Shown here piece after piece: positions 1 to 64,000 of a DNA stretch of 64,000 bases; positions within the stretch are counted from its first letter, which is position 1; each line of letters begins with the position of its first letter. This DNA comes from Legionella quinlivanii. GTDB lineage: Bacteria; Pseudomonadota; Gammaproteobacteria; Legionellales; Legionellaceae. The translations under genes and the position numbers were made by a program. The notes under the pieces are model-generated. The model did no database searches. It had not been told where the DNA came from and saw nothing but the letters and a program-made list of their open reading frames with translations. The stretch lies in contig NZ_UGOX01000001.1 in assembly GCF_900461555.1 (NCBI RefSeq), positions 633,501-697,500 of the forward strand. The letters are read 5' to 3'.

Positions 1-112
1 ATCCTGCTTCATAAGCAGCGATGACACAATCCGCGGTCAACTCTTCTCCCTTCAGGATAAGACTTATTGCAAGTTCCAGGTTATTTTCTTTCAGTGCTTC
101 TACCAATGGCAT
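1..112 (-). CDS. Partial ankyrin-like protein, N-terminus only
   Basis: Reading leftward from an ATG at 112-110, the frame stays open to the window edge for 37 codons. The peptide begins MPLVEALKENNLELAISLIL and has the helix-turn-helix feel of one ankyrin repeat (an L-x-A-I-x-L-I-L stretch). Only the N-terminus is present, so neither length nor function can be judged. It may be the start of an ankyrin-type effector, as is common in Legionella, but that is inference from one repeat. Confidence 0.5.
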   Translation of the reverse strand, partial: MPLVEALKENNLELAISLILKGEELTADCVIAAYEAG

Positions 113-277
113 ATTTACAAACCTGTTTTAAAAATAGACATTATACAGGATAAGATGTCTTTTTGTAAATATTTTAATCATCAAGAGCTCTCCGAAATTC
201 ATTCATGGGCATAATCATGCTCAAGACATAGGTCGGGCGCTTTCACCCATAGCCGTCAGGCTAAGAAGTCATATTAT

Positions 278-324
278 CCCCTCTCCACCGCGCGTAGCGT
301 GGGGGAGAGAGTAGGGAGAGGGGG
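278..324. repeat. Dispersed hairpin repeat
   Basis: CCCCTCTCC at 278-286 pairs with GGAGAGGGG at 316-324, with further GC-rich sequence in the loop. It lies between the partial gene at the left edge and the stop of the LRR gene. It resembles the small dispersed palindromes between Legionella genes. It could also end transcription of the leftward LRR gene, but no T-tract is evident. Nothing else is seen in 113-361. Confidence 0.4.
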
Positions 325-361
325 TTAAAAAATTTATCACGTCAGTGATTCCATTTATTAT

Positions 362-2557
362 TTAAAAACACTGGGATACATGGCGGGATAGAGTATGCTC
401 CTCAATGTGAACCTCATTGAAGGCTGTTTTATTCACATTAGTTAATAAGCTTGCAACGATTTTATGCATAGTGAATGTTTGATTGGAGTAGTCCTGAGAT
501 CGGAAAAAATGCCTTTCTTTTTTTATGAGGTGATCGGGGGAGTTTAAAAGCAGCATTGCTAACTCTTTTCTTAGTTCAGGACTTAAGTTATCAACAATTT
601 TATTAAGTTCATTATAATAAGCCATTTTTCTTTTTTTCAGATCTGAAATGAAGGCGATCTCCTGAAGCAGATGTTCATTGATCTGTTCAGCCGTTTTAAA
701 GTTTAACTGCGAATTAGCAGAACGGCAGATTTCCAATACTTTGCGCCGTAAATTGTCCTGCTCGCCCCCTTCGTCAAGCGCTAGAGTGTGCAGGGTTGTT
801 AAAACTTCTGGTAGGTTGTGAGGCCACTCATTATCCTGTTCAAGCTGGAAATAATGACTCAGGCTTTCGGCTAGTATATTTGGATTTAGCGATGGGTCGA
901 GCAGACAAAGCTCAATCAATTCCTGGTGACTGAAATTAGAGACCTCCGGGGCGTTTTGATCCTGTGAGCTTGCTCTCAGTTTGTGATTATACGCGGCAAT
1001 CATTTGATTTAAAAACGATTGGTAATACGGCAATGACGATTGAGTCAGGGTTAATTGCCGAAACGCAGTCACAATTGCAGCGAAGTCCTGATAAAGGCCA
1101 TGCTGAAGCCTGAAATTAAACCATTGGGCGCGTAAGCTATGAAGTTGCTTGCTTTCGAGGCAAAGTGCTTCAAGCTCACTTAGATTCTTGTTCATTAAAT
1201 CCGCCAGAAGACGAAGCTTCTCTGACAGCGAATTAAGACTTGCTCCGCTATCTATCCCTCCGCCTAGAAATTCTTCAACTTCTTTTGTTGTGGCGGTCAG
1301 GGCCTGTTGCCCCTCATCAAAGAGCGCTTTAATTTTTTTGTTTCTTGCCAATGCCGTATCAATACGTTGAAGTACAGGCCCCCGGAGATCATTACCAACA
1401 AGGCTAAGGGATATTAACGTGGTATTCGTTTCGAGTGCTTCTGCCAGGCTTTGCGCACCGGCAGTACCGATTCTATTCTGGCCAAGATCTAGTGAGCTAA
1501 GACTGATATTGGTTTTGAGTACTTCAGCGAGACTTTGCGCTCCGGCATCATCAATTTCATTTTGATAAAGATCGACTGAGGTTAGAGTGGTATTAGTCTT
1601 AAGTGCTTCAACAAGGCTTCGCAGCCCATTTGAGCTAATTTGATTATTCCTTAGTTCAAGGGAAGTCAGAGCTTTATTGATTTTAAGGGCTTTAGCAAGC
1701 GGTTGTGTTCCTGCATCCCCGATTGAATTATTATTAAGGTAAATGGAAGTGAGGCTGGTATTAGTCTCAAGTGCTTCCCCCAAGTGCCTGGCACCCGCAG
1801 CGCCAATTCGATTAGCACCTAGCTCAATACTGGTCAGACCTGTATTGTTTTTTAATCCATTCGCTAAATACTGTGCACCCTCAACACCAATCTGATTACC
1901 GTAAAGGCTTATGGAGGTCAGGACTTTATTGATTCGGAGTGCTTCAGCCAGCGACCGGATGCCTTCAACGCCAATGTGATTATTGTCAAGAACAGCGGAA
2001 GTTAATGTGGTATTGGTTTCAAGCATTTTAGCGAAGATTTGCGCGCCTGCATTCAAAATTGAATTATCATCAAGGTTAATAAAGGTCAGGCCAGTATTTA
2101 TCTTAAGTGCTTCCGCCAAGTAGTGTACACCTTGAAATCCAAGTCGATTTTCTCGAAGGTTAAGGGACTTCAGGGTGTTATTGATTAGCAGTGCTTGCCC
2201 CAGACGCTGTGCACCTGCAGCGCAAATGACGTTACAAAAGAAGTTAATGGCCGTCAGACTATGATTGGTTTCGAGCATCTCAGCGAAACTTTGCGCGCCT
2301 CTATCAGAGATTATGTTACCGCCAAGATTAATAGAGGTCAGACTAGTATTGGTTTGCAGTACCCTGGCCAGACTCTGGGCGCCGTCATCGCCAATGTTAT
2401 TAATGGAAAGATCAATATAGGTCAGACTGGTATTAGACTGAAGTGCTTGGGCGAGATTTTGCGCATCCTCATCATTTACTGTGTAACCATTCACCTCCAT
2501 TGAGGTCAGGGTGGTGTCATTCCGAGCAATTTGGTCTAGTAGCTCTTGATCAATCAT
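362..2557 (-). CDS. Leucine-rich-repeat protein, candidate effector
   Basis: 731 residues. Roughly residues 13-405 are about 14 consecutive repeats of 28 residues with the pattern NTSLTSIxLxxNxIGDxGAQSLAEAL. This is the ribonuclease-inhibitor/NLR class of LRR, built from alternating strand and helix. The last ~320 residues are a different, mainly helical region without a family I recognise. There is no signal peptide or membrane segment. Such LRR proteins in Legionella are often Dot/Icm substrates acting in the host cell, so an effector role is inferred, not shown. The ATG at 2557 gives MIDQELL and fits the first repeat. No strong ribosome binding site is visible upstream. Confidence 0.75.
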   Translation of the reverse strand: MIDQELLDQIARNDTTLTSMEVNGYTVNDEDAQNLAQALQSNTSLTYIDLSINNIGDDGAQSLARVLQTNTSLTSINLGGNIISDRGAQSFAEMLETNHSLTAINFFCNVICAAGAQRLGQALLINNTLKSLNLRENRLGFQGVHYLAEALKINTGLTFINLDDNSILNAGAQIFAKMLETNTTLTSAVLDNNHIGVEGIRSLAEALRINKVLTSISLYGNQIGVEGAQYLANGLKNNTGLTSIELGANRIGAAGARHLGEALETNTSLTSIYLNNNSIGDAGTQPLAKALKINKALTSLELRNNQISSNGLRSLVEALKTNTTLTSVDLYQNEIDDAGAQSLAEVLKTNISLSSLDLGQNRIGTAGAQSLAEALETNTTLISLSLVGNDLRGPVLQRIDTALARNKKIKALFDEGQQALTATTKEVEEFLGGGIDSGASLNSLSEKLRLLADLMNKNLSELEALCLESKQLHSLRAQWFNFRLQHGLYQDFAAIVTAFRQLTLTQSSLPYYQSFLNQMIAAYNHKLRASSQDQNAPEVSNFSHQELIELCLLDPSLNPNILAESLSHYFQLEQDNEWPHNLPEVLTTLHTLALDEGGEQDNLRRKVLEICRSANSQLNFKTAEQINEHLLQEIAFISDLKKRKMAYYNELNKIVDNLSPELRKELAMLLLNSPDHLIKKERHFFRSQDYSNQTFTMHKIVASLLTNVNKTAFNEVHIEEHTLSRHVSQCF

Positions 2558-2768
2558 AGGGTTGAATCCAACGCTGATATGTAAGGCAAAAATTGATATA
2601 AATAGGACAATAGTTTAACACTCAGGTCGAATTAAATCAATTTGCGATACCCATACCTCTAACTCCCATATAAAAGTCAGGGACAGTGTCCGAACTTCGA
2701 CCTAATCACAAAATGTATTAAATGATAAAATTTAATCCAATTTGTGAGGCCTATGTTAGGAGTTTTTA

Positions 2769-4298
2769 ATGAAGAAGATTAAATTAACAGGAAAGGAGAT
2801 CATTTTATCAAACCATGATGATATTTTAGCTGTTTCTACACAAGAGGATGAACACTCTCAGAAAGACAAACTGTTGATTAAAATTGAAGCCGGAATATCA
2901 GTTCTTCCAATTAAGGAAAAGTTATTGGATTATCAAAAAAATGCCGAGGAATTTAGACAAATTCATACGGTTTTATTTCAAGACTCAGATTTTACTGAAC
3001 TACAACATAGCACAGATGAAATAAATAATTTATTGGAAATAATAAAGAAATTACCTGAGCAAACTAAAACAATCAGTTTTTGTTTTTCAAATTTGGGAAA
3101 TTTGGGATTTGAGAATGTGTATCGTATTGCAGAGGCTATCGCACAAACACTAGGAGAAAGCATAAAAGAACTGGATCTGAGGGCTTGTGGTTTTAATTTT
3201 CTGGGTAAATTGAAACGGAAAGAAATTAAGGATTTGTTTCCGGAGGGTGTTGTAAAACTTACGAAATGGCAACTGGTTGATGAAAGTAATAGCCCTGATG
3301 ATGAAAATGAAAATGAACGGCATTTCCATAGAATTTATCAGTATGACCATAAGGAGATAATGCTTGGAAAAACTATAATTTCTCAAACAACAAAAGCTCC
3401 CTCTTTAATGGTAAGTTATACAAGTTTTGGTTCTCATGAAGGCAGTTTAATTATACATCCTCGGCATAAGATGACTCCTCAAGAGCTGGAACAGAAACTC
3501 GGTTACAGAGTTTATCACTCAATGCCGTCCTTCCCGGAGCCCCGTTGGGAGGTTACACTTGATACGGAAAATGAGAGTAATTTAGATTATTTTATTCATA
3601 TACTCGATGATAATGAAGCACTGGAAGAGTTAAAAAAAGAAATCTATGATTTCCTGGAACTCAAACCCTCACCTGACGAAGTGCTAAGTTTATTTGAAAG
3701 TGATAAAACAGAAGAGGCAATTGAACAATTAAAGAGGGTCGAAAGTAAGGGATGCTATATTTTTGTTTGGGAAATTGCTGATTATTTTTTTAATCAGCTC
3801 ATAACTTTGGGAAGTGAAACAAAGCTGTCTCTCGATACGCTTTATGAAATGTATGGGGTTATCACTATGGAGAACCCCTATTATCAAGAAGCTCAAATGA
3901 GAAAACTGGAAATATTAGACACGCAAGGCAATAGTCGTGAACTTAGTGAGGAGCGATTTACAGTCGCTCTCGGTTATAAGCCACAACCCGTGGTTGACCA
4001 GAGGAGGGTCGATATGCTTTTTCATGAATTGTCAGGTAAAAGCGGAGCTCCGAATATTACCAACCTTCCTTCCGCTTCAGCGTTAATTGACTTCGCTAAA
4101 GAAATGTCTCAGTTAAGGCAGGAGTGTGCTGAATTGCGTGCTTATAAAGAGGAAAATGAAGGAGCTAAGCGCAGAGCTGAAGAAATAGAGGCATTAAGGG
4201 AGACAGGCGTAAGCTCTGCAGGCATTTTTGGCCAGCCATCAAGAAAAAAAATAAAAATGACTGAAGCCAATCCAGTGGTATCCCCTGGCTCCCCCTAG
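2769..4298 (+). CDS. Hypothetical protein with C-terminal coiled coil
   Basis: 509 residues. The start is supported by TAGGAG about 7 nt upstream of the ATG. The N-terminal third contains one LRR-like segment (residues ~115-140, ending KELDLRACGF), suggesting distant relation to LRR proteins. Residues ~440-480 are a charged coiled coil (LRQECAELRAYKEENEGAKR), followed by a basic run PSRKKIKM near the C-terminus that looks like a nuclear localisation signal. I do not recognise the family. No signal peptide or membrane helix is present. Position among eukaryote-like genes makes it a candidate secreted effector, but this rests on context only. Confidence 0.6.
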   Translation: MKKIKLTGKEIILSNHDDILAVSTQEDEHSQKDKLLIKIEAGISVLPIKEKLLDYQKNAEEFRQIHTVLFQDSDFTELQHSTDEINNLLEIIKKLPEQTKTISFCFSNLGNLGFENVYRIAEAIAQTLGESIKELDLRACGFNFLGKLKRKEIKDLFPEGVVKLTKWQLVDESNSPDDENENERHFHRIYQYDHKEIMLGKTIISQTTKAPSLMVSYTSFGSHEGSLIIHPRHKMTPQELEQKLGYRVYHSMPSFPEPRWEVTLDTENESNLDYFIHILDDNEALEELKKEIYDFLELKPSPDEVLSLFESDKTEEAIEQLKRVESKGCYIFVWEIADYFFNQLITLGSETKLSLDTLYEMYGVITMENPYYQEAQMRKLEILDTQGNSRELSEERFTVALGYKPQPVVDQRRVDMLFHELSGKSGAPNITNLPSASALIDFAKEMSQLRQECAELRAYKEENEGAKRRAEEIEALRETGVSSAGIFGQPSRKKIKMTEANPVVSPGSP

Positions 4299-4421
4299 GG
4301 CACGGCTATTGAGTTAAGGAATTCTGCAATAAAATGCAGTCTCGGCCCTTGGCCCACGCAAAGGGGTTGGGCCTCTCAGAACAAAGGTTGCCGGCAATGC
4401 TTTTATCAGCCCATAGTGATG

Positions 4422-6041
4422 TCAATGATTTTTTCTGGGTACTTCATCACTTTTTGATAGCTCATTGTCTTGCTCATTTTGTTTTGCTTCTCCTGGACGC
4501 TTATCAGCAGGATAAAAGCCGGGATAATTTGCAGCACTTCGCAGCATCCCATTTTTTATACCCACAAATTTTGCAAATCTAAGCAAAGATTCGGGACTAA
4601 AATCCTTTGCCTCTTTTGGATTGGTGATATCGGGAAAATTATCAATTGCAATTTCAAAATCATTGAGCAGTTTTTCAAGCGCATTTTGTCCAGAGATGAT
4701 GGAATACACTTTAAGTTCCAGCAATTGTTCCAGCTGGGGCTTTAAATAACTAAAAGCCTGATGATAACGATGAATTGACTTTTCATCATTCTGCATATTC
4801 CCAATCAATAAAATAAACTCGTCATTTGCTTGCTCGTTAAGCAACTCATCGGCAGTATTGAGAATTTCATTGAGCAAAAGCTGCTTTATTTTTAAAATAA
4901 TCGATACATTATCCACGTATATGAAATTAATAAGTGGGGATAAACCTTGTAATCGCTCACAGAATTTATTGGCTGTGCCGCCAAAACAAATTTCTTTATC
5001 TTCCGCTGATAAATTATCAATGCCCCTCTCATCCAGATTATAGCCTCGCTGAATTTCATAAAGCGCTGATACAAAAGCAGTCCAATAATCAAGCTGATCA
5101 TCCTGGGAGATGTTATGAAAAATCAGGCGTATAAATTGCTCGATACTAGTCACCTGAAGCTTTTCGGCCTCCTGTGCCATTAGGGGCAACAGTGGCAATA
5201 TTGCCGCTTCCTTACCTAGTTCTGTTTCTTTAACCAAGCGTAAAGCGACTGCCTTCTTTTCAGGATCTAAAACAATTTCTGCGGGCAGCGAACGTAACCG
5301 TCTCAAACAATCAACCGCTGCACGTTTTTGTTCAACATCCAGCGTTTCGGCAGGGCAATTTTCAAGCAGACTAATGATTTCCTCTATACTTTTCAGGGGA
5401 ACAGGATTTTGTCTATGGCTTAAATCCAGTAACCAGACCGTTAAGTCTGTTGTTGCATGAACGCTGGCTGTATGAGTGCTCTGGGCTCGATTTAATTGAA
5501 CAGGTTCTTCTTCATCCAGATAGAGCAGATTCTGATTGACATAATCACGGATTGCATTTTGTTTTTCTTCGATAGTTCCATTCCTGCGGCAAATCGCGAT
5601 CAAAGAATCGACATTGTCCTGAGTCATCTCCCCTAATGGGATTGCACTCCAGACCCCTAACATGGGCCTTGAAAATAAAATCTGATCAAATGGTTTTAAC
5701 AGTTCAAAATTAGCCTTCAGTAAGCCTGATGATTTTAATTGAGCCAGCCCCTGACCCATACTGTTAGGCTGTTCAAAATGGGTAAGCCTGAATAGGGACT
5801 CTTCATTCAACAATTCCTCCTCATGCAAGGCCGAGACTATGTAGGCTAATGTGCTCGCGAGATGATAATTAATGATTCTTTCAAAATAAATTGGCCCATT
5901 TTCAGTACCCAAGAGATCGTCGATATAGCTTATTATGATGTCTAAATTCTCTAAATCTGGATGATGTTTAAGTATTTCTAAATGCTTATTTATCAAATTA
6001 CCAAACTGATGGTTACGTTCAATGAATTCATTTAATAGCAT
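4422..6041 (-). CDS. Hypothetical large soluble protein
   Basis: 539 residues starting MLLNEFIERN, convergent with the upstream gene and divergent from the kinase-like gene to its right. The sequence is almost entirely predicted helix, rich in L, E and D, with no signal peptide or membrane segment. The final ~30 residues are strongly hydrophilic (ADKRPGEAKQNEQDNELSKS), the kind of Glu-rich tail often seen in Dot/Icm substrates. I do not recognise a domain. Effector status is inference from tail composition and neighbours. Confidence 0.6.
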   Translation of the reverse strand: MLLNEFIERNHQFGNLINKHLEILKHHPDLENLDIIISYIDDLLGTENGPIYFERIINYHLASTLAYIVSALHEEELLNEESLFRLTHFEQPNSMGQGLAQLKSSGLLKANFELLKPFDQILFSRPMLGVWSAIPLGEMTQDNVDSLIAICRRNGTIEEKQNAIRDYVNQNLLYLDEEEPVQLNRAQSTHTASVHATTDLTVWLLDLSHRQNPVPLKSIEEIISLLENCPAETLDVEQKRAAVDCLRRLRSLPAEIVLDPEKKAVALRLVKETELGKEAAILPLLPLMAQEAEKLQVTSIEQFIRLIFHNISQDDQLDYWTAFVSALYEIQRGYNLDERGIDNLSAEDKEICFGGTANKFCERLQGLSPLINFIYVDNVSIILKIKQLLLNEILNTADELLNEQANDEFILLIGNMQNDEKSIHRYHQAFSYLKPQLEQLLELKVYSIISGQNALEKLLNDFEIAIDNFPDITNPKEAKDFSPESLLRFAKFVGIKNGMLRSAANYPGFYPADKRPGEAKQNEQDNELSKSDEVPRKNH

Positions 6042-6175
6042 GATGATTATTTTCTGTAATTCAGGATATATACAGTATAGCCATTTAGCTGGATTTCTTA
6101 GGTGAACAGATGCTGATTGAATCGATGGCAGTCAATGGTCTAGAATTAAGCAAAGTGGATAATTGAGATAATGAC

Positions 6176-7345
6176 ATGCCCTGGAAGAAACTAGGTGAGG
6201 GTGCTTTCAACACAGCTTATGTCAATGATGAGGAAACTCTGGTATTCAAAAAGCCACTAAGTGTAGGTGATGCCACCGATACACCGGAACGTGCTGTGAG
6301 TATATGGAATGAGATAAACTCCCATATTAAGCCAGCCGCTGAAATCCATAAGCTAGAATCCCTTGGCAGAGGTTGGACCTGCCCCTACATCAAGGGTCGA
6401 GAGGCTACGGATAGGGAAATCAGCACTGCTGTTGTTGATATTTTCAATCGTACAGGGCGTATTATCATTGATGCTGCCCCCTTTAACTTTATAACTACTG
6501 CCCAGGGACAAACCGTTTGCATAGATGTGGGCATGGCTTTGCTGCTGGAAAAAGAAGAGGAAGACAAAATTAGCAGCAAAGGAAAGCGCAGAAACAGCAT
6601 AATTAGCAGCGAAACATGGGAGCAACAAAAAGTTCGTTTCAATCGCTGGCTCACTGGATTGAGAATAAAAATTCCAGAAAGTATGGATACTGTTAAGGCT
6701 TTACTGTTCATCAAGGAAAAGAGGCCGGATATATTTGATGCCAGCTTTTTAAAAGCTAACCCCACTGTGGCGAAAATTCTAGCGGATGGCTATAACAGTG
6801 AAGGCGGATTTCGACTCATTTGGGGAATAAACTCAGAATTAAGTTTGGCAGAAGAATTTGTTAACCATGCGTTCTCAAGCCAAAGTCGCTCTCAAAAACC
6901 TTTGCCAAGTATTTCTTTCTGGACAAAAGATAAATTGGCAGAGGCTGTTGTGAAAGGGGAAAAAATATTACTGAATGAAAGAGAGCTTAGCCTTGATAAT
7001 CTTAAAGAAAGCTGTATCAGAGAGCTGACACGTTATATAAATTCAAGAGGATCTTTAGTGCAGGGTAAGTTTTCTGAATCCCTGACTACCCGCTATTTTC
7101 GAGATAGTGCATTAACCGCAACCAAAGTGGAGTATGCCAAACTGCTTATAGATAAGATTGGCGATGCAACGTCAATTGATGAGATTAAGGCGCTTATAGA
7201 TAAGCAGAAGGACAATGCGATCTTAAAAAAATCAGATCATACTAGCCATTTGATTGTCTATCTCAGCCACTGCTCAGCCATGTGTGATGTGGTAAAGAGA
7301 GAGGCTCCGAAGCTTCAGCAAGAAAAAGGACAGAATGGACCTTAG
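6176..7345 (+). CDS. Kinase-like protein, candidate effector
   Basis: 389 residues. The first ~120 residues carry a compact kinase-like pattern: glycine-rich loop LGEGAFNTAYV (residues 6-16), a lysine in VFKKP (K25/K26), an acidic residue in WNEIN (E46), a catalytic-loop-like D99-AAPF-N104, and I-D117-V-G in the place of DFG. The lobe is much shorter than a classical protein kinase (~260 residues), with a long helical C-terminal part of unknown function. Legionella has several divergent kinase-fold effectors, and this would fit that group. Substrate is unknown. It may phosphorylate a protein or small molecule, or be a pseudokinase. It is followed after ~70 bp by another unknown gene on the same strand. 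Confidence 0.6.
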   Translation: MPWKKLGEGAFNTAYVNDEETLVFKKPLSVGDATDTPERAVSIWNEINSHIKPAAEIHKLESLGRGWTCPYIKGREATDREISTAVVDIFNRTGRIIIDAAPFNFITTAQGQTVCIDVGMALLLEKEEEDKISSKGKRRNSIISSETWEQQKVRFNRWLTGLRIKIPESMDTVKALLFIKEKRPDIFDASFLKANPTVAKILADGYNSEGGFRLIWGINSELSLAEEFVNHAFSSQSRSQKPLPSISFWTKDKLAEAVVKGEKILLNERELSLDNLKESCIRELTRYINSRGSLVQGKFSESLTTRYFRDSALTATKVEYAKLLIDKIGDATSIDEIKALIDKQKDNAILKKSDHTSHLIVYLSHCSAMCDVVKREAPKLQQEKGQNGP

Positions 7346-7415
7346 AATTTATCAAGTAAATGACAGACAGGTTTTTGAAGCCAATCTGAAGTCTATACCC
7401 TGATGGGAAATATTA

Positions 7416-8375
7416 ATGAAAAGTAAAGATAAAGATAAAACCCCGGAGAAAATCGAAGAAACGAATAGAGAATTGTTTAAGTTTGCATCAGGTGTAGCAC
7501 AAGCTCAGCGATTCTTTCCCGAGGTACAACCCGCCTGGAAAGAGTTTTCTAAAAAAATAATCAGTGAATTTGCCGATAAGATTAATTCTTTATTTGCAGA
7601 AGATTTTAAAATTGATGAAGAGGTTAGAGCACCTGCAAGCGCTACTCAGTCTGTAATGGGTAGGGCCTATGTCTATTTATGCAATGCCAGACATTTATTC
7701 GCTAAAAATCAGTCGCAAATGCAACCTGAGAAATCTATCAAATATGGACGATTTGCTGAGCGTTATGTCACTGACTCTATTCTTTTTTTTAGACCAAAAT
7801 CCTGGGAGCTGCTTATTTACAATGCTTTTGCAAACTTCTTTGAAAACAGCCCTGAATCTGCAAAATCTCATTTGAATGAGCGTGATATACAACTAAAATT
7901 TGATGGAGAGGACGCTCTTCAGTTCGTATACACAGTACTGTTGATTGAAAACGCTGATCGTCCATATCAACTTGACAGTATTTTTCGAGTTCTGGTGATA
8001 CATCCTTCCTTCCCTGAAGAGGGTGAAGAAAGAGAAAAGCATTTTGAAAAACAATTTGCTAAAGCAGATTTGATATTTCAACAATGTATTAATTGGCAAC
8101 CAGAAGATGGGCACGAAGCGTTCTTAATTAACATAGCAAAGTTATGTCATTTTTTTGCTATATTTCAACCCATTTTAAGTGGTAATAGTGCCATTGTAGA
8201 GTGGATGATTCGTGGAATAGCCAAAAATAAAGGATTAGAACTAGGTCCATTTAATTGGGGTGAGCTAGGTTGGGACCTCAAAGCATTCGTTACTCCGAAT
8301 GTCGATGATTATGTGGAGTGGTTTGTTCAAAGTGCGCTCCCTGATTTTGCTCCTTCCAGTCCAAAACCAGGTTGA
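7416..8375 (+). CDS. Hypothetical protein
   Basis: 319 residues, beginning with a very lysine-rich stretch (MKSKDKDKTPEKIEETNREL), then a mostly helical body with many aromatic residues. The ATG is preceded by GGGAA about 6 nt upstream. It lies ~70 bp after the kinase-like gene on the same strand, so the two may be co-transcribed. I do not recognise a family, and no membrane segment or signal peptide is visible. It is probably a real gene because the frame is long and its codon use resembles the neighbours. Confidence 0.55.
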   Translation: MKSKDKDKTPEKIEETNRELFKFASGVAQAQRFFPEVQPAWKEFSKKIISEFADKINSLFAEDFKIDEEVRAPASATQSVMGRAYVYLCNARHLFAKNQSQMQPEKSIKYGRFAERYVTDSILFFRPKSWELLIYNAFANFFENSPESAKSHLNERDIQLKFDGEDALQFVYTVLLIENADRPYQLDSIFRVLVIHPSFPEEGEEREKHFEKQFAKADLIFQQCINWQPEDGHEAFLINIAKLCHFFAIFQPILSGNSAIVEWMIRGIAKNKGLELGPFNWGELGWDLKAFVTPNVDDYVEWFVQSALPDFAPSSPKPG

Positions 8376-9008
8376 AATTTACATATATAAACAGCTGTAA
8401 TCTGGTCATCAATGTTAACGGCTTCGACATTAATTGCGAGACTCGGTTTAGAGTGTTGGTCTTTGCTTTGCTCAGTCCAATAAGACATGCTTGTGATATC
8501 GCTAATCCCAGCATCCGATGATTGTTTTGCTGGTCACATTATTAATGATGTACGCTATCCTTTATTGCAAAGAAAAAGCTTGCCAGTCAATTGATGTCAT
8601 TGCTACAAAAGAGTTTCTGAAACTTTACTCAGGCTATGGATTCAACCATTTTAGAATAGATAACCTGGTATACGTATTACGGACATCACCGGGCATAAAC
8701 ATGATGGAACATTAGGAAATGAGTTATAGCGAAACAGCGCTTTTGTCAAAGCTCACAGAAATTGAAAAAGGAGTTGTTCTGCTTTGGAGCAATCTTTAGG
8801 CGCTCAAAATACGGACACGCAGGAGGAAGAGAATACTAATAGGCCGGGCCTTAACTGGTTTTAAAATTGAGATGTTAAGGCTCCCACTCCAATTGGCGTC
8901 TTAGCACAGATGTAATTAAAACAAATGGCCGAATTTATGGATCACTACTTGCAAGCATTAGCAAAAACTCAGGGCGAAAATCTCAAGCACTAACTAATAA
9001 GGAAAACC
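8376..9008. other. Degenerate intergenic stretch with gene remnants
   Basis: About 630 bp without a convincing gene. A short rightward frame at ~8580-8715 encodes CQSIDVIATKEFLKLYSGYG and ends at a stop. It resembles the C-terminal A-helix/FYxxxGF part of a GNAT acetyltransferase, which suggests a remnant. Another short frame just before 9000 reads MAEFMDHYLQALAKTQGENL and stops 11 nt before the cyanase RBS. Neither has a plausible full-length context, so I read this as decayed sequence. Confidence 0.35.
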
Positions 9009-9452
9009 ATGGACAGGGCAACAATAACGAAGTTGATTTTAGCTGCACGAGTACAAAAGAAGCTGCGTTGGTCGGAGGTAGCTAAAGCAGTTGGCGGCAG
9101 CAAAGAGTGGGTTACTGCAGGCTGCCTAGGGCAAATGACATTTAATGCTGCGCAAGCAGAAACAGTGGTCAAATTATTTGACTTACCAAAGGAAGCCTTG
9201 GCGATATTGCAAACAGTACCTCATCGTGGTTCTTTGCCAACAGCCGTTCCAACCGATCCGCTAATCTATCGTTTTTATGAATTAGTGAGTGTTTACGGCA
9301 CCACATTTAAAGAGCTAATTCAGGAAGAATTTGGCGATGGCATCATGAGCGCTATTGATTTTAAGATGGATTTGCAACGCGAATCTGATCCGGCAGGTGA
9401 TCGAGTTTCAATAAAGTTAAGCGGTAAATTCCTAAAATATAAGGAATATTAA
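9009..9452 (+). CDS. cynS: Cyanate hydratase (cyanase)
   Basis: 147 residues, close to the usual ~156. The enzyme converts cyanate and bicarbonate to ammonia and carbon dioxide (via carbamate) and forms a decamer in the cytoplasm. The N-terminal half is a helix-turn-helix-like bundle. The C-terminal half has the family core PTDPLIYRFYELVSVYGTTF followed by EEFGDGIMSAIDFKMDL. The catalytic triad of the family (Arg, Glu, Ser) corresponds to R88, E91 and S114 here. The start is supported by AAGGAAAA just upstream. No carbonic anhydrase or cyanate transporter (cynT, cynX) lies next to it, and decayed DNA precedes it, so it stands alone and may have been acquired. Confidence 0.93.
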   Translation: MDRATITKLILAARVQKKLRWSEVAKAVGGSKEWVTAGCLGQMTFNAAQAETVVKLFDLPKEALAILQTVPHRGSLPTAVPTDPLIYRFYELVSVYGTTFKELIQEEFGDGIMSAIDFKMDLQRESDPAGDRVSIKLSGKFLKYKEY

Positions 9453-9592
9453 TTCAGCAAAACCGGCTGAGTGAGATCGCCAAAATAAGGAGCCACCTAT
9501 TCAAAGATGCTGTTTTTCGTCGTCTTGATAGGACGTCGGCCAACGTCTTTAACATCTATACTCTTATTAGGCCAACTAAGAACAGAGCATTC

Positions 9593-10465
9593 ATGACTTA
9601 TTACGATCTTTTAGGTATTCCACCAACGAATGATTTAGAAAAAATTGTAATGGCTGTAATGAAACTAAAGTTTTTAAATTACCATGTAATGACTAGAGAT
9701 GACCTGGAGCGTTTGAACTCGATCAAACATTTTTTTTCAAAATTTTCAAATGAATACTATGATTATGTCACTAATCCTGACAGTATTTATCAAGTGCCTG
9801 GGGAAGATATTTATGATCTGAGCGATCAGTTTTATAAACCAGAGGAGTTTGATGGGAAAAAATTGTATATAGTCGAAATGGATAGCTTTACTATTCAAAC
9901 GCCCAACAAAGTGTGCCAGGTATATGAAGCAAATCCTAAAAATTTGAATCAATTTGTAATCGATAAACCGCAAATTTATTTTGATTTAGATTCCTTATGC
10001 GCTATCGGAGTGAGTGACTGTCTGGTGTTAATCATTTCTGGTAAAACATTTCTAACTGAATTCAGAGTGTTAGCCCATATTTCGCCTTTGCAAAATATGC
10101 ATATTGTTCATAGTCAAATTCTGGCAGCAATAACTGAAAGTTATGGACCGATTTTATCCAGCGATTATTTTTTGTTTGGCGGTGCTGGAGAACTACCTCA
10201 GCTTTTTACGGTAGATGTACCCGAAAGTGTTCCCTTATTGAACCTAGAAAGTAGATTAAAAGGAAATGCTGCAGAAAATATGCATAGTGTTGATGATACG
10301 ATGTATATTTTGCTTGGGGAACACAACATAATCATCGAGCAGCAAGAACTCAATGAACAGCAGGAATTAATGACTTATCTATATTCTCAATCGTATTTCT
10401 CTTCGGAATTGCCCGTCAAAATAGATGATGCACTTGACCATTATACGCCCGGAGTAAGTGGATAA
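9593..10465 (+). CDS. Hypothetical protein with J-domain-like N-terminus
   Basis: 290 residues. It starts MTYYDLLGIPPTNDLEKIVM and continues with a helix ending in FSKFSNEYYDYVT, which resembles helices I and IV of a DnaJ domain. However, the HPD motif needed to stimulate Hsp70 is missing, and the helix II/III region is shortened. The rest (residues ~75-290) is a mixed alpha/beta region I do not recognise. A degenerate J-like domain is an inference from pattern. The protein may be an effector or simply an orphan. Confidence 0.5.
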   Translation: MTYYDLLGIPPTNDLEKIVMAVMKLKFLNYHVMTRDDLERLNSIKHFFSKFSNEYYDYVTNPDSIYQVPGEDIYDLSDQFYKPEEFDGKKLYIVEMDSFTIQTPNKVCQVYEANPKNLNQFVIDKPQIYFDLDSLCAIGVSDCLVLIISGKTFLTEFRVLAHISPLQNMHIVHSQILAAITESYGPILSSDYFLFGGAGELPQLFTVDVPESVPLLNLESRLKGNAAENMHSVDDTMYILLGEHNIIIEQQELNEQQELMTYLYSQSYFSSELPVKIDDALDHYTPGVSG

Positions 10466-10644
10466 CATTTCATTATTTAAAAGATTTGGATGCATGGCTG
10501 GACGATAAAAAAACCTAGACACCCTGGTAACTCCTTCAGTAGGGATGGTATTGTATTTAGGAATCTGGTTCGTGAATACGTACCTGGAACTAACTCATTT
10601 CATACTCTATATTTATATACAATTATTTTAAATGAGGGGTGACT

Positions 10645-11346
10645 ATGGGTATGTATGAACGTTTACAAGAAGAGTCTTCTGAGGCGCGTCAAAAATTTAT
10701 GTCAGTTCCTTTTATTAAAGGTCTACTTAGTGGGTCAGAGGATCTTCTCTCTCTAATGCAAGCAGTTGGTAAAGATGGTTTAAAAGATATCTATATTAAT
10801 TTCCTGTTAGATTCTTATCAACATGTACGAATGGCCACAACAATCTATGCTATGGCAGGAGCAAGAGTAGCTGAAGAAAATAAAAAAGTACGCATTTGGC
10901 TTTTAAATCATGCAGTTGATGAATATGGGCACCATGAGTGGATAGCCAATGATTTAAAAGCATTAGGAGTCGATACTTCCACCTTGGCAACACGGAAGCA
11001 ATCAGTTCATGCAGATTGTTTAGTCGCATGGTTATATTATATTGCTTATATCGGGAATCCAATGTCAATTCTCGCAGACTCCTTTGTGATCGAAGGATTA
11101 AGTCAGTTATTTGCATCTCAAGCAAGTGAGATCCTCCAATCTGAATTATCTTTGCCCGATGAAGCGTTGACTTATCTTGCACGACACGGTATTGCTGACC
11201 AAGGTCATATGGAAGAGTTAAAAGAATTAATTAATGAAAATGTTACAAAGGAAAGCGATTACCAGGACATGCTTCAATGTGCCAAGGTAGAATTTGAACT
11301 CTATAGCAAAATGATGCTGCAGCTTGATGATCGTGGCGTTCTCTAA
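10645..11346 (+). CDS. Heme-oxygenase-like diiron (TENA/PqqC-fold) protein
   Basis: 233 residues. The protein is all-helical with metal-ligand-like motifs in the order expected for the iron-containing redox enzymes of the heme-oxygenase-like fold: E93-x3-H97 (EYGHHEW), E150 (FVIEGL), and H181-x3-D185-x2-H188 (HGIADQGH). Known members oxidise small amines, fatty acids or amino acids using oxygen and iron. The substrate here is not evident. I chose the ATG at 10645 because GAGGGGT lies 4-9 nt upstream. The alternative GTG at 10639 is inside that site. The next gene, convergent with it, is an N-acyltransferase, suggesting a shared small-molecule pathway. Confidence 0.7.
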   Translation: MGMYERLQEESSEARQKFMSVPFIKGLLSGSEDLLSLMQAVGKDGLKDIYINFLLDSYQHVRMATTIYAMAGARVAEENKKVRIWLLNHAVDEYGHHEWIANDLKALGVDTSTLATRKQSVHADCLVAWLYYIAYIGNPMSILADSFVIEGLSQLFASQASEILQSELSLPDEALTYLARHGIADQGHMEELKELINENVTKESDYQDMLQCAKVEFELYSKMMLQLDDRGVL

Positions 11347-11357
11347 TGGAGCACAAC

Positions 11358-11385
11358 CGGTTAAGTGGTAACAAACACTTAACCG
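11358..11385. terminator. Ten-bp hairpin after the diiron gene
   Basis: CGGTTAAGTG (11358-11367) pairs perfectly with CACTTAACCG (11376-11385) around an 8-nt loop, 11 nt after the stop codon at 11346. No long T-run follows, so it may be a weak terminator, an RNA stabiliser or a protein-binding palindrome. Confidence 0.45.
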
Positions 11386-11551
11386 CGTTAGGCTTATACA
11401 TATAACTCAACTGTAGTTTCCGATTCGGCTCAGCCATTACCTGCATGGTGCTTTCATCTGACTGCAGGTAGTTTTGTGGGAATAATAATCGAGATCAGGT
11501 ATTAAAAAGTTACCCTCAGTCGACCCATTTTAGATTAAGAGATTCAAACAC

Positions 11552-12703
11552 TCATGTATACTGCTTTTGATTAAGGACATTAATGATTAATTTTCTCTCT
11601 CTGAGTGAAAGGCTCTTTGTATAAGATTCCATGTAGTTAATATAAAGAGAGGAATCAAAGCGGAATAATTTTTTCTCAAAACCACGAGGAATAACCATCA
11701 GCTTACAATCCTCCAGCGCCCTTACAGACGTATATCTTAAATAATTGTCATGGTGTGTCCCAAATTCGCCTACAATATCCCCAGGATGGGCATGCATAAT
11801 TGTTTTTTCGTATTTTGATATGCTCAAGTGACCGGATAAAATAATAAATTTCTCCTGGTGATGCTCTTTTTCACTGAATAACATAAACCCTTTCCTAAGA
11901 TTTAAAAAATAACAATTTTTAATGATAAAATTAATTGTTTCTTTTTTTAGATGGTATAGAAAAGATTTTTTATATTTTAAATAAGAAGTTGACTCTAAAT
12001 CATCAATAGTTTTAGTGGAAGTTATAAAGTTTTCTAATACTTCAGGCCTAAAATTGCTGTAAGAACTTTTCAATGAATCAGAACAGTATTTATTCATTGG
12101 ATGGTAAAGAACAGATTTTATTTTCTTTAAGAATTGCATGTCAGGCATTACTACAATAGGTATTTCAACTCTGTCATCAAACTGTAGTAATTCATTTGTG
12201 TAGGGTCGATAACCAAGTTGCATATAATGCTTGAGTAAGCCAGGAGAACAACTTGAAAATGTGAAATAACTATTTAAGTCACGAAACAATCGTGTTGCGA
12301 GATGGGTGGCATGAGCGGCTGCGAGATATTTTCCGCGTTTTGATCTTGTTACAGCTAAACGTTCTACAAAAGTGATTAATGGGTTAGGGGGTAGGGGTAA
12401 CTGATGAAGATAGTATTTCATCTTTTCTTCCTCAGATATCTCATTGCAATCTAAATAATATGCTCTGCACGTGCTTGAAATATTGTTTTTGGAAGTTGTA
12501 TAGGTGAGGATTGAATTTTTTTTATCGTCAATTATATCTTTAAGTATTTTCCTCTGATGATCAAAGTTTTCCTCTATCATTTTATATTCATTATGATAAA
12601 TCTCATATCTAAACTTATATATTTTGTGCTTTTCTTCCTCTGTAGAGGCTTCTTTGACTGGGATGCATTCTAAAATACGGTATTTGAAATAAGTAGATAA
12701 CAT
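11552..12703 (-). CDS. FeeM-like N-acyltransferase fused to cyclic-nucleotide-binding domain
   Basis: 383 residues. Residues ~15-190 resemble the GNAT-fold autoinducer-synthase/FeeM group of N-acyl amino acid synthases: FRYEIYHNEY near the start, VERLAVTRSKRGK in the middle, and a helix with LATRLFRDLNS followed by HYMQLGYRPYT. Residues ~260-370 look like a cyclic-nucleotide-binding beta-barrel (FILSGHLSIS, HPGDIVGEFG, VRALEDCKLMVIPR). The combination suggests a long-chain N-acyl transferase whose activity responds to a nucleotide or other ligand. There is no HTH region. The gene is convergent with the diiron protein. Family assignment is fairly sure; substrate and ligand are unknown. Confidence 0.65.
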   Translation of the reverse strand: MLSTYFKYRILECIPVKEASTEEEKHKIYKFRYEIYHNEYKMIEENFDHQRKILKDIIDDKKNSILTYTTSKNNISSTCRAYYLDCNEISEEEKMKYYLHQLPLPPNPLITFVERLAVTRSKRGKYLAAAHATHLATRLFRDLNSYFTFSSCSPGLLKHYMQLGYRPYTNELLQFDDRVEIPIVVMPDMQFLKKIKSVLYHPMNKYCSDSLKSSYSNFRPEVLENFITSTKTIDDLESTSYLKYKKSFLYHLKKETINFIIKNCYFLNLRKGFMLFSEKEHHQEKFIILSGHLSISKYEKTIMHAHPGDIVGEFGTHHDNYLRYTSVRALEDCKLMVIPRGFEKKLFRFDSSLYINYMESYTKSLSLRERKLIINVLNQKQYT

Positions 12704-13155
12704 ACAACTTTTACCTGAGTGCGTGGGTCAATATAAAACATTATAGACGTAAATTGAGCAATTAAATTGAATCTTTTATAGCTGCTCACAATACTAAATG
12801 CATTTTAATGATTTGATAATCTCACCGAACCATACTTGGAATATATTCCTTCCATGAAGTCATCCGAACCATGGCGACATTTCAATTGGATTCCTATGTC
12901 CAGAGCTCAACCAATGAGCTGGAACAGTTAGATGAACACTCGTTATTTGATAGAAGCTCAGTTAACATGTCTTATAATGTGTCATTTAGGATTAAAACGA
13001 TAGTTGAGTTAAGTGATATGGAAATGCGGAATTAATAAAGGATTGAGAATCAAAAGGTTACAGCGTTGGTTTACACTTTACTCATTCACATACAATAAAT
13101 TAGCACTTTATAAGAAGACATAAGCGCGATGGCTAATATCGTAACCTGTGATTTG
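12704..13155. other. Intergenic region upstream of attL
   Basis: About 450 bp, AT-rich, holding no gene I can support. The longest plausible frame is an ATG at 12871 to a stop at 13035 (54 residues, starting MATFQLDSYVQSSTNELEQL) without an obvious ribosome binding site. I give it little weight. The leftward acyltransferase gene must have its promoter here, upstream of 12703. Confidence 0.35.
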
Positions 13156-13207
13156 TATTGGTCGGAGTGACAGGAATTGAACCTGCGACCCCTGCCTCCC
13201 GAAGGCA
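13156..13207. repeat. attL: 52-bp tRNA-Pro fragment
   Basis: This stretch is identical to 44454-44505, which includes the 3' part of the complete tRNA-Pro gene. It contains the CCA end, acceptor strand, T-arm and part of the anticodon stem but lacks the 5' half, so it cannot encode a tRNA. It marks the left junction of the integrated element. Confidence 0.92.
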
Positions 13208-13332
13208 AAATCAAATAATCCTCTATGCATTTCAATGCATCTATATGAACGACAACCCCTTATATATAAAGGGCTTTCTTGCGGTTTTTAATTTACACTC
13301 ATACATCATTATGCTACATTCCATAATAAAAA

Positions 13333-13352
13333 TGCACCCTATATGCACCCTG
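13333..13352 (+). repeat. Left arm-type repeat, possible integrase/Xis site
   Basis: The 20-mer TGCACCCTATATGCACCCTG consists of two TGCACCCT units 11 bp apart. It recurs identically and in the same orientation at 44390-44409 near the right end. This copy is 125 bp inside attL. Tyrosine integrases bind such arm sites at a distance from the core, so this is a good candidate, by inference. The rest of 13208-13562 shows only a hairpin near 13441. Confidence 0.65.
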
Positions 13353-13440
13353 AAAGATTAGGGTACGTTTCTAAATGGAAATAGAGTTGTAAATAGTGCA
13401 GGGCCGGATCAGAAGATTTTTGAGGGGCTATAAACCAAAA

Positions 13441-13459
13441 AACCACCGTAAAGGTGGTT
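13441..13459 (-). terminator. Possible leftward terminator hairpin
   Basis: AACCACC (13441-13447) pairs with GGTGGTT (13453-13459) around a 5-nt loop. Read leftward, the hairpin is followed by TTTTTTGG, fitting a weak intrinsic terminator. It would insulate the left end of the element from leftward transcription, though no leftward gene lies close by. Confidence 0.35.
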
Positions 13460-13562
13460 CTTGGTCAACTGCTTAAAGGGGCGCTTTCACGGATCCCTAA
13501 AAGCTTACTGAGTAATTATGAGCCATTTGATAGGCATATGTCAATAAAGAAAAGGGCAAGAG

Positions 13563-14294
13563 ATGGAAGAGTACTTAAACGTCTTATCAATGGATCGACT
13601 CAAGAGCTATGAAATATTATGCCCCAATCAAGGCAAGTCAAATATTATAGGTGCGTACCATTGGAATTTGCTTATATCTCAAGCATTGTATCCTTTTATC
13701 CACTCTGTTGAAATTGCCTTACGTAATTCTATACATCATGCCGCAACTCAGAAATTTCAAACGGAGTTCTGGTTTGAATTCGTTATTAAAGATGGCAAGT
13801 CAAAATCTATCCTTACAGAAACAAAAAACGATTTGTCTAAAAGGTTCGAGAACTTTTCGGCATCAGATATTGTTGCAGGGTTAACATTCGGCTTTTGGAC
13901 TACCTTAATAAAACAAAAAACCTACACTGACCAATTTAATCCGCATAGGCTGTGGCCTGATTTGATCCCTTCCGTTTTCCCTCATTATGCAAGAGGGAAT
14001 GATGACAGAAAAAATATATCAAAGCGATTTGAGGAAATTAGATTGATCAGAAACAGGTTGTTTCATCATGAACCCATATGGAAATTTAAGAAAGCTAATA
14101 CGCCGCAGGAGTGCATTGCTGAATTGCGTAGGAAGTTCAACGACATATTTAAAGCAATAGGCTGGATGTCAACTCACAAAAGAAATAACTTGAGAGAATT
14201 CGGGTTTGTCGAGTTTTTTAAAAACCATTGCACGCTTGAGGTGTTAGAAAGTTATTGTGTAAAAGGCAGTCAGATTCAGCATTTGGGGGAATAG
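13563..14294 (+). CDS. Abi-family HEPN-domain protein
   Basis: 243 residues. It resembles the Abi_2 (AbiD/AbiF-like) group of abortive-infection proteins. Near the start it has a helix with SQALYPFIHSVEIALRNSIH, and around residue ~165 the motif IRNRLFHHEPIW, whose R-N-R-L-F-H fits the RX4-6H motif of HEPN ribonucleases. Proteins of this group are thought to cut RNA during phage infection or to act as toxins. The stop codon touches the start of the integrase gene (TAG-ATG), so the two are translationally coupled. No obvious antitoxin gene is adjacent. Confidence 0.75.
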   Translation: MEEYLNVLSMDRLKSYEILCPNQGKSNIIGAYHWNLLISQALYPFIHSVEIALRNSIHHAATQKFQTEFWFEFVIKDGKSKSILTETKNDLSKRFENFSASDIVAGLTFGFWTTLIKQKTYTDQFNPHRLWPDLIPSVFPHYARGNDDRKNISKRFEEIRLIRNRLFHHEPIWKFKKANTPQECIAELRRKFNDIFKAIGWMSTHKRNNLREFGFVEFFKNHCTLEVLESYCVKGSQIQHLGE

Positions 14295-15518
14295 ATGAAA
14301 GCTAAAATAAACAATACCCTTATAAAAAAGTTAATGCCAGCAGATAAGGAGTACGAGGTTCATGATATAGATTTGAAAGGATTTTTTATAAGAGTTTTCC
14401 CCACAGGAACAATGCGCTATGTCTGCCAGTATAAAAGAGGGAAAAAAATTAATATAGGTACAGTGGGGGTTATTTCAGCGCCTCAAGCCAGAGAAAAGGC
14501 AATTGAGGTATTAAGTAATTCAAACAAAGGCATTGAACCCACAGCCCGAAAGGGTGCTAATAAGGTTCATACATTAAAAGAGTTTATTGAAAATGAGTTT
14601 AAACCGTGGGCTCTAGCTCATCATAAGAGAGGACAAGAAACCATCGAAGCCCTTCATCGATGTTTTAATAAGCTATATTCAAAACCTCTTAGTGAAATTA
14701 CGCCTGCTTTAATGGAGCAATGGCGAGTCAAGCGGCTAAACGAGGGTACAGCCCAGGCAACCATAAATCGAAACATTACGACCCTTAAATCTGTGATCAC
14801 TAAGGCAACAGAATGGGGCTTTTTGAAAGAAAATCTATTACGAAACTTAAAGCAATTCAAAGTCGACCGCTCCCCAAAAGTAAGATATCTAACAGTAGAA
14901 GAAGAAACCCGGCTACGGCAGACTCTTCAAGGACGAGAAAACCAATTAAAGCAGAAGAGAGTAAGTGCTAATCAGTGGCGTAAGATTCGTGGATACAGCT
15001 TATACCCGGAATTAGAGGAGGGGGAATTCTTTGACCATTTAATGCCAATGGTACTTATTTCAATTAATACAGGCCTAAGACGTGGAGAGTTATTTAATCT
15101 AACATGGAACATGATAGACCTCTCTGCCAAATCGATTTTTATCGATGGTGGAATCACTAAAAACAGTAGTTCTCGTTTCATTCCATTGAATGAAGAAGCG
15201 TATCGTATTTTGAAACAGCTTCATCAAAAGAGAAGCGCTGAAAGTATACTGATTTTTCCCAGCAAGGGCGATCAGCCGTTTAATCACGTCAAACGGTCTT
15301 GGGCTTCACTTTTAGAGCAATCAAAAATTACACAATTTAGATGGCATGATTTACGTCATCACTTTGCCAGTAAATTGGTTATGGCTGGAGTTGATTTAAA
15401 TACTGTCAGAGAGTTGCTGGGTCATTCTGATATAAAAATGACATTAAGGTATGCTCATTTAGCGCCTGAGTATAAGATAAGTGCCGTAAATAAAATCAGC
15501 TGGACAAAATGTAATTAG
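14295..15518 (+). CDS. int: Tyrosine site-specific integrase
   Basis: 407 residues, typical for island integrases with an N-terminal arm-binding DUF4102-like region (KGFFIRVFPTGTMRYVCQYK), a SAM-like core-binding domain (~residues 95-190) and a C-terminal catalytic domain. Catalytic residues are visible: Arg in NTGLRRGEL, His and Arg in WHDLRHHFAS, then LGHSDIKMTLRYAHL with the second His and the nucleophile Tyr. It would recombine the 52-bp att cores in tRNA-Pro. It follows the HEPN gene with no gap and lies 1.1 kb from attL, so expression is probably shared with that gene. Confidence 0.95.
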   Translation: MKAKINNTLIKKLMPADKEYEVHDIDLKGFFIRVFPTGTMRYVCQYKRGKKINIGTVGVISAPQAREKAIEVLSNSNKGIEPTARKGANKVHTLKEFIENEFKPWALAHHKRGQETIEALHRCFNKLYSKPLSEITPALMEQWRVKRLNEGTAQATINRNITTLKSVITKATEWGFLKENLLRNLKQFKVDRSPKVRYLTVEEETRLRQTLQGRENQLKQKRVSANQWRKIRGYSLYPELEEGEFFDHLMPMVLISINTGLRRGELFNLTWNMIDLSAKSIFIDGGITKNSSSRFIPLNEEAYRILKQLHQKRSAESILIFPSKGDQPFNHVKRSWASLLEQSKITQFRWHDLRHHFASKLVMAGVDLNTVRELLGHSDIKMTLRYAHLAPEYKISAVNKISWTKCN

Positions 15519-15590
15519 TGTTATAACCGTTCAATTTGTAGTACAATTGCAGGTTAATATTGATGCTTATTGAATCAACTCAGCATTATA

Positions 15591-16745
15591 ATGAAAAATA
15601 CATTTAAACATTTAATTCCATTATGTCCAGAAGAAATTAATAAAATATGGGATAATTGCATTATTGTCCCTGATACTAATTTTTTATTACAAATTTATAG
15701 ATATTCAGAGAGCTCTCGAAAGACTTATTTAGAGGTTTTGAATCACGAAGCCATAGTTAATAAATTATGGATGCCTTTTCAAGTAGGTTTAGAATTTCAT
15801 GAGAATAGGATTGGTGTAATTTCTCATCAAACAATCGTTAAAGATAGTGTTTTAGACCATATCCACTCAGCTCAGAAAACTCTTAAAGACAAAATTGTTG
15901 GTTTAAATATACGAGAGCATCACCCATTTTTAAATGAGTCGCGTTTGCTGGGTTTAATTGATGAGAAAATACAAGATATAACTTCAGAGGTTGAAAATCT
16001 AGCCAAACAACATCCTAATTTAGTTAGAAATGATGCGCTTTTGGAAAAAATCCATAATTTATTTGAATCGAGAATAGGCAATAAACCTTCAGATGAAGCT
16101 ATAGAAAATTATATTACAGAGGCAAAATCACTATATTCTCAGGGTAGGGGGCCCGGGCATAAAGATGACAAAAAAGAAGAAAATAAAAAATATAGCGATT
16201 ATATAATTTGGAAAGAAACTATTCAGCAAGCTAAAAAGCTGCGAATGCCTGTAATCTTTATTACAAATGATACAAAGGAAGATTGGTGGCAACTTTATAA
16301 TGGAAAAAAAATTGGTATCAATTTTGATAATCGAAAGCAATTTATTGAAGAAACAGGCCAAGATATAATTTTATACACTGGTGAAAAATTTATTGAATAT
16401 GCCTCTAATCATAATAAAGCAAAGATTGATGCGAAAAGCTTGTTGTCCGAAATGAGGGAGCTTCATAATATCGATATTCAAAATGACTTATTTGGAGATC
16501 CTGAAGAGCTGAAAACTAAGTTGATGCAAATATTGCCAGAAATGAAATTACGTGAAAGAGCTGGCCTTCTAAGTGATCTTAATAATAATCGAAATTATCT
16601 TCGGGGTCTTCTCGACTTAAAAATTGATAGCGAAAAATTTAACCAAATAATGTCTACGAATGAAATTACTGATGAAGACTCTTTCCAAGACAAATTTATA
16701 AAACAATTGCTTGTCCGCTATAAAAATAATTTAGAAGATAATTAA
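15591..16745 (+). CDS. PIN-like domain protein (DUF4935 type)
   Basis: 384 residues from the ATG at 15591. A TTG at 15570 would add 7 residues. The N-terminus has IIVPDTNFLLQIYRYSESSR, the first acidic strand of a PIN nuclease, followed by VGLEFHENR with the next acidic residue. Later come SDYIIWKETIQ and VIFITNDTKEDWW, completing the Asp/Glu set of PIN-like RNases. Long versions of this family occur in defence islands and on mobile elements and are thought to be nucleases. A helical insert separates the two halves. No antitoxin-like gene is adjacent. It may be a defence or addiction gene of the element. Confidence 0.65.
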   Translation: MKNTFKHLIPLCPEEINKIWDNCIIVPDTNFLLQIYRYSESSRKTYLEVLNHEAIVNKLWMPFQVGLEFHENRIGVISHQTIVKDSVLDHIHSAQKTLKDKIVGLNIREHHPFLNESRLLGLIDEKIQDITSEVENLAKQHPNLVRNDALLEKIHNLFESRIGNKPSDEAIENYITEAKSLYSQGRGPGHKDDKKEENKKYSDYIIWKETIQQAKKLRMPVIFITNDTKEDWWQLYNGKKIGINFDNRKQFIEETGQDIILYTGEKFIEYASNHNKAKIDAKSLLSEMRELHNIDIQNDLFGDPEELKTKLMQILPEMKLRERAGLLSDLNNNRNYLRGLLDLKIDSEKFNQIMSTNEITDEDSFQDKFIKQLLVRYKNNLEDN

Positions 16746-16769
16746 CGATATCAAACATTCATAAATCAT

Positions 16770-17429
16770 TCAGCGTATAATTCTCCAACGATGCCAGATG
16801 ATAGGGGTTGCCGCTAATATTCTTTTTGTAAAAATAACTGGTTCCTCAGCTGCAGTTTGAGCATTTAAACAAACCAATGCGAAACCGCTATTTCTTTTCA
16901 CTAGGCGTCTAAAATAAGTACCCTCACTGATCTCTATGATACAATCGTTGCCTAGGCATTTCTCAATATCCACTGCATTTAGGTATTTGATACCTCCGAC
17001 AAAGTCTCCCTTTGAATAACTGGGTTCCATTGTGTCGTCCGAAATCATTACAACGAGAGCATTTGGATTGTTTGACTTAAAGAATTCAATTTCTCTCTGA
17101 ATGGCGTTTTCTTGGCTAAGAAGTGGAGCTATATCTTTATCTAGTGCTGGGAAAGGTACAAAATCTGTATTCAAGAGGCTGGGGCTTTTGCCTGAACCGT
17201 TGAGAAGCCATTGCATAGAGCAGCTTACGCCAGCGCTATGTAATATCTCTACAAGCTTGGATGCTGTTTTTTCATTTAGAGGGTTTCTGCCTAACTCCCA
17301 TGATTGGAGAGTATGCATACTAATTCCAAATTTCTCTTCCAAATCTTTGCGAGATATACCTGCCAAACTCCTAGCGGTTTTAATACGCCGGCCGGCATTT
17401 ATACGTTGATCATCTGTATTTTCATTCAT
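16770..17429 (-). CDS. lvrR: XRE/S24-type repressor, LvrR-like
   Basis: 219 residues. Residues ~12-65 are an HTH domain (ARSLAGISRKDLEEKFGISM). The C-terminal half is LexA/CI-like but altered: the nucleophile motif SMEP reads T133-MEP and the usual VKRL reads FRRL, so the Ser-Lys dyad is Thr-Arg. Self-cleavage as in LexA is therefore doubtful. It is divergent from lvrA, as in Legionella elements where lvrR regulates excision together with lvrABC. The shared intergenic region holds several palindromes that it probably binds. Confidence 0.8.
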   Translation of the reverse strand: MNENTDDQRINAGRRIKTARSLAGISRKDLEEKFGISMHTLQSWELGRNPLNEKTASKLVEILHSAGVSCSMQWLLNGSGKSPSLLNTDFVPFPALDKDIAPLLSQENAIQREIEFFKSNNPNALVVMISDDTMEPSYSKGDFVGGIKYLNAVDIEKCLGNDCIIEISEGTYFRRLVKRNSGFALVCLNAQTAAEEPVIFTKRILAATPIIWHRWRIIR

Positions 17430-17462
17430 AGAAACCTAGTACAAATAATTTATATACCACAA

Positions 17463-17525
17463 TTGCGTATAATGTATTTACATAATACGCATTATAGGTA
17501 TAATTTATTTTAATATACGTATTAT
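17463..17525. promoter_or_regulatory. Repeated palindromic operators between lvrR and lvrA
   Basis: Three related sites: TTGCGTATAATG (17463-17474), ATAATACGCATTAT (17482-17495) and AATATACGTATTAT (17512-17525). Their centres are 22 and 30 bp apart, roughly two and three helical turns. Each shows the consensus half GyGTATTAT or its complement. The placement between divergent lvrR and lvrA is typical of a CI-like switch. Binding by LvrR is inference. The remaining 160 bp up to lvrA are AT-rich and would hold the lvrA promoter. Confidence 0.65.
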
Positions 17526-17688
17526 CCCATAAAACACGATCCATTGAACTAATAGCTTTAACAAATTTACATCAAATGGTCAATGAATTAGGCAAGAGTT
17601 AAGAGATAGTAAGTATCGTTTCGCTCAATGTATGTGAGTATTGGCTCAAAATCAAGTGCAGTAAAACGTTAGGGATGAAGTATTCGTT

Positions 17689-18576
17689 ATGGATTTTTTT
17701 ATTAATAAATATGAACTTGCGGGTCTTAATGGCTTACAGCACGTTCAACAATTGGCTTACTTAATAGGAATACGTCCTTATATGGATATAAATACACGTA
17801 TAGTTGGTATAAAACGGAAGATCAGCCATCAATCCATTGCTGAAGCCCTATATATCGAACCACACCCCGGCATACAAAGTGGAATCCTAAGCAGAGATCA
17901 GATCCGCCGAGCCATTAAAGGATTGGAAAAGGCTGGTTTAGTTGAAAATCAAAGTACTGAGCATGCGCTTATTTTAAAGTGCTTATTAGCGAGTGAGCGT
18001 TTTTCTGCCCAAAATAAAGCCGCCATCAAGGCGCCACACCATACCGCCATTGTGGATAACTCAGATAGACCAGGCGGGGCAAGGGCTTTCGATACAAATA
18101 ATCAGCAAGCCACCATAGGCAAACAGGCGGAATCCGCCATACCTCATAATAGTAATAATAATTATTTATTTTTTTTATATAAACAATTCGAGCAATTTTG
18201 GTCGGTGTATCCGGTCAAGCGCTCCCAGCCTCAAGCTTGGCAAGCATTCCAAGAATTAAACCCCTCAGCAGAACTGTTTCAGCGAATGATAAACGCTTTG
18301 CAAAAACAAATCGCTTACCACGACCAACAAACCGCATTTAATCACTGGATGCCCAACTGGAAGAATGCCGGCAACTGGATAGCTCAGCAATGCTGGAACG
18401 ATGAATTACCGATTCAACACAAAAAGGACGAACACCATGCAACACATCAAAAACCTGCTTCAGCAGCCGGAAGCTACGATCCGCTTTGGGCAACCTGCAA
18501 GAGGCGAAATGAAACCAAAGCCGAAGAGCCCTCCAACGTCATCGCCTTCCCAAGAGCCTCCAGCGGAACACATTGA
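17689..18576 (+). CDS. lvrA: LvrA, winged-helix regulator of the Lvh region
   Basis: 295 residues. The N-terminal ~95 residues look like a winged helix (ISHQSIAEALYIEPHPGI, then DQIRRAIKGLEKAGLVE). The C-terminal part has FWSVYPVKRSQPQAWQAFQE and FNHWMPNWKNAGNWI, similar to the tails of phage replication/primosome proteins. It opens the lvr-lvh operon and is divergent from lvrR. In Legionella the lvrA-C block regulates element excision and transfer. The last ~140 nt overlap lvrB in another frame. Confidence 0.75.
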   Translation: MDFFINKYELAGLNGLQHVQQLAYLIGIRPYMDINTRIVGIKRKISHQSIAEALYIEPHPGIQSGILSRDQIRRAIKGLEKAGLVENQSTEHALILKCLLASERFSAQNKAAIKAPHHTAIVDNSDRPGGARAFDTNNQQATIGKQAESAIPHNSNNNYLFFLYKQFEQFWSVYPVKRSQPQAWQAFQELNPSAELFQRMINALQKQIAYHDQQTAFNHWMPNWKNAGNWIAQQCWNDELPIQHKKDEHHATHQKPASAAGSYDPLWATCKRRNETKAEEPSNVIAFPRASSGTH

Positions 18577-18913
18577 TGATTTATTTTTGAAATTTGCGTC
18601 TTATTACGGCGCGATATGGCGTGCACACATGAAGGAAGAGAGGTTTATCGTGTTTATGAAAAACGAGTGGCAAATCAGTTTGAAGGAGTTTACACCGGCA
18701 ATTATTCAGGAGGCGACCGATCATTGCTTGAAACGCAAGCAACTACCGCCAACCTTGCCGCAATTTTACGACCTGTGCCGAACCTTACACATTCGGGAAA
18801 AAGAGCAGGAAGCATTAAATAACAGAGCACCGAATGATCGAGCAACGCCTGCCTCACTGGAAGTCGGACGCAGGTACTTAAAACTAATCAAACAAATGTT
18901 AAACAGCAACTAA
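18437..18913 (+). CDS. lvrB: LvrB
   Basis: 158 residues from the ATG at 18437, which has AAGGAC 10 nt upstream. An ATG at 18401 in the same frame has no such site. The N-terminal ~45 residues are disordered and proline-rich (PKPKSPPTSSPSQEPPAEH). The rest is helical with FIVFMKNEWQISLKEF and a conserved-looking LPPTLPQFYDLCR, resembling the tails of phage replication proteins. It overlaps the lvrA end by 140 nt and ends 11 nt before lvrC. Function is not known precisely; it is part of the regulatory block. Confidence 0.7.
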   Translation: MQHIKNLLQQPEATIRFGQPARGEMKPKPKSPPTSSPSQEPPAEHIDDLFLKFASYYGAIWRAHMKEERFIVFMKNEWQISLKEFTPAIIQEATDHCLKRKQLPPTLPQFYDLCRTLHIREKEQEALNNRAPNDRATPASLEVGRRYLKLIKQMLNSN

Positions 18914-18924
18914 GGGAGAACACC

Positions 18925-19320
18925 ATGCTGATTTTGGGAAGACGAGAAGGCGAATTGATTCTGATTGACAAGGGGCAAATCCAAGTGAAGGTGTTGCATC
19001 TCGATAGCGACTTGATTCACTTAGGGTTCAAATCCTCAGTGCGCATCGATATCGATACGCCGGCTGAGGGCATTCAGTACCTTAGCGCCAATTGCATGAT
19101 GGTGTTGCAATGCCATCTAGGCGACAAATTGTTTCTGAATGAGGGTGAGATTCAGGTGAAATGTTTGGCAGCCCATCACGGCATGCTGTATTTGGGCATT
19201 CAAGCGCCGTTGCATATTGATGTCGACCGTCAGGAGATTTTTGCGCGCAAGAATGCAACTGCTAATTCAAGTGAGAAAGCCTGCAATGACGTTTACTTCA
19301 AACAGCCCAAGATTCGCTAA
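18925..19320 (+). CDS. lvrC: LvrC, tandem CsrA-like RNA-binding protein
   Basis: 131 residues, twice the usual CsrA length, with two CsrA-like units (about 1-50 and 58-109). Unit 1 has the classic start LILGRREGE (L4, R6, R7) but lacks the C-terminal Arg (IDIDT45 in place of AVHR44). Unit 2 has lost the N-terminal Arg pair (LQCHLGD) but keeps R102 in VDRQEIF. CsrA binds GGA motifs in mRNA through a surface made of strand 1 of one chain and strand 5 of the other. AAGGGAG precedes the ATG. The ICE-borne CsrA-like proteins of Legionella are known to regulate element genes. The fold of the fused form is inference. Confidence 0.85.
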   Translation: MLILGRREGELILIDKGQIQVKVLHLDSDLIHLGFKSSVRIDIDTPAEGIQYLSANCMMVLQCHLGDKLFLNEGEIQVKCLAAHHGMLYLGIQAPLHIDVDRQEIFARKNATANSSEKACNDVYFKQPKIR

Positions 19321-19327
19321 GGAGAGC

Positions 19328-19624
19328 ATGATGCGCAAACTTCATCGCTTTAAGCAACTCGCAAAAGCGAGATACCTGGCTCTGTGCAGTGCCTTATTAC
19401 CTGTTCCCTGTTTTGCCAAATCGATTGAGACGGTGATTAATGGGGCAGTGAACTACCTGCAAGGCGACTTGGTGCGCTCGGTCGCTGTGGCGATTATCGT
19501 CACCTTGGGTTACATGTGTTTTAAATTGCAGAAATTCCCCAAAGAGTATTTTGTGTACTTTTTAGTCGGGCTAGGCCTCGTGTTTGGTGCCAGTGAAATT
19601 TACGGCGTCGTGGAGAGGGGATAA
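19328..19624 (+). CDS. lvhB2: LvhB2, VirB2-type pilin
   Basis: 98 residues, the size of VirB2 pro-pilins. A long signal sequence (SALLPVPCFAKS, with cleavage after the Ala of CFA) is followed by two hydrophobic helices (VRSVAVAIIVTLGYMCF and YFVYFLVGLGLVFGASEIYG). It would be processed and assembled into the T-pilus. An ATG at 19331 has better spacing (6 nt) from GGAG at 19321-19324, so the start may be one codon later. The stop overlaps the lvhB3 start (TAATG). Confidence 0.85.
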   Translation: MMRKLHRFKQLAKARYLALCSALLPVPCFAKSIETVINGAVNYLQGDLVRSVAVAIIVTLGYMCFKLQKFPKEYFVYFLVGLGLVFGASEIYGVVERG

Positions 19625-19917
19625 TGCCTGATAATCACTTGCACAGTAATCCCATCTTTGGCGCACTGACCCGCCCGGCCATGACCGGCGGGGTCACGCT
19701 TGAGTTTCACGTGATGAACTTAATTGTGTCGATGGCGGCATTCATTGGCTTGGGCAGCATGCTGTACGGCCTTATTTTCCTACCGATTCACGCCTGTGGC
19801 TGGCTTGCCTGTAAACACGATACGGCCTTGCTCACCATCTTAAGCAAACGCTTATTCAAGCTGCCTAATCTGCCTAATTCATCCTTCTGGGGAGTCCGCG
19901 CCTATGAGCCTTTCTAA
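19624..19917 (+). CDS. lvhB3: LvhB3, VirB3-type inner-membrane protein
   Basis: 97 residues with the VirB3 pattern: a short N-terminus with NPIFGALTRPAM (the family's RP motif), then one long hydrophobic segment (VMNLIVSMAAFIGLGSMLYG) and a second (LIFLPIHACGWLA). VirB3 works with VirB4 at the inner membrane in pilus assembly. It overlaps both neighbours (1 nt with lvhB2, 14 nt with lvhB4), showing tight coupling. Confidence 0.88.
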   Translation: MPDNHLHSNPIFGALTRPAMTGGVTLEFHVMNLIVSMAAFIGLGSMLYGLIFLPIHACGWLACKHDTALLTILSKRLFKLPNLPNSSFWGVRAYEPF

Positions 19918-22384
19918 GATGAGGCAGCGCCTGCAACAGGAAACCGGAATCAGCAGCTTGTTTCCGGTCACACACCTTAATTCAGCGAGTCTATTTGAAA
20001 CCAAAGACGGCTTAATCGGTGCAACCTTGCAAGTCGAAGGCATTTCCTTTGTCATGGCAGAACCAGAGTATTTAAACGAGATGTCATATCGCTTGCATCA
20101 AGCGCTTTTACATCTCGATGAGCGATTCATGGCCTACGTGACCATTCACCGCCATAAAGAAGACATTCGCTTAAAGGGTGAGTTTAAATCGCCGTTTGCC
20201 AAGCGGGTCAACGACAAATACCACGCCCGTTTTCAAGGCAAAAGCCTGTACCGCAATGCAATTTATATCACCGTGGTACTCAAGGGCGATAATTCCAGCA
20301 AAGCCGCACGAACGTTAAGCTGGTCGAATAAAGTCAGCGCGTCTAAGCACATTGACGCACGGCAACAGCAGCGAGAAGCGCAAATCGCCTTGCTACTTGG
20401 AAAAATGGAGCAGCTTAAAACCTCCTTATCTCCCTTTAAACCGCATTTACTAGGCGAGCATGACCGAGAAAAAGGCTATAGCGAACTGCTGGCCTTCCTC
20501 TCCTTAATTCCTAATGCGGGCGAGCGCTTACCCTTTACCCAACCTCAATTTAACGCCATGACCGGTAAAGGCTTGCTGGACACTTTAAAAGCCAATGCCA
20601 AATACCCGGAAGGCAATCTCAGCCAGTACGTGACCAACAAACAGTTATTCTTCGGTCAATCGATTCAGTTTCAAGGGGCAGTCAATACCAGCTTTGCAGC
20701 CATGCTTTCGATTAAAAAATACGGGCAAGAAACCAAGGCCCTGATTCTCGATAAACTGTTAGAACTGGATTCCGAATACATCTTAACCCATAGCTTCGCA
20801 CCGGTTCCGCGCGAAGTGGCACTGGATTTAGTGGATAAGAAACGAGGCAATTTATTGAATGCCAAGGATTTAGGCGCGAGCCAAATCCAGCAGTTAAGTG
20901 CTTTAGAAGATGGGCTCGCCAGTGAAGTAGCGCGCTTAGGCTTTCATCACAATAGCTTAATGCTCATATCCCCGGACAAAAGCCAATTAGAGAATGCCAT
21001 TCGCGAAGCAGTCAAAGCCTATGCGGGAGCGGGTATTGTTTTAGTGCGCGAGAACATCGGCCAGGAACTGGCTTACTGGGCGCAAATTCCCGGCAATCAC
21101 GCCTTTATTGCACGGGCAAGTTTAATTACCTCGCATAACTTTGTCGATTTTTGCTCACTCCATAATTTCGATACGGGTTTTCGTAACGGCAATCACTTGG
21201 GCGAAGCCGTTACTTTATTAGAAACGCCCTCAAAAACCCCGGTCTTTTTTAACTATCACAGCCAATCGTCTAAAACGAACCCCGCCAAAGGACATACGGC
21301 TATCTTTGCAGCGACCAATGCCGGGAAGAATACACTGGTGTCGTTCCTTGATGCGCAAATGGGACGCTACGACAACCGCAGCTTTTTCTTTGACCGTGAT
21401 GAAGCCTCCAAGATTTATGTATTGAGTGCTCCCAATAGCAGCTATACAGTGATTTCACCAAAGCATGCTGCCCGTATCGCCATGAATCCCTTCATGCTTC
21501 CCGATACGCCTCACAATCGAAGCTTTGTCAAAGACTGGTTCGCAGAGCTCATTAAACAACCCAATGAAAGCGATTTATCTAGCAGTATTCGCGAAACCAT
21601 TAACGAATGTGTGAATTATGCTTTTGACCATTTAGAGCGCCGATACCGCAACTTAAGCAATATTGCCCGATGCCTTCCGAAAGACTTTCCCCGTTGGCCG
21701 GAGTTAAAGCGCTGGCTTCGCGAAGATGAAACCAGAGAGGCTGGCGAGTATGCCTGGCTGTTTGACCATGACCATGACGCACTGGCGGTTGATTTGGATA
21801 AAGTGGGCTTTGATATCACCTATCTAATGGATGAAGTATCCCCCTTAATCTCAACGCCCGTTTACATGTACCTATTACATCGGGTACGCCTCTGCCTTGA
21901 TGGGCGTTTAACCTCCATCATTATTGATGAAGCCTGGCAGGTCTTTAATTCGCCATTCTGGCTGAAGCACTTGAAAGCATGGGCAGCGACTATTCGTAAG
22001 AAAAACGGCCATTTCGTGTTCATGACGCAAACGCCCGAATCTATTGTGCAGTCACCGATTGCCGCCGAAATCATTACCAATGTGGCGACCAGCATCTATT
22101 TCCCCAATCCGGCAGCGAATGAAGCAACCTATATCGGTGCTTTAGGCTTAACCCGTGGGGAGTATCAAACCATCAAATCCCTAACACCGGAATCAAGGCT
22201 ATTCCTCTACAAACAAGAGCGAAAGAGCATTCTTTGCCGGCTTGATTTAAGTGAACTACCCGAAGAAATTCGCGTCTTCTCGGGAAATGAAGCAACCGTG
22301 CGCCTGCTTGACAGCATCATCGATGAGGTAAGCGCCAATGCCGAAGACTGGTTGCCGGTATTCCTGCAAAGGAGTGGCGCATGA
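19904..22384 (+). CDS. lvhB4: LvhB4, VirB4-type ATPase
   Basis: 826 residues, full length for VirB4. The N-terminal half is the CagE/VirB4 N-domain; the C-terminal half is a RecA-like ATPase. Walker B is clear (SIIIDEAWQVF) and LVRENIGQELAYWAQIPGN is the family motif ahead of the ATPase. Walker A is unusual: residues 469-477 read AATNAGKNT, with Ala for the first Gly and Asn after the Lys, in place of GxxGxGKT. VirB4 drives pilus biogenesis and substrate transfer. Confidence 0.92.
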   Translation: MSLSKMRQRLQQETGISSLFPVTHLNSASLFETKDGLIGATLQVEGISFVMAEPEYLNEMSYRLHQALLHLDERFMAYVTIHRHKEDIRLKGEFKSPFAKRVNDKYHARFQGKSLYRNAIYITVVLKGDNSSKAARTLSWSNKVSASKHIDARQQQREAQIALLLGKMEQLKTSLSPFKPHLLGEHDREKGYSELLAFLSLIPNAGERLPFTQPQFNAMTGKGLLDTLKANAKYPEGNLSQYVTNKQLFFGQSIQFQGAVNTSFAAMLSIKKYGQETKALILDKLLELDSEYILTHSFAPVPREVALDLVDKKRGNLLNAKDLGASQIQQLSALEDGLASEVARLGFHHNSLMLISPDKSQLENAIREAVKAYAGAGIVLVRENIGQELAYWAQIPGNHAFIARASLITSHNFVDFCSLHNFDTGFRNGNHLGEAVTLLETPSKTPVFFNYHSQSSKTNPAKGHTAIFAATNAGKNTLVSFLDAQMGRYDNRSFFFDRDEASKIYVLSAPNSSYTVISPKHAARIAMNPFMLPDTPHNRSFVKDWFAELIKQPNESDLSSSIRETINECVNYAFDHLERRYRNLSNIARCLPKDFPRWPELKRWLREDETREAGEYAWLFDHDHDALAVDLDKVGFDITYLMDEVSPLISTPVYMYLLHRVRLCLDGRLTSIIIDEAWQVFNSPFWLKHLKAWAATIRKKNGHFVFMTQTPESIVQSPIAAEIITNVATSIYFPNPAANEATYIGALGLTRGEYQTIKSLTPESRLFLYKQERKSILCRLDLSELPEEIRVFSGNEATVRLLDSIIDEVSANAEDWLPVFLQRSGA

Positions 22385-23082
22385 AGATTCGACTCCTCCT
22401 TGCCGGGCTTTGTCTAAGCTCTAATGTTCATGCCGAAATCATTTCCGATATTGCCTTGCTTGAAAAGCTTGGCGAGCAACTAGTAGAGATGAGGAGACAA
22501 TACGAGATGCTGCAAAAGACTTATCAAAATGCCGAATCGCAATTGAATGGTTTGCAGAAACTTCAAGACTTAAACAGTGGTAATTATGGCTTTGGTAATC
22601 TGAACAATAGCCTTGCGGATTTAAAGAATCGCCAATGGTCAGCCAATACCTGGGATGAGGCGTTAAAGAACATCTCAGGAGGCAATCCAAGCCGTTACCA
22701 AGAGCTGGTCAAAGCCTATGAAAAAAGCCACATCACACTGGACGATGCCAGTTTCTTAAAAGGGGCGACCACCGAGCGCTTGAAGCAATACCAGCAAAAC
22801 AAAGCGGTAAATGAAGCAGTCAGTGTGCAAGCCACTTATGCCTATAACGAAATCAACCAGCATTTAAAAGCCATTCATGAGCTCTCAGCTCATATTGAGA
22901 AAACCCCAAACACCAAGGCAGCCGTGGATTTAAATTCACGACTGATTGCAGAACTCGCCTTTATCCAAACCGAGCAATTAAAACTGCAAACCCTAATCGG
23001 TCAACAGTCAGCCATGAGCAGTTTTAATGACATCAGTAGTGAAACCGATATGGCACGCTTTAACCGTTTGCCCGATGAATAA
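22381..23082 (+). CDS. lvhB5: LvhB5, VirB5-type minor pilus protein
   Basis: 233 residues. A signal peptide (LLLAGLCLSSNVHA) is followed by a long helical region with MRRQYEMLQKTYQNAESQLN, the three-helix bundle of VirB5/TraC proteins, and ends with QTEQLKLQTLIGQQ. VirB5 caps the pilus and helps in target contact. It overlaps lvhB4 by 4 nt (ATGA) and is followed by the lvhB7 lipoprotein. Confidence 0.85.
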   Translation: MKIRLLLAGLCLSSNVHAEIISDIALLEKLGEQLVEMRRQYEMLQKTYQNAESQLNGLQKLQDLNSGNYGFGNLNNSLADLKNRQWSANTWDEALKNISGGNPSRYQELVKAYEKSHITLDDASFLKGATTERLKQYQQNKAVNEAVSVQATYAYNEINQHLKAIHELSAHIEKTPNTKAAVDLNSRLIAELAFIQTEQLKLQTLIGQQSAMSSFNDISSETDMARFNRLPDE

Positions 23083-23092
23083 GGAGAACAGA

Positions 23093-23215
23093 ATGCGAAT
23101 CATCCTTGTATGCCTTGTAATACTGAATGCTAGCGCTTGCAGCCAACCGCCGGACTTGGATTCACCTTGTCCGAATTACGGCAGAGCCTGCTCGCAACAA
23201 CCTGTAAATGAATAA
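23093..23215 (+). CDS. lvhB7: LvhB7-like small lipoprotein
   Basis: 40 residues. The start is at 23093 with AAGGAGAACAGA in front. An earlier in-frame ATG at 23027 lies inside lvhB5. The sequence is a short lipoprotein: MRIILVCLVILNASAC, with ASAC as the lipobox, then a small Pro/Cys-rich mature part (SQPPDLDSPCPNYGRAC). VirB7 lipoproteins of this size anchor VirB9 in the outer-membrane core of the T4SS. Its place between lvhB5 and the next lipoprotein fits lvhB7. Confidence 0.7.
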   Translation: MRIILVCLVILNASACSQPPDLDSPCPNYGRACSQQPVNE

Positions 23216-23240
23216 AAACAATAAAAGGAAGAATAAAATC

Positions 23241-23600
23241 ATGAACCGATTAGCACTCACCTTAACCCTTGCTTGCACCGTAGCATTAAGCGCCTGCAAT
23301 AAAAATCCCTTGCAGTCACGACCACAAGCCGAACAGGTCAATGCGTTAATGCAAGCCTCGCGCACCGCCGAAAAGGCCATGCACTTAACCACTGGCACTG
23401 GCGGGGGCTATTATCCGAGCTGCATGGGGTTGAATGATGCCCATATCGATTGCGACTTATTGTTTAAGCTCATGGTTGATGAACTCCGAACGCATCCCGC
23501 CTTTGCTTCTGTTGAGGTTAAACAGATTACCGACAAGTCCTTCTATAACCCCATTGCACTTGCCTACCAGCAACGCGTGTTTAACAGCATTGAGGACTAG
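23241..23600 (+). CDS. lvrD: LvrD-like lipoprotein of the T4SS operon
   Basis: 119 residues from the ATG at 23241, chosen because AAGGAAG lies upstream and the signal sequence then begins normally (MNRLALTLTLACTVALSAC). ALSAC is a lipobox. The mature part contains GGGYYPSCMGLNDAHIDC and FASVEVKQITDKSFYNPIA. The position between lvhB5/B7 and lvhB6 corresponds to lvrD in the Legionella cluster, but the function of LvrD is not known. A role in the outer-membrane complex is possible. Confidence 0.65.
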   Translation: MNRLALTLTLACTVALSACNKNPLQSRPQAEQVNALMQASRTAEKAMHLTTGTGGGYYPSCMGLNDAHIDCDLLFKLMVDELRTHPAFASVEVKQITDKSFYNPIALAYQQRVFNSIED

Positions 23601-23603
23601 CCA

Positions 23604-24623
23604 ATGGAAAGCCCAACTTATGCCAACCTCATTAGCCAATTGACCGGCCAAATCGATGCCATCAGCAAAACCTTTGTGATGAATGGTTATCAGGCACTGG
23701 CTAACCACTTGGAAAAGCCTTTGGCAAGTGCTTGTGTATTTGCCTTGGTCTTAATGGGGTTTGGCATCATGATGGGCTTTATCCGCATGCCGTCTAAGGA
23801 TTTAATGAAATTAGCCTTACGAATCGGCGGTATTTACCTTTTCGCCATGAACTGGGGCTTTTTCTCTGAATACTTTGTCGGGTTATTCGTCAATGGGGCG
23901 AGTGAGCTGGGCGGTGTATTGATGAAAGCTAATCTCTCAGGCCTATCCGTGGACGGGGTGAACAGCGGTTTGCAATCGGTTTTAAATGAGGTGGTTCGCG
24001 TAGGGGCTTGGACGTGGGACAAGGCCAGCTTTAAACACTGGAGCCCGATTTTTGTCGCCTTAATGATTTATCTCTCAGGCCTTGCGGTCATAGGTTTGGC
24101 CTTATTTGAACTCATTATCGCAAAATTGATGCTCGCAGTGTGTTTAAGTACCGCGCCCATTTTTATCCTCTTCACCTTGTTTGATGTGACCAAATCCTTT
24201 TTTGAGCGCTGGATAGGCGTACTGGTAGGTTTCTCGCTAATACTAGTCTTTGTGTCGTCTGTAGCCAGCTTTTGCATGCGCCTGATTCATTGGGCAGTCT
24301 ATGCGCATTATGCCAACCATGCCCTTGATATCGGCCTATCGGATTGGATCCCAATCGTATTAGTCGCTGCCTTTTGTGTCATGGCCTTGCTCGAAGTCAC
24401 CGCCATTGCCAAAAGCATTGGCGCTTCCTGCTCGACCAGCAACGGCGCTGCCATGCTCGGCGGGTTTGTCGGTGGCGCAATCGGGGCAAGCCGTAAAGCG
24501 CAAGATGCCAGCAGCAAATCACAGGAGGCTTTAAAGCAAATGGTGCCGGCCAGTGCCAAATCCCCGGTGCAAGTCTATCAAGCGTCACGCTCCCCCTTAA
24601 ACCTTCAATCCTTTCGAGGTTAA
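23604..24623 (+). CDS. lvhB6: LvhB6, VirB6-type polytopic membrane protein
   Basis: 339 residues with at least five hydrophobic segments (CVFALVLMGFGIMMGF, IFVALMIYLSGLAVIGLALFEL, LMLAVCLSTAPIFILFTLF, VLVGFSLILVFVSSV, IVLVAAFCVMALLEV). The central Trp-rich part (WTWDKASFKHWSP) fits the periplasmic loop of VirB6. The end is a soluble tail with Ser, Ala and Lys. VirB6 forms part of the inner-membrane channel. It is preceded by lvrD with 3 nt between. Confidence 0.88.
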   Translation: MESPTYANLISQLTGQIDAISKTFVMNGYQALANHLEKPLASACVFALVLMGFGIMMGFIRMPSKDLMKLALRIGGIYLFAMNWGFFSEYFVGLFVNGASELGGVLMKANLSGLSVDGVNSGLQSVLNEVVRVGAWTWDKASFKHWSPIFVALMIYLSGLAVIGLALFELIIAKLMLAVCLSTAPIFILFTLFDVTKSFFERWIGVLVGFSLILVFVSSVASFCMRLIHWAVYAHYANHALDIGLSDWIPIVLVAAFCVMALLEVTAIAKSIGASCSTSNGAAMLGGFVGGAIGASRKAQDASSKSQEALKQMVPASAKSPVQVYQASRSPLNLQSFRG

Positions 24624-24625
24624 TC

Positions 24626-25336
24626 ATGACAACAAGCAAACAGCCGTTAAATGAGTATTTTAAACAAGCCAAGCACTGGGCGGATGACCAGTTCGCCCGA
24701 GTGGAAGTTTCAAGAAACCGTTATCAAATGGCCTTTTTCACTTCGATGGGATTGAACCTTTGTGCGGTGCTTGCGGTTGCCGTATTGGCGCCGATGCAAA
24801 CACTCGTGCCGATGCTGGTACACCATTATGACAATGGCCTAACCACGATTGAACCCGTCACTCAAACCAATGCCCCCATCAATCAAACGCAGGTTGAAAG
24901 CGACATTGTGCGTTACATCACGCACCGCGAAAGTTATGAAGTCAGCGCGTATCGCGCCCAATACGACTTGGTAGGGCTTTTATCCAGCGATTCGGTCAAT
25001 GATGAATACCTTCGCGAGCAATCCAAAAGCAATGCGCAATCCCCCGTGTTGCAGCTCGGCACCAAGTTCACGCGAAGCGTGCACGTGTACAGCATTAACT
25101 TCCTCGACAATGTGCTGTTCAACGACAAGGATTTTCCACGAAACCATTACAACGTGGCCGAGGTGGTCTTTACCCTAATCGACACCGATAAAGCCACCGG
25201 CCAGCAAAGGGAAACCCAATACAACGCTTTAATTTCATGGGTGTATAACCAGCCCTCGAATGCGCCGGATATCCGCTGGAAAAACTGGGATGGCTTTCAG
25301 GTGACCCGTTATAGCAAACAACTTCGGAATGTGTGA
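24626..25336 (+). CDS. lvhB8: LvhB8, VirB8-type inner-membrane protein
   Basis: 236 residues, the VirB8 size. A cytoplasmic N-terminus (KQAKHWADDQFARVEVSRNR) is followed by one membrane helix (MAFFTSMGLNLCAVLAVAVL) and a periplasmic NTF2-like domain with YITHRESYEVSAYRAQYDLV and NHYNVAEVVFTLID. VirB8 bridges the inner-membrane complex and the outer core. It overlaps neither neighbour but lies only 2 nt after lvhB6. Confidence 0.88.
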   Translation: MTTSKQPLNEYFKQAKHWADDQFARVEVSRNRYQMAFFTSMGLNLCAVLAVAVLAPMQTLVPMLVHHYDNGLTTIEPVTQTNAPINQTQVESDIVRYITHRESYEVSAYRAQYDLVGLLSSDSVNDEYLREQSKSNAQSPVLQLGTKFTRSVHVYSINFLDNVLFNDKDFPRNHYNVAEVVFTLIDTDKATGQQRETQYNALISWVYNQPSNAPDIRWKNWDGFQVTRYSKQLRNV

Positions 25337-25340
25337 GGTG

Positions 25341-26117
25341 ATGATGAAGAAATTAATAACGATGGTGGCATTGCTTGCCAATACGATTGCCTTTGGGCAA
25401 CAACTGCCCCAATCAACCAAGCAGGATGCACGGGTAACGCTCGTGCCTTTTCAAGAGCATAATGTCGTTAAGCTCAAGGCGCGCACCTTTACCACCACGC
25501 AAATTCTGTTTAACCCCAAAGAAACCATTCTCGCCGTGGAAGGAGGCGACACTGCCGGCTGGATGGTGACCTATCATGAACACTTGCCTTATATGGTGTT
25601 TGTCAAACCCACGTTGTTTGATAGCAATACCAATATGACCGTGGTGACTAATAAGCATAATTATTATTTTCAGGTGACCAGCAACAAGTCCATCAAAGAA
25701 ACGGCCGTCAAACCCATCTATGCGCTTCAGTTTACTTACCCTGAAGAAGAAAAAGCCAAGCTTGAGGCAGCGCGAAAAGCGGCCGTACTGCGTAACCAAG
25801 CCCTTCGCCAACAGCACAAAGACCCTAAAACATTGAACTGGAACTATCGCTTCAGTGGCAGTGCGGAGTTAACCCCGCAGCATGTCTATGACGATGGGCA
25901 ATTTACCTATTTTGAATTCACCCCCACTCAACCAGTGCCAGCAGTGTTTGCTGTCGATAACAAGCAAGGTAAAGAGTCAATTGTCAATACGCGCCGTCAA
26001 GGGCATCTCTTAATCATTCAGCGCTTAAGCCCGCAGTTTACCTTGCGAAGCGGTGGTTTAGTGGCATCCATTTTTAACAGCAATGAAATCGAACGACTTC
26101 GACAAGGCAGGAGGTAA
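25341..26117 (+). CDS. lvhB9: LvhB9, VirB9-type outer-membrane core protein
   Basis: 258 residues from the ATG at 25341. The ATG at 25344 is equally possible, while the one at 25329 lies inside lvhB8. GAGGTG immediately upstream supports the later starts. A signal peptide (MKKLITMVALLANTIAFG) leads into a beta-rich domain with LFDSNTNMTVVTNKHNYYFQ and a conserved C-terminal domain starting LNWNYRFSGSAELTPQHVYD, ending in FTLRSGGLVASIFN. This is the VirB9/TrbG pattern. It pairs with VirB7 and VirB10 to form the outer core ring. Confidence 0.9.
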   Translation: MMKKLITMVALLANTIAFGQQLPQSTKQDARVTLVPFQEHNVVKLKARTFTTTQILFNPKETILAVEGGDTAGWMVTYHEHLPYMVFVKPTLFDSNTNMTVVTNKHNYYFQVTSNKSIKETAVKPIYALQFTYPEEEKAKLEAARKAAVLRNQALRQQHKDPKTLNWNYRFSGSAELTPQHVYDDGQFTYFEFTPTQPVPAVFAVDNKQGKESIVNTRRQGHLLIIQRLSPQFTLRSGGLVASIFNSNEIERLRQGRR

Positions 26118-26119
26118 GC

Positions 26120-27217
26120 ATGCAACCTACAGAACACAATAATGATGCACCATTAAGCGACTTATCCCAAGTGACACCGCCTAAGAAGTCCTATTTCGGA
26201 ATAAATCCTAAACTGGCGGTGGTAATGGGTGTTTCAATTACCCTGTTAGGCTATGCGTTTATGCCAAAGCATGCGAAAACGGTCAAGGCAGAAGAACCAG
26301 CCAGCCATTCGCAAAACGATTACACCTTGTCACAGAATCTTGAGCTGATTGAGAAGATGAAGGCAGACGCTGCCAAGCCCCTTCACCAGGGCGACAATCA
26401 GTTAGCGCATGCAAAACCCATCAGACCGCCCAAGCTTCGCCATAAAGAACACTTAAGCAAGGAAATGTTAGCACGCATGAATGCGCCGACTACCTTTCTG
26501 GTGAACCGGCAAGCGGCTGGTAGCGCTTTGGAGGCCGGACAATCAGGAACAACCAATACTTTTGCAGGCAATAATCCAAATACCCAGTTTTTAAATCAGC
26601 AAAATGAAATTACTTCCGTAACCGCCCAGAAGTTACCGCATCCTGCAGCCACCGTACCCGCAGGCGAAATGCTGGCAGCTACCTTGGAAACGGCCATTAA
26701 CTCGGAATTGCCGGGCATGGTGCGCGCCATTACCCTGCGCGATATTTTTTCATTGGAAGGTCAGCATTGTTTGATTCCTAAAGGCTCGGTCTTGGTCGGT
26801 CAATTTGATTCGCAGGTAGTGGATGGGCAAAGCCGCATCTTAGTGGTTTGGAATCGTATCCAGCTCACCAATGGGGTTATCGTGAGCTTAAACAGCCCCA
26901 GCACGGATGCAATAGGCCGTTCAGGACAAGGCGCCGATTATATCAATCGCCATTTCTTTGAGCGATTTGGCACCAGTGCCTTGTTGTCCATCTTGGGTGC
27001 TTATACGGCCACCAGTGGCGTTAACGGACAAGACCAATATAATTCCCAGTCGCAATACCGCAATGCGATTGCATCAAGCTTTCAGCAAACCGCAGGGCAG
27101 GCCGTCAATGCAGGCATGGCCATTCGACCGACTTTACAAGTCAATCAAGGTACCTTAATCAATGTCTTTGTTGCGCATGACTTGGATTTCTTTGGTGTCA
27201 GTGGAGGCAGAGGTTAA
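26120..27217 (+). CDS. lvhB10: LvhB10, VirB10/TrbI-type spanning protein
   Basis: 365 residues. A cytoplasmic start is followed by one membrane helix (KLAVVMGVSITLLGYAFM), a long flexible periplasmic stretch, and a C-terminal beta-barrel domain with LPGMVRAITLRDIFSLEGQH and IPKGSVLVGQFDSQVVDGQS, typical of VirB10. The C-terminus ends in INVFVAHDLDFFGVSG. VirB10 spans both membranes and senses ATP-driven signals from VirB4, VirB11 and VirD4. The stop overlaps lvhB11 (TAATG). Confidence 0.92.
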   Translation: MQPTEHNNDAPLSDLSQVTPPKKSYFGINPKLAVVMGVSITLLGYAFMPKHAKTVKAEEPASHSQNDYTLSQNLELIEKMKADAAKPLHQGDNQLAHAKPIRPPKLRHKEHLSKEMLARMNAPTTFLVNRQAAGSALEAGQSGTTNTFAGNNPNTQFLNQQNEITSVTAQKLPHPAATVPAGEMLAATLETAINSELPGMVRAITLRDIFSLEGQHCLIPKGSVLVGQFDSQVVDGQSRILVVWNRIQLTNGVIVSLNSPSTDAIGRSGQGADYINRHFFERFGTSALLSILGAYTATSGVNGQDQYNSQSQYRNAIASSFQQTAGQAVNAGMAIRPTLQVNQGTLINVFVAHDLDFFGVSGGRG

Positions 27218-28233
27218 TGACTGAGAAATCGTTCTACGCGCCGGGTTCAGACGGCTTGTTAGCCCCCTTATCGCCTTGGCTTAATGATGTCAGCGTCTCT
27301 GAAATCCTAATCAATCGACCGCGAGAAGTATTTGTCGAGCAACAGGGTAAAATGCAGGTGCATACCGTGCCGGCATTGGATAGCCTTCATCTAAAGCGGC
27401 TCTTTGGCTTGATAGCCAATGAGAATAAACAGCTTTTAAATGAAGTAAATCCCTTGTTATCCGGTAATCTAATGGATGGCTCACGGGTGCAATTAGTAAT
27501 TCCACCAGCCGCGAAGCATTATACCTTGTCAATTCGCCGTCAAACCGTGGCTAGTCGCAATTTAAACGATTACGAGCGGGATTTTTATCGGAATGCCAAC
27601 CCCTTTTTAATAGACGGGAAAAATTCGCTGGAAAGTGATACCGATACACAATTACTAGCCCTTTACCGCAAACAATGTTGGCCTGAATTTATCGAGTCGG
27701 CCGTCTTGGCTAAAAAAAATATTGTGATTTCGGGCGGTACGTCATCCGGTAAAACCACCTTCTTAAATGCCTGCTGTCAACGAATCCCTGAGCATGAGCG
27801 CATTATCACTTTAGAGGATACTTACGAACTGCGATTGCCTCATTCCAATCAAGTGAATTTGCTAGCCCCTAAAACCAAAAGTGAATCAGCTCTTTGCATG
27901 CAAGACTTGGTGCAATGCTCCTTAAGGCTTCGCCCTGACCGTTTGATGATGGGCGAAATCAGAGGGCGAGAGATATTGGATTTTATTGCTGCTTGCTCCA
28001 CCGGACATGAAGGGTCAATGACCAGTATTCATGCCAATAACCCGCAAATCGCACTGATGCGCATGGTGCAGCTCTATAAACTCAACAATGTGCCCTCGAT
28101 GCGCGATGACGATATCTTGCGCGAAATCAATCAAGTAGTGGATGTCATCATTCAACTGCAAAAAACACCCAATGGACGCGGTATTTCATGGATTTATTTC
28201 AAAGGAGCAACCCCGGAACTATTAATGAGGTGA
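27217..28233 (+). CDS. lvhB11: LvhB11, VirB11-type secretion ATPase
   Basis: 338 residues. The N-terminal part has VSEILINRPREVFVEQQ, and the RecA-like C-terminal part has Walker A GGTSSGKTTFLNACC (from about residue 172), an Asp-box-like LEDTYELRLPHSNQVNL, and a Walker B/His-box area RPDRLMMGEIRGREILDFIA with CSTGHEGSMTSIHANN. VirB11 is a hexameric ATPase that switches the machine between pilus assembly and transport. All motifs appear intact, unlike the Walker A of LvhB4. Confidence 0.94.
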   Translation: MTEKSFYAPGSDGLLAPLSPWLNDVSVSEILINRPREVFVEQQGKMQVHTVPALDSLHLKRLFGLIANENKQLLNEVNPLLSGNLMDGSRVQLVIPPAAKHYTLSIRRQTVASRNLNDYERDFYRNANPFLIDGKNSLESDTDTQLLALYRKQCWPEFIESAVLAKKNIVISGGTSSGKTTFLNACCQRIPEHERIITLEDTYELRLPHSNQVNLLAPKTKSESALCMQDLVQCSLRLRPDRLMMGEIRGREILDFIAACSTGHEGSMTSIHANNPQIALMRMVQLYKLNNVPSMRDDDILREINQVVDVIIQLQKTPNGRGISWIYFKGATPELLMR

Positions 28234-28236
28234 TTC

Positions 28237-29049
28237 ATGAAAAAATTCGCTATTACTGCCTTGTCTTGTCTGTGTTTTAACAGTGCTCAAGCAGGTGATG
28301 TTGACATGTGGGAACACATTGGCAAGCTGCAAGACCAAATGGTCTTGGTTTCCAATCAAATAATCGTTTTGGCGAATCGAATTGCCTCCATTCCCGCAGG
28401 CCCTCAAGGTCCACAGGGCATTCCGGGGCAAAAAGGGGAACGAGGTCCAGCAGGCCATTATCAGGCCGGTAGTGGCATTCGCATTGAAGGGGAAGTCATT
28501 AGTGCCAATATCATTACGCATCAAATAGGGGAGCTGTATCAAGGCGGGATAGTCTTCTGGGTCGATAACACCGGCCAGCATGGTTTAATTGCTAGCAAGA
28601 ATGACGTCAATAGTGAAGGCATTCAATGGCGCAATGGGGAAAGCGGCAACAAGATTACCAATGCACGTGCGGATGGCATTGGTGCAGGCGAATCCAATAC
28701 CCGTTTAATCATTGCCGAACAAACCATTGATAACCAAACCGGTCAATTTGCAGCCCTTCTGGCGAATCAATACAGCGTGTCAGAGGATGGGGAAACGCCT
28801 TGTGTAACGCCCGCTAATCCGCAAAGCCTTTGTTATGGCGGTTGGTATCTACCCTCAATCTATGAACTAAGCCTTTTAAAAGCCAATTTACAACCGCAGG
28901 GATTAGCGAGTTTTGCACCTGACTATTATTGGAGCTCAACCGAATGCGGTGTTTCCAAGGCATGGCTGCAGAACTTTAGCACGGGTGAAGTTCTTGCCAG
29001 TGACAAGTCCAGCACTTTAGGGCATGTTCGCGCTGTGCGTCAGTTTTAA
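28237..29049 (+). CDS. Secreted collagen-like protein with Lcl-C/DUF1566 domain
   Basis: 270 residues. A signal peptide (MKKFAITALSCLCFNSAQA) leads into a short coiled coil (DMWEHIGKLQDQMVLVSNQI), then a collagen-like stretch at about residues 55-71 (GPQGPQGIPGQKGERGPAG, Gly every third residue), then a C-terminal DUF1566/Lcl_C domain with QGGIVFWVDNTGQHGLIA, GGWYLPSIYELSLLKANL and YYWSSTECG. The layout is that of Legionella collagen-like adhesin Lcl. Lying between lvhB11 and lvhD4 suggests a surface adhesin that aids mating contact. It may be what the older literature calls lvrE, but I am not sure. Confidence 0.75.
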   Translation: MKKFAITALSCLCFNSAQAGDVDMWEHIGKLQDQMVLVSNQIIVLANRIASIPAGPQGPQGIPGQKGERGPAGHYQAGSGIRIEGEVISANIITHQIGELYQGGIVFWVDNTGQHGLIASKNDVNSEGIQWRNGESGNKITNARADGIGAGESNTRLIIAEQTIDNQTGQFAALLANQYSVSEDGETPCVTPANPQSLCYGGWYLPSIYELSLLKANLQPQGLASFAPDYYWSSTECGVSKAWLQNFSTGEVLASDKSSTLGHVRAVRQF

Positions 29050-29061
29050 GAAGGGTAAATC

Positions 29062-30954
29062 ATGAAAAAGGCAATCACGCTTACTATTTGCTGCCTACTG
29101 ATTCTGGAGCTAGCCAGCGTTCTTTCCCTTTGGTGTTTAAGTCTTACCAATACCCCTTATCCGTGGTCGCTCTTCATACTGCTTCGCTTTGGTTATTATG
29201 GGTTAGGTGTGGGCATGCTATTGCTTGCAGGGCTTCCCTTCGTATTGACAGCCAGTTTTATCAAAGGTGGCTTTACGCGCTGGTTAAGCGGTATGGTGGC
29301 GGTGTTTATTATTCTTTTACTGGTAAGCGTTATTGGAGGCGTTGCGCTCTATCAATGGTGGTCACAAGAAACCTTTACCAGCATGGCTGAACTGTTTAAT
29401 TTCCTGCTATGGCTTTCCAGTGAACCCGATGCATTGAGACGGTTCATCGGCTGTGAGCTAGTCAGCTTCTTTTTAGTCTTCGCCCTTCCAGCTCACAGCG
29501 TATTTGAACTGGTTCGCCCTGGCAATAAAGTATTAGGCAATGCCCATTTTGCCAACGGCTATGAAATCCAGAAAGCAGGCTTTTTTAAAAAAAAAGAGGA
29601 AAGTCTAATCATCGGTAAAAAATACGGCGTTCCTTTATATTCCAATGGTTTTGAGCATGTCTTGGTCTTTGCCCCGTCCGGGAGTGGTAAAACGCGCAGT
29701 ATTGCCATTCCCAATCTATTTAATTACCCCTATTCAGTGGTATGCAATGACGTGAAGTTGACCCTGTTTGAAACAACGTCCGGTTATCGAAAAAATGTCT
29801 TAGGCCATGAATGCTATTGTTTTGCACCAACGCATCCACAAGGCAGAACCCATCGCTTTAACCCATTAGCCAGCATCAGTACCGATGAAAATCAGCGCAT
29901 GACTGATATTCAGCGAAACGCACATATTCTTATCCCCGATAATCCAAAAGGGGATGTCATCTGGACACAAGCCAGCCGGAAGCTCTTCAAATGCCTGACC
30001 CTATATTTATTAGATACGCCCGAACGGCCTACGACTTTGGGCGAAATGAATCGATTAATAAAACAGCAGCAATTCGATGTGTGGTTGCAAGACTTGCTCG
30101 ATAATACAAACCACCTAGACCCAGAGTTCTACCGCAACGGTTATTCCTATATCAATAATCATGAGAAAACCCGCAGCTCGATTTTAGAATCCTTCTCGGG
30201 TTATTTAGAGCTCTTTGACGATCCATTCATTGATGCAGCCACAAGTGCTAACGATTTTGATTTTAAAGACTTACGACGCAAGAAAATGACTATTTATGTC
30301 GGTTTCAGTGATGATGACATGGAACGCCTAGCCCCCTTACTCACCTTGTTCTGGCAACAATTAATTTCAGCCATGATCCGTGAAATACCCAATCCCAAAA
30401 AAGAGCCTTATCCTTTATTATGCCTTATTGATGAGTTTTCATCTTTAGGCCGTATTGAGCGTTTACGGCGTTCATTAAAGTTACTCCGCGAATACCGAGT
30501 GCGCTGCATCCTCATGTTCCAGTACATTGCCCAAACCTATGAAAAATACTCACAGGATGAAGCCAAGGCCTTTACCAATATCAAAACGAAGGTGGCGTTT
30601 ACGACTGAAGATCTAGGGGATGCCGAGTTCATCAGCAAAATGTTGGGTACTAAAACGCAGCGGGTAGCGAATGAATCCACCTCCTTACAAGTACAAGGCA
30701 TTAGCAATAGTCATGGTAAAAATTATCAGGCCGTGCCGTTAATGCGACCTGAAGCAATTATGAAGATCTCGGCAGAGAATACATTAATCATGCGCTCTGG
30801 GTTTCCTTCGGTTAAAGCTAGCCAATTCATTTGGTATAAAGAGTCGTTTAAGGCTTTACCTCAGCCTTGTTTGCAGACCCCTGTTCAAATGATCAAAAGG
30901 AATCCATTTAAAAGAGAAGCATATCAATCATCGAGTCACACAGATTTACTTTAA
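29062..30954 (+). CDS. lvhD4: LvhD4, VirD4-type coupling protein
   Basis: 630 residues. N-terminal membrane helices (LLLAGLPFVLTASF, AVFIILLLVSVIGGVALY) precede a cytoplasmic ATPase with Walker A PSGSGKTRS (about residues 204-211), Walker B LLCLIDEFSSLG, and the T4CP motifs VVCNDVKLTLFETTSGYRK and FMFQYIAQTYEKY-like ILMFQYIAQTY. The coupling protein brings the relaxase-DNA complex to the T4SS. AAGGGTAAATC precedes the start. It closes the T4SS operon; no terminator is obvious in the AT-rich 230 bp after it. Confidence 0.93.
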   Translation: MKKAITLTICCLLILELASVLSLWCLSLTNTPYPWSLFILLRFGYYGLGVGMLLLAGLPFVLTASFIKGGFTRWLSGMVAVFIILLLVSVIGGVALYQWWSQETFTSMAELFNFLLWLSSEPDALRRFIGCELVSFFLVFALPAHSVFELVRPGNKVLGNAHFANGYEIQKAGFFKKKEESLIIGKKYGVPLYSNGFEHVLVFAPSGSGKTRSIAIPNLFNYPYSVVCNDVKLTLFETTSGYRKNVLGHECYCFAPTHPQGRTHRFNPLASISTDENQRMTDIQRNAHILIPDNPKGDVIWTQASRKLFKCLTLYLLDTPERPTTLGEMNRLIKQQQFDVWLQDLLDNTNHLDPEFYRNGYSYINNHEKTRSSILESFSGYLELFDDPFIDAATSANDFDFKDLRRKKMTIYVGFSDDDMERLAPLLTLFWQQLISAMIREIPNPKKEPYPLLCLIDEFSSLGRIERLRRSLKLLREYRVRCILMFQYIAQTYEKYSQDEAKAFTNIKTKVAFTTEDLGDAEFISKMLGTKTQRVANESTSLQVQGISNSHGKNYQAVPLMRPEAIMKISAENTLIMRSGFPSVKASQFIWYKESFKALPQPCLQTPVQMIKRNPFKREAYQSSSHTDLL

Positions 30955-31185
30955 ATTGCCAGCACTTTGTTGCATATAAATAAAATGAACTAACTGAGGT
31001 AAATTATTTAATAGATTACTAAGACAATGCTTTTGAACTCAGACTAAAATGTAAAAAATGCTTTTACATAGATGGTTTTATGTAAAATTTAATTTTGCGT
31101 TTACCTTGGCTTATTCTACTAGTTTACATGCATTAATTATCCAAGGCGTGGGATGGATAAAGGTTTTCCATCCATAGAAGGCCAG

Positions 31186-31590
31186 TCACATTGTAAAACT
31201 AACTTGGGAACGACTTCCTAAATCATTTTTCTCAATATCTTCATCACATAGTATGGCACGAGTGCTAATAGCAACCATGTAAATATTAATAGTATTCTCT
31301 GAGTTCATGCCAACCAAATCCTGTGCGGAAATCTCTTTTTTTTGACATACAAAGTTACCCGCCTCGATTAAATTAAGCTCATCTTCAAAACTAAACGTTG
31401 TGCCGTCATCATTTTCATAATTAGGATCAGACTCAATTTCAGCGTTTAAACAGTCTTTTAATACCAAACTCAAATACTCTTTAGCTTCTTCAAGATGCTC
31501 CGCAAATAAACTAATCTCATAATAAATATTGGTAGTTCTTACAATAAGTTTAAATGGTTCAAGAAATTTAGGCGGTTCAAGTTTAGACAT
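31186..31590 (-). CDS. Hypothetical acidic protein
   Basis: 134 residues (MSKLEPPKFLEPFKLIVRTT), markedly acidic with NAEIESDPNYENDDGTTFSF. No signal peptide, membrane segment or recognisable domain. It lies between the T4SS operon end and the ankyrin gene, leftward like the latter. Acidic small proteins on mobile elements can be DNA mimics or chaperones, but nothing in the sequence proves this. Confidence 0.5.
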   Translation of the reverse strand: MSKLEPPKFLEPFKLIVRTTNIYYEISLFAEHLEEAKEYLSLVLKDCLNAEIESDPNYENDDGTTFSFEDELNLIEAGNFVCQKKEISAQDLVGMNSENTINIYMVAISTRAILCDEDIEKNDLGSRSQVSFTM

Positions 31591-32010
31591 AAAGTTATCT
31601 ATAATTTACAAAGATTAAAACTATACCAATTTACCAATAATTTCGTCAAATTGATTCTTTAAGCCGGGGTGATTAAAAGTGTAGGTCTTCTCAGTTCAAC
31701 CTAATGATTGATACCTACTATGGCAAAAAACATTACAGTAATTAAAGTATTCCTAATGCATTAGCATCACAGAGGCCCGAGAAACGTCAATTTCAACAAC
31801 CCCAGAGGTCTGGTTAATTGTAAACCAGATTTTTTACTTACAAAAAAGAAAAATACAATGGTGATAATTTAATTGGATGATAGTTAACATTTTTAATTTA
31901 GAATCATGAATCTGATTCTCCCATAAAGCAGTAGAAACCTATATTATATGGAAATGTTTATAGGATCATATGCCGGGACAAAATGGCCCGACATACGATA
32001 AAGATGATTG
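31591..32010. other. AT-rich intergenic region, no gene seen
   Basis: About 420 bp between two leftward genes. No frame of useful length was found. It presumably holds the promoter of the acidic protein gene near 31600 and the terminator of the ankyrin gene near 31980. No strong hairpin with a T-run was recognised. Confidence 0.4.
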
Positions 32011-33879
32011 TTACATCTCCAATGTCTTGCTTGTGTTGGGAGACTCTTCCGACTCTTTTCGTTGCTTTTTAAAGAAACCAACTTGATGCTCTTTTTCATT
32101 AGGTTGTAATACATCCTGATTACGTTTTATACCAGTATTTTCTGAAAGCACTGGCGATAGATTTCCCTTAAAAATTTCTTCACATCGAGCGCGTAAGAAG
32201 GCAGCTTGTGGTAATTGATTTCCTGATAACAACTCATCCACATGCCTTGCTCTTTGGTGCATTACTTGCAGATTTTTGCTTTCTTTTTCCCTTAATTGCT
32301 CCAGTTCTATGGCCTGTTGAAGTGTAGCTGGCTGCCTAGATCCAGAGGCTGCAAAATTAATACTATGATCGTCAAATAATATTATTTCGCCTCGGTAAAT
32401 TAAATCGGCCATTTCAAATTCTGCTTCATGCTGGCGGGGTGAGTTATTGCGTCTCACAATACCTTCATATTGTAAAAATGAACGAATAAAATCACCTTGC
32501 TCCGCAAGGAGTTTAGCAATGACAAAATCAGCTTCATCGGGATCGCCAGTAAATTTACTAATCACTTCCTTGATTAAATTAACTTCAGCATAATTCACAG
32601 TTTCTCTTGCGTATACATGGCGCAATACAGATTTCATAAATGCCAGACACATCTCTTTCAATTCTTTGTGCTGATTAATTAGTTTTCTATTGTCCTCAAG
32701 CCAACTTAAAGCATTTCCTAATTTTCCGCTTCCTAATTGGCGCAGTTGATAGCGAAATATGAACTTAAGCACTTCTAAATCGTCTGAATTATTGCGCAAT
32801 GCATTTTTAACGTTAAATGACAGTCCAAAACCACCCTGAGAAATGGGCTTAATAAGCTCATTTAATATGCGGATCTTTCCAAGCCTAACCGCTAAGGATA
32901 CAGGGGTAAAGCCGATAATATCTCTTGTATTGAGTGAAAGACCAAAACCACCCTGTGCGACAGGCTTTATTAGCTCACGCAACATCTCCACTTGATCGCC
33001 CATGACCGCACTTAATACTAAGTCACCACCATTATGATCTTTGGTATTAATTGAGAGTCCAAACTTACCGCCTTCAGAATGAGGGCGCACTAACTCTCTA
33101 AGCATATCAATTCGCCCATGCTGAGCCGCTGTAAACAGGTGGTCCTCCGCTTTAAAAATACCAATATGCATTGGAAGATTAAGTCCGCCCTCTTCCTTAG
33201 GATTAATTAGCTCGTGTAACGCCGCCACATTTCCGGATGCAACAACGAGTGAAACCGCTTCCAAAGCGTCTAGTGGGCGAAAACCGTTTGGATGGGGATC
33301 TGCCAATCCTAACCCCCCCTCATCTGTGGGTCGAATCATAGTTTTCAATATGTCGCTTCGTCCAAGAGATGCCGCTATCAATTTGGCATTAGGATGTATT
33401 AATTTTTTAGTTGCTAACCATTCCAAAGTATCTTGCCTGTCATTAAGAATTGCTATTGTCGTAGCAATCTCAGAGGCACTTTTGAATTGACTGTCATAAT
33501 AATTGAAATCAATTTTATCGATGAATGACTCTAACTTTTCAACAGGTACATTTCCTATTAAATAGAGATAGGCCGCTTGATGGATGCTTTTAAACGATTC
33601 TAAACTTAAAATATCAAACACTAGCTCTACATTAAGGGTTTTATCGTAACACTCTAAAAATATACGAAGTGCCTTTTGATCGTATTTGGAATAGGCAAGC
33701 TCAAATGCAGTTTGACCATTGCTATTTTTGGTATTAAAGTCAGTTCGATTATTGTTAGCAATTAATTCAATTGCTCGATAATCTTTCTTAATCACCGCAT
33801 TATGTAACAAAAAGTCTTTCACATTATTTGTTTGTGATTGTACCTCTTGGGTTTCTTTTGAACTACTATCATTAGGCAT
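32011..33879 (-). CDS. Ankyrin-repeat protein on the element, candidate effector
   Basis: 622 residues. The N-terminal ~110 residues contain degenerate ankyrin repeats (NGQTAFELAYSKYDQKALRI). Residues ~170-370 hold about five longer units, each with an ankyrin-like pair of helices (DMLRELVRPHSEGGKFGLSI, EMLRELIKPVAQGGFGLSLN, RILNELIKPISQGGFGLSFN) in which a P-x3-GG-x-GL segment replaces the usual hairpin. The C-terminal part is helical with a coiled coil (QAIELEQLREKESKNLQ) and a basic, Lys-rich end. Carried by a conjugative element, it may be a translocated effector or a factor for the relaxase. Inference only. Confidence 0.65.
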   Translation of the reverse strand: MPNDSSSKETQEVQSQTNNVKDFLLHNAVIKKDYRAIELIANNNRTDFNTKNSNGQTAFELAYSKYDQKALRIFLECYDKTLNVELVFDILSLESFKSIHQAAYLYLIGNVPVEKLESFIDKIDFNYYDSQFKSASEIATTIAILNDRQDTLEWLATKKLIHPNAKLIAASLGRSDILKTMIRPTDEGGLGLADPHPNGFRPLDALEAVSLVVASGNVAALHELINPKEEGGLNLPMHIGIFKAEDHLFTAAQHGRIDMLRELVRPHSEGGKFGLSINTKDHNGGDLVLSAVMGDQVEMLRELIKPVAQGGFGLSLNTRDIIGFTPVSLAVRLGKIRILNELIKPISQGGFGLSFNVKNALRNNSDDLEVLKFIFRYQLRQLGSGKLGNALSWLEDNRKLINQHKELKEMCLAFMKSVLRHVYARETVNYAEVNLIKEVISKFTGDPDEADFVIAKLLAEQGDFIRSFLQYEGIVRRNNSPRQHEAEFEMADLIYRGEIILFDDHSINFAASGSRQPATLQQAIELEQLREKESKNLQVMHQRARHVDELLSGNQLPQAAFLRARCEEIFKGNLSPVLSENTGIKRNQDVLQPNEKEHQVGFFKKQRKESEESPNTSKTLEM

Positions 33880-33989
33880 AAAATTAACTCTAGATTATTT
33901 AAGTGACTATTATTGTATCAAAAGAAAGCTAAAGGATCTACATTTAGCCTTATTGACTATTTATAGGTCGCATGGATTTCTACTTAAGT

Positions 33990-36900
33990 TTAAAGCAGGA
34001 AACTATGGGTTTTATCTAACTGCATACGATTTCTGATGTTTATCAGTAAGTTAGGCAAGTCCCGTTTTAATTTATGCACTAAGGGTTCATTAGAAACAAT
34101 TTGACCAGCTATATTTTGAATAATTTTGTCTGATTCTTTCCCCTGAAAACCTGTCAGTTTTCTACGGATTGCAACAAGTTCATCATATTGTTGTAATAAG
34201 GGATATTCTTTTTTTAGTTCCTTATATACAGTCTGTCTTTGGTTTTGTTGCAAAGTATGTAAGCGCTCCTTGAAGGTATATTCGCTCATGTGGGCTTTCT
34301 TAAGCTCCTGAGAGATGAAAAGCCTGTCATTGGTTAATGTAACCGTTTGAGCGCGCTTGCAGAGTTCATGGTCACTAATTAGATTTGATGGTGAACGGAT
34401 GATAGCTCGGATAGTTTTTAAGGTTTCGTGACGACAGGCTTCTTTTTGAATCTGGCTATCATCAATCTGTTTAAAGTTCGTTGTCGCCAACTGCCCTGGC
34501 ATAAGCTGTTGTTTAATATCTGAAGCCTTTTTATCTCGTGCACAGGCCAGCTTATAAAAATCATCGTATTTTTTAAGAGATGACATTTCGATGCCAAGCT
34601 TTTCAGATTTGGTTTGTAACTGCTGATATTGGTTAGCAATTCGATTTCTAAGGTCAATATACTGAGCTATATTCCTAGCCACTTCTCTGATGGCATTTCG
34701 ATTTTCAATATGACCAGAAAGCTTTTGCGATTTAACGACTTGCGCATAGTTATAGAGATAATTCGCTTTATCCCTAATTATCTGGGAAGCGGAAGATATA
34801 CGCTTAACCGCGCGCTCAACCAGATTATCAAACTTAAACCCGTGCCGAATGCCAAGATTCATCGGGTAATCAATAACGTTATCCTGTAGAGTTTTACGCG
34901 ATAGCTGTTCAACCATTACTTTGAAACTAGGATAATTTTTACTGTTTGCAAATATTTTTAGTTTTTCTTTGTGGCGGGTAAAGGCAACAAAGCTTAATGC
35001 TCTATCCCACCATTGGGTATCAATACAAACATAGGTGTTTTCAACGGACATACCTTGTGATTTATGAACGGTCATGGCATAGGCATAATCAATCTGCATG
35101 TAACGCTTAGGCACGTTAACAGTAGCCCCTGAATCTAAAACTGCGGTGAAGCCTTCCTCATTGACTTGAGTAATCGTGGCTAAATCGCCGTTCTTTACAC
35201 CGATATCTTTATCGCCTTTCTTGAAGAATATGCGTTCACCTTTTGCCAGGTAAAAATCTTGCAGACCCGTTTGTTCGACATAACGCCTTAAGTGCGAAGA
35301 TACTATAATTTCCCGGCCGTCATTCATATTGAGTGTAATGTTCTGCTCGTCATCTACTGCGGATATCCGGCCTTGTTCGCCACCGATAAGACCTAATTCA
35401 TTATCGCTGTGAGTGACCATGATGTATTGGCCGGGTTGGTATCGCCGGTTCTTGCTTTTTATTTCCTTGATGATGTTGACTTGCTCAGTAGCCAGAATCC
35501 CTTTTTGCATTAGAAGTTCGCGAGCGTTTAAATTCAGACTATCCACGGTCACATTGGCATGCGCAATGATGATGCTATTTCGTAAATCCTCATGCTGGTT
35601 AATGTTAGCTTGCCAAGCGTTAATCAGCAGCTCACTTGCATTGTTTGAGCGTTCGTTATCAGCAATCACTATCGCATTTTGTTCGAGGTAATGAGTAAGC
35701 CCTGTTTCAATATTGCCCTTTGCCAATTCAATACTGGCTTGGCGGTCACCAGCATGCCGTTGTCGTTTGATATCGACCATCGTAAAACAGCCGACTTGAG
35801 AAGCAATCCCTTTGAAAATGGCACCTTTTTTTATCGGTTTAAGCTGGTCAGGGTCACCGACTAAAATCAGTTTTGCCTTGGCTTCTTTCACCCGCTCAAT
35901 GAGATAAGACATATTGGCAAAATCCACCATGCCCGCTTCATCAATGATTAAAATATCATTGGCATTCAAGCTCAGTTTGCCTGACATCAGTTGCGCCGTT
36001 AATGAGGCAATGGTGGATGATTCGATGCCAGATTCAATCTGTAATTGTTTGGCAACTTTTCCGGAAAGGGTTGCCCCTAGTACGCGGCAACCTTGCTGCT
36101 GGTAGAAATCTTTAACGGGGGTTAACATGTAACTTTTACCAACACCCGGCCGGCCAATAATACAGCTAATATCCCCACCGTTTACGATAAATTCAAAGGC
36201 TTGTTGTTGTTCTTCGCTGAGGGTTGTGGCTTGTAAAAACTGGCCGGTATCGGTTTGATAGACATGGCCAGTTCTTTCCTGAAGACGCTCCACAGCGTTT
36301 AAAAGTTTGCTTTCTTGCAAATACTGATGCCGAGTGGTGAAGGCTTTCTGGCCTTGCTCATTTTCGCCCAGGCAAATGACGTTTTTATCGGAGAGTACAC
36401 GCTCCACCGTCACTTGAAAAAACTCGTTGTAATTTTCTTGGGTGATAGTTTTGAATAACAGGGTTTCGATATCTTTTCGAGTGAATACGCTGTGTTCAAT
36501 CGACAGAATATTGATGAAGTTCTCGATATCGTTTAAAACAATTTCTTCGCGTGCTTGCTTAATGAGCTCATTTTCTTCAAGGAGATAATGACTCGCTTTA
36601 TCCCTGAAACCGCCGTGATGTCGTTCTGGAATGATGTGATTTAGGTCAACCGTTAAATCAATACCCTTTTCAGCAAAATAAGAGTCTTGAAACTCTCGCC
36701 ATTGCTGATGCCATTGTTCTTTTTCAGTAATAAACCCTTTTGCGAACTGCGGGTTTAAATCACGAGCTTTGTGTTTTGCAAATTGATTTTTCTCTAATCG
36801 TCGGGTGGTGATTAGGATGTGCGCATGCGGATTGCCATCTCCGTGGTCGTGAATAGAAATATCCGCCGGAATTCCCTTATCGACAAAATGGACTTGAGCA

Positions 36901-37223
36901 AAACGCTTGGCTAATTCGATTTGCTGAACTAAATCCAATTCTTTGGGGAGGGCGAGCATTATATCTTTGCAGACTTGAGCGTTTTTCCTTGTTTCTGCTC
37001 TTTCAACTTCGTTCCAGATGAATTCTCGTTCTGTAAAACTCTGCTCAGTTCCTTCTGGTAAGAGAAGTTCAGAATACTGTACATCATGCCTGTGGCTGAA
37101 ATCATAAGTTAAGCCCAGTCGTTCATCATATAGCTTAATTCCAGCACGATACGCGGCAGCTGCCACAGCACTGTGCCCTTTGCTCCTGCTATGCACCGAA
37201 ATATTCGCATAGGAAATCGCCAT
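33990..37223 (-). CDS. traA: MobA/TraA-type relaxase fused to RecD-like helicase
   Basis: 1077 residues from the ATG at 37223. This start puts the catalytic tyrosine at Y25 (AAAYRAG), the position known for RSF1010 MobA. An upstream ATG at 37244 lies inside the putative oriT hairpin. The histidine triad is IHDHGDGNPHAHIL (H125-H135). The second half is a helicase with Walker A IGRPGVGKSYML, Walker B ILIIDEAGMVDF, VGDPDQLKPIKKG and a UvrD/RecD-like C-terminus (YAYAMTVHKSQG). It nicks oriT and unwinds the strand to be transferred. Its ending ~300 residues are helical, of unknown role. Divergent from traC/traD, as in Ti plasmids. Confidence 0.92.
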   Translation of the reverse strand: MAISYANISVHSRSKGHSAVAAAAYRAGIKLYDERLGLTYDFSHRHDVQYSELLLPEGTEQSFTEREFIWNEVERAETRKNAQVCKDIMLALPKELDLVQQIELAKRFAQVHFVDKGIPADISIHDHGDGNPHAHILITTRRLEKNQFAKHKARDLNPQFAKGFITEKEQWHQQWREFQDSYFAEKGIDLTVDLNHIIPERHHGGFRDKASHYLLEENELIKQAREEIVLNDIENFINILSIEHSVFTRKDIETLLFKTITQENYNEFFQVTVERVLSDKNVICLGENEQGQKAFTTRHQYLQESKLLNAVERLQERTGHVYQTDTGQFLQATTLSEEQQQAFEFIVNGGDISCIIGRPGVGKSYMLTPVKDFYQQQGCRVLGATLSGKVAKQLQIESGIESSTIASLTAQLMSGKLSLNANDILIIDEAGMVDFANMSYLIERVKEAKAKLILVGDPDQLKPIKKGAIFKGIASQVGCFTMVDIKRQRHAGDRQASIELAKGNIETGLTHYLEQNAIVIADNERSNNASELLINAWQANINQHEDLRNSIIIAHANVTVDSLNLNARELLMQKGILATEQVNIIKEIKSKNRRYQPGQYIMVTHSDNELGLIGGEQGRISAVDDEQNITLNMNDGREIIVSSHLRRYVEQTGLQDFYLAKGERIFFKKGDKDIGVKNGDLATITQVNEEGFTAVLDSGATVNVPKRYMQIDYAYAMTVHKSQGMSVENTYVCIDTQWWDRALSFVAFTRHKEKLKIFANSKNYPSFKVMVEQLSRKTLQDNVIDYPMNLGIRHGFKFDNLVERAVKRISSASQIIRDKANYLYNYAQVVKSQKLSGHIENRNAIREVARNIAQYIDLRNRIANQYQQLQTKSEKLGIEMSSLKKYDDFYKLACARDKKASDIKQQLMPGQLATTNFKQIDDSQIQKEACRHETLKTIRAIIRSPSNLISDHELCKRAQTVTLTNDRLFISQELKKAHMSEYTFKERLHTLQQNQRQTVYKELKKEYPLLQQYDELVAIRRKLTGFQGKESDKIIQNIAGQIVSNEPLVHKLKRDLPNLLINIRNRMQLDKTHSFLL

Positions 37224-37240
37224 ATGCGTGAATTTAGCAA

Positions 37241-37270
37241 ACAAACGACAGTTTGTATATTGCGCCCTTA
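37241..37270 (+). other. oriT: Putative oriT: inverted repeat plus nic core
   Basis: An inverted repeat ACAAAC-GACA-GTTTGT (37241-37256) is followed, after ATAT, by TGCGCCCT (37261-37268). RSF1010 and Ti-plasmid oriT have a hairpin followed after a few nt by the nic core TGCGCCCT, recognised by MobA-type relaxases. It lies in the 166-bp gap between the divergent relaxase gene and traC, the place where oriT sits in Ti-type transfer regions. The nick is expected within or next to the core, by analogy. Not experimentally shown. Confidence 0.75.
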
Positions 37271-37389
37271 GAAAAATTCTTTTCTTCGGGACAGGTGGAA
37301 TTCGCTGACGCTCATGTGATAAAGCTATTGAACTCGGAGATCTGTGGGTATATGATAATTTTGATCTCGTTCAAATTTGCGGAGTAATT

Positions 37390-37596
37390 ATGTCAAAGAA
37401 GACAATATCGCAAATGGAAGCTGTACTTATGGATAAAATTCAAAAAGCAAAAGAAAAGCTGGATCTATTACAAGAGAAGCACCAGCTCAAAATCGGTCAT
37501 TTGGCCTACAAGCACGGCCTGCATCAAATCGAACTCAATCAGCTAGATTCTCTTTTTGCCAAGTTAGCCCATGAGGTGATTCATGGACATCACTAA
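37390..37596 (+). CDS. traC: TraC-like relaxosome accessory protein
   Basis: 68 residues. The sequence is a coiled coil (MDKIQKAKEKLDLLQEKHQL) followed by KIGHLAYKHGLHQIELNQLD and SLFAKLAHEV, resembling the C-terminal part of TraC proteins of the Ti plasmid. GGAGTAATT in front of the ATG supports the start. It overlaps the next gene by 14 nt. It would bind near oriT and assist TraA. Confidence 0.65.
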   Translation: MSKKTISQMEAVLMDKIQKAKEKLDLLQEKHQLKIGHLAYKHGLHQIELNQLDSLFAKLAHEVIHGHH

Positions 37597-37864
37597 GCAA
37601 ATTGCCAAACAGAAACAAATTATCTGCCGAGAAGAAAAGTCTTTGATGATTGATAAGATAAAACAAAGGCGAGCAGAAACACGTCGGAAAATTGAATTAG
37701 GAGGTGTAGTTATAAAATCTGGAATGGGCGATTTTAATAAATCCGTAATTTTAGGATCTTTAAATTATGCATACGAAATATTAATAAGTGAAGCAGTATA
37801 TAAAGAACTGTTTGAGATAAAAGGCGAACAATTATTTTTGAGCAAAAAAATATACAGTAAATAA
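37583..37864 (+). CDS. traD: TraD-like relaxosome accessory protein
   Basis: 93 residues. IKQRRAETRRKIELGGVVIK followed by NKSVILGSLNYAYEILIS matches the TraD family of Ti-type transfer regions (R-x-RxLIxLGGLVxKAG, then ALLGALL). It overlaps traC by 14 nt in a two-gene operon divergent from traA. It is not the VirD4-like TraD of F plasmids. The coupling protein here is LvhD4. Confidence 0.7.
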   Translation: MDITKQIAKQKQIICREEKSLMIDKIKQRRAETRRKIELGGVVIKSGMGDFNKSVILGSLNYAYEILISEAVYKELFEIKGEQLFLSKKIYSK

Positions 37865-37971
37865 ATATCGCCTCAACTAGCTGCATACACATTTCTAGCA
37901 AAAACTAACTTGAAGAGAAAAATGAATCTAATGTACTAAAATCTATATATGCGGTATGAAAAGGAATATAA

Positions 37972-38955
37972 ATGCCGAATACGATTAACATAGAAAGGAT
38001 TCTTGATACTATCCAAGAGTCCTCTAATCATCTTCTTCTTGGCAATGGTTTTAGCATAAGTATTGAACCACGCTTCAATTATAAGAGCTTATTGGATGTA
38101 GCTATTTCAAAACTTCCAGATGCAAAAAAATTGTCATCAACATTATGTAGATTATTTCAGGATTTAAACACGTCAGACTTTGAAAAAACACTCAAATATC
38201 TTATTATTGCAAAAAAAATCAATGAAGTTTACGATTCTCTCCCTATTCAGAAAAAGTTACAGTCTGATATTGATAATATTAGACAATCTTTTATTGAGAG
38301 TTTTTTATTTGTACACCCACGATATTTACCAAGTGTAAATGAGAAGCATATTAAATTTATTTCTAAATTTGATAAGATTTTTACAACAAATTACGATCTA
38401 TTGCTTTATTGGATTATTCTACAATACTATTCAAAAGAGAGAAAGGATGGTTTTGGTTATTTAGGTTTACCAGGAACCCCTTGGCTTGTTAATCCAATAT
38501 GGATTAATGAGGAGGTGCAAAACACTTTTTATCTACACGGGGGATTTCATTTATATTCTCAGACGTTTACCTATAAAGAGACAGCGGAAGTTCATGAGGA
38601 TGAGTATATTTCGTTACTTTCAAAAATCAATGAGAAAATTGAGGAAAATATCTACCCTCTAATTGTACTAGAAGGTTCATCCGATGAAAAATTATTAGTC
38701 ATAAACTCTAGCCCTTATTTACAGAACAGCTTTAAAGCTCTAGGTAAATTAAAAGGTAACCTGTTTGTATTCGGATCTTCATTAAACATGCATTCGGATA
38801 AGCACTTGATTGACCAATTAAAAATTAGTGAACTAGATAAAATATACATAGGTTATTTTAACTCCCGCGATGATTTTGAAGATGTAAAATACCAACTGGA
38901 GAAAAATGGAAAAAAAGTCTTTTTTTATAGCTCCAAGGATTTATTTACCACTTAA
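37972..38955 (+). CDS. SIR2-like (DUF4917) protein
   Basis: 327 residues. Motifs fit the SIR2-like nucleotide-binding fold: LLLGNGFSIS (residues ~21-30) for the nucleotide loop, FTTNYDLLLYW for the second conserved segment, YLHGGFHLYS with the His expected to be catalytic, and LFVFGSSLNMHSDKHLI at the end. SIR2-like proteins of this class are often NAD-degrading defence effectors against phages. There is no partner gene nearby, so it may act alone. AAGGAATATAA precedes the ATG. Strongly AT-rich compared with the T4SS genes, so likely acquired separately. Confidence 0.75.
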   Translation: MPNTINIERILDTIQESSNHLLLGNGFSISIEPRFNYKSLLDVAISKLPDAKKLSSTLCRLFQDLNTSDFEKTLKYLIIAKKINEVYDSLPIQKKLQSDIDNIRQSFIESFLFVHPRYLPSVNEKHIKFISKFDKIFTTNYDLLLYWIILQYYSKERKDGFGYLGLPGTPWLVNPIWINEEVQNTFYLHGGFHLYSQTFTYKETAEVHEDEYISLLSKINEKIEENIYPLIVLEGSSDEKLLVINSSPYLQNSFKALGKLKGNLFVFGSSLNMHSDKHLIDQLKISELDKIYIGYFNSRDDFEDVKYQLEKNGKKVFFYSSKDLFTT

Positions 38956-39337
38956 GATTTGCTGCTAAACAAATAGTATCATTCTAATTGATTATCGCTG
39001 TCTCCATAAAGATAATTCAATAGCATTTCTTAACCCAGTACTGTTTTAGCTGCATTTAAAAATAATTTATTTCATAGATCTTCTAGTACAACACTTATCA
39101 GCTGGAGCAAGAATAATATGAGGGTGTCTTTGAAATGATTGCTGAAGCTCCTCCTGAAATTGCTGACCAAAAAGTTCGTGTAAGAAAGGAATTGAGGAAC
39201 CATAAATTGCTTTTGGTATTCTTGCCCAGTAAACAGGGGTTGCGCAGAATTTAGATAAATCAGTTAGTAAATGTTAGAAAGTTTAGTGGGACATTTTGAT
39301 AATCCGAAAGTACTAAAAAAATGAGAAGCAAATGGAA
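38956..39337. other. Intergenic region with short remnant
   Basis: About 380 bp. A 39-codon frame starting at 39134 (MIAEAPPEIADQKVRVRKEL) runs to a stop at about 39253. It reads like coding sequence but is too short and has no clear partner, so it may be a gene remnant. Nothing else is recognised. Confidence 0.35.
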
Positions 39338-39889
39338 TTAACATAGATATGGTTTATAATATGGCTTGTCAATAAAATGCAAATACTGATCAAATAATTT
39401 AATAAAAGTATTAACTAGACATTCTAATACATCCATATTCTCTAACATAAGAAACCTAGCAAGGTCGTGTTCCCTTAATTCGGTAGCAAAAGCAAAAATG
39501 AATTTTCGATTTAGAAACTGCCTAGAAATAGTTAACCCATTATAAAATCCATAGGAGACCCTTGCACACATGGTATTTTTCTCTTTACCATTTAAATGGG
39601 TTATTTGTTCCCAAGGGATAAGTATAAAATTACTTGTTTCTGTGACTCGTCTAAGTGGATCATTCAAAATAAGTTTTTCTGTATTATAGATATCCATCCA
39701 ATGTTCATGTGTGCAAAATCGGTAAGATATCTGATTCTCAATACCCAGAAAATATAAATAATCGCAGCCTAACTTCTTCAAGGTATGAAAGGCCTGATAG
39801 AATTGGAGTTCAAATTTTTCGGGGAAGCTGCTATGAGGGTTTTTTGATTTTGAATACAACTGTAAGTCCATACTGCTAATTAAATACAT
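39338..39889 (-). CDS. Autoinducer-binding-like domain protein without HTH
   Basis: 183 residues. The sequence resembles the N-terminal ligand-binding domain of LuxR-type regulators: YQAFHTLKKLGCDYLYFLGI, then YNTEKLILNDPLRR, WEQITHLNGKEK and RVSYGFYNGLTISRQF. It ends without a LuxR DNA-binding domain. Such short versions are common in Legionella. Its start may be residue 7 (ATG at 39871). It is divergent from the broken MFS gene, so the two may once have been regulated together. Ligand is unknown. Confidence 0.6.
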   Translation of the reverse strand: MYLISSMDLQLYSKSKNPHSSFPEKFELQFYQAFHTLKKLGCDYLYFLGIENQISYRFCTHEHWMDIYNTEKLILNDPLRRVTETSNFILIPWEQITHLNGKEKNTMCARVSYGFYNGLTISRQFLNRKFIFAFATELREHDLARFLMLENMDVLECLVNTFIKLFDQYLHFIDKPYYKPYLC

Positions 39890-39930
39890 CCAGTGTTATA
39901 ATAATGTACTCAAACTTTACTGGGATGTAA

Positions 39931-40058
39931 ATGAAAAAAGCTCCTCTTATCTCGGCATTTTTAGGGACAATTATAGAGATTTATGATTTTACCGTATTTC
40001 CCTTTCTGATTCCGATTTTAGTTGAAGTCTTTTCTCAAGAATACCCGGGTGGAGTGAG
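39931..40058 (+). pseudogene. MFS transporter, N-terminal fragment before IS
   Basis: 42 codons plus 2 nt, starting MKKAPLISAFLGTIIEIYDF and reading into the IS at 40059. The start has GGGATGTAA upstream. It is the first transmembrane segment of a metabolite:H+ symporter-type MFS protein. Joined to the right fragment at 41379, the frame is restored without any loss. Confidence 0.85.
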
Positions 40059-40086
40059 TGGAGTTGCCCCTATAAAACCGAACCAC

Positions 40087-40863
40087 CTAACTCACCGCTA
40101 ATAAGCTCCTGATATATTCCCTGGGAGCCATCATTTTTAAGCCCTTATGAGGCGCAACTTCGTTGTAATCGTCAAACCATTCAGGAAGCTTTTTCATAAC
40201 AGTCTGCGCATCATCAAGATCAAAAAAAGCGACATAATCTCGTTTAAACGTTTTAACAAACGCTTCTGCCATACCATTGCTTTCAGGGCTATATGCTGGT
40301 GTTGTCCTCACATCAAAGCCCAGGTTTCTTGCAAAAGAAACAGTGTCCCTTGCCACATAACAAGGGCCATTGTCAGTTAACCACTGTATCTGTTTGGGCA
40401 TGTATTCTGCTGCACCAAACCGATACTCTACACTTTCTAGCAATAAGTCCCTGATTGCTTCTCCATCAATGCCCACTGTCGAGGCAATATAGCCTAATAC
40501 TTCTCTGTCACAAGTATCCATTGCAAAAGCGACATGAACTCTATCACCGTTAGCGCACTGTATGGTAAAACAGTCTGAACACCAACGAGTGTTGCTATGC
40601 AATGTAATGACTTTCCCATCATGTACTCGTGTTTGTTTTTTGCCATACGCCGGCAGTAATAATTGATTTTGCTTCATAATACGATAGACACGTTTATGAT
40701 TGACGCAGGCAAGACCTGTCTTTTTTAACTCATGATTAAGAAGCGTTGTAACCCTACGATAGCCATAGCTACTCCGTTTATCCGTTATTTCACGAATGTA
40801 AGGCAGTAGTTCCTGATCACGTATTTTAACCGTTTGTTTTCTGGAGTGTTCCATATTTTTCAA
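40087..40863 (-). CDS. IS2-group transposase OrfB (catalytic part)
   Basis: 258 residues in the open frame. The true product is probably OrfAB made by frameshifting, since the orfB frame is open back to the slippery A8. The DDE catalytic residues are seen in RWCSDCFTIQ (D), QWLTDNGPCYV (D) and SPESNGMAEAFVKTFKRDY (E). RVYRIMKQNQLLLPAYGKK resembles IS2 OrfB. It has no stop before the end and looks active. Confidence 0.9.
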   Translation of the reverse strand: MKNMEHSRKQTVKIRDQELLPYIREITDKRSSYGYRRVTTLLNHELKKTGLACVNHKRVYRIMKQNQLLLPAYGKKQTRVHDGKVITLHSNTRWCSDCFTIQCANGDRVHVAFAMDTCDREVLGYIASTVGIDGEAIRDLLLESVEYRFGAAEYMPKQIQWLTDNGPCYVARDTVSFARNLGFDVRTTPAYSPESNGMAEAFVKTFKRDYVAFFDLDDAQTVMKKLPEWFDDYNEVAPHKGLKMMAPREYIRSLLAVS

Positions 40864-40913
40864 CCTCTGCGTTAAGTGGGAGCGAGAAACCTGCAGTGCC
40901 CTGGCAACTGCTC

Positions 40914-41306
40914 TTATTCGAAATCGCTTATCCCGTACAAGGGTTGTCGCGAGATCAGTTTTTTTTCTCGACCCAGCTTAACTGCTTCACGCAGAATCTC
41001 ATTTTCCAATGTCTTTTGTCCCAGAACTTGCTCAAGTTGCTTAATACGTTTTTTCAACGCCTTGGCTTCACTTTCAGGGATGACTTCTTCTTCTGTTTTA
41101 ACGCTGGTCAATGCACCATTCTCCATTATTTTTCGCCAGTAAAATAGTTGACTGGGGGGAATACCGTGTTTGCGTGCAATAAAGGATACTGTTACGCCTG
41201 TTTGGTAGGTTTCATGAACTATTTGTTGTTTTTCGTAAGCTGTCCAACGTTTTCGCTTACGACTGGAGTGAATTATTTCGCTACATTCTATTGTTGTTAT
41301 AGTCAT
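40914..41306 (-). CDS. IS2-group transposase OrfA (DNA-binding part)
   Basis: 130 residues: HTH region RKRKRWTAYEKQQIVHETYQ, VSFIARKHGIPPSQLFYWRK, then a leucine zipper-like coiled coil (ALKKRIKQLEQVLGQKTLEN). The end of the frame contains REKKLIS, where eight A (T8 at 40959-40966 on the plus strand) would allow a shift into the orfB frame. Confidence 0.9.
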   Translation of the reverse strand: MTITTIECSEIIHSSRKRKRWTAYEKQQIVHETYQTGVTVSFIARKHGIPPSQLFYWRKIMENGALTSVKTEEEVIPESEAKALKKRIKQLEQVLGQKTLENEILREAVKLGREKKLISRQPLYGISDFE

Positions 41307-41373
41307 ATTACTAGTCCTATTCCTAGTCGTTAATTTAAAACTAGGTGGACCGGTTTATTTGGGGGGCATTACA

Positions 41374-42492
41374 GTGAGTATAAATTTTACTGTTCTGGCT
41401 TATATAGTTAGCTATTTGATAAAACCCATTGGTGCAATTAGCTGTGGCTATTTGATAGATCAATTTGGGCAAAAGAAGATAATGTTGTACACGACATTAT
41501 TAATGACTATTGCTACCTTATCAATTGGTCTATTACCTACTCGCTGGCTATGCGCCAGTTATGGTTCCCTTTTAATTGTTTGCCGGGTAATGCAGGGCTT
41601 ATCGATATCAGGCGAATTTTCATCAGCGATGATTTTTGCTGTTGAGCATGGGAAAATCAAGCCGGCCTTGTTTGGAAGCTTGGCCTTTGTCGGGGGTTGT
41701 ATTGGGATTGTGTTTGCCAATTTGGCAGCCTTTATCCTTTTATATATGGTACCTCCTGAAAGGATCATTCAATTCGCATGGAGAATTCCCTTTCTATTTG
41801 GGGCGTTTGGTTGCTTAGCTGTTTTGTTTATCCGAAATAGCATGAAAGGCGCGGTGAGGCAGTCGCGCTCATTGTCTGTAAATTATTGGAATCTGGTGAA
41901 AACACATAAACGGGAATTAATTGAAGCGTTTGTAATCTCAAGTTTATCTGCCTCAGCCTTTTATATTACCTTTGTTTTCTTGCCGACATTTTTAACGTCA
42001 CTATTAAATGTGCATTCTCATAAAGAATCAATTCTGATCACTCTCTTATCGCTAGTCATCTATTTATTGCTTTTGCCATTTGGAGGAATGTTGGCTGATA
42101 GGATTGGTATCCGAAAACAAATAAGAGTCGCATCTATCCTTTATTTGCTGTTTTCATATGTAGTATTTGCATTATTGCCACAGCTGAGTATTACCAGCTG
42201 CATTGTAACGTTAGCGCTGTTTGCAATAGTACAGGCATTACTCAACTCAGCGCTTCCGGCATTTCTTGTCATACAGTTTCCAAAAGAACAACGGGGTAAG
42301 GCTCTCGCTATTTCTTATAACATCAGCCTGGCATTATTTGCAGGGCTAATGCCTTACTGGATGATATCATCAAACGATCAAGTTAATCCGGGTATCCCAA
42401 TAACAATTTGTGCAGCTCTAAGTTTGTTAATTCTTAATCATGAAAGGAAAAGCTATGGTTATCTACGAAGTAAATTTGGCTATCGATTCTGA
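41374..42492 (+). pseudogene. MFS transporter, C-terminal fragment after IS
   Basis: The remaining ~370 codons of the transporter, starting at the copy of GTGAG. LIKPIGAISCGYLIDQFGQK is the MFS signature between helices 2 and 3 of the metabolite:H+ symporter family. Several further transmembrane segments follow. Joined to 39931-40058 after removing IS plus one target copy, the gene would encode 413 residues in one frame. An ATG at 41359 inside the IS end gives a longer frame but is an artefact. The last 38 nt overlap the DUF4286 gene. Confidence 0.85.
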
Positions 42493-42766
42493 TATATATC
42501 CACAATACCAAGAATGGTTAAAGAAACATGCAGAGGAAATGGTTCAGTTACCGGGTTTCATTAAGGCCAAGATTCTAAAGCCAGAAGAATCGGTAAGTGG
42601 TCAAGAGAAATTGACAGTACAATACCAATTAGAGAGCAGGGCAGCATTAGATCAGTATTTTACTGATTTCGCACCTAAGATGCGGGGGGATGGACTTGCA
42701 CGATTTGAGGGTAAGTTTTCTGCTGAAAGGAAAATATTTGAAGTACGGCATAGTATGAAAAAATAA
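42455..42766 (+). CDS. DUF4286 family protein
   Basis: 103 residues from ATG 42455 (AAAGGAAAAGCT upstream), chosen over 42440. MVIYEVNLAIDSDIYPQYQE, then LPGFIKAKILKPE and KFSAERKIFEVRHS are the family pattern, a ferredoxin-like small protein of unknown role. It overlaps the MFS 3' end. A paralogue lies at 54704-55018. IS insertion upstream may have changed its expression. Confidence 0.75.
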   Translation: MVIYEVNLAIDSDIYPQYQEWLKKHAEEMVQLPGFIKAKILKPEESVSGQEKLTVQYQLESRAALDQYFTDFAPKMRGDGLARFEGKFSAERKIFEVRHSMKK

Positions 42767-42797
42767 TTATACCCAAATAGTGTATCTATATTGAAAT

Positions 42798-42815
42798 TAT
42801 ACGCAAGTGCGTATA
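42798..42815. promoter_or_regulatory. GCGTATA palindrome upstream of excisionase
   Basis: TATACGC-AAGT-GCGTATA is a perfect inverted repeat 46 bp before the excisionase ATG. Its half GCGTATA recurs in the lvrR-lvrA intergenic sites (GCGTATAATG at 17465). It could be a binding site of LvrR linking lysogeny-like control with excision. This is inference. Confidence 0.5.
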
Positions 42816-42860
42816 GTATAGACTTACATCTGGTTAAGTCTTCTTATATAAGGATACAAC

Positions 42861-43055
42861 ATGGAAAAAAGGGTTTTTAAAGAGGCGGAAGCAGCAAGTT
42901 ATATCTGCATGAGTCGATCTTTTCTTTCTCAAGATAGGGCTTATGGAACATTAGCTAACCGCACGCCCGGTCCGAAATATATTAAAATAGGTCGTTCAAT
43001 TCGCTATTTAAAAGAAGATTTGGATTCTTGGTTAGATCTACATAAAAAGTCATAA
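42861..43055 (+). CDS. AlpA/MerR-like excisionase
   Basis: 64 residues. A winged-helix/MerR-type helix-turn-helix of the AlpA/Xis group: FKEAEAASYICMSRSFLSQD, then GPKYIKIGRSIRYLKEDLDS W. Small proteins of this kind act as recombination directionality factors for tyrosine integrases, or as activators of integrase genes. It sits 1.4 kb from attR. ATAAGGATACAAC precedes the ATG. A symmetric GCGTATA site is upstream. Confidence 0.75.
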   Translation: MEKRVFKEAEAASYICMSRSFLSQDRAYGTLANRTPGPKYIKIGRSIRYLKEDLDSWLDLHKKS

Positions 43056-43068
43056 ACCTCATTAATGA

Positions 43069-43103
43069 GTATCACTCATCCCTAATAATGAGTGATACAT
43101 TTT
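43069..43103. terminator. Bidirectional terminator between excisionase and P-loop gene
   Basis: GTATCACTCAT (43069-43079) pairs perfectly with ATGAGTGATAC (43088-43098), an 11-bp stem with an 8-nt loop, followed by ATTTTC. It separates two convergent genes. Confidence 0.75.
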
Positions 43104-44260
43104 CATGAGCGACCAAAATAATTAAAGCGTAATTCCGCAGCTTTTTGTTCAATCTGTGTGACAGAACTTTTAAGATCCTGAGTTGAGAGTGCCTCGAGTA
43201 ATTGTTGGAATAATGGCTGTAATTCCTCAATTATGATGGTCTTGTCCTTTTTGACCTGCTGAAATTCTCTCTCATTTTCTCGGTAATTAGTAAAGACTTT
43301 TTTGTGTCGCTCAAGTGATCTACTTAATTCATCAGGGCTACAGCTTGTACTGATACAATTCAATAATTGATGCAGTGCAATGATAAGGGTTTTAGAAGAA
43401 CTGTCTGGTATTTGATTTGCCATTAATGGTTTTAATTTGTATTTAAATAAACTTTTATCTACTCCTTGAAGTGAATTTATTTTTTGTTTCAAATTCGCCT
43501 GTAAAGAGAAGTTGCTATTAGGAATTAAAAATAAGTTATCTTGATGAATCGATTGAGCCATCAAAATTATATCCCTCAGTCTAAGAATGCTTTTTTGATA
43601 TTCATTTGAAGGACATAGGGGAGAAGTCTCTAATTTCCTTAGGGTACTTTGCCGACTAACTATATAATTGTTAATCTCCTCTAAAAGTAATTCCTCATTT
43701 CCATTATCTACTCCAGTGAAAACAAAAAGAATAGATGGGTTGCCTTTTATTTTAGAAGCATCTAAAAATTTAGTTAGTTGCCCCAGTAACGTATCAAACG
43801 GTGCTGCTCTATCAACACATAAGGCATTGACGTCAACTGTAATCACAATACCTGAGATTCCTTGAGGCATCTTAGTTGCTAAAATTGTATTGAGTAAGAA
43901 TAAAAATCGCTCTGGCGTATTATTTTTTTCTTCCACTCCGCTGATCTCGCAAGCCCATCGGCTTTCTTCCATAAATTTAGTCAACCTAGGCAAATAACTA
44001 TCAACAGTAAATTTCTCTTCTAAGGCCTCGTCAATATCTGATTGAGTATTTGTATTGGGGAAGGAGGTTGTTATTACTGGCAGATGTTGAATAAACTTCG
44101 TTTTTCCTGAACCGCTGCTGCCTAAGATTAATAATGTTTCTTTCGTGGACAGAGATTCAGCAAAGGCAATTGATTTTACTAATTGACCAGCAAATACATC
44201 TATATCAATTTGTGGGGTTGATGAAAGAGACTGTTTCTTAATCCATTTGTGGCTAAACAT
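43103..44260 (-). CDS. P-loop protein, IcmF-like arrangement
   Basis: 385 residues. Walker A is LLILGSSGSGKTKFI (residues ~44-58); then GISGIVITVDVNALCVDR and PSILFVFTGVDN resemble the segment of IcmF/TssM that follows the P-loop (GVILTLSVADLL and the NKxD-like part). The C-terminal half is helical with a coiled coil (LSTQDLKSSVTQIEQKAAEL). No membrane helices as in true IcmF. Function unknown; its place at the right end of the element and leftward orientation suggest cargo. Confidence 0.5.
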   Translation of the reverse strand: MFSHKWIKKQSLSSTPQIDIDVFAGQLVKSIAFAESLSTKETLLILGSSGSGKTKFIQHLPVITTSFPNTNTQSDIDEALEEKFTVDSYLPRLTKFMEESRWACEISGVEEKNNTPERFLFLLNTILATKMPQGISGIVITVDVNALCVDRAAPFDTLLGQLTKFLDASKIKGNPSILFVFTGVDNGNEELLLEEINNYIVSRQSTLRKLETSPLCPSNEYQKSILRLRDIILMAQSIHQDNLFLIPNSNFSLQANLKQKINSLQGVDKSLFKYKLKPLMANQIPDSSSKTLIIALHQLLNCISTSCSPDELSRSLERHKKVFTNYRENEREFQQVKKDKTIIIEELQPLFQQLLEALSTQDLKSSVTQIEQKAAELRFNYFGRS

Positions 44261-44389
44261 GAAAACTCTGAAGAAGGGAAATTATACAATTCTAATTGAT
44301 TTCATTTTGTACAGCAACCGGTAAGCTACAATTTGTATTGCATACGCTAGCATGGTTATGCAACTGCAATTTATACTTATCAATTAAAT

Positions 44390-44409
44390 TGCACCCTATA
44401 TGCACCCTG
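44390..44409 (+). repeat. Right arm-type repeat, copy of 13333-13352
   Basis: Identical 20-mer TGCACCCTATATGCACCCTG, same orientation as the left copy, 44 bp inside attR. After excision and circularisation, the two copies would lie on either side of the att core, asymmetrically. This is the arrangement expected of arm-binding sites. Confidence 0.65.
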
Positions 44410-44453
44410 TAAAAGTTTATGCTTGGGCGGGAAATAAGGTAACCCATTGATTT

Positions 44454-44505
44454 TATTGGTCGGAGTGACAGGAATTGAACCTGCGACCCCTGCCTCCCGA
44501 AGGCA
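44454..44505. repeat. attR: core overlapping the tRNA-Pro 3' half
   Basis: 52 bp identical to 13156-13207, contained in the complete tRNA-Pro gene except for the first 3 bp. Integration here restored an intact tRNA at the right junction. Confidence 0.92.
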
Positions 44506-44533
44506 GTGCTCTACCAGTCTGAGCTACACTCCG
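44457..44533 (-). tRNA. tRNA-Pro (anticodon CGG)
   Basis: 77 nt including encoded CCA. The acceptor stem CGGAGTG pairs with CACTCCG; the D-arm begins TAGCTCAG; the anticodon loop is TTCGGGA between CTGCC and GGCAG; the T-arm contains GGTTCAATTCC. The anticodon CGG reads CCG (proline). It is directly downstream of ispB on the same strand, and its 3' half is the integration target. Confidence 0.96.
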
Positions 44534-44539
44534 TTTATT

Positions 44540-45508
44540 TTAATGATTTCGATTGATTGCAAATTCGGCTAATTCCACCAGGGCTGTTTTGTACTGGGAT
44601 GCTGGCAAAATATCCAGTGCAGAAAGCGCATGGTTGACCTCTTCTGCTGCACATTGCTTTGTGTAGGCAATGGACTCGGTTTCTTCGATTATCTCTAATA
44701 TAGCTTCCAGCTTATCGCGATTGCCTGTTTGCAGGCTTTCTCTGATAATTTGCTGTTGTTCCGGATTTGAATGCTCCAGTGCATGTAATAATGGCATGGT
44801 TGCCTTTCCATCTGCAAGATCATCGCCAATATTTTTGCCGATGGTTTTACTGTCTGCACAGTAATCCAGGGCGTCATCGATGAGCTGAAAGGCGTTTCCT
44901 AAATGAAGTCCATAAGCATAAAGCGCCTTTTCCAAAGGTTCACCGGCATTGCTGAGGATAGCGCCAATCGATGCGGCTGCGGCGAATAACAGGGCTGTTT
45001 TTGCGCGGATCACATCATAATAGTCTTTTACGGTGAGTGAGGAATTATGCTTGTTGACCAGCTGCTTGACTTCACCGCAGCTTATTTGATGAGAGGTGTC
45101 AGCCAAAAGGTGAAGCACTGACCAGTTGTGCACGTTTACCATCAATTGGACGGACTGGGTGAAGAGATAATCCCCTACGAGAATACTGGCTTTACTGCCC
45201 CAGATTTCATTGGCAGTTTCTCTTCCGCGTCTCAGGGTGGATTCATCAACCACATCATCATGTAATAAGGTTGCCGTGTGAAAATATTCAATCATAGCCG
45301 CCAGCGGGATATGATCCCGGCCTTCATATCCACAGGCGCGGCTCGCTAATAACAATAGAAGAGGACGTAAGCGTTTGCCGCCGCTCTGGACAATATAGTG
45401 CGACAAGTCTTCAATTAATCCGACCTGTGACTGGATTTTATCAATAATTAATGAATTAACGGCTTCAAAGTCTTCGCTGACTAATGCCCTCAAACGATTA
45501 ACCGTCAT
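44540..45508 (-). CDS. ispB: Octaprenyl diphosphate synthase
   Basis: 322 residues. A trans-prenyltransferase that builds the side chain of ubiquinone. FARM motif LLHDDVVDESTLRRGRE and SARM motif QLIDDALDYCAD are both intact; GGKRLRPLLLLLASRA is the conserved region 1. Full family length. It is immediately upstream of tRNA-Pro and divergent from the next gene. Confidence 0.95.
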   Translation of the reverse strand: MTVNRLRALVSEDFEAVNSLIIDKIQSQVGLIEDLSHYIVQSGGKRLRPLLLLLASRACGYEGRDHIPLAAMIEYFHTATLLHDDVVDESTLRRGRETANEIWGSKASILVGDYLFTQSVQLMVNVHNWSVLHLLADTSHQISCGEVKQLVNKHNSSLTVKDYYDVIRAKTALLFAAAASIGAILSNAGEPLEKALYAYGLHLGNAFQLIDDALDYCADSKTIGKNIGDDLADGKATMPLLHALEHSNPEQQQIIRESLQTGNRDKLEAILEIIEETESIAYTKQCAAEEVNHALSALDILPASQYKTALVELAEFAINRNH

Positions 45509-45678
45509 AATCTGCCCCTGCGCTTGTTATGCTCGCATGCTAAGTCGGGTCAGCGATAATGTCAAGTTTGAAGAGGATGGCAACAGAAGTGCCATGCCAT
45601 AAACATGCCTGCTCTTTGCGGTATTGAAAATATAAATAGTCTAAACTCAAAATATAAAGTTGAGTCAGGATAACCGTA

Positions 45679-47100
45679 ATGACAAAAAATGATCCGCAAT
45701 CAATTTGGATGATTAGCAATATTAGCGACGATAAATTTTTACCGTTCAAGGTGGAAATCGTGGGGCAGATTAATGAGCTTCCCAAGCAATCACCCTATGC
45801 CATTGTAATGTCTAAAAAAGAGCGGCAGGAGTGGATTGCCTTGTTGCGCGAACTCCGTTCGATTCCGACTTATAGGTATACACCTATTTTTTATCATGGA
45901 GACATTGACGAGTCTCTTCAAGACTTATTTGATGGTTCGGCTGACGATGAATTATTGACTAAAGCGCATGCGATTCATCAGCGTTTAAAAAAAATTCCGG
46001 GGAATGTGCTTTTGTCAGAAGAGAAAGAGGTAATGCTCAGTACCTATCTTTACACACGTCCTGAATTAAAATTAAGAGGTCAGATTAGTTATCAAAATCC
46101 TTATGTCTATTATTTTCCATTAATTACTCTGTTTTCTTCTCCAGAGGAGAAAAGGGATGACTGGGAATTTCTCGAGGATTTGGTCTTAAGGGATATTCTT
46201 TCTCAGCATAATTTGATTGATGAAATCAAGATTTGCAGTTTCTGTAGTTCCGGTCTGTTAAATTTAAAAAATTCCTGCCCCAGCTGCCATTCGATTCGTA
46301 TTAAATTACAGAATTTTGTTCATTGTTATACTTGCGGCAAAATAGGGCCTGTTCCAGAGTTTCTTCGCCGGGAGCGATTGATTTGCAGCCGATGTAATAC
46401 CAAGCTCGAAGAATTGGGTGTGGATTATGATAAGCCTGTCGAAGATAAAATGTGCATGGATTGTGGTCACTTTTTTGCTGAAGCGGAAGTGAATATGATG
46501 TGTCTGGTTTGTCAGCGTCTTTTTTTTATTGACGAATTGAAAACACGATTTTTGTACGACTATTCACTAACCAGGAGAGCTGAATATCTGGTACAAGGCA
46601 TAGAAAAGGAAATTTATCACAATTTTCACCAGTTTTTTAATGTCATTGACTATATCGTTTTTATGGCGATTGTATCCTGGCAAGCCAAACTGGCAGAACG
46701 TTATAACACCTGGTATTTCAGTATAATGACCTTGCGCATTCTCAATGAAGATCAATTACTGCATGAGAAAGGGATTGTTAATACCGAGCGGGCTATGGGA
46801 CAATTTTTTAAAAAATTGCGCCAAATCTTTCGCGAAAGTGATTTATCCTCCAGGATGGAAGGTACTATGTTTTTTCTGTTGCCAATGACAGACCGAGAGG
46901 GTTGTCTGGCTTTAATCGATCGTATTCGCCAGTATCTCTCACAGGAAATGGGCTCGGAAATTAAAGAGCTGGCTTTAGGGTTGAGTTATCTGACCTCCTC
47001 TGAAATGATAAGCGGGCAGATGGAGGGAGAGCTGATAACGACTGAATTACTGGCGAGGCTCAATGATAGCAGCTCTCACTTGCTCAGTTCTGGAAAATGA
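45679..47100 (+). CDS. REC / zinc-ribbon (TackOD1-like) / degenerate GGDEF protein
   Basis: 473 residues. The N-terminal ~110 resemble a receiver domain without the acidic pocket. The middle holds six CxxC motifs (CSFC, CPSC, CYTC, CSRC, CMDC, CLVC), as in the TackOD1 metal-binding output domain. The C-terminal ~170 residues align with a diguanylate cyclase, but the GGDEF motif region reads RMEGTMFFLLP, so catalysis is unlikely. It may be a c-di-GMP-related sensor/scaffold or regulator. Divergent from ispB. Confidence 0.7.
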   Translation: MTKNDPQSIWMISNISDDKFLPFKVEIVGQINELPKQSPYAIVMSKKERQEWIALLRELRSIPTYRYTPIFYHGDIDESLQDLFDGSADDELLTKAHAIHQRLKKIPGNVLLSEEKEVMLSTYLYTRPELKLRGQISYQNPYVYYFPLITLFSSPEEKRDDWEFLEDLVLRDILSQHNLIDEIKICSFCSSGLLNLKNSCPSCHSIRIKLQNFVHCYTCGKIGPVPEFLRRERLICSRCNTKLEELGVDYDKPVEDKMCMDCGHFFAEAEVNMMCLVCQRLFFIDELKTRFLYDYSLTRRAEYLVQGIEKEIYHNFHQFFNVIDYIVFMAIVSWQAKLAERYNTWYFSIMTLRILNEDQLLHEKGIVNTERAMGQFFKKLRQIFRESDLSSRMEGTMFFLLPMTDREGCLALIDRIRQYLSQEMGSEIKELALGLSYLTSSEMISGQMEGELITTELLARLNDSSSHLLSSGK

Positions 47101-47107
47101 GCCGTCT

Positions 47108-48772
47108 TCAGCGCTTGATTTTTTTTAATTGAGATTGTCTGTAATTATCCACCAGGGAAAGCTGGCGAATATCCAGTAAGTTGATAATGCCAATCATCGT
47201 GGAATTATTAATTCGCCCCTTTTTTCGCAACTGCCTTAGCTCTTTGCGAGCGCCTTCCAGGGCTGCCAGCCGTAAAGATTCTTCAAAATCAAGTGCTTTC
47301 AGACTCGCCATTTTCTCTGTTTCTCCGCCGACACTGGAAGAAACGAATTGACTCAGGGAAGCGGTAAGTGTTTTGCCCACTTGTGTACACAAATTGAGTT
47401 CTTCTTCATTTAAGTTTTCGGCCAGTTGAGCCAATTCCTGTTCTATAGCATGAATACCAGCCTGAGCGGCAGCGATTCGTGCCTGAAATTCTTCATCATC
47501 TGGCGATTCAATAATTAGAGAACGCAGGCTAGGAATAATGAGAGGCAGTACTATGGCACTCAATAACAGGGAACAGAGTACGACACCCACGACCACGCTG
47601 ATTAAAAGATCCCTCATGGGGAAGGGTGAGCCGTCAGGCATCCAGGTAGGTAATGAAAGGATTGCTGCTAAAGCGATAGCTCCGCGAATACCGCCAAATG
47701 CTATGGCGGTTACAATTTTCAAATTGGGGATTTTCCACTCTGCCTGTTTTCGTCTCGCTATCATTGCTTCAAAAGGCAAGGTCAGATAAATCCAGAGTGC
47801 CCTAAGCGCAATCAGAGAGCAGGTAATCAATGCAATAATCAGGAAGCAATTGGACAGGCTGGTTCCGGTATAGGCAATGATTTGAAAGGAGTTGGGTAAA
47901 TACAAACCCAGTAAAATGAAAATGATGCCATTTAAAGTAGTCTCAAGCATACCCCAGACAAAGCGGCCTTCAATACGCATGATAGCCATTGTCTTATCCA
48001 GAAAACCGGCCTGATCGAGCGTAAAGCCGGCAGCAACTGCGGCAATAATGCCTGAGCACCCTAAATGCTCGGCGGCAAGATAGGCTGCGTAAGGCAAAAG
48101 TAAAAGCAGCAGGTTTTCGGTGGTCGTTTCACTGGCGTTTCGACGGCTTAACTGTCCAAGTGCAGCAATGAATAAATAGGTCAGCAGAATCCCAATGATA
48201 ATTCCTCCTAATCCCACCAGAAGCAGACTGATAGTGGCATTAGTAAAGGAAAAGAAACCGGTCAGCATCGCGGTAACTGAAAATTTAAAAGAAACAAGAC
48301 CAGAGGCATCATTTAATAATGCCTCGCCTTGCAGAATATGCCGCAAACGCTCTGGCATTCCGGTTTTGCTTGTCATTGATTTTAAAGAAACCGCGTCAGT
48401 AGGCGATAAAGCTGCGGCCAATGCGAAGCAGGCTGCTAAAGGGATTGAGGGTTCAAGCCAGTGAAGCAAATACCCCATGCCGGCGACTGTAAAAAATACG
48501 AGCCCGATAGAGAGCATAATAATTGGCCGGGTATTGGAAAAGAACTCTCTTTTGGGAAAATGCCAGCTGTCACTGAATAACAATGGGGGTATGAACAACA
48601 GCATGAACAGTTCAGGGTTAAAGCCAATGTAAAAGTTGGGGGAGAGGCTGCTGGCAATCGCTCCCAGAGCAATTTGTACCAGAGGCGAGGGTAATGACGG
48701 TAATAGTCGGGAAACCACGCCCGAAATAACCAGGATAAATAATAGAACAAGACAGGTGAACATGCTTTCCAT
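47108..48772 (-). CDS. CPA1-type Na+/H+ antiporter (NhaP-like)
   Basis: 554 residues. About 12 membrane segments in the first 420 residues; the ion-binding motif LLNDASGLVSFK (Asp in NDA) and LSPTDAVSLKSM are conserved; a positively charged cytoplasmic tail (residues ~440-554) with coiled coils follows. Exchanges cytoplasmic Na+ or K+ for protons. It is convergent with the preceding gene (stop codons 7 nt apart). No regulatory site is visible. Confidence 0.9.
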   Translation of the reverse strand: MESMFTCLVLLFILVISGVVSRLLPSLPSPLVQIALGAIASSLSPNFYIGFNPELFMLLFIPPLLFSDSWHFPKREFFSNTRPIIMLSIGLVFFTVAGMGYLLHWLEPSIPLAACFALAAALSPTDAVSLKSMTSKTGMPERLRHILQGEALLNDASGLVSFKFSVTAMLTGFFSFTNATISLLLVGLGGIIIGILLTYLFIAALGQLSRRNASETTTENLLLLLLPYAAYLAAEHLGCSGIIAAVAAGFTLDQAGFLDKTMAIMRIEGRFVWGMLETTLNGIIFILLGLYLPNSFQIIAYTGTSLSNCFLIIALITCSLIALRALWIYLTLPFEAMIARRKQAEWKIPNLKIVTAIAFGGIRGAIALAAILSLPTWMPDGSPFPMRDLLISVVVGVVLCSLLLSAIVLPLIIPSLRSLIIESPDDEEFQARIAAAQAGIHAIEQELAQLAENLNEEELNLCTQVGKTLTASLSQFVSSSVGGETEKMASLKALDFEESLRLAALEGARKELRQLRKKGRINNSTMIGIINLLDIRQLSLVDNYRQSQLKKIKR

Positions 48773-48988
48773 TCTTACTCCTGGTATGGATTAAATTGAG
48801 CTTAGTCTATCATAAAATAATTTCTCCGGCTGAAATAGTTTTATAAACTGGCGGCTGCTCCGGTTATTTTGTACTAAACTTAAAGGTGAGAACAATTAAG
48901 GACAAATGATAGTTCTGTCCAGATCCGCCGTTCAATTCAATAAATCAAAATGATCTTGTAAATAAAAATTCATAATTAGGAGATGAGT

Positions 48989-49393
48989 ATGAAAAGGATG
49001 ATAGCATTTCTATTCGCCGCGATGGCATTTTCTCTGCATGCCAACACAGGCAGCACTACGAATTCCACCACAACAACCGGCACCGATGCAACCAGCACGA
49101 CAAACACGGGCACCTCCACTACAACAGGTACAGGCAGCACGGGAACAGGAACTAATGGAACCGATTCCACGACAGGAACTACAGGAACGGGTACTGACGC
49201 CAATACTACAACCAATCCTGGGACCGATAATACCGGCACAGGCACAACCAATCCTGGAACCAATAATACCGGAACTGGAACAGGTACAACCAATCCTGGA
49301 ACTGACAGCACAGGAACAGGTACAGATACAACAAATCCTGGAACAGGTAGTACTGGGACAGGAAGTGGCAGTTCAAGTGGTTCTTCTTATTAG
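48989..49393 (+). CDS. Secreted Thr/Gly-rich low-complexity protein
   Basis: 134 residues from ATG 48989, which has TAGGAG with 6-nt spacing. The ATG at 48983 is too close to that site. A signal peptide (MKRMIAFLFAAMAFSLHA) is followed by repeats of the type GTGTTNPGTDNT made almost wholly of T, G, N, S, D and P. No charged or aromatic core, so the mature part is likely disordered, secreted or surface-bound. Not a known domain. Reverse-strand frames in the same DNA (Val/Pro-rich) are artefacts. Confidence 0.7.
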   Translation: MKRMIAFLFAAMAFSLHANTGSTTNSTTTTGTDATSTTNTGTSTTTGTGSTGTGTNGTDSTTGTTGTGTDANTTTNPGTDNTGTGTTNPGTNNTGTGTGTTNPGTDSTGTGTDTTNPGTGSTGTGSGSSSGSSY

Positions 49394-49416
49394 TTCCTGA
49401 TGAAAGGAGCCAGTTT

Positions 49417-49442
49417 AATTTCCCGCCAGGCGGGAAATTTTC
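49417..49442. terminator. Bidirectional terminator after the Thr/Gly-rich gene
   Basis: AATTTCCCGC (49417-49426) pairs with GCGGGAAATT (49430-49439), loop CAG, followed by TTC. A T-rich run lies on either side when read from each strand. Serves the upstream rightward gene and the leftward cold-shock gene. Confidence 0.75.
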
Positions 49443-49517
49443 TGGGGCAGCAAAAGAGAAATCAAGTATTTATAAAAAATGAAACACGCAGGGTATTGCC
49501 GCTCTGTAAACCTGCTT

Positions 49518-49742
49518 TTAATTCCGTGTCTCAGAGCCTGTAATTTCAACATTCAAAGCTTGTGGCCCCCTTGCGGTGTGCTCAGCAACGAAGGTCACTT
49601 CCGAGCCTTCTATCAGAGTGCGAAAACCCGTACACTGAATCTCTCGAAAATGAACGAAATAATCCTCATTATTGGCCATAATAAATCCATAACCTTTCTT
49701 GGCATTAAACCATTTAACCTTTCCTTTAATTTTATCTGTCAT
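49518..49742 (-). CDS. Cold-shock protein
   Basis: 74 residues. KGKVKWFNAKKGYGFI contains the RNP1-like motif KGYGFI, and DYFVHFREI the RNP2-like motif; GSEVTFVAEHTARGPQALNV closes the beta-barrel. Binds single-stranded nucleic acid. Start at 49742 with GGAGTAAATTTT in front; an upstream extension is not supported. Paralogue at 52360-52575. Confidence 0.93.
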   Translation of the reverse strand: MTDKIKGKVKWFNAKKGYGFIMANNEDYFVHFREIQCTGFRTLIEGSEVTFVAEHTARGPQALNVEITGSETRN

Positions 49743-49962
49743 AAAATTTACTCCGTTAATTGTACAGTAGCGTTTGTCATGGTTAGCGCGATTTAAGGGA
49801 AAACGAGTATTATTTATCATCTCTTGTTTGTATTTATTTATAAATAGTGGAATTTACAGGATTTATTAGTGGTTTTCCTTAGCATCAGAATGTATTTTAT
49901 TTGTTTGCTGCTATTAAATATTGTCTATAATGTTTTATAAAGCGTCTAATCAAGGATAGATA

Positions 49963-50508
49963 ATGAAAGACACTGAACAGGTTACTTTTCCCTATAATCT
50001 GCAGGAAATACGAAACGAAGCAAGAAATAGCCTACAGGACGGTGCGGTGACCTGTGACTATCCGCTTGATTTAACGCAGGCCTGCAAGTTGTTAAATGAT
50101 GCCTTGGCGACAGAAATCTTATGTGTGCTGCGCTATCGACACCATCAGATAATTGCCAAAGGCATTGATTACATCCAGGTGGCTGCGGAATTTGAAGAGC
50201 ATGCGCAGCAGGAAGAGCATCATATGCTGATGATTGCTGAGCGAATTAATCAGCTGGGAGGTGACCCGGATTTTAATCCTGCCAACATCCTTTCACGTTC
50301 TGCTACAGAGTTCGGTTCCAGTACCGATTTGCGCGGTATGATTGAGGATGATCTGGTTGCTGAGCGAATTGCGATTATGGTCTATCGCAAATTAATCGCC
50401 TGGTTTGGGCAGGAAGATCCCACCACACGACGCATGCTGGAAGTGATTCTGGAGGAAGAAGAGGATCATGCTAATGATCTGGCAGACTTGCTTGCCTTAA
50501 CTCACTAG
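49963..50508 (+). CDS. Ferritin-like/bacterioferritin-type protein
   Basis: 181 residues. Four-helix bundle with diiron ligands in the expected order: LATEILCVLRYRHH, AAEFEEHAQQEEHHMLM, DDLVAERIAIMVYRK, and ILEEEEDHANDLADL. Resembles the Dps/bacterioferritin-like proteins of other gammaproteobacteria that store iron or protect DNA from peroxide. It converges on the CphA-like gene with 22 nt between stops. Confidence 0.8.
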   Translation: MKDTEQVTFPYNLQEIRNEARNSLQDGAVTCDYPLDLTQACKLLNDALATEILCVLRYRHHQIIAKGIDYIQVAAEFEEHAQQEEHHMLMIAERINQLGGDPDFNPANILSRSATEFGSSTDLRGMIEDDLVAERIAIMVYRKLIAWFGQEDPTTRRMLEVILEEEEDHANDLADLLALTH

Positions 50509-50530
50509 CGCTGAGCCGACTGCGCTGCGC

Positions 50531-52300
50531 TTATTCAAGAACAACATCGGACAAGCGAGGCGCAGATTTTTCTCTCTCCAGAATGCTGGCAAGTTTTTGA
50601 TCGATAGAGTCCAGATTAAACTCAAAACAAGCAAACACTAATACTGTGGTCAGGATATTTTGAGCCAGGCAGCTCTCAGTTATTTCAGGCAGGTAAATGC
50701 GGCATTTGATTTTGTTGCCTTTCCTAACGATTAGGAAGTGGTCCTCAAGATAAGCGGACAGTCCATTTTGTTGGCAGTGTTCGTTGATTCTTAAATTATC
50801 GGCATTTAGACTGAATAATGCCACTGGGCAATCAGGAATTGTTCGCATGGAATAAACCAGATCATTGTCTGCATTTAAAATGCAGTAGCCCTTAGAGTGG
50901 ACGCTGCGGAGTATGGCTTCTTTGGCTCGTGCAAAAGCTGAGCTTTCTTCTGCAACATTCATTACGATGCCGATATCACAGTGATCAAAAGCCAGACCGA
51001 AATCATAGATGCTTTCGGCATCGCATTCAAAAACCGCAAAGTTTACGGCCGGATCCCTTAATACTGCTCTCGCCTGATTAAATGGCTTGTCATTGGTGAG
51101 GGTAATTGGCTGTCCAGCGATACAGGCTCCGTTAACAGATGTAAATCCACTTGAAAAATCGTATTTATCCGCCATTGATGCGATTAATTGGGCCAGTCCC
51201 GGTTGCCCCTTGACACCGGTTAAAGCAACAATGGGAATGCGTGAAGATTGATGAGGCGGATAGAGCATATCAATAACAGATGCTGCAATATGTTTTACAA
51301 AAGGATACTGATCAATGCGAGGAGCGGCGTTCACTTGAAAGATTGCTTTGCTGGTTTCATTAAGTGGTAAACGAATATCTTCACTCACTATAACTACTTC
51401 ACATAAGTGGAGATGCATTAGTCTCGCAACACGTTCCGCAAGGAAGACAAAGGAGGTATGGGTCTGGGCCGTAACCTCCATCGAGGTCATTTCATTATCG
51501 TCTTTGCTATCGGTGATTGGCTGATTCTGTTTGATCACCGCGGCTAGTTTGAAATTAATGACTAAAAAGATAAAGTTGTGACCCTTGACGCTCGAGCTTT
51601 GAATAACTGGTATACCCTGAGAAGCCAGAATTTTTTTTGCTGCTGTCTCATCATAAGCATTATCAACACCGATACTGCTATTCTGAGAGCCCAGGGTTGC
51701 GCAAAGAAGCCTTTGATTGCATCCTTGTCCAAGCCGATAGAAAGGTTCATTATCAAGCCGATAATAAGGAATATTTCTTTTCTCTGCTTCTTTTAAAATA
51801 GAAAGAATACCTGGGGCTGGACTGGCAAGTAGTCGGATTTGTTTCAGATAGGACAGATCGTTTTCCAGACATAGATACGGCTTGCAGAGCGCCAGACACT
51901 CGACGATAGAGACTGCAGTTTTAGCCGCGTATAAACCTGCTTCCTCTAATTCATAACTGAAAATAATCTGGTACACGCCCCTGCTGGCAATATATTGCGT
52001 TCTGCCGAAACTGCAGGTCATGCCGGCCAGAGATTGTAATTCAAGAGCGACTTGCTCAATGACGCTGCTTAAGGGGATACCTCTTCGCAGTCTTTGCAAA
52101 AATCCCCCCTCGCAACTATCCGAAGAGGGATTTTCTGCCAGAGAAGGGAATAATCTTTCCAAGGCGTCAGTAAACCCCTGAAGTGAGTTACTTGGACGCG
52201 TCTCGTAGTTTAACAAGTCCAGTTCGAGGACTATTAAACGGGTATGTGTAGTTGACCAGTAATTTGGCCCCTGTAAAGCATTTAGTTTCAAAATTTCCAT
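50531..52300 (-). CDS. Degenerate cyanophycin-synthetase (CphA) homologue
   Basis: 589 residues from ATG 52300 (MEILKLNALQGPNYWSTTHT, matching the usual CphA start); 10 extra upstream residues are less likely. The N-terminal domain is conserved (GGFLQRLRRGIPLSSVIEQV). The ATP-grasp region lacks the GKGV-containing part, and the Mur-ligase P-loop, usually GTNGKTTT, reads LTGVKGQPGLAQL. CphA is normally about 870 or more residues, so this one is much shorter and probably cannot make cyanophycin. The frame is intact, so it may keep a different role. Confidence 0.7.
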   Translation of the reverse strand: MEILKLNALQGPNYWSTTHTRLIVLELDLLNYETRPSNSLQGFTDALERLFPSLAENPSSDSCEGGFLQRLRRGIPLSSVIEQVALELQSLAGMTCSFGRTQYIASRGVYQIIFSYELEEAGLYAAKTAVSIVECLALCKPYLCLENDLSYLKQIRLLASPAPGILSILKEAEKRNIPYYRLDNEPFYRLGQGCNQRLLCATLGSQNSSIGVDNAYDETAAKKILASQGIPVIQSSSVKGHNFIFLVINFKLAAVIKQNQPITDSKDDNEMTSMEVTAQTHTSFVFLAERVARLMHLHLCEVVIVSEDIRLPLNETSKAIFQVNAAPRIDQYPFVKHIAASVIDMLYPPHQSSRIPIVALTGVKGQPGLAQLIASMADKYDFSSGFTSVNGACIAGQPITLTNDKPFNQARAVLRDPAVNFAVFECDAESIYDFGLAFDHCDIGIVMNVAEESSAFARAKEAILRSVHSKGYCILNADNDLVYSMRTIPDCPVALFSLNADNLRINEHCQQNGLSAYLEDHFLIVRKGNKIKCRIYLPEITESCLAQNILTTVLVFACFEFNLDSIDQKLASILEREKSAPRLSDVVLE

Positions 52301-52359
52301 TTTAACTAGAGCTCTCCTTGTCTCTAACAAATGTTTAATTTCTCATCGCATTTTCAAAT

Positions 52360-52575
52360 TCAGGCCGGGTTAATAATTTCTACTTCGCATGCTTTCAATC
52401 CCTTATCTTCCTTACAAGGAGAAAAACTCACTTCAGCTCCTTCAGTCAATGTTCTGAATCCTGTCGCTTGAATATTACGAAAATGCACAAAATAGTCTTG
52501 CCCCTCAGCATGGATAAATCCAAAACCTTTTTTGGGATCAAACCATTTTACCTTACCTGTTAATCGTTCAGTCAT
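52360..52575 (-). CDS. Cold-shock protein
   Basis: 71 residues. [20 protein letters not shown] has the RNP1-like motif KGFGFI, and [11 protein letters not shown] the RNP2-like one; it ends EVEIINPA. Similar to the paralogue at 49518-49742 (both carry a QATGFRTL- or QCTGFRTL-like strand). Upstream lies the leader between it and the sensor kinase gene. Confidence 0.93.
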
Positions 52576-52688
52576 TCTATTTCCTCAATGCCTTGAATTC
52601 TAAAGAAGAACTGAAACGATAACCTGTTCTTATCAATCAAAAAATACAGGTTTTTATCTTTGCGCTAATGGTTAACCACTATGTATAA

Positions 52689-53939
52689 TCAAACGAGCGG
52701 TATCATGACTTTGAAAATAGAGCCTTTATTCTCTCCCTTACTTTCAGCGTCCATAAAGCCGCTGTGTAATTTGACCAGATAGGCAGAAAATGCAAGGCCG
52801 ATTCCCATTCCCTCTTTAGCCTTTATGCCATTGTCCTCATTGAATAGTCGAAGAATTCTTGTTAATTGTTCTTTTTTCATACCCACGCCATGATCCTCGA
52901 ACACGATCTGGGCATAACTCTTTTTATTTAAAACCAAATGCTCTGTTTTGATCAATAACTCTCCGCTTTCAAAACTGAATTTAATTGCATTGGCCAGCAA
53001 ATTACAAAAAACCTGTTTAATCTGAAACGAGTCCGCGCGGATTATGAGCGGGTGCGGCGTCAGACATTTCTTAACTTGCAGGTTTCTGTTTTGTACCAGC
53101 GAAATTACTGATTGCAGGGATTTGTTAAGAATGGAATTGACATCAGTGAACTCAAATTCCATGGGTGTTTTATTTAAAAGCACTTCGGAAATATGAATAA
53201 GATTATCAATAATCTTATTTTGTCTAAGTGCACTTTCTTCAATAAAATTTAAACCGGTTTTTAACTTATCCGGAGGAGATGAGGTTGTTTTAAGTAATTG
53301 GGCCCAAGTCAAAATTGAAGTTAGCGGTGAGCGAAGATCATGAGAAAGAGCGGCTAAAAAAAGCTTTTTGGCATAACCTTCCTCGGTTGCCGTGGTTTTA
53401 TAAAGACTGGAGAGACTTTCAATTTCACGTTGCTGTAATAAATTGCCGGTATGATAAGCAATTAACTCAAGACAGGAGATGCTCATATCATTCGGTTTCT
53501 GAGTATGCGGCCAATAAATTAAAAGATTGCCCAAGGCGGTTTTTGCTGAGCTTAACAAAGGAATGAGTATAAGGCGGTTTGCAATACCCTCTGTGAGCAG
53601 GGGATTATCAATATAGAAACTATTCTGGATTCTTTCAGCTTTTTGACTTAAGCGCAAAATGGAAGCGGGATTAACGCTCAGGTTTTCACCCACTTCTACA
53701 AGCACCTGATGAGTATCCGCATCCTGCAGGCTCAATTGGACATAAGACACTTTGAACAGCTGGATAATAAGTGCCAGATGCTCCTGGAGAAGAGAGTAGA
53801 GGTTTTTGTTACTTGTGCTTTGCACAGACAACTGATGTAAGCAACGCATCATTTGCTCAGCATCAGGAATGGAATTAGTTTTTTCAGCGTTACCCATGAC
53901 CATAACTTTCAATATTAAATCACCTTGATAATGGCTCAA
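52689..53939 (-). CDS. Sensor histidine kinase
   Basis: 416 residues. A GAF-like sensor part lies in about residues 30-185 (no membrane helices), then HisKA with H-box ALSHDLRSPLTSILTWAQ, N-box QVFCNLLANAIKFSF, G1 FEDHGVGMKK and G2 GMGIGLAFSAYLV. Cytoplasmic. The start could also be one of the later in-frame ATGs at 53903 or 53897 (MVMGNAEK, MGNAEK). Divergent from the FixJ-type regulator, which is its obvious partner. The signal is unknown. Confidence 0.88.
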   Translation of the reverse strand: MSHYQGDLILKVMVMGNAEKTNSIPDAEQMMRCLHQLSVQSTSNKNLYSLLQEHLALIIQLFKVSYVQLSLQDADTHQVLVEVGENLSVNPASILRLSQKAERIQNSFYIDNPLLTEGIANRLILIPLLSSAKTALGNLLIYWPHTQKPNDMSISCLELIAYHTGNLLQQREIESLSSLYKTTATEEGYAKKLFLAALSHDLRSPLTSILTWAQLLKTTSSPPDKLKTGLNFIEESALRQNKIIDNLIHISEVLLNKTPMEFEFTDVNSILNKSLQSVISLVQNRNLQVKKCLTPHPLIIRADSFQIKQVFCNLLANAIKFSFESGELLIKTEHLVLNKKSYAQIVFEDHGVGMKKEQLTRILRLFNEDNGIKAKEGMGIGLAFSAYLVKLHSGFMDAESKGENKGSIFKVMIPLV

Positions 53940-54041
53940 ACGAAATATCTTTTATACGCGAGCCCGCGCTAAAAATGAATTGTCAAGCGATATTAATCTC
54001 TTTAAGATACGCAATAATTGATGATTCAGGAAGTCAAATCA

Positions 54042-54692
54042 ATGCATAAATCGAATTTTTGCGTCTATCTGGTAGAAGATGATCTTTCCATCAGCAGAGC
54101 GCTTATGGCCTTGTTTGAATCGGTGCAAATTGAGGTGGTTTGTTACAATGATCCCTATCTTTTTCTGGAAGCTTTTCAAAGAGGCGAGATTCAGAATGGC
54201 TGTATCATTCTGGATGTACGGCTTCCAAACATGGGGGGATTGGAGTTACAGGAGAGTTTGACGCAAAGCAAAAATTTACTGCCTGTTATTTTTATTACTG
54301 CGCATGGTGATATTGAAATGGCTGTAAGAGCCATGAAAATTGGCGCGTTCGATTTCATCCCCAAGCCATTTAACAACCAGCAACTGCTGGCTGCTGTGCA
54401 GAAGTCATTTGCTGCTATTCCCTTGTGTAATACGGTCACCCGATTTAAAGACGATATGATGAAATTAACGCCTCGGGAAAAAGAAGTTTTGGAATATGTT
54501 ATTAATGGCAAAATGAACAAAGAGATCGGCTACACCCTCAATATTGCGCTTTCCACAGTAGAAATTCATCGGGCGAATATCATGAGGAAACTGGGAATGA
54601 AGAATCTTGCGGAGCTAATTAATTATTACTTAATGACCCGTCAGGTCAATAATAATTATCTGGCAGGTTCTTATAATGCGGTAAGCAGCTAG
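54042..54692 (+). CDS. FixJ/NarL-type response regulator
   Basis: 216 residues from ATG 54042, preceded by AGGAAG; an ATG at 54018 is less well supported. Receiver domain with VYLVEDDLSIS, phosphorylation site ILDVRLPNMGG and the conserved Lys in IPKPF. LuxR-type HTH follows: LTPREKEVLEYVINGKMNKE and STVEIHRANIMRKLGM. Typical transcription activator partnered with the divergent sensor kinase. A DUF4286 gene follows after 11 nt and is likely co-transcribed. Confidence 0.88.
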   Translation: MHKSNFCVYLVEDDLSISRALMALFESVQIEVVCYNDPYLFLEAFQRGEIQNGCIILDVRLPNMGGLELQESLTQSKNLLPVIFITAHGDIEMAVRAMKIGAFDFIPKPFNNQQLLAAVQKSFAAIPLCNTVTRFKDDMMKLTPREKEVLEYVINGKMNKEIGYTLNIALSTVEIHRANIMRKLGMKNLAELINYYLMTRQVNNNYLAGSYNAVSS

Positions 54693-54703
54693 GCAGAGAC
54701 GCC

Positions 54704-55018
54704 ATGATTAAATATGAAATCAGCGTGGAAATCCATCCGGATATATTCGATAAATACATGGTATGGCTCAACACGCATGTCGGTAAATTACTTGATATTG
54801 AAGGTTTTCTAAAAGCCGAAGTATTGACCTGCATCGAAACAGAAGCGGTTACATGGAAAAAAATCAAGGTCGACTATTATGTGAAAAACTATCTGGCCTA
54901 TCAGTCCTATCTGGAAAATCAGGCAGCAGCAATGCGCAGTGAAGTACCTGATGATTTTAAAGGACTTTATAGTGTAGAGCGGAAAATTTATGAAATTAGT
55001 GAGGTAATTAATCATTAA
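54704..55018 (+). CDS. DUF4286 family protein (paralogue of the one in the element)
   Basis: 104 residues starting MIKYEISVEIHPDIFDKYMV, with the family segment IEGFLKAEVLTCIE and SVERKIYEISEV. Similar in length and pattern to 42455-42766. It follows the response regulator closely, suggesting it belongs to that operon. Function unknown. Confidence 0.75.
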   Translation: MIKYEISVEIHPDIFDKYMVWLNTHVGKLLDIEGFLKAEVLTCIETEAVTWKKIKVDYYVKNYLAYQSYLENQAAAMRSEVPDDFKGLYSVERKIYEISEVINH

Positions 55019-55047
55019 TTGAAGTATTCCGGTCCTTATGCGTTCCA

Positions 55048-55140
55048 CCTTCCTACGTGCCTCGGCTTGTCCGAGGCATCCAGCTTGAAGCGTGTATACA
55101 GGCATTTCTGGATACCGCGAACAAGTCGCGGTACGTAGGG
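55048..55140. repeat. Dispersed palindromic repeat
   Basis: Two hairpins, GCCTCGG-CTTGT-CCGAGGC (55059-55077) and TACCGCG-AACAAGT-CGCGGTA (55113-55133), flanked by CCTACGT and ACGTAGG. This is like the REP-type repeats in intergenic DNA of Legionella. It lies between the DUF4286 gene and the leftward ychF. Confidence 0.5.
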
Positions 55141-55220
55141 TAGAAGGGCCGGAGAATGTTTCCTGAGCTCTGTTGATCCTGAAGAGAAAGCTATTTCGTA
55201 TCGATAGATAGCTACAGGTA

Positions 55221-56312
55221 TCAGACATTAAATCTAAAATGCATCACATCGCCATCGCGAACAATATAGTCTTTGCCTTCCAACCGCAGTTTACCGGCTT
55301 CCTTCGCACCTTGCTCGCCACGATTCTGAATAAAATCTTCATAAGCAATCACTTCCGCGCGAATAAAGCCTTTTTCAAAATCGGTGTGAATAACGCCGGC
55401 TGCCTGTGGTGCTGTCGCTCCTTTCGCCACTGTCCAGGCACGGACTTCTTTAACGCCAGCAGTGAAATAGGTTTGCAAGCCCAGTAAGTCATAGCCTGCA
55501 CGAATTACCCGATTCAAGCCAGGCTCGGAAATACCGAGTTCATTCATGTATTCAAGACGCTCTTCATCATCCAAATCAATCAGATCTGATTCGGTTGATG
55601 CACATAGAGCAACCACTTTGGCATTTTCGCTGGCGGCCAGCTCTTTGACCTTATCAAGATAAGGATTATTTTCCTGACCTTCATCGCTTACATTGGCAAT
55701 ATAGAGCACCGGCTTGGCTGTTAACAGGAAGAGCCGTTTGATAATTTGCTCTTCTTCATTGGTTAATGCCAGGGTTCTTACCGGGGTTCCCTCATCGAGA
55801 TGGGTTTTAATTTTCTCAAGAGTCTGTTTTTCAAAAAGCGCTTCCTTATTGCCGCTCCTGCTGTTTTTTGCGGATTTCATGATGGCTTTATCGACGGTTT
55901 CCATATCGGCAAGCGCCAGCTCCGTATTAATGATTTCAATGTCAGACAGCGGATCTACACGCCCGTCAACATGAATTACATCGGAATTATCAAAACAGCG
56001 GACCACATGGGCAATTGCGTCTGTCTCACGAATATTGGCCAGGAATTGATTTCCAAGCCCTTCTCCTTTGGCAGCGCCCTTAACTAATCCTGCGATATCA
56101 ACAAACTGCATGGTCGTCGGCAGGGTTTGCTGAGGTTTTACAATAGCACTAAGCGCATCAAGGCGGGGATCGGGAACGGTTACAATGCCCACATTAGGTT
56201 CTATGGTACAGAAAGGATAGTTAGCTGCTTCAATTCCTGCCTTGGTCAGCGCGTTGAATAATGTCGATTTGCCGACATTGGGTAAGCCGACGATACCGCA
56301 TTTAAATCCCAT
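55221..56312 (-). CDS. ychF: Ribosome-associated GTPase/ATPase YchF
   Basis: 363 residues, full length. The N-terminal domain has [15 protein letters not shown] (Walker A, also shared by OLA1 ATPases) and [20 protein letters not shown], then a coiled-coil insert, and a TGS domain at the end ([20 protein letters not shown]... [12 protein letters not shown]). It is usually co-transcribed with pth, as here (46 bp between). Binds ribosomes and affects translation or stress response. Confidence 0.95.
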
Positions 56313-56358
56313 AGTAACCTCACTTCAAAATCAATGAAACTCATCAGTCGATGAGTTA

Positions 56359-56919
56359 TTATCCATTAATGACATTCATTGCCGCAGCAATATTGCCGTC
56401 AATAATGGTCGGTGCAGCCTGGATAGCCCGATCAATTGCTTCCAGAATTAATTGCTTGTCATTCTGCGATGGTTTACCCAGCACATAATTAAGCACCAAA
56501 TCTTTGTGGCCTGGGTGATCAATTCCCACTCGCAGACGATGAAACGCCTGGCTGCCAAGATGAGCGATAATATCGCGCAAGCCATTATGTCCGCCATGTC
56601 CTCCACCCGATTTCAGCTTAATTCGGCCCGCAGGCAAATCAAGCTCATCATGAACAACCAGAATCTCTTCAGGTTTTATACGATAAAACTGGGCAACTTC
56701 CCGCACTGGGAGACCGCTGTTATTCATAAAGGTTAGTGGAAGGAGGAGTCGGCAGCGACCATCCAACGTTGCCAGCTCAGCGTTTAATTTCTTTTCAGTT
56801 TTGAAAGCCAAATCAAAATGTTGTGCTAAAGCTTCCACGAACCAGGCGCCGGCATTATGTCGAGTAGGCACATAGGCCGAACCCGGGTTGCGAAGGCCAA
56901 TTATTAGTTTAATAGTCAT
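56359..56919 (-). CDS. pth: Peptidyl-tRNA hydrolase
   Basis: 186 residues from the ATG at 56919 (MTIKLIIGLRNPGSAY). An ATG at 56967 adds 16 residues without family support. Catalytic His is in TRHNAG; the conserved Asn residues are in LRNPG and FMNNSGLPV; the Asp is in VVHDELDLPAG. Cleaves peptidyl-tRNA released from stalled ribosomes. Part of the rplY-pth-ychF leftward operon. Confidence 0.95.
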   Translation of the reverse strand: MTIKLIIGLRNPGSAYVPTRHNAGAWFVEALAQHFDLAFKTEKKLNAELATLDGRCRLLLPLTFMNNSGLPVREVAQFYRIKPEEILVVHDELDLPAGRIKLKSGGGHGGHNGLRDIIAHLGSQAFHRLRVGIDHPGHKDLVLNYVLGKPSQNDKQLILEAIDRAIQAAPTIIDGNIAAAMNVING

Positions 56920-56969
56920 AAAATAAGCAAAATCAGGGAAGAGGCGGGCTCGCCTCTTCCAAAACAAAT

Positions 56970-57593
56970 TTATTCTGCTGCTTCTGCGGATTCACCTTCT
57001 TCCGCATCGCCTGCACTGCCTCGGGGAGCATGAATGCTGACTACTGGATGATTGTGAGTGCCGTCTGCCAGGTCAACAGTAAGTTGAACGCCTTTAGGCA
57101 ATTTCAGGTCAGATAAATGAATTACCTGGTCCATTACCATGCTGGACAAATCCACTTCAATAAATTCAGGTAAATCTTTAGCCTGGCAACGAACTTCAAC
57201 TTGGGTCATCGTGTGGTTGACAATACCGCCGGCTTTAACTGCTTTGCATTGCTGTTCGTTTGTGAAGTGAACAGGAACGTGTTTAATCAGTACATCTTTA
57301 GCAGAAACACGTTGTAAATCCATATGCAGAACAATAGGCTTGTAGGGATGACGTTGCAAATCCTTCAGAATAACGTGCTCAACCTTGCCATCCACTTTCA
57401 GATCAAAAATACTTGAATAAATACTTTCCTGTTCAAGTGCCTTGATCACTTTATTATGTAATAAATGGATTGTTTGTGGTTTTTTGTCGCCGCCGTAAAG
57501 AATGGCGGGAACTTTATTTTCAAGACGACGCAGGCGGCGGCTCGCACCTTTTCCCATATCAGTTCTTGATTCGGCTTCCAGTAAAATAGGCAT
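56970..57593 (-). CDS. rplY: 50S ribosomal protein L25/general stress protein Ctc
   Basis: 207 residues from ATG 57593, with GGAG 8 nt upstream. The upstream ATG at 57626 is not supported. L25 domain first (MPILLEAESRTDMGKGASRR) and the C-terminal Ctc/TL5 extension (SMVMDQVIHLSDLKLPKGV), ending in an Ala/Glu-rich tail. Binds 5S rRNA. First gene of the rplY-pth-ychF operon. Confidence 0.95.
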   Translation of the reverse strand: MPILLEAESRTDMGKGASRRLRRLENKVPAILYGGDKKPQTIHLLHNKVIKALEQESIYSSIFDLKVDGKVEHVILKDLQRHPYKPIVLHMDLQRVSAKDVLIKHVPVHFTNEQQCKAVKAGGIVNHTMTQVEVRCQAKDLPEFIEVDLSSMVMDQVIHLSDLKLPKGVQLTVDLADGTHNHPVVSIHAPRGSAGDAEEGESAEAAE

Positions 57594-57640
57594 TAAAAAA
57601 TCTCCAAATAAAATAAAAATCGTCAAATTTACCCGACATT

Positions 57641-57669
57641 TTGCCCGCGACCAGGGAAAATGCTAAAAT
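57641..57669 (+). promoter_or_regulatory. Putative sigma-70 promoter of rplU
   Basis: TTGCCC (57641-57646), 17 bp, then TAAAAT (57664-57669), directed toward rplU. Transcription would begin about 57676, giving a leader of ~113 nt before the rplU ATG. The rplY promoter must lie on the other strand in the same 195-bp region. Confidence 0.5.
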
Positions 57670-57788
57670 GGATGGGCAGGGAAGTATACAATAATTTAAA
57701 TACAACTTGAAGTCAGGGCATTAATTTCATAGAATATGCCACTTTGTTGAACTTGTGTAAGCCAAATGTGGCGAGTGGGAGAAGAGCT

Positions 57789-58100
57789 ATGTATGCGGTA
57801 ATTAAGAGCGGCGGTAAGCAGTACCGTGTCAAAGAAGGCGATGTTTTAAAATTAGAATTGCTGACCGCAGACGTTGGCAAAGAAATCAACTTTAGCGAAG
57901 TGCTAATGCTGACAGACGGCGATAAGGTGACTTGCGGCTCTCCTTTAATATCCAATGCCTCTGTAACTGCTGAAGTGCTTGAACATGGCCGACACAAAAA
58001 GGTTAAGATTATTAAATTCAGACGTCGTAAGCACCATATGAAACAAATGGGGCACCGACAATATTATACGCAGGTTAAAATTACTGCGATCAGCAAGTAG
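57789..58100 (+). CDS. rplU: 50S ribosomal protein L21
   Basis: 103 residues starting [20 protein letters not shown]. The ATG at 57744 is an upstream in-frame extension and not the start. The end KTKFRRRKH-like [20 protein letters not shown] is the conserved basic tail. Followed after 11 nt by rpmA as in most bacteria. Confidence 0.97.
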
Positions 58101-58111
58101 AGGGGAGAGAA

Positions 58112-58381
58112 ATGGCTCATAAGAAAGCGGGTGGTAGTACGCGTAACGGACGTGACTCGAATCCCAAGTATCTTGGTGTAAAACGCTTTGGCGGTCAATT
58201 TGTGAATGCGGGAGAAATCCTTGTGCGTCAGCGTGGTACACGTTTCCACCCAGGCGTTGGCGTGGGTTGTGGCCGCGATCATACATTGTATGCTTTGGTT
58301 ACCGGTTACGTTGAGTTCAATGTAAAAGGCGTCAAAAATCGTAAATTTGTTAATGTCCAGGCGGTAGAAGAGCAGGCATAA
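58112..58381 (+). CDS. rpmA: 50S ribosomal protein L27
   Basis: 89 residues starting [20 protein letters not shown], with the conserved core [20 protein letters not shown]. The N-terminal tail reaches the peptidyl transferase centre. GGGGAGAGA upstream supports the start. Terminator follows at 58408. Confidence 0.97.
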
Positions 58382-58407
58382 TCTGCTCATGCAGGACAAT
58401 AGCTTTA

Positions 58408-58433
58408 AGCCCCGCTACCGGGGCTTTTTTTTT
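58408..58433 (+). terminator. Rho-independent terminator after rpmA
   Basis: AGCCCCG (58408-58414) pairs with CGGGGCT (58419-58425), loop CTAC, followed by TTTTTTTT. Strong intrinsic terminator; obg must be read through or have its own promoter close to its start at 58452. Confidence 0.9.
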
Positions 58434-58445
58434 CATTTTGGGTAA

Positions 58446-60530
<2,085 letters not shown>

Positions 60531-60546
60531 GCTGTCATCCTGTTAT

Positions 60547-61347
60547 TTAAACGCGGTGAATGGTGACCTGCGGGAAGGGCATTTCAATCCCTTTGAGATC
60601 AAACTTTTCTTTAATAATTTCCTGCAGTTGATTTTTAACTGCCGAGTGATCTTCTGTTTTAACCCATACCATGAATTTTAGCTCAATTGCAGAGTCTGCA
60701 AAGTTATTAATATTTACATTGGGGGCAGGATCTTTTAGCACTTGAGCACAGTGGCTGGCAATATCAAGTAATGTGGCTTTAACTTCGTTGATATTACTTT
60801 GATAAGCCACCCCAATAATTAAATCAATGCGGCGTGTGTCAAAATAGTTCAGATTGGCTAATTCAGATTTAATGAGCACCTCATTTGGAATGCGGATAAG
60901 CTTATTATCGGAGGTCCGTAACTTGGTTGAGAGTAAGTCAATGGACTCTACCACCCCATTAATACCCTTAAGTTCGATGGTATCGCCTACTTTAAAGGGA
61001 TGCTCAAACAATAAAAAAATGCCGCTGATTAGATTGGAGGCCGCGGTTTGCGAGGCAAAACTGATAGCGACTGTAAAAATACCTGCCGCTCCCAGCAATA
61101 CCCCAAGCTTGAACCCGAGATGCTGCAGGCTGGATACGGCAAATAATCCGAGAATAATATAAAATACAATGCGGCTGATCAGTAAGGCATGATGCCGGGA
61201 AAAGCGTTTGCTGATGGAGTGATTAGTCATGGTGCTTACTCGTTGTGCTACAATGTAGCCGACCACGATTAAGCCGGCTGCATAAAGCGAGCTGAGCAGC
61301 TTGGTACTGTTAATAAAAGTGAGAGCGTTGTGAAATAGTTCAGTCAT
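60547..61347 (-). CDS. mscS: Small mechanosensitive channel (MscS family)
   Basis: 266 residues, close to the E. coli MscS size. Three membrane segments near the start (LYAAGLIVVGYIVAQ, ISRIVFYIILGLFAVSSL, GVLLGAAGIFTVAISFASQ), the last being the pore-lining TM3 with small residues. Soluble vestibule after (FEHPFKVGDTIELKGINGVV, LRTSDNKLIRIPNEVL). Releases solutes on hypo-osmotic shock. It runs leftward, ending 17 nt before the cinA-like gene, probably co-transcribed. Confidence 0.93.
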   Translation of the reverse strand: MTELFHNALTFINSTKLLSSLYAAGLIVVGYIVAQRVSTMTNHSISKRFSRHHALLISRIVFYIILGLFAVSSLQHLGFKLGVLLGAAGIFTVAISFASQTAASNLISGIFLLFEHPFKVGDTIELKGINGVVESIDLLSTKLRTSDNKLIRIPNEVLIKSELANLNYFDTRRIDLIIGVAYQSNINEVKATLLDIASHCAQVLKDPAPNVNINNFADSAIELKFMVWVKTEDHSAVKNQLQEIIKEKFDLKGIEMPFPQVTIHRV

Positions 61348-61427
61348 GCTGGTGCTTCAGAAGGAAAAGCGCCTAGTATACTATCCTGATTTAAAAAACA
61401 AAATGCCGGTATCCTACGACATTAAGT

Positions 61428-62651
61428 CTAGGTGCTAAAGCTTGCTGTATCCCTTTGCTCCTCTTTATTGTCCGAGTCCAGCAGGGGCTGGGTGTCAGGA
61501 GCCGGGTTTGAAAGTCTGAGTTGCGCTTTCATGTCAGTCGATTTTTGCATGACCGCCTGCGCTGAGCCCTCAAATTGCTTTACCTGACGCCAGTGAGCGG
61601 TTTCACCGCCATTAAACTTTTGGCAAAGCCAGCTGCCTTTATATTCTCCATTACTGTCTTTACCCTTAAAATGCATGGATAATAATTCTTTTCGCTCAGC
61701 CACTGCGGTAGCTTTATCGGCGCTGTTTTGAATCTGCTCGACCAGGGCGTCTTTAATGGTAGCCCAGAGCCTGGAATCATTTTTATCTCGGGCCAGCACC
61801 ATCATTTCTTTTAATTTAACCATATCGTTTAATGGCAGTTCGGCTTTGCTGTAGTCAAAGCTGATTTTTTTTACTTCATCAAAAGTCGGGTTTTGTGCAT
61901 CAGCAAGTTTCTTTTTTATGTCATTAAAGAATACTTTATCTCGAATAGTTCGAGCCCAATTCAACATGAAGGCTGCCATTGATGGGGTGCTTGGAGAATC
62001 AGTTTTTTTGATCCGCGATTCCACTTCCTTAGCACAATTACCACGGCAGTTTTTAAATTCTCCTCGCTCGCCCTGAAGATTGATGCCAAAACTGAAAGCG
62101 CTTCCACTCAGATTATTTTGTTTCCCCCAGTAGGTTTCGATTTTATCAAGCTTATATTTTTTTTTAGTAATCACTCCTTCGATAGCATTGGCGAGGTCTT
62201 CATCAAGTAAATTTTCTTTGAAACTATGTTCGTAATGCTCTTTGCTCCAGCCAATAACGACCTCGATGTGTGAGTCTTCCGGTACCTTCTTAAGCATGTT
62301 ATCGATAATGTCAGATGGCGTGTGCTCATTATCTTTTTCAAAGGTAGAAGACGCAATTCCGCCGGGCACATGCATCATCGAGATTTGTGTAATCTCCCCT
62401 TTCTGATTACGGATAATTAAAGCCAGGGCGACACAGTCGGTCATACCGGCAGTAAAGATGCCATTTATGGGTGTTCCATCCTCTTTCGTATCTCCCCTTC
62501 TAACAGTCTGCACGTTATCCGCGTTGGTTACAAATTCAAATTTTGCGTACAAATACTGTTCGGGATCGGCGTCTATCACCGCTGCTATTTGTGGACCATC
62601 TTTGCCTGAAGGAGCAGACACGGTGGTGTCATCAGCAGAATCTTTACTCAT
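61428..62651 (-). CDS. Possible effector with CheD/CNF-like deamidase pattern
   Basis: 407 residues from the ATG at 62651 (MSKDSADDTTVSAPS); a TTG four codons upstream is less likely. Residues ~64-98 read GIFTAGMTDCVALALII, then a short loop and ISMMHVPGGIA, matching CheD/CNF-type Cys-His enzymes in which a T-x-LGSC-like Cys is followed about 17 residues later by H-x-x-P. Here they are C73 and H94. The rest is helical, ending in a hydrophilic Asp/Glu/Ser tail (SDNKEEQRDTASFST) as in Dot/Icm substrates. Biochemical role not shown. Confidence 0.5.
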   Translation of the reverse strand: MSKDSADDTTVSAPSGKDGPQIAAVIDADPEQYLYAKFEFVTNADNVQTVRRGDTKEDGTPINGIFTAGMTDCVALALIIRNQKGEITQISMMHVPGGIASSTFEKDNEHTPSDIIDNMLKKVPEDSHIEVVIGWSKEHYEHSFKENLLDEDLANAIEGVITKKKYKLDKIETYWGKQNNLSGSAFSFGINLQGERGEFKNCRGNCAKEVESRIKKTDSPSTPSMAAFMLNWARTIRDKVFFNDIKKKLADAQNPTFDEVKKISFDYSKAELPLNDMVKLKEMMVLARDKNDSRLWATIKDALVEQIQNSADKATAVAERKELLSMHFKGKDSNGEYKGSWLCQKFNGGETAHWRQVKQFEGSAQAVMQKSTDMKAQLRLSNPAPDTQPLLDSDNKEEQRDTASFST

Positions 62652-62796
62652 AAGCCAACTCAAATTTTATTATGATTTAATAAGTATAAGTTATAGAATT
62701 AAATGTACATAAAATAAGCAAAATATTTTTTCGTACAGAAGTGGATGTTTTGTTCAGAGGTATTTAAAATGGGCTTTTTCTCTTCATCGGTGAACA

Positions 62797-64000
62797 ATGA
62801 CTGAGCCCACCATTCGCTGTCCTTCCTGTAAAACAGACATCAAGTTAACCGAATCACTGGCAGCGCCTTTGATTGAAACCACAAAAAAGCAATTCCAGCA
62901 GCAATTACTGGAAAAAGATCAGGCAATATTTGCGAAAGAAGAAGCGGTACGCCAGAAAGAGAATCTGCTGAAACAAGCTGAGCAGCAAATGCAAAAGAAA
63001 ATTGCTGATGAGCTTGAGGCTCAACTTAAAAAAGAGCGCAGCCGCATCGCTGTCGAAGAATCGCAAAAAGCTAAACTCGCAATGGGTTCCGATTTGGAAA
63101 ACAGGCTCAAAGAGATTGCTGAATTACAGGCCATTCTTAAGACCCGTGATGAAAAACTTGCTGAAGCGCAAAAGATGCAGGCGGAAGCGATTAAAAAACA
63201 GCGTGAGCTGGAAGATGCAAAACGTGAAATGGATTTAACCATTGAAAAGCGTATTAATGAGGGCCTTGAGTCGGTTAAGAATAAGGCGCGTCTTGAAGCA
63301 GAAGAAGGGCTGGTTTTTAAAATCAGGGAAAAAGAACAAACCATTTCCAGCATGCAGAAACAGATTGAAGACCTGAAGCGAAAAGCGGAGCAGGGTTCGC
63401 AGCAATTGCAGGGGGAAGTGCAGGAGCTTTATCTGGAGTCCATGCTGCAGACCAAATTTCCCTTTGATTTAATTGAACCGGTGCCCAAAGGCGAGTTTGG
63501 CGGTGATGTGCTGCAAAGGGTATTTGGAGGTAATCAGCAGGCCTGCGGGAGTATTTTATGGGAATCCAAGCGCACCAAACACTGGAGTGATGGCTGGTTA
63601 AGTAAATTGAGAGAGGACCAGCGCAGCGCGAAAGCGGAAATTTCGGTTCTGGTCAGTCAGGCCCTACCGGATGGGGTTGAAACCTTCGATTTGATTGACG
63701 GCGTTTGGGTTACTCATCCAAAAGCAGCCTTTCCCGTGGCGACAATCCTTCGTCAGTCCTTACTCGAATTGTCTCTTGCCAGAAAATCGTCTGAAGGCCA
63801 GTTAGGCAAAATGGAAATGGTTTATCAATATCTCACCGGATCTCGCTTCCGGCAGCGGATTGAAGCCATCGTTGAAGCCTTTTCCTCAATGCAGACGGAC
63901 CTGGATAAAGAGCGTAAAGCGATTATGAAACAATGGGCGAAGCGTACCGAGCAAATCGAACGGGTGATGAATGCCACCGTAGGAATGTATGGCGATTTAC
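62797..64000 (+). CDS. DUF2130 protein, partial
   Basis: 401 codons from ATG 62797, open to the right edge. Starts MTEPTIRCPSCKTDIKLTES with a CxxC zinc-ribbon-like pair. A long coiled coil follows (~residues 35-215, KQRELEDAKREMDLTIEKRI), then the DUF2130 nuclease-like core: ESMLQTKFPFDLIEPVPKGE FGGD, ILWESKRTKHWSDGWLSKL and SEISVLVSQALPDG-like AEISVLVSQALPDG. The ILWE-K motif resembles restriction endonuclease-like active sites. Truncated only by the window. Confidence 0.85.
   Translation, partial: MTEPTIRCPSCKTDIKLTESLAAPLIETTKKQFQQQLLEKDQAIFAKEEAVRQKENLLKQAEQQMQKKIADELEAQLKKERSRIAVEESQKAKLAMGSDLENRLKEIAELQAILKTRDEKLAEAQKMQAEAIKKQRELEDAKREMDLTIEKRINEGLESVKNKARLEAEEGLVFKIREKEQTISSMQKQIEDLKRKAEQGSQQLQGEVQELYLESMLQTKFPFDLIEPVPKGEFGGDVLQRVFGGNQQACGSILWESKRTKHWSDGWLSKLREDQRSAKAEISVLVSQALPDGVETFDLIDGVWVTHPKAAFPVATILRQSLLELSLARKSSEGQLGKMEMVYQYLTGSRFRQRIEAIVEAFSSMQTDLDKERKAIMKQWAKRTEQIERVMNATVGMYGDL

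What the first reader, a model, noticed from the sequence alone, without database searches (positions are those of the whole stretch)
18925..19320. LvrC is a tandem CsrA that may keep only one RNA-binding face
Two CsrA units sit in one chain. Unit 1 keeps L4/R6/R7 on strand 1 but has T45 where CsrA R44 belongs. Unit 2 has C63/H64 in place of the Arg pair but keeps R102 in the R44 position. In the CsrA dimer each RNA surface pairs strand 1 of one chain with strand 5 of the other. In a fused pseudo-dimer the face built from strand 1 of unit 1 and strand 5 of unit 2 would be complete and the other face would lose its key residues. That predicts binding of one GGA site per protein rather than bridging of two.
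Basis: partly seen in the sequence, partly recalled or inferred. Interest (0 to 1): 0.8.

Follow-up and report, generated by a model that had tools for sequence, protein, structure and literature searches.

The report
One-faced single-chain CsrA in mobile elements
A conjugative element in a Legionella genome carries an RNA-binding CsrA regulator made of two units fused in one chain, and the key residues survive on only one of its two predicted RNA-gripping surfaces; the same one-sided pattern occurs in two other, apparently independent, fused versions.

Summary
LvrC (18925-19320) is two CsrA units in one chain: L4/R6/R7 and T45 in unit 1, C63/H64 and R102 in unit 2. Among 82 distinct single-unit homologs fetched from the family, R6 is Arg in 81 of 81 scorable rows and R44 in 81 of 82. 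The face made of unit-1 strand 1 and unit-2 strand 5 keeps R6, R7, R102 and E104; the other has C63, H64, T45 and A47 instead. Two L. quinlivanii copies keep this pattern at dN/dS 0.067-0.105. Two divergent tandem LvrCs keep the same face and damage the other differently. A LvrA+LvrB tree rejects one clade for the tandems (p-AU 2.2e-05); LvrB alone does not (0.051). The layout matches Re-CsrA, an engineered helix-less CsrA-linker-CsrA that binds RNA. The model is moderate: unit 2 overlays CsrA at 0.9 A over 58 residues, unit 1 is weakly tested. Most likely LvrC is a self-contained pseudo-dimer with one RNA face that cannot bridge two GGA sites; RNA binding is inferred. New variant of a known kind.

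The parts
18925..19059 (+). lvrC unit 1, residues 1-45: strands 1-4 of a CsrA unit and a strand-5 sequence that ends in T45
18940..18945 (+). R6-R7 codons, strand 1 of unit 1 (kept face)
   Evidence: R6 is Arg in 81 of 81 scorable single-unit homologs
19057..19065 (+). T45-P46-A47, in place of CsrA R44-E45-E46 (damaged face)
19060..19095 (+). 12-residue linker, residues 46-57, in place of the C-terminal helix of unit 1
   Evidence: ungapped alignment of unit 1 with the single-unit profile; low pLDDT, 52-55 under 50
19096..19269 (+). lvrC unit 2, residues 58-115: complete CsrA unit with C-terminal helix
19111..19116 (+). C63-H64, in place of R6-R7 of unit 2 (damaged face)
   Evidence: unchanged in both intact L. 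quinlivanii copies
19228..19236 (+). R102-Q103-E104, equivalents of CsrA R44-E45-E46 (kept face)
19270..19317 (+). C-terminal tail, residues 116-131
   Evidence: pLDDT under 50 for 115-129
18401..18913 (+). lvrB, directly upstream
   Evidence: name from synteny in PMC3864950
17689..18576 (+). lvrA
   Evidence: name from synteny in PMC3864950
16770..17429 (-). HTH plus S24-like repressor, probable lvrR
   Evidence: synteny described in PMC3864950
19330..22384 (+). virB2 (start chosen by eye), virB3, virB4: start of the VirB-type T4SS operon downstream of lvrC
14295..15518 (+). tyrosine integrase upstream

Best explanation
LvrC is a single-chain CsrA pseudo-dimer. Unit 1 has lost its C-terminal helix and is joined by a 12-residue linker to a full-length unit 2; the two units interlock as two CsrA chains do. 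One RNA face, made of unit-1 strand 1 (L4, R6, R7) and unit-2 strand 5 with its helix (R102, E104), is intact and should bind one ANGGA site, for example a Shine-Dalgarno site of the element's own transfer genes. The opposite face, made of unit-2 strand 1 (C63, H64) and unit-1 strand 5 (T45, A47), has lost its RNA contacts. The protein should therefore act as a monovalent CsrA: no bridging of two sites on one transcript, weaker avidity for multi-GGA sponge RNAs, and no subunit exchange with the host's own CsrA. The likely reason why this face is lost each time is topological: its two strands are parallel neighbours joined by the linker, so the linker must run back beside it. Shown by sequence: the two units, the residue pattern, its conservation, its recurrence and the operon context. 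Partly shown: unit 2 folds as a CsrA protomer in a model. Inferred: intrachain pairing, RNA binding, targets, loss of bridging, insulation from host CsrA and the topological reason.
Confidence: 0.72

Rival explanations
1. The second face is not idle but reused: C57, C63, H64, C80, H84 and H85 form a metal, redox or protein-binding surface that controls the RNA-binding face.
For: Unit 2 is under purifying selection (dN/dS 0.042-0.080) and all six residues are identical in the three close copies.
Confidence: 0.2
2. Fusion was selected to stop subunit exchange with host CsrA, and loss of one face is a neutral by-product of the linker beside it.
For: Plasmid RsmQ forms heterodimers with host Rsm proteins in a two-hybrid test (PMC9928087 passages). 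The genome holds three further CsrA homologs. The lost face is the one joined by the linker in the three lineages.
Against: Most other LvrB-linked loci examined manage with single units (97 of 111 CsrA-like ORFs had LvrB upstream; 6 of these 97 are tandem or the truncated tandem, 3 are second ORFs of one locus, and a few loci were fetched twice). In the window the strand sequences IDID and MMVL are kept while the RNA-contacting residues are replaced, which looks more specific than drift.
Confidence: 0.3
3. Two LvrC chains swap units, so that the working form is a two-chain particle with two complete faces, which could still bridge two GGA sites.
For: CsrA chains are domain-swapped (PMC7652899 section 4), and unit 1 of one chain with unit 2 of another would also give the complete face.
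Against: A ten-residue linker suffices in Re-CsrA, whose complex with CesT fits one Re-CsrA of about 12.5 kDa per site (PMC5864733 section 6); LvrC has twelve residues.
Confidence: 0.12
4. LvrC no longer binds RNA at all and acts through proteins, or is decaying.
For: The contact residues of one face are gone.
Against: dN/dS 0.067-0.105; the key residues of the kept face survive in the three tandem lineages.
Confidence: 0.06

Closest known systems
LvrC / CsrT, single-unit CsrA of Legionella integrative elements
   Same: directly after lvrB; strand-1 sequence like unit 1 and strand-5 sequence IDVDR like unit 2
   Different: single-unit proteins keep both elements in one unit; here they are split between two
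Re-CsrA, engineered linked CsrA dimer (PMC5864733; PDB 5z38)
   Same: helix-less first unit, ten-residue linker, full second unit (chains 'Truncated-CsrA' and 'wild type CsrA')
   Different: designed from E. coli CsrA and keeps R44 in both units; LvrC is natural, has a 12-residue linker and a damaged second face
R44A/wild-type CsrA mixed dimers of Mercante 2009 (seen only through the review PMC7652899)
   Same: one complete and one damaged RNA face
   Different: made in the laboratory from two chains; here one natural chain, with both sides of the damaged face changed
RsmN/RsmF of Pseudomonas aeruginosa
   Same: one chain supplies a whole RNA face (PMC3791407 passages)
   Different: RsmN does so by an inserted helix and still dimerises to two faces; no helix between strands 2 and 3 in the LvrC model
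RsmQ, plasmid-borne CsrA homolog
   Same: CsrA homolog on a conjugative element (PMC9928087 passages)
   Different: forms homodimers and heterodimers with host Rsm proteins

Membership tests
CsrA/RsmA family (Pfam PF02599) | sequence match over the curated cut-off | tested here: met
   62.6 bits for the protein; 32.1 and 30.8 bits for the units
CsrA/RsmA family (Pfam PF02599) | CsrA protomer fold in both units | tested here: inconclusive
   unit 2 fits 2bti at 0.9 A over 58 residues; unit 1 and its strand 5 poorly supported
Canonical homodimeric CsrA | about 60-residue chain with one unit | tested here: not met
   131 aa with two units
Canonical homodimeric CsrA | two equivalent RNA faces, each with R6 and R44 | tested here: not met
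   C63 and T45 on one face
Canonical homodimeric CsrA | binding of GGA RNA | not testable with these tools
   needs a binding assay
LvrC/CsrT | encoded directly after lvrB, at a T4SS of an integrative element | tested here: met
   lvrB upstream, VirB genes downstream, integrase nearby; ends and mobility of the element not tested
LvrC/CsrT | single CsrA unit | tested here: not met
   two units here; five intact tandems in 4 of 143 family genomes
RsmN/RsmF | helix inserted between strands 2 and 3 | tested here: not met
   no helix before residue 103 in the model
Single-chain CsrA of the Re-CsrA layout | first unit without C-terminal helix, short linker, full second unit | tested here: met
   12-residue linker, helix only at 103-115
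Single-chain CsrA of the Re-CsrA layout | units pair within one chain | tested here: inconclusive
   pTM 0.68, no coordinates

The most novel reading that the evidence does not exclude
Integrative elements of Legionellaceae have evolved, three times over, a monovalent CsrA: a single-chain regulator that cannot bridge GGA sites, cannot mix with host CsrA and is poorly held by multi-GGA sponge RNAs, so that the element's transfer genes follow a private signal. A two-gene version may exist too: in L019 the first of two adjacent csrA genes has lost R44 and the Glu, while the second is complete.
Probability: 0.35. Interest if true: 0.75.

Novelty: new variant of a known kind. Interest (0 to 1): 0.6.

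Why it matters
Whether CsrA needs both faces has been tested with laboratory-made mixed dimers. A natural one-faced CsrA, with apparently independent parallels, would make the value of bivalency a comparative question, and would show how a mobile element can keep a host-type regulator apart from the host's own network.

Tried and rejected
Pseudogene or drift: rejected by dN/dS. Tandem CsrA elsewhere: among 369 genomes sampled from the class with profile A1, only the own genome shows a full-length match in the rows listed (the list is sorted by E-value and capped); among 398 genomes sampled from the phylum with L014 at E 1e-10, only the own genome matches. Plasmids: 1 record with the window protein and 50 with L014, none with a place covering 80% of the query; phages: 2 records with L014, likewise partial; viral contigs: no relative of LvrC, 2 single-unit loci with profile A2, none with L021, and 80 kept of 230 relatives with the own canonical CsrA, which were not scanned for tandems. 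These searches favour relatives of this family; an unrelated tandem CsrA could be missed, and other phyla were not searched. RNA targets: one ANGGA at -12 lies before lvrC in the window, L006, L007 and L040, none before L041 lvrC; since it overlaps the Shine-Dalgarno site it says little. Fold search of the whole model: no specific whole-length match. A conserved Cys/His site: kept only as a rival. Papers: no description of a natural tandem CsrA was seen in the listings; the csrT and csrR papers are not held, so it may be in print there.

Full report
Observation. The ORF at 18925-19320 encodes 131 residues. Pfam finds CsrA with two stretches, and each unit passes the family cut-off alone in the own-genome scan. 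Unit 1 can be laid without gaps on the single-unit profile, and unit 2 starts at M58. The linker is residues 46-57, and the model has a helix only after unit 2. CsrA numbering is recalled from E. coli CsrA.

More than chance. I scanned the ORFs of the fetched loci, the viral loci L060-L139 left out, with a profile of ten single-unit LvrC rows (A2); 123 ORFs matched. Twelve loci that repeat others were dropped. This left 105 single-unit rows, 92 distinct; 10 distinct rows from L048-L058 (other families of the class, or viral contigs) were dropped, leaving 82, which include the canonical CsrA L001, L002, L003 and three second csrA genes. In these, L4 is L in 79 of 81 with a letter, R6 is R in 81 of 81, R7 is R or K in 78 of 81, R44 is R in 81 of 82, and the Glu two residues on is E in 81 of 82. 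Incomplete rows: L019 (R44 and the Glu lost), L180, L181 and L199 (R7), and L003 (no strand-1 letters). In the window the complete set sits on unit-1 strand 1 plus unit-2 strand 5; the other combination has lost R6, R7, R44 and the Glu. In RsmE Arg6 of one chain and Glu46 of the other contact the same RNA (PMC4005645 passages), and a salt bridge between Arg8 and Glu64 of RsmN is between subunits in RsmA (PMC3791407 passages; that these are R6 and E46 is my mapping). The joint loss at C63 and A47 is what a pseudo-dimer would give.

Selection. The window and the two intact L. quinlivanii copies (L006, L007) differ by dS 0.31-0.49 but dN 0.03-0.05. None of the amino-acid changes touches the residues of either face named here. 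A third L. quinlivanii copy (L008) ends in unit 1; by eye the sequence goes on as the later part of a VirD4-like gene.

Recurrence. In 143 genomes of the family 80 have a match. The ORF scan found no further two-unit ORF, but not every match was fetched. L014 goes from strand 4 of unit 1 almost directly to unit 2, without strand 5; its unit 2 keeps R6, R7 and R44. L017 keeps L4, R6, K7 in unit 1 and R44 in unit 2, while its unit-2 strand 1 scores -5.4 bits and its unit-1 strand 5 scores -10.0, or -3.8 if one residue is treated as an insertion, in which case an Arg falls on R44. So the key residues of the same face are kept in all three. The other face is hit on both sides in the window, on the unit-1 side in L014, and on the unit-2 side and perhaps both in L017. 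With three lineages the agreement in direction alone is weak statistics (one in four by chance); its weight comes from the near-invariance of these residues elsewhere.

Independence. LvrB alone, 88 distinct rows: 3 changes, at least 2 forced by well-supported branches; p-AU for one clade of all tandems 0.051, window lineage with L040 0.077, with L041 0.418. LvrA+LvrB, 37 rows, those fetched with enough flank: 3 forced changes, p-AU 2.24e-05. Long branches (L040, L041) and possible separate movement of lvrC are caveats. Three changes could also be one gain and losses. L014 and L017 lie upstream of PFGI-1-class element genes (TIGR03748, TIGR03752), the window upstream of a VirB-type T4SS.

Mechanism. 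The review PMC7652899 (section 4) says each face is made of parallel strands 1 and 5 of opposing chains, that R44A gives defective binding, and that full glgC repression needs both pockets, although one known target has a single site. PMC5864733 (sections 6 and 10) reports Re-CsrA: CsrA residues 1-44, a ten-residue linker and full CsrA in one chain, which binds CesT and RNA. LvrC has the same layout. Because strand 5 of unit 1 and strand 1 of unit 2 would be parallel neighbours joined by the linker, the linker must run back beside that face; this is my inference for why that face is the one lost. Loss of bridging, weaker hold by sponge RNAs and insulation from host CsrA follow from a one-faced single chain but were not tested. 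In the passages that I read, LvrC is a CsrA homolog thought to regulate its element or T4SS (PMC6597080, PMC3864950, PMC3218107, PMC4256840).

Verdict. Confirmed observation, supported interpretation, with an extension: three tandem lineages keep the same face. A new variant of a known kind.

Noticed in passing
L013, L015, L019 (downstream of lvrC): A second, separate csrA gene follows lvrC directly in three loci. In L019 the first gene has lost R44 and the following Glu (VDGKQ) while the second gene is complete, as if the one-faced design existed in two chains.
   Followed up: partly
L008:4021-4200: A third L. quinlivanii lvr locus in which lvrC breaks off in unit 1 and the sequence goes on as what looks like the later part of a VirD4-like coupling gene: an element remnant.
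   Followed up: partly
L002 (own genome, contig C2) and L003: The genome has a further CsrA homolog on its second contig (104 kb) and a short one without a recognisable strand-1 signature.
   Followed up: no
window 19093-19179: Residues 57-85 are rich in Cys and His (C57, C63, H64, C80, H84, H85), all unchanged in three copies; possible metal or redox site.
   Followed up: partly
L180, L181, L199: A subgroup of single-unit LvrCs has T or A in place of R7 and lacks G9.
   Followed up: no
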